This document shows positions 1 through 27,679 of a stretch of 27,679 bases of DNA, one piece after another. The notes beneath the pieces are model-generated. The model was given only the letters and a program-made list of their open reading frames with translations, did not search any database and was not told the DNA's origin. Both the position numbers and the translations under genes were made by a program. Every line of letters begins with the position of its first letter. Position 1 is the first letter of the stretch. The stretch comes from a virus: positions 1 to 27,679 of IMG/VR virus record IMGVR_UViG_3300022868_000078; one strand, given 5' to 3'.

Positions 1-205
1 CATAGGCAGGGCCACCATAGGCTTGTGATTTGACATAAGACATCACTTTATTATATTTGGCCGGGTTATTTTTCAAAACAGTAAAATCCTCGTTAGAAGC
101 AAGGCCAAGCTTTTGTAGTTCTTTTGGGTTTGAACGTAATGACGTGAGTATCTGTTTTTCTTTTGTAGGCTCAACCCTAGTCGCTACTGAATATGGATTT
201 TCCAT
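1..205 (-). CDS. Hypothetical late-arm protein, 3' truncated by window edge
   Basis: An open frame starts at the ATG ending at base 205 and runs off the left edge after 68 codons without a stop. The visible N-terminus begins MENPYSVATRVEPTKEK and is polar, with a stretch (roughly residues 17-55) that looks helical. The start is preceded by the AAAACT-ATG context shared with several neighbours and has no Shine-Dalgarno sequence. It follows the gene at 224-856 by 18 bases and so belongs to the same late transcript. I do not recognise a family. Position near the end of the virion module suggests a virion or lysis role, which is inference only. Confidence 0.7.
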   Translation of the reverse strand, partial: MENPYSVATRVEPTKEKQILTSLRSNPKELQKLGLASNEDFTVLKNNPAKYNKVMSYVKSQAYGGPAY

Positions 206-223
206 AGTTTTTAAAATTTATAT

Positions 224-856
224 TTATAATACTGAATAGTCGGAGTAAGGTGAACTATCCCTTGAAGATTGAAGATTTGACCTAGCTCTAGACTCAGACC
301 TAGATATTGAAGAAAGCCTGTCTGCTCTTTCTTGGCTGGCAATTTCTTGCTTTTGTTCTTCAAGTAAATCCCTTTGTTCTGTGACATAATCTTTTTCCTC
401 AGTAGTTTCAGTAATATCACGCCCTTTAATTCCACTTTCTCCAGTACCTCTACCATAGGCAGAAATATTGACATCTTCGAGCAAATTTCCATAATCACGT
501 TCCATCCCTTTATCAAAAAGAGTTCTGCTTTCTTTCATTTGGCTACTAAGCGTTTGATAGCTTTGTTCAGCCTGACCACGTTGTGCAGAATACTCGCTCT
601 CTATATCTTTTAATAATACATCAAAATAGGTATCGTCTACAACATCAGCTCCCTCTTCTGTGAATTTGGAACTTGGCTCGTAAAAATTATAAAAATCATC
701 AGGAGTATCACCTACCCACTGGGTATTTTCTCTATCACGCCATTCATTCTTCCATTTTTCAACATCAGTATCTCCCGGAGGTAATGAAATAAATTGAGGA
801 TTTGCATCCTGTGTTCTTTTTGCCCAAAACCCTAATTGTCCGTCTTTTAATGCCAT
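224..856 (-). CDS. Coiled-coil, probably internal virion protein
   Basis: This 210-residue protein begins MALKDGQLGFW. The frame is open 8 codons further upstream, but the ATG at 856 has the AAAACT-ATG context seen at other starts and was chosen. Residues about 85-185 are charged and heptad-like (DIESEYSAQRGQAEQSYQTL onward), with an AYGRGTGESGIKGRD segment in the middle; the tail is Ser/Arg-rich. The arrangement of a long helix, a short motif of the type ARGxxxSGI and a second helix recurs in uncharacterised phage virion proteins. No enzymatic motif is visible. It is transcribed after the tail and lysis-like genes. Function unknown; an internal or tail-tip protein is an inference. Confidence 0.75.
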   Translation of the reverse strand: MALKDGQLGFWAKRTQDANPQFISLPPGDTDVEKWKNEWRDRENTQWVGDTPDDFYNFYEPSSKFTEEGADVVDDTYFDVLLKDIESEYSAQRGQAEQSYQTLSSQMKESRTLFDKGMERDYGNLLEDVNISAYGRGTGESGIKGRDITETTEEKDYVTEQRDLLEEQKQEIASQERADRLSSISRSESRARSNLQSSRDSSPYSDYSVL

Positions 857-870
857 AGTTTTATAATTAA

Positions 871-902
871 TATTTATCACTCCCTACCAACGAGTGATAG
901 GG
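871..902 (-). promoter_or_regulatory. Leader with two mutually exclusive hairpins and GGGAG motif
   Basis: Two inverted repeats overlap. TATCACTC (875-882) pairs with GAGTGATA (892-899), and CCCTA (882-886) pairs with TAGGG (898-902). Both cannot form at once. In the minus-strand transcript the sequence GGGAGTGATAAA (complement of 873-884) lies 22 bases before the ATG at 856. The same hairpin plus GGGAG plus AT-rich linker occurs before several other genes in this window. Confidence 0.5.
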
Positions 903-913
903 AATAAAAATAT

Positions 914-1165
914 TTATCTTATATAAGCTCTGACCCAACCCCAAACATGACCAACTCCAACGTATAAAGCTGTTCCGTAAGTGATGATATCTACTAGTAT
1001 TTCAATTAAATTATGCCATGCTTCTGGGCCTATATCATGACCAGCTAATCCAGATAAAATAGAGAATAGCGGGATAAGACCAACTAATATAGTTTGAATA
1101 CGTAAAGCCAATTTGTTTGGGTTTTGGCTTGAACCTAGAAATTTATGTTTTCTTATAATACTCAT
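914..1165 (-). CDS. Small two-helix membrane protein, holin-like candidate
   Basis: The 83-residue product has a basic N-terminus (MSIIRKHKF), a hydrophobic segment at about residues 20-42 (LRIQTILVGLIPLFSILSGL) and a second at about 50-75 (IEILVDIITYGTALYVGVGH). Two membrane helices in fewer than 90 residues next to a probable peptidase gene fits a small holin. Holins share little sequence, so the assignment rests on size, topology and position. It begins 5 bases after the stop of the peptidase-like gene. The start has no Shine-Dalgarno sequence (context TAAGTATATG). Confidence 0.7.
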   Translation of the reverse strand: MSIIRKHKFLGSSQNPNKLALRIQTILVGLIPLFSILSGLAGHDIGPEAWHNLIEILVDIITYGTALYVGVGHVWGWVRAYIR

Positions 1166-1169
1166 ATAC

Positions 1170-2177
1170 TTAAGAATTAAGTTTAATTAGATCTATGTTT
1201 TTAATTGTTGTCATTGAATAATCAGCTATTTCGTAAGGCAATTCCTCTACTCTTTCAGCCATTGAATAAACTAAGCCAGTTGTTTTAAACATACTTCCAC
1301 CTGATACTATCCCATCTGCATAAGGCACTAGTTTCATATCATCAAGATTAAGAAAATATATAGCTTTAGTTCCTGCTTTTTTATATAGTTGTGGCATAGC
1401 CAGAGGTTTAATTAATTCACAATCTGCTTTTATATGAAATTGATGATAACCATAATTTCTTCTTAGTAATTCTCTACCTTTATAAGAGTTTAGAGAAAGT
1501 TCTTCTCCACTATCTTCGTTATAAGTCATTTCACAATGAGTGCCATTATTCACAACTGTTTGCAAAGGTGAATGAGTTAGCCCTTCTTTTATTTCTCCTA
1601 AAGCTGATTTTGTCCCACCAGCCCATATAGGCAAGCCAACAGTTTTTAAATATTCAGAATTAATTTTAAAATGCTCTAAGAATTTCTTTGCTTTAGATAA
1701 CATCTCTGGTTTAGTATTATTTTTGTTATAATATTCTGCTTGGGACATATTCTCATCAAAAGGTAATTGTCCTATAAGACCCAAAGTTCTAATATTATCC
1801 CATACTCTCTCTTGAGAATTTCCACGACCAGGTGTAGTACCTGACATTAACACTGTAAACCAATCATCAAAATTAGGTCTACCTGTATCGTCTAGCATCC
1901 CTAAACTAGCAAGAGTTTGAGTAATATCATTTCTATCTAATGCTTTCATTTTAAAATAAAGCAATGTTTCTAAAAGATTTTGAGCAGAATGAGTTACGCA
2001 CCCATAGTCATCAAATTTTCTATGTAATTGATACTCATTCTTAGGTAAAAAATTTGTCCAATCACCACTAGGATTAATAGGACTTGAACCAATACTTCTG
2101 TGTTTTCTAAATTTTCTTTTAAATTGCCACGTTTTAAACGATGGTCTTTTTAAAATTAGTCCTGTTGTTGATTTCAT
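1170..2177 (-). CDS. Papain-like cysteine peptidase, possible endolysin
   Basis: This 335-residue protein has no signal peptide. The segment DDYGCVTHSAQNLLETLL places Cys60 at the start of a helix, as expected for the nucleophile of papain/C39-type folds. A later NNGTHCEM segment gives a candidate catalytic His (H214), followed by a GYHQFHI strand. The C-terminal 90 residues form a separate region rich in aromatic residues. Peptidases of this type in phages act as endolysins, virion-associated lysins or maturation proteases. The surrounding small membrane proteins favour a lysis role. The family call rests on visual motif recognition and the catalytic triad is not complete by eye. The start follows an A/T-only leader. 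Confidence 0.55.
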   Translation of the reverse strand: MKSTTGLILKRPSFKTWQFKRKFRKHRSIGSSPINPSGDWTNFLPKNEYQLHRKFDDYGCVTHSAQNLLETLLYFKMKALDRNDITQTLASLGMLDDTGRPNFDDWFTVLMSGTTPGRGNSQERVWDNIRTLGLIGQLPFDENMSQAEYYNKNNTKPEMLSKAKKFLEHFKINSEYLKTVGLPIWAGGTKSALGEIKEGLTHSPLQTVVNNGTHCEMTYNEDSGEELSLNSYKGRELLRRNYGYHQFHIKADCELIKPLAMPQLYKKAGTKAIYFLNLDDMKLVPYADGIVSGGSMFKTTGLVYSMAERVEELPYEIADYSMTTIKNIDLIKLNS

Positions 2178-2189
2178 ATATTTTTTATT

Positions 2190-2336
2190 TTATGCTGTTC
2201 TACTTTTAGTACTCCCTGGGTATCTTTTATAATATTTATGTCTTCGTTGAGGTTTGGCTGTTGATTTTTTCTTAACAGTAAATTTTTTACGCATTTTTGC
2301 TTGACCTCTATTCATTTTAATTGTATATCTTTTCAT
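2190..2336 (-). CDS. Very basic 48-residue protein
   Basis: A short frame starts at the ATG ending at 2336 (MKRYTIKMNRGQAKMRKKF) and stops at 2190. About one residue in three is Lys or Arg and only acidic-free stretches are visible, so it could bind nucleic acid or phosphate-rich surfaces. It sits 2 bases after the stop of the small membrane gene upstream and 12 bases before the peptidase-like gene, a spacing typical of this operon. The start has the common TAAATATG context. No family recognised. Confidence 0.65.
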   Translation of the reverse strand: MKRYTIKMNRGQAKMRKKFTVKKKSTAKPQRRHKYYKRYPGSTKSRTA

Positions 2337-2338
2337 AT

Positions 2339-2488
2339 TTATTCTTCAATAATTAATGTAACTGGTTCTTGCATAAGATTTATCATCTTATGTTGATTAT
2401 CAATTATTTGAGCTATAAAATTTGCTATAACGAACAATAGTACACATACTAACCCTCCTAAGAGCATATAAAATATTCTTTCTTTCAT
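2339..2488 (-). CDS. Small single-span membrane protein
   Basis: This 49-residue frame runs from the ATG ending at 2488 (MKERIFYMLLGG) to TAA at 2339. Residues about 5-28 form one hydrophobic helix (FYMLLGGLVCVLLFVIANFI), followed by a polar tail of about 20 residues. The topology resembles an inner-membrane spanin or an accessory holin, but a protein this short cannot be assigned by sequence. It begins one base after the XhlA-like gene stop and is followed with 2 bases by the basic protein gene, so it is clearly part of the operon. Confidence 0.65.
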   Translation of the reverse strand: MKERIFYMLLGGLVCVLLFVIANFIAQIIDNQHKMINLMQEPVTLIIEE

Positions 2489-2489
2489 A

Positions 2490-2726
2490 CTAATTAACTA
2501 CTAAATTAATAACAGCAGCACCAACAGCTACCAGTACCATACCAACTACACCATAAACTAATTTTGGTAATTGAGTATTCTTCAAACGCCACTCTGTATT
2601 ACGTTTCACATTATCACTTGTTTTATCTTGTCTGGCGTGAACACCCTTAAAGCCATCCTCAACTGTCCTACAAAGTTGGTCTAGTTTATAGTTAAGTAAT
2701 TCTATTGTTGGTTTTTCTTCCCCCAT
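2490..2726 (-). CDS. XhlA-like membrane protein of the lysis module
   Basis: The 78-residue product has an amphipathic N-terminal helix (residues about 7-50, with ELLNYKLDQLCRTVEDGF) and one C-terminal membrane helix (LVYGVVGMVLVAVGAAVINL). This order, soluble coiled coil then a terminal membrane span, is that of haemolysin XhlA and similar proteins that work with phage holins. Its neighbours are other small membrane proteins and a peptidase-like gene, consistent with a lysis cassette. Similarity is judged by architecture and a few positions, so the family name is probable rather than certain. Confidence 0.6.
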   Translation of the reverse strand: MGEEKPTIELLNYKLDQLCRTVEDGFKGVHARQDKTSDNVKRNTEWRLKNTQLPKLVYGVVGMVLVAVGAAVINLVVN

Positions 2727-2728
2727 AT

Positions 2729-3199
2729 TTATTTTATATTAGATATATTAGATTTAATATCTATTTGAACAATACTTTTACTACACTGTTCGTTAGTTAG
2801 TTTGTTATTAACTGCTTCAATCCAATCCCAACTAGCAAGATTTTCATCTATATTATCCATACAACCTTCTGCGTTGGCAAGCTCAAACCAAGCCTCTATA
2901 TCAGCTATCATCAAACTATCATCAGTATATACTTCTTCAGCACCAAGTAAACCTTTCTGCCTACCAATTATAGAATCCATTTTAGCAGTCTTTTCATCAC
3001 GCATAATTTTCCATCCTGCCTTTGTATATTCTACATTCTTTAACTTGTAAATTTTATCAGCTCCAAAATAATTATTATAAGTTTGAGCGTTGTTGTTCCA
3101 AGCTTTATAAACTACAAACCCTAAGCTACCAAATATTAATAAACTGATAATCGCTATTACTAAGGTTGTGATTGTTTTGTTTCCTTGTGGATATTTCAT
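2729..3199 (-). CDS. Membrane-anchored hypothetical protein
   Basis: The 156-residue product begins MKYPQGNKTITT. The frame extends 23 codons further upstream, but the ATG at 3199 has the TAAATATG context of its neighbours and places a membrane helix (TLVIAIISLLIFGSLGFVVY) directly after a short N-terminus. The rest (residues about 35-156) is polar, with a repeated pattern of aromatic and acidic residues and two Cys (about positions 115 and 139). One span with an outside C-terminal domain is the predicted topology. It might be a spanin-like or superinfection-exclusion protein, but no family is recognised. Confidence 0.7.
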   Translation of the reverse strand: MKYPQGNKTITTLVIAIISLLIFGSLGFVVYKAWNNNAQTYNNYFGADKIYKLKNVEYTKAGWKIMRDEKTAKMDSIIGRQKGLLGAEEVYTDDSLMIADIEAWFELANAEGCMDNIDENLASWDWIEAVNNKLTNEQCSKSIVQIDIKSNISNIK

Positions 3200-3201
3200 A
3201 T

Positions 3202-3300
3202 TTAATAACTTATTTTGTTTAATACTACATTTACAGAAAGAATATCTGGATTGCTTGTGCTTGACCAATTAGAAACTTTAAGATTTTTATTACCGTATAT
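3202..3300 (-). pseudogene. Coding-like 32-codon frame without a standard start
   Basis: Between the stop of the fibre gene (3314) and the start of the next gene (3199) one minus-strand frame is open and ends in TAA just 2 bases before the next ATG, the same junction as in intact pairs here. It reads GNKNLKVSNWSSTSNPDI then LSVNVVLNKISY, with normal phage-like composition. No ATG, GTG or TTG lies in frame; the first codon after the upstream stop is ATA. It is either a gene using an ATA start or the remnant of a larger gene. Confidence 0.35.
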
Positions 3301-3313
3301 TTATCCCATATAA

Positions 3314-4477
3314 TTAATAATTATAAATATATTTAACTGTTTTTATAGCACCTAATCTATTTTTAATTACTGCTCCAGTACCATCATCATATACACATAG
3401 GTTTGCATCTGTATCTGCTATTGCTGTATTTGTTGAACCATAGACAGAGGTAATAGTACCATCTGCTAAAACATAAACTTTCATATATTCAGCATCAGTC
3501 CAAACTTCTAACATTCCAAATACACCTGTTGCAAGAGTAATAGTTCCATCATCTGCTACGCTTTCACTACTTTCATTTTTGATTAAATCATTATGAACAA
3601 TAGTACCATCACTTTTAAATATAGTGCTTGTAATCCCTCTAGGGGCTATGATAATGTCATTATCAATAGTTAAAGGGTTTGTACCTGCCCCTGTTTCTAC
3701 ACCTGTAGATAAAATAAAATTATTATTATCGTGGTACATTCCACCCCAAATATTATTACTATAATCAGGATTTGTAGAATTATGAACATAGAAAACTGGT
3801 GTACCTAAATCTGCGTGGTCAAAATTTTTATTTAAAGATGAACTACCACCTACAGAAAAATTAAGAGGTGCTAATATAAGTTGTTGATTATATTGTGTAC
3901 CAACAGCCCATACAACATTTTTATTTATAGAATTTGCGTGAATAATAGAAGTTTCAGCATTTTCATTCGACAAATAAGTATCCCTATACATTATAGCTCT
4001 TTGACTAAATGTAGTTGGATTTATATTTCTTATATAAGATACTGGTTCAAATATTAAATCTCCACTTGCTGTCTTAATCTTACTGACATATAAATCTCCT
4101 GAAAAAGAAGAACTTACAGTCCCTATAGAAGTTGTAGCTGTACGCCCTGCGTTATATATTTCTAGTTGTTCTAAAGCAGAACCTGCTAAAGAAACGTTAA
4201 GAGTTCCTATGGTTGCAGAGGTGGCTGTTAAAGTATCTACTGTTAAAGTTGATAGACTAGAGGATGGAGAAATCATCACAGCACCGGAAGAATCAACCGC
4301 AATAGCACTGCCCTGACCATCATCTAAAGTAAAATCAGTAGAATTATAAATACCGGGCAATCCGTATTTAGAAAATGCCCCACTAGTTTGTTCTGGGAAT
4401 ATAGCCATTGAAACTGAAGCAATCCCAAGTAAACAGATTAAAGAAGCCCCCAATGTATATAATAGTTTTTTTCTCAT
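3314..4477 (-). CDS. Secreted fibre-like protein with signal peptide
   Basis: The 387-residue product opens with a textbook signal peptide: basic MRKKLL, a hydrophobic core and SMA before the probable cleavage at about residue 25. The mature part is rich in Thr, Ser, Ala and Gly (TVDTLTATSATIGTLNV), has no Cys-rich or catalytic motif, and looks like beta-strand repeat protein as in phage fibres. Residues about 50-72 carry the pattern DDGQGSAIAVDSSGAVMI, which is also present in the neighbouring 73-residue protein. It lies 3 bases downstream of that gene. A Sec signal on a virion-module protein is unusual. It may instead coat the host or act as an exported adhesin. Confidence 0.7.
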   Translation of the reverse strand: MRKKLLYTLGASLICLLGIASVSMAIFPEQTSGAFSKYGLPGIYNSTDFTLDDGQGSAIAVDSSGAVMISPSSSLSTLTVDTLTATSATIGTLNVSLAGSALEQLEIYNAGRTATTSIGTVSSSFSGDLYVSKIKTASGDLIFEPVSYIRNINPTTFSQRAIMYRDTYLSNENAETSIIHANSINKNVVWAVGTQYNQQLILAPLNFSVGGSSSLNKNFDHADLGTPVFYVHNSTNPDYSNNIWGGMYHDNNNFILSTGVETGAGTNPLTIDNDIIIAPRGITSTIFKSDGTIVHNDLIKNESSESVADDGTITLATGVFGMLEVWTDAEYMKVYVLADGTITSVYGSTNTAIADTDANLCVYDDGTGAVIKNRLGAIKTVKYIYNY

Positions 4478-4480
4478 ATG

Positions 4481-4702
4481 TTAATTAGTTATTATTAAAT
4501 GACCATTTTCATCACAAGCCAACGCTGTCCCTTCTCCATCTGTGATCGACATTCCAGAAGCAGAGTAGTAGCAGATATTCCCGTAGCTTGTATTCCCTAG
4601 AACTTGTTCGTGTCCAACTAGTTTGTAACCTAATACTAAATTTGAAACTAGAGATACTCCAAATAGTATAGTGGTTAGTATTGCGAATTTTTGTAAATTC
4701 AT
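4481..4702 (-). CDS. Small signal-anchored protein with D-G-x-G repeat motif
   Basis: The 73-residue product has an N-terminal hydrophobic segment (residues about 6-27, FAILTTILFGVSLVSNLVLG) that could be a signal peptide or anchor. The remainder ends with TDGEGTALACDENGHLIITN, matching in spacing the segment DDGQGSAIAVDSSGAVMI in the following gene. Two Cys (about 44 and 63) could pair if exported. Start context AAAACT-ATG, preceded by a hairpin leader. It is probably a paralogous fragment or partner of the downstream fibre-like protein. Confidence 0.65.
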   Translation of the reverse strand: MNLQKFAILTTILFGVSLVSNLVLGYKLVGHEQVLGNTSYGNICYYSASGMSITDGEGTALACDENGHLIITN

Positions 4703-4845
4703 AGTTTTTATATTATTTAATATTTTTATCTCCCTACTCTAAAGTTAAAGTAGGAAGGAAAAATGTTAGTTATTCTAACCCCGAGTAGTTCAGGGTTAAT
4801 AAGATTTGGATTTAATTTACAACTTCTTAGATGTGGAGTGAATTT
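4703..4845 (-). promoter_or_regulatory. Intergenic leader with two hairpins and GGGAG motif
   Basis: No gene is visible. CCTACT (4733-4738) pairs with AGTAGG (4749-4754), and in the minus-strand RNA this hairpin is followed by GGGAGATAAA and then an A/T-only linker to the ATG at 4702. A second stem, TAACCC (4776-4781) with GGGTTA (4793-4798), lies upstream. Neither hairpin is followed by a T-run in the transcribed sense, so they are not ordinary terminators. Confidence 0.45.
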
Positions 4846-6543
4846 TTAATAATGATAATTGTTTTTTTGTATTATATATCTACCAGATGAACCATTACCA
4901 CCATATCCACTAGAACCAGCGATACCAGCTGAATAACCACCACCACCACCACCTGCTCTATCCGCTGATGTTATATAATTACCACCACTCCCACCAGATA
5001 CAGTTATTGAACCTGTGTTTATAGTTAATTCATTGTAAAATATTCCAAAATAACCACTTGCACCACCTCCACCACCACCTGCATAATTTGCATCAATAGT
5101 TGTTGCATCTCCTCCATTTGAACCATTGTGATTGACTGTTCCTGTAAAATTAAGTGAACCAGCACATTCTATAACTAAAAATCCAGAACCATCTCCACCT
5201 TTTCCAGATGTAGCAGAACCAGAAGCATCGTTTCTATTTGCTCCGCCAGAACCACCACCTGCACCAATTATTACTGTTGGGTAAATATTATGTATCCACA
5301 ATACTCTTTCAGCATCAGCGCTGGGTGCGGTGCCACCTGCACCATTTCCACCAGCACCTAAACCCTTAACTCCTGCATTTGAGCTAAAGAGTCCGTCCCC
5401 ATCAGAACCTGTATTTCCATCAACTATCCCTGAGTAAGCTGTTACAGAAGCACCACCATCTGCTCCAGTATTTCTTCCATCAATAGTACCAGCAATAGTA
5501 CAATCTCCTTGTGAACGAAGAACTATATAAGAGCCAGTTGTAGAAGCATTTGAAAAATTTAATGTAGAACTAGCATCTATTGAGATTGAGGTATAATTTT
5601 TAATAACTATATCAGAATTTGTTAAATCAATAGTCGTAGTTGTATCAGCTAAAGTTAAAGCTCCATCAGTTCCATCTCCTCCAAATCTTGTGTCAAGCCA
5701 ACCTTCATCTAATTTATTACTCCCATCAGCAATAGGAATTTTATCAGCTGTTGGGGTTGAGGTTGCAATTTGACTAACAACTGTTGAAGTATTAACTGAA
5801 AGCCCTGTACTTGTAGCAGTTAACGTCGAGTCAACAGGTCTGTAAAGATAACCACCGGTATCAAAAGTATAGCCAAGAGTAGTCGATGGAATAACAGAAA
5901 TTACATTAGCAGAAATATCAACACCATCACCCTCAGTTAAAGCTGAAGCATTAGCAAGTTGAGTCAATGTCCAAGTAGCACCAGAATTAGTATCAGTAAA
6001 AGTCATATCACCTGAGCCTGTGCTTTGTATCCTTTCAGTAGAAGTAGAGAAATAAAGATAATCAGAATCAATATTTGTGTATCCGCTTGAATCAACTGAT
6101 AATTGAGAAACAGCAGAAGAATTTTGTATATCAAAAATATCAACGCTTTGTGACGAAGCTCCTTTGACTATGAATTGATAAGTAGCCCCACCCGGAGTAA
6201 TCGTTTGAGAAGCCACAGGATTGGCCAGAATAGCACTGCCTGAAATCTTTGTATAAGCAATCTCAGCCGAAGCATCTATGTTATCATTATCAATATTCCC
6301 ATTAACCAAAGTATAAAGTGTATCATAATTAGAATTTATCTCAGATGAACGGATAACTGTATTAGGAGAGAAAGTATAAGGTTTTGAAATTAAACCACCA
6401 AGCATTAATTCTCCTTGACCTTCAGCAAACTTGGCCGGTGCTTCACCTTGTAATTTTTCATTAACAGTAACGCCTAAACTAGCCAGAGCGATAAGTCCGA
6501 TTATAAGTGGAACGATGAACGAATAGAATTTGATTTGTTTCAT
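4846..6543 (-). CDS. Glycine-rich tail fibre/adhesin with N-terminal signal segment
   Basis: The 565-residue product starts with a signal-peptide-like segment (MKQIKFYSFIVPLIIGLIAL). Residues about 55-100 carry SPNTVIRSSEINSNYDTLY and a later NGNIDNDNIDASAEI, a pattern common near the start of phage fibres. The middle is Ser/Thr-rich and predicted beta. The last 200 residues are very rich in Gly with runs such as GAGGGSGGANRN and YAGGGGGGASGYFG, like the polyglycine II receptor-binding adhesins of T-even-type gp38 proteins. Role: host recognition at the cell surface. The signal segment is odd for a virion fibre. The gene starts 4 bases after the 64-residue gene stop and has AAAACT-ATG context. 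Confidence 0.75.
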   Translation of the reverse strand: MKQIKFYSFIVPLIIGLIALASLGVTVNEKLQGEAPAKFAEGQGELMLGGLISKPYTFSPNTVIRSSEINSNYDTLYTLVNGNIDNDNIDASAEIAYTKISGSAILANPVASQTITPGGATYQFIVKGASSQSVDIFDIQNSSAVSQLSVDSSGYTNIDSDYLYFSTSTERIQSTGSGDMTFTDTNSGATWTLTQLANASALTEGDGVDISANVISVIPSTTLGYTFDTGGYLYRPVDSTLTATSTGLSVNTSTVVSQIATSTPTADKIPIADGSNKLDEGWLDTRFGGDGTDGALTLADTTTTIDLTNSDIVIKNYTSISIDASSTLNFSNASTTGSYIVLRSQGDCTIAGTIDGRNTGADGGASVTAYSGIVDGNTGSDGDGLFSSNAGVKGLGAGGNGAGGTAPSADAERVLWIHNIYPTVIIGAGGGSGGANRNDASGSATSGKGGDGSGFLVIECAGSLNFTGTVNHNGSNGGDATTIDANYAGGGGGGASGYFGIFYNELTINTGSITVSGGSGGNYITSADRAGGGGGGYSAGIAGSSGYGGNGSSGRYIIQKNNYHY

Positions 6544-6547
6544 AGTT

Positions 6548-6742
6548 TTAATTTATTGACTCCCACCCAGATTGGGTGTTTTTAAATATTTGTAATTTGC
6601 CAGTAGATGGATTAAACCATTGCATTCCAGTCTTTGGCTGTCGTGGCGTTTGTGTATCAACTATATAAAGTCCAAGTTGTGAGTAGACATTCTCGAATTC
6701 ATCATCTATCTCGACATCTGGATGTTCGTGTAATTTTGGCAT
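6548..6742 (-). CDS. Small tail-associated protein
   Basis: The 64-residue product begins MPKLHEHPDVEIDDEF. A longer in-frame extension exists upstream but overlaps the nozzle gene and reads through unlikely sequence, so the ATG at 6742 (context TTAATATG) is preferred. The C-terminal part TGMQWFNPSTGKLQIF then WESIN resembles the short W-[FY]-N-x-S-x-G-x-[LM] motif seen in many phage fibre and tail proteins that describe a tail-attached tip domain. It lies between nozzle and fibre genes, so a small tail or fibre-connector protein is likely. Confidence 0.65.
   Translation of the reverse strand: MPKLHEHPDVEIDDEFENVYSQLGLYIVDTQTPRQPKTGMQWFNPSTGKLQIFKNTQSGWESIN
6559..6578 (-). promoter_or_regulatory. 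Hairpin and GGGAG leader of the glycine-rich fibre gene
   Basis: CACCC (6564-6568) pairs with GGGTG (6574-6578). In the minus-strand RNA the hairpin is followed by GGGAGTCAATAAATTAAAACT and the ATG at 6543, with 15 bases between GGGAG and the start. The hairpin overlaps the last codons of the preceding 64-residue gene, so coding constraint and structure share the same bases. Confidence 0.45.
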
Positions 6743-6743
6743 A

Positions 6744-8426
6744 TTAATGTAAATTATATAAATCAACTTGCTGTTCAAATTTGAACATCTCAATGGCTTG
6801 ATCAGCCATATTATTATAAAGCTGATATTGGATAGTACGCCCACGACCACCGGGCCTATATCTTTGTATCTTTCTTTCAGATCCACCAAAGGTAGCAACA
6901 TCAAATATTGCGACATCCCATAATCCACCAGTTTGTATATGTTCAACAGTTCCAAATAGCTCAAATCCTTTACCATCTAGATTTTTATACACCTGTAAAT
7001 CAGATACAGTAGATTGAGTAGCACCCTCATAAAAGAACCAGCCCAACTTACCGAACACAGACACAGCACCTTTATCATATTCTTTGCTAACAATATCAAA
7101 TTTTATGCTAGAAGTTTCATCATTGTAGGTATCATCAAAGAGCAATACCACCTTAGAACTGTCAGATTTACCAATATATAACTGATTTAAGCCGTCACTA
7201 TCCTTGTAAACCCCAATAACATTACAGTTTATACCCTCGAATGTGGTCCAAACACCATAACTCTCGGAGATCCTAGACCAGATAAGGTCCATAACAAACA
7301 TAGTATCTTTCACAGTGCTTGAACTATCTTGTGCATGTAAAAGGTAATATTTATCATTGAATACTAACCCAAAAGCTTCATCTTTCAACCCGACATTCAT
7401 ATCATTAATAGCAGGTGTGATTTTTCTTGAGATAAGATAATCCCTATTACCATCAAAAGCATATATTCCACTCTGGGCCATAGCAATAGAATAACCATTC
7501 CAAAAAGCAATAGAGAGTTTTGAGAAGCAACCATGTGTATTCTCACGCCATCTAAGCGATAGATTATCAGGATTATCTCCTAAAATAACCCCGTTTTTGT
7601 TTTTACTATAAATAGCAATAAAGTTTTTTGTTCTTCCTATTCCTGTTAATTCCTCTCCAGTGTCAATATAGGCATAATCATCCCATTGTTCACCATTAGC
7701 AAGCCCAGACCAATAGATTTTAGAGCCTAGAATGCCCCATAAGCGACTGTTGTGAACAACCTGATCAGTAAACTTAGGCACAGCAGACAAGTCAGTGGCA
7801 GTAGAACCTATTATTTTAAAAGCACTATCAGTCCCATTATTACTAATCACGCCCTCAACTTTAAGATGGATAGAATATTCAGAAGTAGCATCAGGGTTTA
7901 TATCCCAACGACCATCAACATAAAGTATCTCGGCTGTATTTTCAAGTATGGTTTTGACCTGTCCAATACCAGTCCCAGCAGTAATTTTAACCACATAATC
8001 ACGATAGGCATTAACAGTCCAAGCAATACCAGAATCAGTAAGAGAATATTCAGCACCATCAGAAGCAGTGCCAGTCTTTACACTAGCGACCACAGGAACT
8101 TTAATATTACTCATTTTAAGATAAAGACCAGTAGTTAAACCTGTTTTAATACTAGTATTCCAAGCACCGGCGTGATATTCAACAACAGAGGTGTCTTTTT
8201 GTTTAAATCTGTAATAATTACCTGAGCTATCAGAATATCCCTTTATGGCATAAATAAGAGCAGTGTCAGCATCAGTGCCATATTCAGAAGAACCCTCTCG
8301 TTTTTTCAAAGAGCCTTTTTTTGTTAAAACAGCATTAATTGCCCTCCTGACTTCATTATCAAGCAAATCACCGGGAAAATCCTCGAGATTAACACCGCCA
8401 TTAAATTGTTTGCCTATGATCATCAT
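6744..8426 (-). CDS. Tail nozzle protein, T7 gp12-like beta-propeller
   Basis: The 560-residue product starts MMIIGKQFNGGVNLEDF; the ATG at 8426 follows the stop of the adaptor gene by one base (TAATATG). The N-terminus has the pattern FxGGVN...LLDNEVRRAINAVL...SLKKREGSSEYG, the signature of podovirus nozzle/tail tubular B proteins in which a list of variables is assigned to a beta-propeller. The long body has regular beta-strand spacing and motifs such as VHNSRLWGILGSKIYWSGLA. Such proteins close the tail tube under the adaptor. The adjacency to an adaptor-like gene supports this. An alternative is the P22 gp10-like stopper family. Confidence 0.7.
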   Translation of the reverse strand: MMIIGKQFNGGVNLEDFPGDLLDNEVRRAINAVLTKKGSLKKREGSSEYGTDADTALIYAIKGYSDSSGNYYRFKQKDTSVVEYHAGAWNTSIKTGLTTGLYLKMSNIKVPVVASVKTGTASDGAEYSLTDSGIAWTVNAYRDYVVKITAGTGIGQVKTILENTAEILYVDGRWDINPDATSEYSIHLKVEGVISNNGTDSAFKIIGSTATDLSAVPKFTDQVVHNSRLWGILGSKIYWSGLANGEQWDDYAYIDTGEELTGIGRTKNFIAIYSKNKNGVILGDNPDNLSLRWRENTHGCFSKLSIAFWNGYSIAMAQSGIYAFDGNRDYLISRKITPAINDMNVGLKDEAFGLVFNDKYYLLHAQDSSSTVKDTMFVMDLIWSRISESYGVWTTFEGINCNVIGVYKDSDGLNQLYIGKSDSSKVVLLFDDTYNDETSSIKFDIVSKEYDKGAVSVFGKLGWFFYEGATQSTVSDLQVYKNLDGKGFELFGTVEHIQTGGLWDVAIFDVATFGGSERKIQRYRPGGRGRTIQYQLYNNMADQAIEMFKFEQQVDLYNLH

Positions 8427-8427
8427 A

Positions 8428-9129
8428 TTAACTGCCAATTGGCCGAGTATAATGCCTCTCGTCTGTCTCGTCTATCCAAACTCCATCACCGGCTGGATTG
8501 TTCTCAATCAAAGTCTCGCTATTCATATCAAAAGCACATCCTTCAAGTTGTTTTTCAAATAAAGCTAACTCTGCATTGGCTTTAGAGTTTTGTTCAGCAC
8601 CAAGCCACAACACACCCAACGAATATCGCACCACAAGACGCTTGTAGGCGTTTTCTATGTCATAGTCGATATCTGCATCAACTGACAACTCTGAAAGCGT
8701 CTTAGAGCAAAATATCTCCAATCCATCAACGTGAACTGCATCAGGGCTAGGATAAACTTTAAGGGTAGCTTTTTGTAAGGTCCAGCGGTAAGGTTGGCCA
8801 GACTCTTCAGTTTCAGTAAGTCTCAAATAATCCTGCAAAGGAGCATAAAACATAGGTTCAGCAGAAGTCCCATCATTATAACGGACACTATCAATCCTTT
8901 TAATATTTAAATTACTTAAATCATATTCTTCCTGATCAATAACAGTATCAATGTTAACCTGACCATCACGCATAGCATAATTAATCCTGTCCCATAACTC
9001 TTGGCGAGCTTCAGCTACAGCATCAATAATCAAATCATTTGACCATTCATCATTATCTTGATCCTCAGGAATATGCAATTTACGTTTAATTGCTTTTTTG
9101 TAATCTTCTAATGTTGTTGTGAAATTCAT
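8428..9129 (-). CDS. Head-to-tail adaptor, T7 gp11-like
   Basis: The 233-residue product begins MNFTTTLEDYKKAIKRKL. The frame is open 21 codons further, but the ATG at 9129 lies in A/T-rich context (TAATTATG) and the upstream part overlaps a strongly folded leader. An N-terminal helical part is followed by EEYDLSNLNIKRIDSVRYND, then GQPYRWTLQKATLKVYPSPD, the order found in podovirus adaptors (tail tubular A/gatekeeper). The C-terminal 70 residues are helical. It sits under the portal ring and docks the nozzle whose gene follows directly. The TAATATG junction suggests coupled translation. Confidence 0.72.
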   Translation of the reverse strand: MNFTTTLEDYKKAIKRKLHIPEDQDNDEWSNDLIIDAVAEARQELWDRINYAMRDGQVNIDTVIDQEEYDLSNLNIKRIDSVRYNDGTSAEPMFYAPLQDYLRLTETEESGQPYRWTLQKATLKVYPSPDAVHVDGLEIFCSKTLSELSVDADIDYDIENAYKRLVVRYSLGVLWLGAEQNSKANAELALFEKQLEGCAFDMNSETLIENNPAGDGVWIDETDERHYTRPIGS

Positions 9130-9151
9130 AATTATATAATAACCACTTAAT

Positions 9152-9210
9152 GGGGTGAAATGAGGTTGAGCCGGGAGGCTTAAAAAACTCAACTATTTCT
9201 CATTTACCCC
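9152..9210 (-). promoter_or_regulatory. Long nested stem in leader of adaptor gene
   Basis: GGGGTGAAATGAG (9152-9164) pairs with CTCATTTACCCC (9199-9210) with one bulged base, continued by GTTGAG (9165-9170) with CTCAAC (9188-9193). The loop holds an alternative small hairpin AGCC-ggga-GGCT (9169-9180). The total is about 18 base pairs. It lies in the transcribed leader between two late genes and 23 bases before the adaptor start, so an RNA structure is more likely than a DNA site. Confidence 0.5.
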
Positions 9211-9212
9211 CA

Positions 9213-9245
9213 CCAGAGGGCTATTATTTAGCCTCTGGTTTTTTT
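9213..9245 (+). terminator. Antisense intrinsic terminator
   Basis: CCAGAGGGCTA (9213-9223) pairs with TAGCCTCTGG (9229-9238) with one bulged G and a TTATT loop, and is followed by seven T (9239-9245). This is a good rho-independent terminator reading rightwards, opposite to all genes around it. The stem also encodes the last codons (KKPEAK) of the gene on the minus strand, so it could be a by-product of coding. In the minus sense no T-run follows. Confidence 0.55.
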
Positions 9246-9715
9246 AACTCAGTTTTTGCGTCAGCTCTGGCTTCAGCCTTTGCTTCTTCTTTTGCTTCCC
9301 TAGCTTTCTTAGCTTGTTTTTTAAGTTTGCCCATTTTACCTTCAGGTACTACTTCGCTTGCCTTTTCTCCTTTGTTGGGGCTAAAAAGTAATACTTTCTT
9401 AACTTCGAATATATCCTCTTTAGTAAGTTTGTATTTATCTTCAACACGCCATTTTTCAAGACCTGTCTCTGTAAACCCTTCAAATTCTTGCTTTAAGAAC
9501 CCATAAAGTTCAGTCTGACAAATACGTTGAGCCAAATGTTTTGCCAAATGATTAGCAACTGGAGATGGATAAAGAACTTGTGATTTAGCTGGAACAATAA
9601 AATCTATCCCGCCAAACTTATGTGTGAAATCTTCTTCTAACGGATTTCTTACACCGAGAACCTCAGACTCATCAAAATCTTTAGGAACTTGTGATATATC
9701 AATTGTTTTACGCAT
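9224..9715 (-). CDS. Head-module protein with charged helical tail
   Basis: The 163-residue product has a compact N-terminal part (VRNPLEEDFTHKFGGIDF then PSPVANHLAKHLAQRI) followed by a Lys/Glu/Ala-rich helical tail from about residue 120 (KKQAKKAREAKEEAKAEARA). The N-terminal pattern, a short beta unit ending in an AxHxAKxL helix, occurs in small uncharacterised phage structural proteins encoded between capsid and adaptor genes. It may be a connector or minor head protein. Start context AAAATTATG; a hairpin leader lies upstream at 9757-9779. Confidence 0.65.
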   Translation of the reverse strand: MRKTIDISQVPKDFDESEVLGVRNPLEEDFTHKFGGIDFIVPAKSQVLYPSPVANHLAKHLAQRICQTELYGFLKQEFEGFTETGLEKWRVEDKYKLTKEDIFEVKKVLLFSPNKGEKASEVVPEGKMGKLKKQAKKAREAKEEAKAEARADAKTELKKPEAK

Positions 9716-9756
9716 AATTTTGTTTTAACATTAAATTAACTATATGACCTTTATAG

Positions 9757-9779
9757 CTCCCCCGAACTAATCAGGGGAG
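9757..9779 (-). promoter_or_regulatory. Hairpin and GGGGGAG leader
   Basis: CTCCCC (9757-9762) pairs with GGGGAG (9774-9779) with an 11-base loop. In the minus-strand RNA the 3' arm ends with GGGGGAG and is followed by CTATAAAGG and an A/T-rich linker to the ATG at 9715, 41 bases away. It is one of the repeated leader elements. Confidence 0.4.
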
Positions 9780-9791
9780 TTAAAAAGCGAC

Positions 9792-10265
9792 TTAAGAAGA
9801 AGCAACTTGAACACGTTCTCCTAACAAATAAACGTTAGTAAGAACATCTGCATTGCTAGCTTGGGCTTCTTGAGCAATACAAACTGAGTTGATAGAACGA
9901 GTTGCATGATCTTTCTTGAAAGATGTTTCACCATTTAACACTTCTAAGAAATCATCTTTGGCAACGTCAGTCGTACCTTCAACAAGAGCTTCTGCATCAC
10001 CTTTGATCTGAAACCACATGTAGTAGCCATCTTCTGACACATCAAGAGCTTTAGGAGCAACAGCAATGTATTGATAGACAGCTAAAGTTGCTGGAGTTCC
10101 GAAAGTTGGGTTGTTTAGTTCATCTCCATCAAAGGAAATAACACCAACTTGACCAGCGGAAACATCTGCAGATACATAAGCGTAGATAAATCTACGATTT
10201 CCATCATTCTTGATAGCACCCAATACACCGCCAAGTGTATTTATATCATTTTGTAATTCTGGCAT
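9792..10265 (-). CDS. Capsid decoration/cement-like protein
   Basis: The 157-residue product has the order SADVSAGQVGVISFDG, AVYQYIAVAPKALDVSED, and KGDAEALVEGTTDVAKDD, which is the pattern of capsid-stabilising beta-domain proteins of the DUF2190 kind: introduction of a value, an 'aged' signal and a terminal beta hairpin. It has no signal peptide. Located between the capsid gene and connector genes, it would bind the outer capsid surface. The family call is from pattern recognition, and a minor tail protein is the main alternative. The leader carries GGGAGG at 10295-10300 (complement). Confidence 0.55.
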   Translation of the reverse strand: MPELQNDINTLGGVLGAIKNDGNRRFIYAYVSADVSAGQVGVISFDGDELNNPTFGTPATLAVYQYIAVAPKALDVSEDGYYMWFQIKGDAEALVEGTTDVAKDDFLEVLNGETSFKKDHATRSINSVCIAQEAQASNADVLTNVYLLGERVQVASS

Positions 10266-10309
10266 AATTTTGAATTTACTTAATTAAACTATAGCCTCCC
10301 ATTAGACCT

Positions 10310-10858
10310 TTATTGGTATATCAAATACTCAACATTCAAAACTCCATTTGTAGTAGTAGCAGGAGAACCAAAGTTAGCGATTATATACTCAGTTGAAGTA
10401 CATAACTGTCCGCCACCATCGGCCTGAACGTAAGTTTGATATACAGCTGTAGTAGTTGAAAATGTATCGGTTGCAAGCGAAGTACCAACAGTTGAACCAT
10501 CAGTAGAAACGCCAATATCAATCGATGTAGTGGCAGTATTGCCAGCACCCGGAGTGACATAATAGTCAATTCCAGTTATTAACCAATTATTACAACTTAT
10601 AGAAGCGGTTGTGGTAGCACCTGTAGTAATGACTTTGCTATAAACTTTAGCAGTTTGGTAAGTATCACCTGCACCACCTAACAATTCTCCTGCGTAATTT
10701 ACATCAGGAGCTTCTACACTTCCTGCAAGGACAATGGCGACTTTATCAATCACCTTATCCCAAAAGCCTCCACTTTTAGCTTTGACAACACCTACAGAAG
10801 CCATAGAAACTACTGTAAGCACCGCAACCAAAGCTATGATTTTGTTTTTATTATTCAT
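10310..10858 (-). CDS. Signal-peptide-bearing beta-rich protein in head module
   Basis: The 182-residue product begins with MNNKNKIIALVAVLTVVSMA, a basic then hydrophobic signal peptide with a VKA cleavage-like site at about residue 27. The mature part is Thr/Gly/Ala-rich with predicted strands (YSKVITTGATTTASISCNNW, GIDYYVTPGAGNTATTSIDI) and two Cys (about 95 and 150) that could form a disulphide if exported. It lies 4 bases downstream of the gene at 10863. An exported protein in the middle of the head cluster is unexpected; it may coat the cell or virion surface. No family recognised. Confidence 0.65.
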   Translation of the reverse strand: MNNKNKIIALVAVLTVVSMASVGVVKAKSGGFWDKVIDKVAIVLAGSVEAPDVNYAGELLGGAGDTYQTAKVYSKVITTGATTTASISCNNWLITGIDYYVTPGAGNTATTSIDIGVSTDGSTVGTSLATDTFSTTTAVYQTYVQADGGGQLCTSTEYIIANFGSPATTTNGVLNVEYLIYQ

Positions 10859-10862
10859 AGGT

Positions 10863-11108
10863 TTACATTATACGATATTTAAAAGTAGCGTTTGACTCTG
10901 CGTCTGATGAAGTAATAATGAAACTTCCGGCACTTACTGTGATATACCATCTACCAGCAGGTAAAGAAGTAGGCATTAAAACTATCAAACTACCAGCCCT
11001 GACATGAGCGTCAGTTATGGTTTTAGTATTGCCAGAAGCCCAAGTTTCCTCAGTCAACGTGTCATGACGAAGACTAGGATTGTATTGTGCTTGATCTTTC
11101 TGACTCAT
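10863..11108 (-). CDS. Small beta-domain virion protein
   Basis: The 81-residue product has a polar N-terminus (MSQKDQAQYNPSLRHDTL) and a beta domain with TITDAHVRAGSLIVLMPTS, PAGRWYITVSAGSFIITSSD and a final strand TFKYRIM. This short alternating-strand unit occurs as a free protein or as a domain in phage virion proteins. Location directly after the capsid gene suggests a decoration or fibre-base subunit. No catalytic features are present. Start context AGTATTATG. Confidence 0.65.
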   Translation of the reverse strand: MSQKDQAQYNPSLRHDTLTEETWASGNTKTITDAHVRAGSLIVLMPTSLPAGRWYITVSAGSFIITSSDAESNATFKYRIM

Positions 11109-11141
11109 AATACTAATTTAATGATTTATTCAGAACTGAGA

Positions 11142-12137
11142 TTAGGCAGTTAAGCCTTGAGATTTTGCCATTCTGCTAGGTCTTTTGTTTATCAATTGAC
11201 CATACATAAGGATGAAACCAACTTGACCATCTTGATCGTGAGGGGAAGTCATCGGAGTTACAGTAAATCCATTCTTATCAGTAGCATGTTGAGGATGATC
11301 ACCAACACACATTTCTAGATAGCGAGTATTCAAGAAATACATTTCGCCAGCTGTACAATATTCATCGGCCAATACTTCAGCACCTCTGAAATATAATCCG
11401 CCACCGCCACCGGGAACTGCTTCAATCCTTTTGCCCTTTGCTGGGTCGTTATAACGAACAGCAGGTGTAAGCAATGATTCGAAAGCATCCCACAAAGTCT
11501 CTGTGGTAACAATCAAATCTATACTATCAACACCACGACCAGAACTAGCATTACTATATTGAGATGCCATGTGTGCCAATGTTAAAGAGCCAACTGCACT
11601 AGACACCTGAGCTTGCCACCAAGCGTAAGAACCGAAAGTAATACCACCTAAACTAGTAACATCAGTACCATCATCAACTAAGGCTTTTAAACCTAACAAA
11701 TCTTTACTTCCATTGCCAGTGCCATCTCCGAATACCATTGTAGATAGGTTATTCTTCATTGACTCTTTGGCTTCTTCCATTTCTTGTGCTAACAAGTTAA
11801 TAACTGTTTCCTCGCCACCACGTGAACCACCATTTTTAAATAACTCCATGTTATCAATAACAATCGGTTCATATACTGATTTCCAATCGTATTTAGCACG
11901 AGTTCTGCTATCTTCCAAATTTGTGTTCAATACCTCTAACCCAGAGTAAGAACCACCAGCAGTTTTGTATTTGTAAGTAACTGGTTGTTCAATATAAGTT
12001 CCACCGACTGTTTTCTTTTTAGCTTTATCAAGCATTCTACCAAAAAATGGCATTTCTTTTTTAAGCTGATGAACCACAGCAGGCATAACCTTTGAACGGG
12101 TGATAGATGTAAGTCTACCCCAATCTGTTACGCTCAT
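11142..12137 (-). CDS. Major capsid protein, HK97-fold
   Basis: The 331-residue product has no N-terminal delta domain beyond about 60 residues. The central part YDWKSVYEPIVIDNMELF, then NLLAQEMEEAKESM and FGDGTGNGSKDLLGLKALVD is the typical core of podo/siphovirus major capsid proteins: an E-loop-like region, spine helix and the GLxALV strand. Later DSIDLIVTTETLWDAFES and GAEVLADEYCTAGEMYFL fit the A domain. It follows the scaffold gene as in most phages. A leader hairpin (ATGCA 12151-12155 with TGCAT 12161-12165) with GGGAG in its loop precedes the start. Confidence 0.88.
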   Translation of the reverse strand: MSVTDWGRLTSITRSKVMPAVVHQLKKEMPFFGRMLDKAKKKTVGGTYIEQPVTYKYKTAGGSYSGLEVLNTNLEDSRTRAKYDWKSVYEPIVIDNMELFKNGGSRGGEETVINLLAQEMEEAKESMKNNLSTMVFGDGTGNGSKDLLGLKALVDDGTDVTSLGGITFGSYAWWQAQVSSAVGSLTLAHMASQYSNASSGRGVDSIDLIVTTETLWDAFESLLTPAVRYNDPAKGKRIEAVPGGGGGLYFRGAEVLADEYCTAGEMYFLNTRYLEMCVGDHPQHATDKNGFTVTPMTSPHDQDGQVGFILMYGQLINKRPSRMAKSQGLTA

Positions 12138-12150
12138 ATTTGTTTAATTT

Positions 12151-12165
12151 ATGCACTCCCTGCAT
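12151..12165 (-). promoter_or_regulatory. Mini-hairpin with GGGAG in the capsid leader
   Basis: ATGCA (12151-12155) pairs with TGCAT (12161-12165) around CTCCC. In the capsid transcript this presents GGGAG in a five-base loop, 17 bases before the capsid ATG, followed by ATAAATTAAA. The hairpin starts right after the stop codon of the scaffold gene. It is the shortest form of the repeated leader. Confidence 0.4.
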
Positions 12166-13089
12166 TTAAGATTTCTCATCAAGACCTTCGGAATAAAGAT
12201 CTGATAGAGATTTTTCGCCATCCTTACTAGGATCATACTTTGGAACGATATTAGCACGATTAGTATCACCACTAGGTATATCAGCATCTTTCTTTTTATC
12301 ATTAGCCAATTCTTCAGCAGTCTTTTTACCACCACCTAACTTGTCTTTGAGAGTTTGAATTTCCTTATTCTGCATATAAGCAGTAAAGGCTTGCCTCAAA
12401 CTTCCAAGCTGATGTCCATTCTTTCCAGCATAAGTCACAATATCTTGTGCATTGGCTTTAAAGTCTGGACCAAGTTCAGCAGATAGCAATTCAACTTCCT
12501 GTTGCACCTTAGTAGCTGTCTCCGCTTCTTTACGAGCCGGAGCAGTCAGAACCTCTTGAACCTTATCAAGTAAGGATTTATCTCTAGAGGATATTCTGTC
12601 CTCTACACTTTTCATGAAAATATCAAATCCCTTTCGTGTGTCCTCATCCGCATTAGCGAGTTCAGGTGGAAGTTCAGGTTCATTAGACTTAGGTGTGTCT
12701 TTGGGAGTGGACAGTTCTTTTACCTGAGTTTTTAATTCAGAGATATCAGACCTATCCTTTTGCCATTGACTCATTAAGCCATCAAACCTTTCTTTGGTAT
12801 ATTCACCCTCGTACTTTCCCTCATCGGGGTTAATAGTAGGATCTTTACCATCTCCACCCTTGCCTTCATCTGGCTTGCTGTTAGGCTCACCATCTTTAGG
12901 CTTGCCATCATCTCCACCTTCAGGAGTCTCAACAGGAGTCTCATCAGGTTTATCTTCTGGACTTTCTCCACCTTCAGGCGTGGAGTCACCTTTTTCATCA
13001 GAACTGCCATCGCCTGCTTCGCCGGGTTCATCTAACCCAGACTGGAAAGCATCGTGAATGGAGAGTTCGTCAGTTTTATATTCTTCCAT
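12166..13089 (-). CDS. Capsid scaffolding protein
   Basis: The 307-residue product has a strongly acidic, low-complexity N-terminal third (Asp/Glu/Gly/Pro/Lys-rich, residues about 15-100), a helical middle (SQWQKDRSDISELKTQVKEL; FMKSVEDRISSRDKSLLD) and a basic/polar C-terminal third ending DLYSEGLDEKS. This arrangement and position between portal and capsid genes is that of phage scaffolding proteins, which organise capsid subunits and are expelled on packaging. The acidic low-complexity part is the reason for the GC-rich codon bias. The leader has GGGAAGT 18 bases before the start. Confidence 0.78.
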   Translation of the reverse strand: MEEYKTDELSIHDAFQSGLDEPGEAGDGSSDEKGDSTPEGGESPEDKPDETPVETPEGGDDGKPKDGEPNSKPDEGKGGDGKDPTINPDEGKYEGEYTKERFDGLMSQWQKDRSDISELKTQVKELSTPKDTPKSNEPELPPELANADEDTRKGFDIFMKSVEDRISSRDKSLLDKVQEVLTAPARKEAETATKVQQEVELLSAELGPDFKANAQDIVTYAGKNGHQLGSLRQAFTAYMQNKEIQTLKDKLGGGKKTAEELANDKKKDADIPSGDTNRANIVPKYDPSKDGEKSLSDLYSEGLDEKS

Positions 13090-13165
13090 AACCTATATTT
13101 TATATCCACTTCCCTTGCATGAGTGAGCCTTGCGACTTCTCTGCTCAGATGAGCGGTTTAATAAA
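13090..13165 (-). promoter_or_regulatory. Leader of scaffold gene with palindrome
   Basis: No gene is visible. GCTCATCTGAGC (complement of 13144-13155) is a near-perfect palindrome that can fold as a 5-bp hairpin. GCAAGG occurs twice in the minus sense, and GGGAAGT (complement of 13108-13114) is followed by an A/T-rich linker to the start. Confidence 0.35.
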
Positions 13166-13324
13166 TTAACTTATTCTATGCCCTGAGTATGGGCTTCGTT
13201 TCTTTTTCTGTGCCTTAGCTTGAATATTCCTCATAGAACCATAGACAAAGGCATCGTATCTATCACCGGTATATCCTTTTTGTTTAGCCTCTTGGGCTAG
13301 TTTTTTATGTAGTTTCTTCGGCAT
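13166..13324 (-). CDS. Small basic phage protein after portal
   Basis: The 52-residue product begins MPKKLHKKLAQEAKQKGYTG and continues with YDAFVYGSMRNIQAKAQKKK. The pattern K-x-L-x-x-x-L-x-x-x-A-x-x-x-G-x-x-G-x-R-x-x-A-x-V-Y-G-x-x-R is found in short phage proteins near the portal or terminase genes whose function is unknown. Its start lies inside the end of the portal gene (20-base overlap), so translation is probably coupled. Basic composition suggests nucleic acid contact. Confidence 0.7.
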   Translation of the reverse strand: MPKKLHKKLAQEAKQKGYTGDRYDAFVYGSMRNIQAKAQKKKRSPYSGHRIS

Positions 13325-15371
13325 AATCTTGCATTACATCACCACCCTGTCCTTCTTCTGAACTACCCTCAACCATCTTAGCATATTTATCAATCAATTG
13401 AGCTATTATTTCCTCCTGTTCAGGGGTAAATTCTCCATTCTGTAGAGCCATTAAGAGCATATCGTGATGAACTCTAGGGTCATCATCAGGCAATACTTGG
13501 ACCTGTTCGAATTGATTGGCCTGTATTAACTTGATTTTTTGCAATACTCTCTGCTCTTGCTCATTGTCTCCCTCATCCAAAACTTTCTTTTCACGCAACC
13601 AAGCCTCTAATCTCTTTGCTGTTTTCTTAGGTTCAGGGTCATTTAATCTTTCAAATAAAGTAAGAGGATCAAGTGCTTGGCTCTTCCAAAGCTCCATAGC
13701 CTCGTCTCTTTGCTGTATACCAGATACAGGCATCATAGATCCAGACTTAATATAAACTTTATTATTAGCATCAATATCAGAGTAAAGAATTTCTCCAGCA
13801 CCATCACCCAAAGTTATAGGCTCATCAGCTTTATACATCTTACGTATCTGAACAAACCATTGAAATAACTCTTGCATTGAATCCTCGATATTACGTGTTA
13901 AGAAACGGATAGGAGTTTGGTCAGCTTCCTGCAAAGCAAGTATTCCACCCTTAGTTTTATTAGCCGGGTCAGAACCACCTTTTGAAACCTCATGATGCCC
14001 CCACATATTATCTAACTCACGCTTATCATCCCCAATAGAATTAAAAGCTTCACTAGACATAGCAACGCCCTGACTTATATAGACACTTTCACGAATAGAT
14101 TTGCCACTAGAAGTCTTTAATCTGACAACTTCACCCTTAGCCTTACCAGACTCAATCCTATTGGCCTGTTTTTCATCCATTATATTACCATCAACATAAG
14201 TATTAGGCTTACCCATAGCGTTCGTATTCTCTGTGATAGCTGTTCTTCTAGAATTAATGTCATCAAGTACCTTAACAGACTGTTTAAGCAATGAGCGAGA
14301 ATACTGTTCGCCTGCAAACCTATAGGTATCAAATTGTATCAAGGGTATCTTTGGATATTTAAAATAGTTTTTTTGTGGTTTAAAATTAGCCATTGTAGCT
14401 TCAACCTCGCCAGCCATCTTGTCATCAGTGGTCTCCATACCAACAATACCTTTGGCAGTATCAGCTACCTTTTGACCTACACCAGCAATGCCATCCTTTT
14501 TATACTTAGACATTACTTTATTTTTTATGTCAGTTTTCTGGCTCTCTTCATCATTGGCCCATAAAGGATTACGTTTTTTCTCAAGCAAGATATTACCGGA
14601 ACGATAAACAAACCATTCTCTCTCCATATAAAGTTCAACCTTAGCAACATTCTTTAAGTTTTTATGCTCACTAGGATCTTCGCCATCATTCATATCCTGT
14701 GTTTGAGCTTCAGTATAATCAAAATACTTAACATCTTTAGTTTCTTTCTTGCCCCATTTAGAATACATATAAGTCTTTGAACGATAGAATACAGCGATGG
14801 TATAATCAGCAGTCTCAATACTCTCAGCGTTAGGGTCAATCTTCACACGAACAGGCGATAACATCTCGAAGTCAGCATCATCAGTCTTGGTGTTAAAGAA
14901 AGGCATAACGAACATATCAGAGTAAGTTTGCATACCAAGAACAATCCTTTGGAACTTTGACTGACCTTGTATGTCATCCCATAGCTCTTCAAGGCTATCC
15001 CCAAGCTCTTTAGCAACCTGTAGCTTCTTCATCTTCTCCTCTTTGGGCATATCTTTTTTAAGACCAGCCACTCTGACAGCTGGGTTAGGGCGTGGATCAG
15101 TAAGCAAACCAGACATATTACGGATAATAGAAAACAACACATTATAAATACAAGGCTCACCTTTAACTCTTTCAGGCTCTCCATCAAAATAAGCATCACC
15201 AACCCTGCATTCTTTCTTTTTCTTTTCGTACAACAACTTAGAGTCATCAGAACGTGCTTTAATCTTGTTGATAATCATTGTGTCTTTATCCTTAGACCAA
15301 TCAATGGGCTCGGCCAATTTATCAATATCACCATCAGAATATAATTGTTCAATAGATTGTTCTTCTTCCAT
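13305..15371 (-). CDS. Portal protein
   Basis: The 688-residue product is the largest protein of the window. Features expected of podovirus portals are visible: an acidic N-terminus, an early PCIYNVLFSIIRNMSGLLTD segment followed by DPRPNPAVRV, a middle with MLSPVRVKIDPNAESIETAD, then FAGEQYSRSLLKQSVKVLDD with INSRRTAITENTNA (stem and clip region), and a helical, acidic C-terminal barrel (about residues 560-680). The dodecameric portal forms the DNA entry channel. It is encoded directly downstream of terminase with 4 bases between, as is usual. The start has context AACATATG with no ribosome binding site. Confidence 0.85.
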   Translation of the reverse strand: MEEEQSIEQLYSDGDIDKLAEPIDWSKDKDTMIINKIKARSDDSKLLYEKKKKECRVGDAYFDGEPERVKGEPCIYNVLFSIIRNMSGLLTDPRPNPAVRVAGLKKDMPKEEKMKKLQVAKELGDSLEELWDDIQGQSKFQRIVLGMQTYSDMFVMPFFNTKTDDADFEMLSPVRVKIDPNAESIETADYTIAVFYRSKTYMYSKWGKKETKDVKYFDYTEAQTQDMNDGEDPSEHKNLKNVAKVELYMEREWFVYRSGNILLEKKRNPLWANDEESQKTDIKNKVMSKYKKDGIAGVGQKVADTAKGIVGMETTDDKMAGEVEATMANFKPQKNYFKYPKIPLIQFDTYRFAGEQYSRSLLKQSVKVLDDINSRRTAITENTNAMGKPNTYVDGNIMDEKQANRIESGKAKGEVVRLKTSSGKSIRESVYISQGVAMSSEAFNSIGDDKRELDNMWGHHEVSKGGSDPANKTKGGILALQEADQTPIRFLTRNIEDSMQELFQWFVQIRKMYKADEPITLGDGAGEILYSDIDANNKVYIKSGSMMPVSGIQQRDEAMELWKSQALDPLTLFERLNDPEPKKTAKRLEAWLREKKVLDEGDNEQEQRVLQKIKLIQANQFEQVQVLPDDDPRVHHDMLLMALQNGEFTPEQEEIIAQLIDKYAKMVEGSSEEGQGGDVMQDYAEETT

Positions 15372-15375
15372 ATGT

Positions 15376-16830
15376 TTATTGTTGCCCGTTTATTTTATAA
15401 AATAGTTCTTCGTTTGTTAATGTTTTTGTCATGCGTGGTTCTGGTATTCTTTTCTTTATTTCAAATGGCTCATCCATAGCAGTTAAACCATAGCGGATAG
15501 AGTCAGGTGCGTGATCCTCGCCATCAGTGTCTAGATCCTCGCAGTAATTTGCCCTTTCATCATACATCTGGTCAGGCATAACTCGTATCAATTGTGGACA
15601 ATTCTTGAATACTTGCCAACGAGTTTCAGGTTTTCCATCAACATCTAGCTTAACTTTCATGTATCCTCTCATCAAATTCCATCCATTTACACGACTTCCT
15701 GCCCCTTTTTTGGCCATCCTGATAGGTACGGACCATTCATTAAGCAAGAATACATCATCCATTTGCTCTAATACAGACCTTCCTGCCTCTTTACCAGCAG
15801 ATGATATGGAGTTATCGAACACCATCCAGTCAATAGTTTCATCCGTAGGGGTCATTCTAACAATAGATTTGGCCAGCATTTCGCCTGTGTGCTTAGTAAC
15901 ATAGAGTTCTCGATAGGTATAGACCTTGCGAGTAGCCGGGTCAATAGCATTCCAATAGATAGCAGAGGGTTTAGCAAACCCATAATCTCCACAAATGAAC
16001 TTCTCCCAATTGTCAGGAATAGGGAACGAAGCACAAACGTGAACCTCTTGTTTCCATTCTTCAAAGAACTGACCAGCACCCACATCCCAATTACCATGAA
16101 GCCAAGCCTCACGCAATGCAGAGGGTAAACCTTTTAAATACTTAACATAATCAGGATCATTATCAATAAGTACAGGATTATCAAAGATAGTAGCCGGAAT
16201 AAACACCCTTGTTCGCCCTGTCTGCTCTGGTATCCAGATAGTCAAGGACTTTGGTACGCCATCACCCTTAACAAATCTACGCTTAACCCACGCATGTCCC
16301 TTGCCTGTTGGGTTAGTAGTAGCAAATATAGAGGGTTTAAGACCCGGAACAGTAGACCTGCAAGACGCTATCAAACGATTGTAGCGATCCTCATCAGGTA
16401 TCTGGGTAATTTCCTCAATTAGCATTCTGTGGTATTCGTGTCCTTGATACTTTGTATAGGCATCTTTGTCTTTTAAATGCCCAGTTCTTATTTTAGCACC
16501 ACTAGGGAACTCGAACACAACTGGTTTGCCAACTTTTCTCGCCCCAAACTTGATATACTTTTGTTCAGCTCTATCAATCCAATCAGATAAGTCATCACCA
16601 TTACGCCTAACAACTAGACCTCTAAACTTTGGATTGTCAATGTAATGATCATCTATAAGCCAAACTATACCAGCGTCAGTCTTTCCACCACCACGACTTC
16701 CACCATATAATAACTCAAACGCTCTAATCGATAGGGCCAGAGTCTGTCGTCCTTCGTTCGGTTTCCATTCCAGCACCTCTGTGGTCTGTGATTTCTCCGG
16801 GCTTTGAATATCCATCTGGTCCAATATCAT
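15376..16830 (-). CDS. terL: Terminase large subunit
   Basis: The 484-residue protein drives DNA into the procapsid and cuts it. Walker A is GSRGGGKT (44-51), Walker B is LIEE (137-140) preceded by HRM, and the coupling motif ATTNPTG is at 170-176. The C-terminal RNase H-like nuclease shows ICGDYGF (catalytic Asp282) and later WMVFDNSISSAGKEAG and GEDHAPDSIRYGL. The start could be ATG 16830 or ATG 16815; both lie within the end of the small subunit gene, because an adequate N-terminus before the Walker motif requires it. Hence the two genes overlap by 92-107 bases in different frames. Confidence 0.93.
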   Translation of the reverse strand: MILDQMDIQSPEKSQTTEVLEWKPNEGRQTLALSIRAFELLYGGSRGGGKTDAGIVWLIDDHYIDNPKFRGLVVRRNGDDLSDWIDRAEQKYIKFGARKVGKPVVFEFPSGAKIRTGHLKDKDAYTKYQGHEYHRMLIEEITQIPDEDRYNRLIASCRSTVPGLKPSIFATTNPTGKGHAWVKRRFVKGDGVPKSLTIWIPEQTGRTRVFIPATIFDNPVLIDNDPDYVKYLKGLPSALREAWLHGNWDVGAGQFFEEWKQEVHVCASFPIPDNWEKFICGDYGFAKPSAIYWNAIDPATRKVYTYRELYVTKHTGEMLAKSIVRMTPTDETIDWMVFDNSISSAGKEAGRSVLEQMDDVFLLNEWSVPIRMAKKGAGSRVNGWNLMRGYMKVKLDVDGKPETRWQVFKNCPQLIRVMPDQMYDERANYCEDLDTDGEDHAPDSIRYGLTAMDEPFEIKKRIPEPRMTKTLTNEELFYKINGQQ

Positions 16831-17347
16831 ATGGTTTAGGTGTTTGAATTATCCTCGCAGTTATCTCTCCGCCATCTTTACCAGTATGCTCAACTCTTTC
16901 ACTCCATTTCTCTTTAGACAAACCTTTTAAAGCAAACTGTGTCATATTAGCTTTTACTTTTAGCACTCCAGTATTTACACACTTAACTCTTTTCTTTGTC
17001 TTCTTATCAATTATAGGTCCAAAGGCTCCAATCTTATCTTCTATTATATCTAAATTCATTATCTCTTTAACATTTTTTTCTGCTGTTCTCACCAATTCAT
17101 CCGTACTTAGCTTATCTGATAGCCATGTAGGCATTTGAGCCACTAGAACTTTTGCGTATTCTGAGCTAAATCCAGCTTTTAATGCACTTTGCTGACAGTT
17201 AGCGAATGTCTTGCTTTTTCTATCTAAATAATATGAAAGAAATAGTGCCTGTCTTGGATCAACCTTATACTGATTTGCTCCATTGGGGTTATTTCTTTTC
17301 TTTACTTTCTCTTTAGGTTTTATTCCCTGTATTGTATTATCTTCCAT
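16724..17347 (-). CDS. terS: Terminase small subunit
   Basis: The 207-residue product has a helix-turn-helix-like N-terminal part (PRQALFLSYYLDRKSKTF then NCQQSALKAGFSSEYAKVL), a central helical region with KNVKEIMNLDI, a segment KANMTQFALKGLSKEKWSER and a Gly/Pro-rich C-terminus. This is the layout of phage small terminases that recognise packaging sites. It precedes the large subunit. The C-terminal 35 codons overlap that gene. A tRNA ends 14 bases upstream of the start, so the transcript may be cut there. Confidence 0.8.
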   Translation of the reverse strand: MEDNTIQGIKPKEKVKKRNNPNGANQYKVDPRQALFLSYYLDRKSKTFANCQQSALKAGFSSEYAKVLVAQMPTWLSDKLSTDELVRTAEKNVKEIMNLDIIEDKIGAFGPIIDKKTKKRVKCVNTGVLKVKANMTQFALKGLSKEKWSERVEHTGKDGGEITARIIQTPKPYDIGPDGYSKPGEITDHRGAGMETERRTTDSGPID

Positions 17348-17360
17348 ATCATTATATTAG

Positions 17361-17432
17361 TTGCGGGAGTCGGAGTCGAACCGACTTTCTCCTGCGTATG
17401 AAACAGGCGGGTTTCCGTTACCCTATCCCACC
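17361..17432 (-). tRNA. tRNA with CAT anticodon (Met or Ile2)
   Basis: The minus strand folds into a 72-base cloverleaf. Acceptor GGTGGGA pairs with TCCCGCA except at the first position (G-A) and with one G-U; D stem GGGT/ACCC with loop AACGGAA; anticodon stem CCTGT/GCAGG around TTCATAC, giving CAT; variable loop AGAAA; T stem GTCGG/CCGAC with loop TTCGACT. CCA is not encoded. The unpaired 1-72 position recalls bacterial initiator tRNA, but the three G-C pairs of initiators are absent from the anticodon stem. It could also be a lysidine-type Ile tRNA. Confidence 0.85.
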
Positions 17433-17435
17433 ATA

Positions 17436-17549
17436 TAACCTGTTAGCACCTCAGCTAATTAAAGCCGAAGCGGTAATAAATACCTCATCCAAATAAAAAA
17501 GGTAGATTTGAAAGAACATTCATCAATAAGATGAAATGCCAACAGGTTA
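17436..17549 (-). ncRNA. Structured RNA element just 5' of the tRNA
   Basis: TAACCTGTTAGCA (17436-17448) and TGCCAACAGGTTA (17537-17549) form a 13-bp closing stem; its one imperfect position is a G-U pair only in minus-strand RNA. Inside are TTCATC (17519-17524) with GATGAA (17530-17535), GGTA (17472-17475) with TACC (17481-17484) and GCT (17454-17456) with AGC (17463-17465). No gene fits. A multi-branched RNA or a tRNA-processing leader is likely. A packaging site near terS is the alternative. Confidence 0.5.
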
Positions 17550-17561
17550 ATTTTAAAGAAC

Positions 17562-17831
17562 TTATTTATTATCTTCAGCGTTGCGTAAGTTTACAAGCTC
17601 AGTGATATGCCTTTTATCATTTTTCTCAATAGCTTTCTCAACATCTCCACCGACTATCTCTTTTATTATTACAGATAAAATACTATTAGCAAATATATTA
17701 GCCTGTTTTACTGTCCATGCACGCCTACCCATTTCAACAAACATTATATCTGCTATCTCGTGGGCTTCTTTTGCTACTTTTTGCAACTCTCTTTCGTGTC
17801 TTGTTTTTTCAAGATTAAATAATTTAGACAT
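17562..17831 (-). CDS. Small helical hypothetical protein
   Basis: The 89-residue product is predicted almost all alpha: KTRHERELQKVAKEAHEIAD, then FANSILSVIIKEIVGGDVE and KAIEKNDKRHITELVNL. Two amphipathic helices separated by a short hydrophobic one could form a small bundle. There is no signal peptide and no motif. It lies between two structured RNA gaps upstream of the tRNA. The start has context TTATGTC in A/T-rich sequence. Unknown function. Confidence 0.65.
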   Translation of the reverse strand: MSKLFNLEKTRHERELQKVAKEAHEIADIMFVEMGRRAWTVKQANIFANSILSVIIKEIVGGDVEKAIEKNDKRHITELVNLRNAEDNK

Positions 17832-18012
17832 AAGCCTGCCTATTAATGAATAAAATCAGCGGTTATATAGCCATGCTTGCGGAGCAGAGTAAGCTACCCC
17901 AACTATATAACCCCAATTCTAACCACTAATGAGGGTTTGTTAGCCGACATAAGCCGGTGGGCAACCCTCAACCCCAGAAAGAGAAAATCATATCTGGGCT
18001 AATACGCCCTCA
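17832..18012 (-). ncRNA. Gap with three consecutive strong hairpins
   Basis: No gene is visible. GGTTATATAG (17861-17870) pairs perfectly with CTATATAACC (17903-17912), with an inner GCTT/AAGC stem (17875-17878, 17891-17894). TGAGGGTT (17930-17937) pairs with AACCCTCA (17963-17970), and CCCAGA (17973-17978) with TCTGGG (17993-17998). No T-runs follow. The order suggests a structured leader of the gene at 17562-17831, or a free RNA. Confidence 0.5.
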
Positions 18013-18285
18013 TCAAAGGTTAGATCTCATAATTTTGCCAATATCCGTCTCTGTTTTATCAGGTGTAGAGATTTTATAACCTCTGATAATAGCAGAAGCC
18101 AACTCATCCCGAACAATATCAATCTTTTTGCCAAAAATCTCCATCTGTATTACATCATAAGCAAAATGTTTACGTGATTTGTTAAAAAGAACTTTCAGCT
18201 CTCCGCCATCCATTCCTCGAATAACTACTTCTAAAGGTGATGGTGTTTCTTCTTCTGGTTTAATTTTTTTTTGGACTTGCCTCAT
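18013..18285 (-). CDS. Hypothetical protein
   Basis: The 90-residue product has a charged N-terminus (MRQVQKKIKPEEETPSPLEV), then a mixed beta/alpha part with VVIRGMDGGELKVLF, FAYDVIQMEIFGKKIDIV and SAIIRGYKISTPDKTETD. No motif is recognised. It overlaps the preceding gene by 26 bases (18260-18285), so the two are probably translated together, and both are expressed first in the late transcript. Small size and position suggest a regulator of late expression or a packaging accessory, but this is a guess. Confidence 0.6.
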   Translation of the reverse strand: MRQVQKKIKPEEETPSPLEVVIRGMDGGELKVLFNKSRKHFAYDVIQMEIFGKKIDIVRDELASAIIRGYKISTPDKTETDIGKIMRSNL

Positions 18286-18469
18286 ATATTTCTAATTTGC
18301 GACCTAAAAAAACCATCTTCCCTTTAAGTTCTGAAAAATCAGGCACAGGGTTAAGATGGTAATCGTTTAAATATTTGTAATACTCTTTAGCAATTTTGCC
18401 CGACACTTTTATAGTGTGAGCTTTTGGATTTTCTTTAATTTTTTTGTGTAATGCGTTAAGCACTTGCAT
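18260..18469 (-). CDS. First gene of the late arm, hypothetical
   Basis: The 69-residue product, MQVLNALHKKIKENPKAHTI then KVSGKIAKEYYKYLNDYHLN, is basic and predicted helical with a beta C-terminus (KMVFLGRKLEIYE). It is first behind the minus-strand promoter, with a leader of about 25 bases. AGGA occurs 16 bases before the ATG, too far for a normal ribosome binding site. It could bind nucleic acid, but no helix-turn-helix is obvious. Confidence 0.65.
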   Translation of the reverse strand: MQVLNALHKKIKENPKAHTIKVSGKIAKEYYKYLNDYHLNPVPDFSELKGKMVFLGRKLEIYEASPKKN

Positions 18470-18499
18470 ACGTTTAAAATTAGAATTATTCCTGTTTAA

Positions 18500-18528
18500 A
18501 TTATACCAATTTTATAAACGTTTGTCTA
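18500..18528 (-). promoter_or_regulatory. Late-arm sigma70 promoter
   Basis: Minus-strand TAGACA (complement of 18523-18528), a 17-base spacer and TATAAT (complement of 18500-18505). The -10 box is perfect and the -35 box differs at the second position. Transcription would start near 18493, about 24 bases before the first late gene. Confidence 0.72.
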
Positions 18529-18544
18529 CCTTTTAAAAATGCCA

Positions 18545-18554
18545 AAGTGGATAA
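18545..18554 (-). promoter_or_regulatory. DnaA-box-like 10-mer shared with second promoter
   Basis: AAGTGGATAA reads TTATCCACTT on the other strand, matching the DnaA box TTATCCACA in 8 of 9 positions. The same 10-mer occurs at 23050-23059, just downstream of the -35 box of the promoter there. It may be a DnaA site or the site of a phage regulator. Confidence 0.35.
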
Positions 18555-18602
18555 CTTTTTTGCGATGCTTCGTTGAGCCTAAAATAAGCAACGCTACGCC
18601 CA

Positions 18603-18631
18603 TTGACAAAGTAAATAAAATATGGTACTAT
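18603..18631 (+). promoter_or_regulatory. Early-arm sigma70 promoter
   Basis: TTGACA (18603-18608), a 17-base spacer and TACTAT (18626-18631). The -35 box is perfect and the -10 is weaker, as expected for a regulated promoter. It would make a leader of about 360 bases before the first plus-strand gene. Confidence 0.7.
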
Positions 18632-18641
18632 AAGTCTGTAA

Positions 18642-18667
18642 GTTAACAAGTTAAAATGTTAACAAGT
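18642..18667 (+). repeat. Tandem operator-like repeats
   Basis: GTTAACAAGT occurs at 18642-18651 and again at 18658-18667, 16 bases apart, directly after the expected start site of the early promoter. GTTAAC is itself palindromic. The spacing suits binding of a regulator on nearly the same face of the DNA. Confidence 0.45.
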
Positions 18668-18672
18668 GGTAA

Positions 18673-18977
18673 AGAGGGTAGATCAGGATGGCAATGCTTA
18701 ATCTTAATCTGCCCTCTAACTACACAAAGATAATCATATCCTTTACCCAATACACTTACAAGATAATTCTTTAAACCTTGGGGTAAATGTTGTGCCTACA
18801 AAGAACAAATAGAATGGTTTGTTATTCCCCAAGGCTTAGAGAGTTATCAAGATAGTTTCTTAATGGGGGAAAGTGTAGAAGAATACCCTCCACAATGGAT
18901 ACAGGCAGTGCGAGGGGTGTAACCTATTAAATTAGATAGACCTGTAAGTTCTTGCCTTTCCCCACTAGGAAACTATC
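18673..18977 (+). ncRNA. Long structured leader of the early arm
   Basis: Three domains follow one another. (1) AGAGGGTAGAT (18673-18683) with ATCTGCCCTCT (18707-18717), 11 bp, one of them G-U in plus RNA. (2) CCTTGGGG (18776-18783) with CCCCAAGG (18827-18834), enclosing AACAAA (18804-18809) with TTTGTT (18818-18823). (3) GATAGTTTC (18851-18859) with GAAACTATC (18969-18977) plus GGGGAAAG (18866-18873) with CTTTCCCC (18956-18963), enclosing CCCTC (18886-18890) with GAGGG (18912-18916). A 23-base A/T-rich linker leads to the ATG at 19001. No known RNA family recognised. Confidence 0.55.
18688..18922 (+). other. Possible frameshifted small coding region inside the leader
   Basis: A 28-codon frame (MAMLNLNLPSNYTKIIISF onward) starts at 18688 and ends at CTT-TAA (18769-18774). 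In the +1 frame an open stretch of 49 codons follows to TAA at 18920-18922, ending MGESVEEYPPQWIQAVRGV, with coding-like composition but no start codon at its head. CTT-TAA-A is similar to the CTT-TGA shift site of prfB. It may be a programmed shift, a broken gene, or chance within a structured RNA. Confidence 0.25.
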
Positions 18978-19000
18978 ACTTAATCATTAACTTTAATTAT

Positions 19001-19198
19001 ATGTATTTATCAGAAGTAATAAAGCCAGGAGAAATGTTTAAATGGAAAGGAACAGTCAGAAAGCTTAGAAAAGAACAAGAAATGATTGACGAAGCAGAAG
19101 AAAGAAAAGGTTTAAGAGAAGAACTACCAGCCTTTCTATTCGCAGGGTTAATGTTTCTAGGGTTATACGGAGTAAGACTAATTCAGAATATAATTTAA
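19001..19198 (+). CDS. Small membrane protein, first gene of early arm
   Basis: The 65-residue product has a charged N-terminal half (KWKGTVRKLRKEQEMIDEAE) and a C-terminal membrane helix (LPAFLFAGLMFLGLYGVRLI). A tail-anchored topology is predicted. Early phage genes of this type are often host-takeover or superinfection-exclusion factors; here the role is unknown. It follows the long structured leader and has an A/T-only start context (TTAATTATATG). Confidence 0.65.
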   Translation: MYLSEVIKPGEMFKWKGTVRKLRKEQEMIDEAEERKGLREELPAFLFAGLMFLGLYGVRLIQNII

Positions 19199-19202
19199 TA
19201 AT

Positions 19203-19352
19203 ATGAAAAAAGGAACTTACGAAAAATTATTAGAATTATCTGACAGAGAGATATTAATAATAATACTAACTTTATTAATAAGATTAAATGAAAAAGATGG
19301 AGATACAGGAATAGAGTTAATATTAGGACATCTATTAAAAAATAATTTATAA
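19203..19352 (+). CDS. Small hypothetical protein
   Basis: The 49-residue frame begins MKKGTYEKLLELSDREILII and ends LGHLLKNNL. It is helical, Leu/Ile-rich, and too polar at both ends to be clearly a membrane span. It starts 4 bases after the preceding stop and stops 2 bases before the next gene, so it fits the operon. Start context TAATATG. No family recognised. Confidence 0.55.
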   Translation: MKKGTYEKLLELSDREILIIILTLLIRLNEKDGDTGIELILGHLLKNNL

Positions 19353-19354
19353 AT

Positions 19355-19540
19355 ATGAAATGTAAATTTTGTGAAAACTTAGAGGATCTGGATAGAGAAT
19401 ATCACGATGAACCACACCACGGAGCAAATCTATATCATGAAGAATGTGGAGCAGAATATTATGAAGAATACGGAACTGAAAATATATTTAGCTGTAATAA
19501 ACAAGCCAAATTAAATCACCCTGAATTACAATCGCTATGA
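19355..19540 (+). CDS. Small Cys/His-rich protein, possible zinc binder
   Basis: The 61-residue product starts MKCKFCENLEDLDREYHDEP. C3-x2-C6 and H28-x2-C31 could bind one zinc ion; another Cys is at 47. The protein is acidic. Small zinc-binding proteins of this kind are common in early phage regions as protein-protein adaptors. The stop overlaps the next start (ATGA). Confidence 0.6.
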   Translation: MKCKFCENLEDLDREYHDEPHHGANLYHEECGAEYYEEYGTENIFSCNKQAKLNHPELQSL

Positions 19541-19695
19541 AAAATAAAATAAATAAAATAGTAGAACAAGCTCGTGAATTAGAAAGAGAAGCTAAGTTGA
19601 GTAATGCCGAATGGATAGCTGAACAATGGTACAACAAAGAGGAGGCTATCGCTGATAAAGATTTATGGTGTGCTAAACAATTAATATTGCAATAA
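19537..19695 (+). CDS. Small helical hypothetical protein
   Basis: The 52-residue frame starts at 19537 with a 4-base ATGA overlap with the preceding stop, a sign of coupled translation. The product MKNKINKIVEQARELEREAK then SNAEWIAEQWYNKEEAIADK is helical and charged. No motif recognised. Confidence 0.6.
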   Translation: MKNKINKIVEQARELEREAKLSNAEWIAEQWYNKEEAIADKDLWCAKQLILQ

Positions 19696-19696
19696 T

Positions 19697-19897
19697 ATGA
19701 AATTTATAGAAACAACATTTGAAGAATTTTTACAAGCAATCCACATAGAATTATTTCCTCAAATACTAGATGATGATTTGCCTGACCATTTTGATAATTG
19801 GTTAAGTATAGAAAGCCAAGAGTCTATAATAGAATATGCTGAATTATTTGGTAAAAAACAATATCTAATTGGTAAAGATGAAATTTTAAATAAATAA
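19697..19897 (+). CDS. Acidic hypothetical protein
   Basis: The 66-residue product (MKFIETTFEEFLQAIHIELF, then DDDLPDHFDNWLSIESQES) is strongly acidic. Acidic small phage proteins can be DNA mimics, but nothing specific supports that here. It starts one base after the preceding stop (TAATATG) and is followed by the replisome-organizer gene after 6 bases. Confidence 0.6.
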   Translation: MKFIETTFEEFLQAIHIELFPQILDDDLPDHFDNWLSIESQESIIEYAELFGKKQYLIGKDEILNK

Positions 19898-19903
19898 ACA
19901 CTT

Positions 19904-20404
19904 ATGGCAAAACGTAGAATGTTTAGCTTAGACATAGTAGATACAGACGCTTTCATGGATATGTCTTTAACAACACAATCTTTATATTTTCATCTGGGAA
20001 TGAGAGCAGATGATGATGGCTTCGTAAGTAATCCAAAAAAGATAATGAGGATGCTTGGAACACAAGAAGATGATTATAAGGTTCTGGTGGTCAAAAAATT
20101 CATAATTCCATTTGATACAGGAGTTTGTGTTATAAAACATTGGAAAATGAATAATTATATTCAAAGTGATAGAAAGACAGCCACAAACTGGAAAAAAGAA
20201 TTTGACATGTTAGAAATAGACGAAAAAACAAGAAAATATAGATTATCACAGCCAAAACTGACAGACTGTATCCAAACTGGATACAAGTTGGATACACAGG
20301 TTAGGTTAGGTAAGGGTAGGTTAGGTAATACTGCGGGAGCTGAAGCACCCGCTTCACCCAAAATAATAATAGGAAATGAAGAACATAACATAAAAGATTT
20401 ATGA
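19904..20404 (+). CDS. Replisome-organizer N-terminal-type replication initiator
   Basis: The 166-residue product starts MAKRRMFSLDIVDTDAFMDM and continues LTTQSLYFHLGMRADDDGFV then NPKKIMRMLGTQEDDYKVLV, the winged-helix N-terminal domain of phage replication initiators and replisome organizers in low-GC phages. A loading domain of the DnaD type is absent: after residue about 105 the protein is only a linker-like tail. It may act with the next gene. A repeat-rich segment of the gene (20267-20356) looks like a replication origin, as in lambda O-type genes. Start context CACTTATG. Confidence 0.75.
   Translation: MAKRRMFSLDIVDTDAFMDMSLTTQSLYFHLGMRADDDGFVSNPKKIMRMLGTQEDDYKVLVVKKFIIPFDTGVCVIKHWKMNNYIQSDRKTATNWKKEFDMLEIDEKTRKYRLSQPKLTDCIQTGYKLDTQVRLGKGRLGNTAGAEAPASPKIIIGNEEHNIKDL
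20267..20356 (+). repeat. Candidate replication origin (iterons inside initiator gene)
   Basis: TGTATCCA (20267-20274) and TGGATACA (20278-20285) form an inverted repeat with a 3-base gap; TGGATACA recurs at 20289-20296, exactly 11 bases later. Six pentamers of the GGTTA type follow at 20299-20328 (GGTTA, GGTTA, GGTAA, GGGTA, GGTTA, GGTAA), then GCGGG (20333-20337) with CCCGC (20348-20352) and TGAAGC (20341-20346) with GCTTCA (20351-20356). Direct repeats inside the initiator gene are the classic layout of phage origins. Confidence 0.55.
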
Positions 20405-20766
20405 AAAAAGTAAACAGATCAACAATACTACGACAACAACGCCAAAGAGCAAGCGTAGGCAGTAAAAAACAAGTAATGGCCCGACTAGCGTATCATTATT
20501 TGAAAACAGCAAAAATAGAATTAGAACCCGGAGAAGTCTACGATGCAAACAAAATTGCTAGAGGGCTTGGTAATATTTATCAACAAGCAGGCAAGGACGA
20601 GGGAAAGGCAAAAATGATGATCACCGAAGCAGGGGAATTTTATAACAGTAAAAACCTAAGTTGGACTCCAATCTCAGTCTGGAAAAATTGGGAGATGATA
20701 CGCCATTGGAAAAAACAAGATAACTCAACTTCTGAGCTAGACATTAGCGAAAGGAGAGAATTGTAA
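20401..20766 (+). CDS. Hypothetical replication-arm protein
   Basis: The 121-residue product is basic at its N-terminus (MKKVNRSTILRQQRQRASVG) and helical through KKQVMARLAYHYLKTAKIEL, ending with TPISVWKNWEMIRHWKKQDN. It overlaps the organizer gene by 4 bases (ATGA), suggesting translation in fixed ratio and physical partnership. Position fits a helicase loader or an organizer partner, but no AAA+ or DnaC motif is visible. No family recognised. Confidence 0.6.
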   Translation: MKKVNRSTILRQQRQRASVGSKKQVMARLAYHYLKTAKIELEPGEVYDANKIARGLGNIYQQAGKDEGKAKMMITEAGEFYNSKNLSWTPISVWKNWEMIRHWKKQDNSTSELDISERREL

Positions 20767-20770
20767 AAAT

Positions 20771-21382
20771 ATGATTATAATTTTTGACACAGAAACAACA
20801 GGGCTACCGGAGAGCAGACACAACTGGGAACTAGACTATGATAAATTCCCGCATATTTGCCAAATTGCTTGGATAATATGTGATGATAACGGAAACATAC
20901 TATTGAAAGAAAATCACATGATCAAACCAGATGGCTGGAAAATACCAGAACAAGCCACTGCAATACATGGCATAACCCAAAAGCAAGCAATGGATGAGGG
21001 AGAGCGTGGGCCAATAGTCTTAATGAACTTTTTAAGAGATGCGACACTTTGCGAAAAAATAGTGGGCCACAACATATACTTTGATATCTCAATGGTAAAA
21101 GCAAACGTGTTAGACATGAAAAGTAAAAAACTATATATGGGATATGGAGAAAAAGTCTGGGAAGAAAAACTGCTAAAAGAGGAAATGTGCAAAACATTAG
21201 ATAAAGATAAACGCCACGACACAATGAGAATGAGTGCAAAATACTTAGGCTATGGTAGATACATAAAGCTGATCAAAGCACACGAAGAATTGTTCGGTGA
21301 AAACTTTGATAATGCTCACGATGCAATGGGAGATGTGATGGCTACAAAAAAAGTTTATTTTGAACTATTAAACAAAATATAA
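20771..21382 (+). CDS. DnaQ-like 3'-5' exonuclease
   Basis: The 203-residue product has the three exonuclease motifs of the DEDDh group: FDTETTG (Asp6, Glu8) at the N-terminus, GHNIYFD (G99 to D105) and HDAMGD (His183, Asp188) near the end. In bacteria this domain is the proofreading subunit of DNA polymerase III. A free phage version next to a helicase may trim replication ends or supply proofreading to the host polymerase. No polymerase gene is visible in the window. GGAGA lies 14 bases before the start, so this is one of few genes with a possible, though distant, Shine-Dalgarno sequence. Confidence 0.85.
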   Translation: MIIIFDTETTGLPESRHNWELDYDKFPHICQIAWIICDDNGNILLKENHMIKPDGWKIPEQATAIHGITQKQAMDEGERGPIVLMNFLRDATLCEKIVGHNIYFDISMVKANVLDMKSKKLYMGYGEKVWEEKLLKEEMCKTLDKDKRHDTMRMSAKYLGYGRYIKLIKAHEELFGENFDNAHDAMGDVMATKKVYFELLNKI

Positions 21383-21386
21383 ACCT

Positions 21387-22733
21387 ATGGACTTCAACCC
21401 TCCACAATCAAACGAATCTGAACAAGCGATACTAGGGTGTATTTTAATAGACCCAGACTCAATCTACAAAACAATAAATATACTTGATCCTAACGATTTT
21501 TATAACACCAAAAATAAAACAGTTTATTCAGCGATGGTTGAAATGTTTAAGACTGGCCAGAAAATAGATTTGCTGACATTAGTTGAATATTTAGAAGCCA
21601 AAAAACAGCTCTCTAAGCAGGGGGGTAAAGCAGAGATAGCTCAATATACCAATATACCCTCTAGCGTTGCCCAGATAGGCAAATATTGTGAAATAGTGAA
21701 AGATAAGAGCATACGTAGACAGCTATTAACGGCCCAAGAGCAAAATTTGAAAGAAATATACAACGAGGACCAAGAAATTAATACAGTATTAGCAGAAACT
21801 CAAAACAGGATAGTCGGAGTAAATAACTTCCAAGAAATAAAAGATGATGCCAAAACAATTATTAAAGAGTTAGAGAAGGCCCAAGAAGAATACGCGGAGA
21901 AATATGAGAATGGCCAAAAAATAATAGGATACTCAAGTGGTTTAGAAAAGATAGATGAGATGATAGACGGATTACGTCCCGGACACGTCTGGGTAATAGG
22001 AGCGTTCACCTCAACAGGGAAAACTCAATTTTCACTAAACATAGCAAACGCTGTACTGGCCCAGAACGTGCCAACGTCAATAATAAGTCTTGAGATGAGT
22101 AGGATAGATACAATAGCGAGGATGATCGGAATAAGAGAAAATATAAGCTCGATGAAAGTTATCAAAGGAAAAATGGATGATGCTCTATATAGAAAAATAG
22201 AAGGAAGTAAAAACTTTTTAGTAAACTCACCGCTAGAAATACATACAACATATTTTGACATTGAGAAAATTAAAATGTTGATCAGAAAAGATGTCTACAC
22301 TAGGGGGGTAAAGTTTGTGATAGTAGATTATGTTCAAAATATCATGAGTGAAAAAGGAACTAGAGAATATGAACTACTAACCCAGTCAGCAGTAGACCTC
22401 CAAAACTTAGCCAGAGAATTAGGCATAACAGTTTTGATAGTAAGTCAGATATCCAACGAAGCAGAGAAAGGCGGAGGAGCAGGGGCAGGCTTCAAAGGAA
22501 CTGGTGCATTAGAAGCGGTGGCTGATCTAGCAATAAGACTAAAAAGAGATAAGACAAAAGAAAGCCCAGATGACGACTTTGTACCAGTCAAAATCATAGT
22601 GGCCAAAAATAGGCATGGCTTCTCCGGAACAATATCAAATTACAGCATGCAGATTAAAAGTGGTAAGTTTGAAAAAGATGTAATGTATCTAACAGAAGAA
22701 CAGAAGAAAGATATTTATAAACGAAAAAAATGA
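21387..22733 (+). CDS. dnaB: Replicative DNA helicase, DnaB-type
   Basis: The 448-residue product is full length for the family. The N-terminal domain starts NPPQSNESEQAILGCILIDP. Walker A is GAFTSTGKT (205-213), then ISLEMS, VIVDYVQNIM (Walker B), VLIVSQISNEAEKG and TGALEAVADLAIRLKRD with the arginine-finger region. It unwinds DNA at the fork as a hexamer. It follows the DnaQ-like gene by 4 bases. Its stop overlaps the next start (ATGA). The loader would be the organizer-type protein or a host factor. Confidence 0.93.
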   Translation: MDFNPPQSNESEQAILGCILIDPDSIYKTINILDPNDFYNTKNKTVYSAMVEMFKTGQKIDLLTLVEYLEAKKQLSKQGGKAEIAQYTNIPSSVAQIGKYCEIVKDKSIRRQLLTAQEQNLKEIYNEDQEINTVLAETQNRIVGVNNFQEIKDDAKTIIKELEKAQEEYAEKYENGQKIIGYSSGLEKIDEMIDGLRPGHVWVIGAFTSTGKTQFSLNIANAVLAQNVPTSIISLEMSRIDTIARMIGIRENISSMKVIKGKMDDALYRKIEGSKNFLVNSPLEIHTTYFDIEKIKMLIRKDVYTRGVKFVIVDYVQNIMSEKGTREYELLTQSAVDLQNLARELGITVLIVSQISNEAEKGGGAGAGFKGTGALEAVADLAIRLKRDKTKESPDDDFVPVKIIVAKNRHGFSGTISNYSMQIKSGKFEKDVMYLTEEQKKDIYKRKK

Positions 22734-22945
22734 TAGGCACATATTACAAAAATACAATGCCTTATAAAATAGAATTGGTGCATAAGAAGTCAGGCATAAA
22801 ATTTGTATGCTATAAATCAACAACAGAATATTTATCATTTTTAAAAGATGAATTTAATATACAAGTCTATGGAGAAAGTCAAAGAAATTATAGACCGCAA
22901 AAAACGACAAGTAGTGGGATCAAACCTCAAATGTCGTTATTGTAA
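22730..22945 (+). CDS. Small hypothetical protein
   Basis: The 71-residue frame starts in a 4-base overlap with dnaB (ATGA). The first 45 residues (IELVHKKSGIKFVCYKSTTE then LSFLKDEFNIQVYGESQ) look like a small beta-alpha unit. The last 26 codons overlap the next gene in another frame, where the zinc-ribbon reading is better supported. An alternative start, MPYKIEL at 22757, is possible. Confidence 0.5.
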   Translation: MIGTYYKNTMPYKIELVHKKSGIKFVCYKSTTEYLSFLKDEFNIQVYGESQRNYRPQKTTSSGIKPQMSLL

Positions 22946-23048
22946 AAGCCCACAAGCCTACATAAGACTAGAGGATGGTCGATACATGGTGTACTGTCCA
23001 GTGTGCAGACAAACATACTATTTAAAAGAGCAACACCACGCCACTTGA
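22869..23048 (+). CDS. Small zinc-ribbon protein
   Basis: The 59-residue product has CRYC (22-25) and CPVC (43-46), a clean four-Cys zinc ribbon. The frame is open 7 codons further upstream, but the ATG at 22869 gives a shorter basic N-terminus (MEKVKEIIDRKKRQVV). Such ribbons bind nucleic acid or act as adaptors in transcription and replication. It ends 51 bases before the next gene, overlapping the palindrome of the following promoter. Confidence 0.6.
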   Translation: MEKVKEIIDRKKRQVVGSNLKCRYCKSPQAYIRLEDGRYMVYCPVCRQTYYLKEQHHAT

Positions 23049-23073
23049 CAAGTGGATAAAAATGTGATACAAT
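23041..23073 (+). promoter_or_regulatory. Strong sigma70 promoter with operator palindrome over -35
   Basis: TTGACA (23045-23050), a 17-base spacer and TACAAT (23068-23073). The palindrome CCACTT-GAC-AAGTGG (23041-23055) covers the -35 box, so a repressor bound there would block polymerase. AAGTGGATAA (23050-23059) repeats the 10-mer at 18545-18554. A second early transcript should begin near 23080. Confidence 0.75.
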
Positions 23074-23098
23074 AAAATTGTAAAATTAATTAAAAAAT

Positions 23099-23197
23099 AT
23101 GTACGAAAATCCATATTTGCCACCGGGAACTTGTCCTGAAGATTTAGAGGGCGAGCCTGATGATAATTATCCAAAAGATGAAAAATATGAAGATTAA
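23099..23197 (+). CDS. Acidic 32-residue protein behind the strong promoter
   Basis: The frame MYENPYLPPGTCPEDLEGEP to DDNYPKDEKYED is complete and lies 25 bases after the -10 box, so it is the first gene of that transcript. It is acidic and Pro-rich, with a single Cys. Its stop overlaps the next gene start by 11 bases. A small anti-host or anti-regulator protein is possible but unproven. Confidence 0.55.
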   Translation: MYENPYLPPGTCPEDLEGEPDDNYPKDEKYED

Positions 23198-23444
23198 TCC
23201 TAGAACAAAATATACACTATACGAAATATTGAGGTATGAATTGTTGCTTAGATTTGATGGTAAACCTTACAAGCTGAGCTCAAATCGTGGTAACGATAAC
23301 GCAAAAAGAAGAATAGTAAATGCAGGGGCTAAAAAAGGTCGGACTTTGCATGGTATGGCATATCAAGTGCCAGGAAGCTTAATAAATAAATTAAATAAAG
23401 AGTATGCAGGTATTACTAAAAAAATACAAAGAAAAAAACGATGA
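23187..23444 (+). CDS. Basic hypothetical protein
   Basis: The 85-residue product begins MKINPRTKYTLYEILRYELL with the AAATATG context; 9 further codons upstream would overlap the preceding gene more. It is basic (RGNDNAKRRIVNAGAKKGRT; KIQRKKR end) and probably binds DNA or RNA. No motif recognised. It overlaps the next gene by 41 bases. Confidence 0.55.
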   Translation: MKINPRTKYTLYEILRYELLLRFDGKPYKLSSNRGNDNAKRRIVNAGAKKGRTLHGMAYQVPGSLINKLNKEYAGITKKIQRKKR

Positions 23445-23793
23445 ACTTTCTAAGCTGGAAACTGAAAATATAGAAATATTTAAACAGCATGATGAGATTT
23501 CAAAAGAGTTATCAGATATCAGTGAAGAAATTAAAATCGTGACTAGAAAGACTTTAGAAGATGTTGAGTATGAAAATATAACTGTTAAATTTAGTCGTAG
23601 GTTTAATTCAAGCTATAATTGGAAAAAATTGTCAGATGGAACACGTAGTATATTAACATCTAGAGAGGGAGTGACAGTGGTCAAAAAAGTATTTGAAGAT
23701 TTGGTAAAAGAAGAAGCCATAACAATGGAAGAAAGAGCTAAAGCCTTTGAGGAAGTAGAGGGTACAACCGCTGTAAGTATTAAAATTAAGTAG
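23404..23793 (+). CDS. Hypothetical protein with N-terminal coiled coil
   Basis: The 129-residue product has a heptad-like N-terminus (KEKNDELSKLETENIEIFKQ then EISKELSDISEEIK) and a mixed C-terminal part with FSRRFNSSYNWKKLSDGTRS. It resembles small phage recombination or nuclease-inhibiting proteins in shape only. It ends 1 base before the next gene, which is also coiled coil. Function unknown, probably linked to the recombination genes. Confidence 0.6.
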   Translation: MQVLLKKYKEKNDELSKLETENIEIFKQHDEISKELSDISEEIKIVTRKTLEDVEYENITVKFSRRFNSSYNWKKLSDGTRSILTSREGVTVVKKVFEDLVKEEAITMEERAKAFEEVEGTTAVSIKIK

Positions 23794-23794
23794 T

Positions 23795-24664
23795 ATGAAT
23801 AATTTTAATATTGCAAAATTTGATAAGCAAAAAGCAGAACTAAATGAATTAGTTAAAAATTGTAAAAGTGTTGTTATCAATGGAGTGAATGATAAAGTAG
23901 GTTATCAGTTAGTAGGTGAAAGCAGAAAAATACTAAAGAAAAAGAGATGTGATTTACAGCGAGATTTTAAAGCTGAAAGAGCCATCTCAAATGCTTACTC
24001 AAAAGCTGTTATAACCCTAGAGAAAGAAGTCATTGAAATAATCGAACCACTAGAAATAGAACTGAAAGAAAAGCAAGATAAAATAGACTGGGAAAAAGAA
24101 AAAATCAAACGTAAAGAGTTTTTGCCAGAAAAGATTGGAAGATTAAAAACTATTGAAGCTGAACTAGGAGAAGATGAGATATTGGAAATGAGCGATAAAA
24201 CATTTGATGAATTTTTTAACAATGAAAAGTCTGAGTATCTAGCAGAAAAAGAAAGAAAGATTAAAGTAGCTGAAGAAAAACTTGCTAATGACAAAATGGT
24301 CGAAGAAGAAAAAAAGAAAGCAAGAGAGGATGAAAGGCAACAAGCCAAACTAGATGCTGAACAAGCAAAAATAGATGCAGAGCGTGAAAAGAAAGAAGCC
24401 GTTGATAAAGTTAAAAGAGAAGCAGAACAGGAAAAACAAAAGATTATTGATGATCAAAAACGAAAAGATGATGAAGCTAAGGAAGCTAAAGAACGGATAG
24501 AGAGAGAAGCTAAGTTAGCCCCTGATAAAGAAAAGTTAGCTAGTTATGCTATTACACTTGCAAAAATATCTGTACCAAACTTAAAATCAGAGCAGGCAAT
24601 AATAGCAATGACAAAAGCACAAAATAAATTAAAAGAAGTTATTATATTATTAGATTTTAAATAA
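23795..24664 (+). CDS. Coiled-coil protein linked to RecT
   Basis: The 289-residue product has a short N-terminal domain with INGVNDKVGYQLVGESRKIL followed by a very long charged coiled coil (residues about 60-245, Lys/Glu-rich, e.g. AKIDAEREKKEAVDKVKREA) and a small C-terminal helical domain (SYAITLAKISVPNLKSEQAI). Proteins of this layout (DUF1351-type) often precede a RecT gene in phages. It lies 5 bases upstream of recT. A role as an accessory to annealing is inference. Confidence 0.65.
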   Translation: MNNFNIAKFDKQKAELNELVKNCKSVVINGVNDKVGYQLVGESRKILKKKRCDLQRDFKAERAISNAYSKAVITLEKEVIEIIEPLEIELKEKQDKIDWEKEKIKRKEFLPEKIGRLKTIEAELGEDEILEMSDKTFDEFFNNEKSEYLAEKERKIKVAEEKLANDKMVEEEKKKAREDERQQAKLDAEQAKIDAEREKKEAVDKVKREAEQEKQKIIDDQKRKDDEAKEAKERIEREAKLAPDKEKLASYAITLAKISVPNLKSEQAIIAMTKAQNKLKEVIILLDFK

Positions 24665-24669
24665 AACAT

Positions 24670-25578
24670 ATGACTAACACACACACAAACACACAGGTAG
24701 CCACAAGCCACACAAAACTAGCAACCGCCCAAAAAGAAAAAGATAGATTGATGGAAGTAAGCGAGCAATTAGGATATACATCAGCACAAGTAGAGCTTAT
24801 AATGAAAACAGTAGCCAAAGGAGCAACAGTAGATGAGTTCTTGATGTTTGCAAGCGTAGCAAAAGAAACAGGGCTAAATCCGCTGATGAAAGAAATCTGG
24901 TTCTACAAAGATAATAAAGGAAATGCAATTATAGTAACAGGTCGTGATGGATTTTTATCACTAGCACAAAAGACTGGACAATTTACAGGACTACAAAGTG
25001 CGGTAATATTTAAAAATGATAAATTTAGCATAGATCACAGCAAGTCAGAGGTACAACATATTTATAAACAAAAAGAAAGAGGGAATATTGTGGGGGCTTG
25101 GGCAAAATCTTTTAGAAAAGGTTGTGTCCCAAACATAACATATGTGGATTTTGATACTTACAACAAAGGGTGGAATACTTGGAAAACACATCCTCAGCAA
25201 ATGATAATAAAATGTGCAGAAGCCATAAGTCTAAAAAAGACATTTGGAATAAGCGGAATAATGAGCCAAGAGGAACTACACTTTGATCCGCAGGATAGAG
25301 CTAAAGAAGAAATCAAGAATGATGAAATGCACCGAGCAGTAATAAACGCCATAAAAGAACTCCAAGCTAAAGATGGACTAGACAAAGCTAACGATATTAT
25401 AAACAAAGAACTTCAAGAAAATGGTGACCTAACAGACAAACAAAGATTAGAACTAGAAAGCCTAATGATAACAATTACAGAACCTGACAAAGCAGTAGAT
25501 GGAGAAATAATCCCGGAAGCAGATAAAACTGACGAACTTTTAGAGGAGTTCGAAGAAAAGGTAGAAAACAAAAAATAG
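24670..25578 (+). CDS. recT: RecT/Bet single-strand annealing protein
   Basis: The 302-residue product has the RecT core: EFLMFASVAKETGLNPLMKE, IWFYKDNKGNAIIVTGRDGF, then GQFTGLQSA, and later FRKGCVPNITYVDFDTYNKG and TWKTHPQQMIIKCAEAISL before a charged tail. It anneals complementary single strands and promotes strand exchange at ends made by a partner exonuclease, here probably the PD-(D/E)XK protein encoded 144 bases downstream. Start context AACATATG. Confidence 0.9.
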   Translation: MTNTHTNTQVATSHTKLATAQKEKDRLMEVSEQLGYTSAQVELIMKTVAKGATVDEFLMFASVAKETGLNPLMKEIWFYKDNKGNAIIVTGRDGFLSLAQKTGQFTGLQSAVIFKNDKFSIDHSKSEVQHIYKQKERGNIVGAWAKSFRKGCVPNITYVDFDTYNKGWNTWKTHPQQMIIKCAEAISLKKTFGISGIMSQEELHFDPQDRAKEEIKNDEMHRAVINAIKELQAKDGLDKANDIINKELQENGDLTDKQRLELESLMITITEPDKAVDGEIIPEADKTDELLEEFEEKVENKK

Positions 25579-25579
25579 T

Positions 25580-25726
25580 ATGGACTGCTCAAAAAATTCA
25601 TCAGCTAGGTACAATACTACAAAAAAAGGTCAAAAAAATAAAGATAAGTTTTATGAGAGAGTAAAACAAAAAATTAAAAAAGATGGTATATATAAATTAA
25701 CGAGTAAAGGCTTCAAAAAAGTATGA
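25580..25726 (+). CDS. Basic 48-residue protein
   Basis: The frame MDCSKNSSARYNTTKKGQKN continues to GIYKLTSKGFKKV and ends at TGA 25724-25726, overlapping the next start by 4 bases. It is Lys-rich with a single Cys. It begins 1 base after the recT stop. Coupled translation and position suggest a recombination accessory. No family recognised. Confidence 0.55.
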   Translation: MDCSKNSSARYNTTKKGQKNKDKFYERVKQKIKKDGIYKLTSKGFKKV

Positions 25727-26424
25727 TTAAAGAATATATAAGTTATAGCGAATACTGGCTTTATACCAACGACCAAACAAGGTACTACATGCAGTACGTT
25801 CTAGGCATTAGAGAGCCAGCAAACGAAGCTATGAGGTTCGGCTCAATAGTTCATGGAGCAGTGGCCGGAGAGTGCGATGTGGAGGAAGCAATGAAAAAAG
25901 AATTCTTCACAGGAGATAGAATAAGGGTGGCAAAAGAATGTGTAAAAAATGCTAAACAAGTACCAGTACAAGAATTACCAATATACATAAAAGGTCACAA
26001 AGGCAATAATTTAAAATGTCCTGTACTGATGATTTATGATGGACTAGACTTTAACGAAAACTTAATACTAGAAAGAAAAACAACAAAAAGTGGGTGGGCC
26101 AACCAAGAAATAGTAGATGATGCAGAACAGTTAAGTTGGTATTCAATGGGTTATTTTGAAATGAAAGAAATATACCCAATAATAGAACTAGAAAGGTTGA
26201 GCAGTACAAATGGTAAGTCAAAAATATTCCATACAACTAGAGATGAACACGACAGATTAAGAGTGATAGAAAATATAAACTCGATGTATGATGAACTAGT
26301 AAGTAAAGGTTGGTGGGAACGTAGACAAATAAGCGAGGATCGTGCAAAAAATACTATAATAGCTAGAGATAATTTTAAAAAGTATGAATATAGCTCCACT
26401 TCACTTGGCGACAATCAAGAATAG
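25723..26424 (+). CDS. RecB/Cas4-type PD-(D/E)XK nuclease
   Basis: The 233-residue product shows the RecB-family order: SYSEYWLYTNDQTRYYMQYV, then FGSIVHG (His44), MIYDGLDFNENLILERKTTK with Asp106 or Asp109, Glu117 and Lys119, and DAEQLSWYSMGYFEM with Gln136 and Tyr140. These form the active site. There are no iron-sulphur Cys of the Cas4 type. It is probably the exonuclease that makes 3' ends for RecT, replacing a lambda-type exonuclease. The C-terminus overlaps the next gene by 41 bases. Confidence 0.82.
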   Translation: MIKEYISYSEYWLYTNDQTRYYMQYVLGIREPANEAMRFGSIVHGAVAGECDVEEAMKKEFFTGDRIRVAKECVKNAKQVPVQELPIYIKGHKGNNLKCPVLMIYDGLDFNENLILERKTTKSGWANQEIVDDAEQLSWYSMGYFEMKEIYPIIELERLSSTNGKSKIFHTTRDEHDRLRVIENINSMYDELVSKGWWERRQISEDRAKNTIIARDNFKKYEYSSTSLGDNQE

Positions 26425-26791
26425 AAAGTTAGAGTTTTTAAATAAAGAGGGTGTAGTAGAATGGATTAAAACTTTATTGAATAAAGGAGTTGAGGATGTA
26501 GAGGTAATAATACGCAAGAAAAAGAACCTAAGGACTGAACGACAGCATAGATATTGGTGGGTTTATATGTATATTATTGAACAAGAAACAGGAGATAGTA
26601 AGGATGTATTACATGAGTTTTTTAAACAAAAATTCCTAACATACAAAAAAGAAGAAGTAATGGGAGAAATGGTTAAAATATATCAGTCTACAACAAAGAT
26701 AAGCAAGCAGGAATTTTCTAACCTGATCAGAAGCGTAGAAATATTAACAGATATTCCAGCCCCAGCGATAGATAAGTGGGGCTTTGAATAG
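26384..26791 (+). CDS. NinB-like recombination protein
   Basis: The 135-residue product has RKKKNLRTERQHRYWWVYMY followed by a helical part and STTKISKQEFSNLIRSVEIL, then PAPAIDKWGFE. The order R-x-x-x-Q-x-R-x-x-W then S-T-[ST]-x-[ILM]-x-x-x-E-F is that of NinB/YbcN proteins of lambdoid phages, which assist annealing. It fits the recombination cluster. The N-terminus overlaps the nuclease gene. The next gene lies 118 bases on across a structured gap. Confidence 0.65.
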   Translation: MNIAPLHLATIKNRKLEFLNKEGVVEWIKTLLNKGVEDVEVIIRKKKNLRTERQHRYWWVYMYIIEQETGDSKDVLHEFFKQKFLTYKKEEVMGEMVKIYQSTTKISKQEFSNLIRSVEILTDIPAPAIDKWGFE

Positions 26792-26792
26792 C

Positions 26793-26893
26793 TAGAGTTC
26801 TCGGGATAGTTAGAACGTTTATATAATTATTAGTTCTATTACCTGTCCCGGTCCTCCGGCTCTAATCAATCCCTATAACCACTTATAGGGGAG
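26793..26893 (+). promoter_or_regulatory. Structured leader with hairpin and GGGGAG
   Basis: No gene lies in this gap. TAGAG (26793-26797) pairs with CTCTA (26860-26864), CGGGATAG (26802-26809) with CTGTCCCG (26843-26850), one of them G-U in plus RNA, and TAGAAC (26811-26816) with GTTCTA (26833-26838): one long nested stem. Then CCCTATAA (26871-26878) pairs with TTATAGGG (26883-26890) and is followed by GGGGAG and an A/T-rich linker to the ATG at 26910. It is the plus-strand member of the leader family. Confidence 0.55.
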
Positions 26894-26909
26894 AAGTAAT
26901 ATAAAATGT

Positions 26910-27230
26910 ATGGAAAAAGTACAACACGCAGAAAATGCGTTAGAGAATACACCAGATAATAAATGGATAGATGTTCAAAGAGATGTAGAAGGAAGAGCAA
27001 GAGTAACATTTGTAATCCAATCAGCCCCAGTTAGCGAAGTAGGAGTAAATGGTTGTCAGGCAGTTAATATGTTGGAATATACAAAGAACTTATTTAAAAG
27101 TCTAAATGATGTATTCCCTTGTGAAGAAAATGTTCAAACTCTTATCAGCATAGAACAGGCACTATCATTTCAGGAGCAACGAACTAAGGATAGAGAGAAA
27201 AGAAATGTGGAGGGCAAAAACGAAGCATAG
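26910..27230 (+). CDS. Conserved small phage protein, possible Acb2/Tad1-like
   Basis: The 106-residue product has a beta part (WIDVQRDVEGRARVTFVIQS), a GVNGCQAVNMLEYTKNLFKS helix, then PCEENVQTLISIEQALSF and EQRTKDREKRNVEGK. The C-terminal pattern EN-x4-I-x2-AL-x4-RT-x-DR-x-R-x-VEG is frequent in small phage proteins. I associate it loosely with Acb2/Tad1 hairpin-domain anti-defence proteins, but this is recall and not a search result. It follows the strongest leader of the early arm. Confidence 0.6.
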   Translation: MEKVQHAENALENTPDNKWIDVQRDVEGRARVTFVIQSAPVSEVGVNGCQAVNMLEYTKNLFKSLNDVFPCEENVQTLISIEQALSFQEQRTKDREKRNVEGKNEA

Positions 27231-27243
27231 TAACCCCCTCTTA

Positions 27244-27273
27244 ATAACCATTACCCCTCTCGGTAGTGGTTAT
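27244..27273 (+). promoter_or_regulatory. 12-bp hairpin after the small conserved gene
   Basis: ATAACCATTACC (27244-27255) pairs with GGTAGTGGTTAT (27262-27273) around CCTCTC. All 12 pairs form in plus-strand RNA with one G-U. No T-run follows, so it is not a standard terminator; it may protect or process the RNA end. Confidence 0.5.
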
Positions 27274-27283
27274 AATAGAGTAG

Positions 27284-27409
27284 TTGGTTAACACATACAG
27301 AGTAAACCATATTTCCTAGGTATAATATGTCTAGTATTGGCAGGTTCGATTCTTCCTTGTACGTTTTGTGCAGATTGGTTTGATATTAGACTCTGTAGTT
27401 GTTAGCCAA
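27284..27409 (+). ncRNA. Nested structured RNA upstream of the 3D-domain gene
   Basis: TTGGTTAACA (27284-27293) pairs with TGTTAGCCAA (27400-27409), ten pairs with one G-U in plus RNA. TACAGAGT (27296-27303) pairs with ACTCTGTA (27390-27397), and directly inside AAACC (27304-27308) with GGTTT (27377-27381). The interior holds a GGTTCGATTC loop like a tRNA T-loop and a near-palindrome around CCTAGG (27315-27320). A further small hairpin ACGAC-tgctt-GTCGT precedes the gene start. No known family recognised. Confidence 0.55.
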
Positions 27410-27450
27410 TTACAAACCTTAACGACTGCTTGTCGTGGTAATATAATAAT

Positions 27451-27679
27451 ATGCTCCCAGAATTATTATGTGGATTAGCTGTTATCACCTGCAACACCAC
27501 CCCAATAGAAGAAGTAAGAACAGTAACAGCTTATAACCTATTAGAGAGCCAGACAGATGATACTCCATTCATAGGTGCTTTTAATGAGAATTTGCAAGTT
27601 GCTTTAAACAGAGGAGAGAGCCTATGTGCTGCGAATTTCGTACCTAAAGATACAATCCTACATATTGAGGGTTGGGGTG
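27451..27679 (+). CDS. 3D-domain protein, truncated by window edge
   Basis: The visible 76 residues begin with a short hydrophobic segment (MLPELLCGLAVITC) and continue RTVTAYNLLESQTDDTPFIG then NRGESLCAANFVPKDTILHI and EGWG. The order T-A-Y ... Q-T-D-D-T-P ... C-A-A-N-x-x-P-x-x-T-x-[LI]-x-I-x-G-x-G is that of 3D domains (named for three Asp), found in MltA- and RpfB-type peptidoglycan-active proteins. It may be a second lytic enzyme or a virion-associated lysin. The start lies in TAATAATATG after a structured leader. Confidence 0.7.
   Translation, partial: MLPELLCGLAVITCNTTPIEEVRTVTAYNLLESQTDDTPFIGAFNENLQVALNRGESLCAANFVPKDTILHIEGWG

Follow-up and report, generated by a model that had tools for sequence, protein, structure and literature searches.

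The window, by which we mean the whole stretch of DNA that was analysed, corresponds to a linear virus record 27,679 bases in length and carries a late arm on the minus strand, which includes the gene for the terminase large subunit, and an early arm on the plus strand, which encodes a helicase loader, a DnaB-like helicase and a RecT-like annealing protein (Table 1). The two arms are separated by a divergent control region with promoter-like sites on both strands. The early site is retained in the closest relative (L002, introduced below) as TTGACA..TGATACTAT, and from its predicted position transcription would start near 18638. At this putative start lies an inverted repeat, both GTTAAC halves of which are conserved in L002 and which may act as an operator. 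The first gene of the early arm codes for a product of 65 aa that has a homologue in L002 (59% identity) and no match in Pfam or PHROG; judged by eye, it probably ends in a C-terminal membrane segment. Ahead of most start codons in the window there is A-rich sequence and no Shine-Dalgarno motif, pointing to a host in which translation starts without this motif.

Table 1 Location of the genes, control sites and hairpins discussed in the text.
Feature	Position	Strand	Description
Late arm, terminase large subunit	15376-16830	-	
tRNA-Met	17361-17432		Rfam 15, gathering score
Intergenic hairpin upstream of tRNA-Met	17436-17549	-	large; 12-bp outer stem
Intergenic hairpin	17851-17921	-	long, 22 bp
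Promoter-like site, late side	18528-18500	-	
Early promoter-like site	18603-18631	+	TTGACA-17-TACTAT, TG ahead of -10; consensus match only (10/12)
Operator-like inverted repeat	18642-18663		GTTAACA..TGTTAAC, from sequence and fold
Hairpin P1	18666-18723	+	24 bp, 58 nt; MFE -26.7, z -6.7
Block holding P2 and P3	18725-18989		from alignment; absent in L002/L008
Hairpin P2	18762-18848	+	87 nt; 13-bp outer stem, 1x1 A.C mismatch, 8-bp inner stem, multibranched interior; MFE -31.9, z -5.4
Open frame (FFKPWGKCC...RGV)	18767-18922	+	51 codons, no start codon; crosses P2/P3
Hairpin P3	18851-18977	+	127 nt; 12-bp outer stem (18851-18862/18966-18977), small internal loop, 8-bp inner stem (18866-18873/18956-18963), multibranched interior; MFE -45.6, z -4.3
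Early arm	from 19001	+	
First early-arm gene	19001-19198	+	65 aa; ATG at 19001, 24 nt after P3
Hairpin ahead of P27	27241-27275		
P27, possible third member of a P2/P3 family	27280-27413	+	14-bp outer stem, 2x2 loop, 8-bp inner stem

Folding of the early leader

Between the early promoter and the first gene, the plus strand is predicted to fold into three consecutive hairpins (P1, P2 and P3), in agreement with the sequence-only reading of this locus, which had described three successive strong stems filling this space. The minimum free energy of positions 18673-18977 was -102.8 kcal/mol on the plus strand, compared with a mean of -69.8 for dinucleotide shuffles (z -6.7), and 0/100 shuffles folded as low; on the minus strand the value was -92.1 (z -4.1). 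A scan of the whole record with 305-nt segments every 100 nt showed the largest folding excess on the plus strand at the leader. Based on the z score, the shuffles and this rank, the structure goes far beyond chance. Some details changed upon refolding: P1 is present but reaches further out than first drawn, and the third stem (18851-18873 with 18956-18977) is indeed two-part but consists of 12 + 8 bp instead of 17 bp. Among the long stems of the window, P2 scores highest. The folding asymmetry of all three hairpins favours the plus strand, and the wobble of the first stem is, as had been noticed, G-U only in plus-strand RNA. However, the coding-strand RNA was also the more stable one in 115/171 ordinary genic segments; since these show the same bias, the asymmetry says little about an RNA function, and we dropped it as a proof.

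A search of the whole window against Rfam 15 at gathering scores returned only the tRNA-Met, and within the leader, with E values up to 5, only irrelevant weak matches were obtained; thus, no Rfam family matches the leader. Likewise, no convincing protein match extends across the region. The open frame crossing P2 and P3 is probably not a gene, and it is very unlikely that the block represents the remnant of a small protein gene or a recoded one. Its 51 open codons show a mildly gene-like codon score (p 0.018 before correction for six frames), but the frame lacks a start codon and has no homologue in Pfam, PHROGs, NCBIfam, phages, plasmids or IMG/VR. Moreover, stop-free runs of this length occurred in 33% of shuffles, and a coding origin would leave the 21-bp stems unexplained. 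A 28-aa frame starting at 18688 has no homologues either, and one viral match (L081) and one Pedobacter 23-mer match (L083) turned out to be located in unrelated genes.

Hairpin P1 and the P2/P3 block in related phages

Using the helicase, the terminase, a neighbouring 69-aa protein and the P1 sequence as queries, we found the leader in only one other contig, IMGVR 3300005915_001202 of IMG/VR, which accounts for L002, L008 and L011 alike. This contig matches the window at 89% identity as far as 18724 and at 95% identity from 18990 onwards, and the approximately 265 nt between these points are absent. In P1, 24/24 pairs are standard in both phages, and the six substitutions at paired positions are all one-sided and pair-preserving; after these changes, pairing holds via G-U and on the plus strand only. 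Seven random transitions in the P1 core would leave the stem intact in about 7% of cases, and for this reason the conservation of P1, seen in one relative and of borderline significance, is suggestive but not conclusive. As to the covariation that had been proposed as a check, the pair-preserving changes in P1 are all one-sided, and no relative was found that carries P2 or P3. Covariance models of the three hairpins searched over 785 kb gave matches only in the window and in L008. The next relative, L003, has a helicase that is 93% identical and a short leader without P1, followed by a first gene for a similar small membrane protein (similarity judged by eye). Since the nearest relative lacks P2 and P3 and L003 lacks P1, no hairpin is essential to the lineage.

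Because P2 and P3 are missing from the relative, the 300-base leader is better described as P1 plus an accessory block than as one conserved RNA. The original proposal of a regulatory or free RNA consequently stands in its position behind the early promoter, the lack of an Rfam or convincing protein match and the maintained P1 pairing, but not as a single unit. Altogether, the leader is probably a real regulatory or processed RNA that matches no known family.

Neither P2 nor P3 has a copy in scans of phage, plasmid, IMG/VR and GTDB sequences, and the leader has no DNA homologues among phages or plasmids. Searches of IMG/VR with the arm patterns of the two hairpins gave no match for one and three unrelated matches otherwise. 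Within the window, a scan for long two-part stems identified five distinct elements, every one intergenic: P2, P3 and P27 on the plus strand, where P27 ranks second, and the hairpins at 17436-17549 and 17851-17921 on the minus strand. The outer stems of P2, P3 and P27 have the pattern TARTTNNTTA/TAGNNARYTA in common, in which the variable NN positions are complementary and a U-G wobble is invariant. Mononucleotide shuffling predicts 0.005 pairs of this kind per strand, for a motif that was itself defined from these three elements. Alignment tests gave a global p of 0.011 for P2-P3 and a local p of 0.044 for P2-P27, whereas P3-P27 was not significant. The interiors of the three elements differ, and cross-searches with the covariance models of P2 and P3 did not convincingly recover the other members. 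We hypothesise that the three are related RNAs. The more specific idea that they form a family of small phage RNAs not described before, whose shared outer stem is recognised by one RNA-binding or processing factor, with tandem copies in the early leader and another before a gene farther along the same arm, appears quite unlikely. As a side observation, P27 and the hairpin ahead of it form an intergenic pair in front of the gene at 27451, and P27 contains a tRNA T-loop-like GGTTCGATTC, at which ARAGORN calls no tRNA.

The sharp presence and absence of the block between well-conserved flanks, the heptamer TAATCAT near both of its ends (at 18731 and 18981) and the related stem ends of P2, P3 and P27 could also be explained by an inserted DNA element of palindromic or MITE-like type, or by a deletion in L002, the block itself having no function as RNA. 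We consider this unlikely: an empty site should contain one TAATCAT, which L002 does not have, the three interiors differ, and neither approximately 0.9 Mb of loci nor the collections of phages and plasmids yielded further copies. In addition, all three elements are oriented with the transcription of their arm, for which the chance is 1 in 8.

Possible roles of the leader RNA

In phage lambda, the early promoter is followed by a structured leader containing nutL and an RNase III hairpin, the N leader, and then by the first early gene, and the window shows the same order of promoter, structured leader and first gene. However, no boxA (CGCTCTT/TGCTCTT with at most one substitution) was found in 18601-19050, and no N-like protein was identified. 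Neither P2 nor P3 is followed by a U-tract and no terminator follows P3; accordingly, an attenuator or terminator reading of the leader was rejected, readthrough into the operon is expected and the hairpins should belong to the early mRNA leader, while a discrete free RNA of 300 nt would need processing.

The explanation that we tentatively place first is a processed leader. The structure at 18666-18977 would form the 5' untranslated leader of the early mRNA and be transcribed as one piece, with P1, just downstream of the transcription start, as a conserved cis-acting hairpin. P2 and P3 would be an accessory pair whose stems, about two helical turns long with a small loop near the middle, are most likely cut or bound by a double-strand-specific RNase of the RNase III type. 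Such action could shorten the leader and shield its new 5' end, besides insulating the first gene, and in this way influence gene expression. Structured early leaders govern the timing of expression of the first phage genes and the lifetime of their mRNA, and to our knowledge few are known outside model phages. If P2 and P3 act as RNA, they would offer a compact, testable case in an uncultured lineage, with the relative that lacks them as a built-in comparison.

P2 and P3 resemble the RNase III signals of phage T7 (R1.1 and others), which are likewise long stems with interruptions located in early mRNA (PMC8708148, PMC4858673). The R1.1 stem is long and contains mismatches, and cleavage can occur with as little as 12 bp of stem (PMC8708148). 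Signals of this type usually also have a small internal loop; P2 with 13 + 8 bp around a 1x1 mismatch and P3 with 12 + 8 bp around a small loop agree with this stem type. In contrast to R1.1, however, the interiors of P2 and P3 are multibranched, which speaks against the RNase III reading, and these predicted sites lie in a leader whereas those of T7 lie between genes. The dispensability of all three hairpins in the lineage and the borderline significance of P1 conservation also count against this explanation.

Alternatively, P2 and P3, with or without P1, could be released from the early transcript as a free regulatory RNA acting in trans on host or phage targets. Their strong, compact folds with multibranched interiors, their moron-like accessory presence and their shared ends, to which P27 is similar, are in line with such a role; yet they have no terminator and no own promoter of note, and no homologue or Rfam match in any collection searched, so that we regard this reading as unlikely. 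Another possibility is suggested by phage HK022, in which the putL hairpin RNA lies directly downstream of the early promoter PL (PMC9378689). By analogy, the leader might bind RNA polymerase and allow it to pass terminators in a factor-free manner: P1 begins approximately 28 nt after the putative start, and at 10603-10674 the early arm of L008 carries a U-tract hairpin that resembles a terminator. This comparison is one of architecture. The put RNA comprises two adjacent stem-loops within approximately 70 nt, whereas P1 is one long stem of 58 nt followed by two larger hairpins of 87 and 127 nt, and the early arm of the window shows no terminator-like site on the plus strand, which makes a put-like antiterminator rather improbable. 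Our ranking places RNase III-type processing first, ahead of an RNA acting in trans, a neutral insertion of palindromic DNA and a put-like antiterminator.

Further hairpins in the window and its relatives

Both L008 (approximately 10535-10690) and L003 (approximately 4640-4795) have a promoter-like site and, behind it, a strong U-tract hairpin that resembles a terminator and whose loop shows complementarity to a segment immediately upstream (ACATCGTCAAA/TTTGACGATGT in L008, TCTTGCA/TGCAAGA in L003). These hairpins, whose sequences are unrelated between the two phages, may constitute an attenuator of the early replication genes. On the minus strand of the window, the outer stem of the large hairpin upstream of the tRNA-Met is conserved in L002, where it contains one two-sided compensatory change from C-G to U-A. 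Similarly, the 22-bp hairpin has a counterpart at 9381-9451 of L008 that is 99% identical, the sole change being from U-A to U-G.
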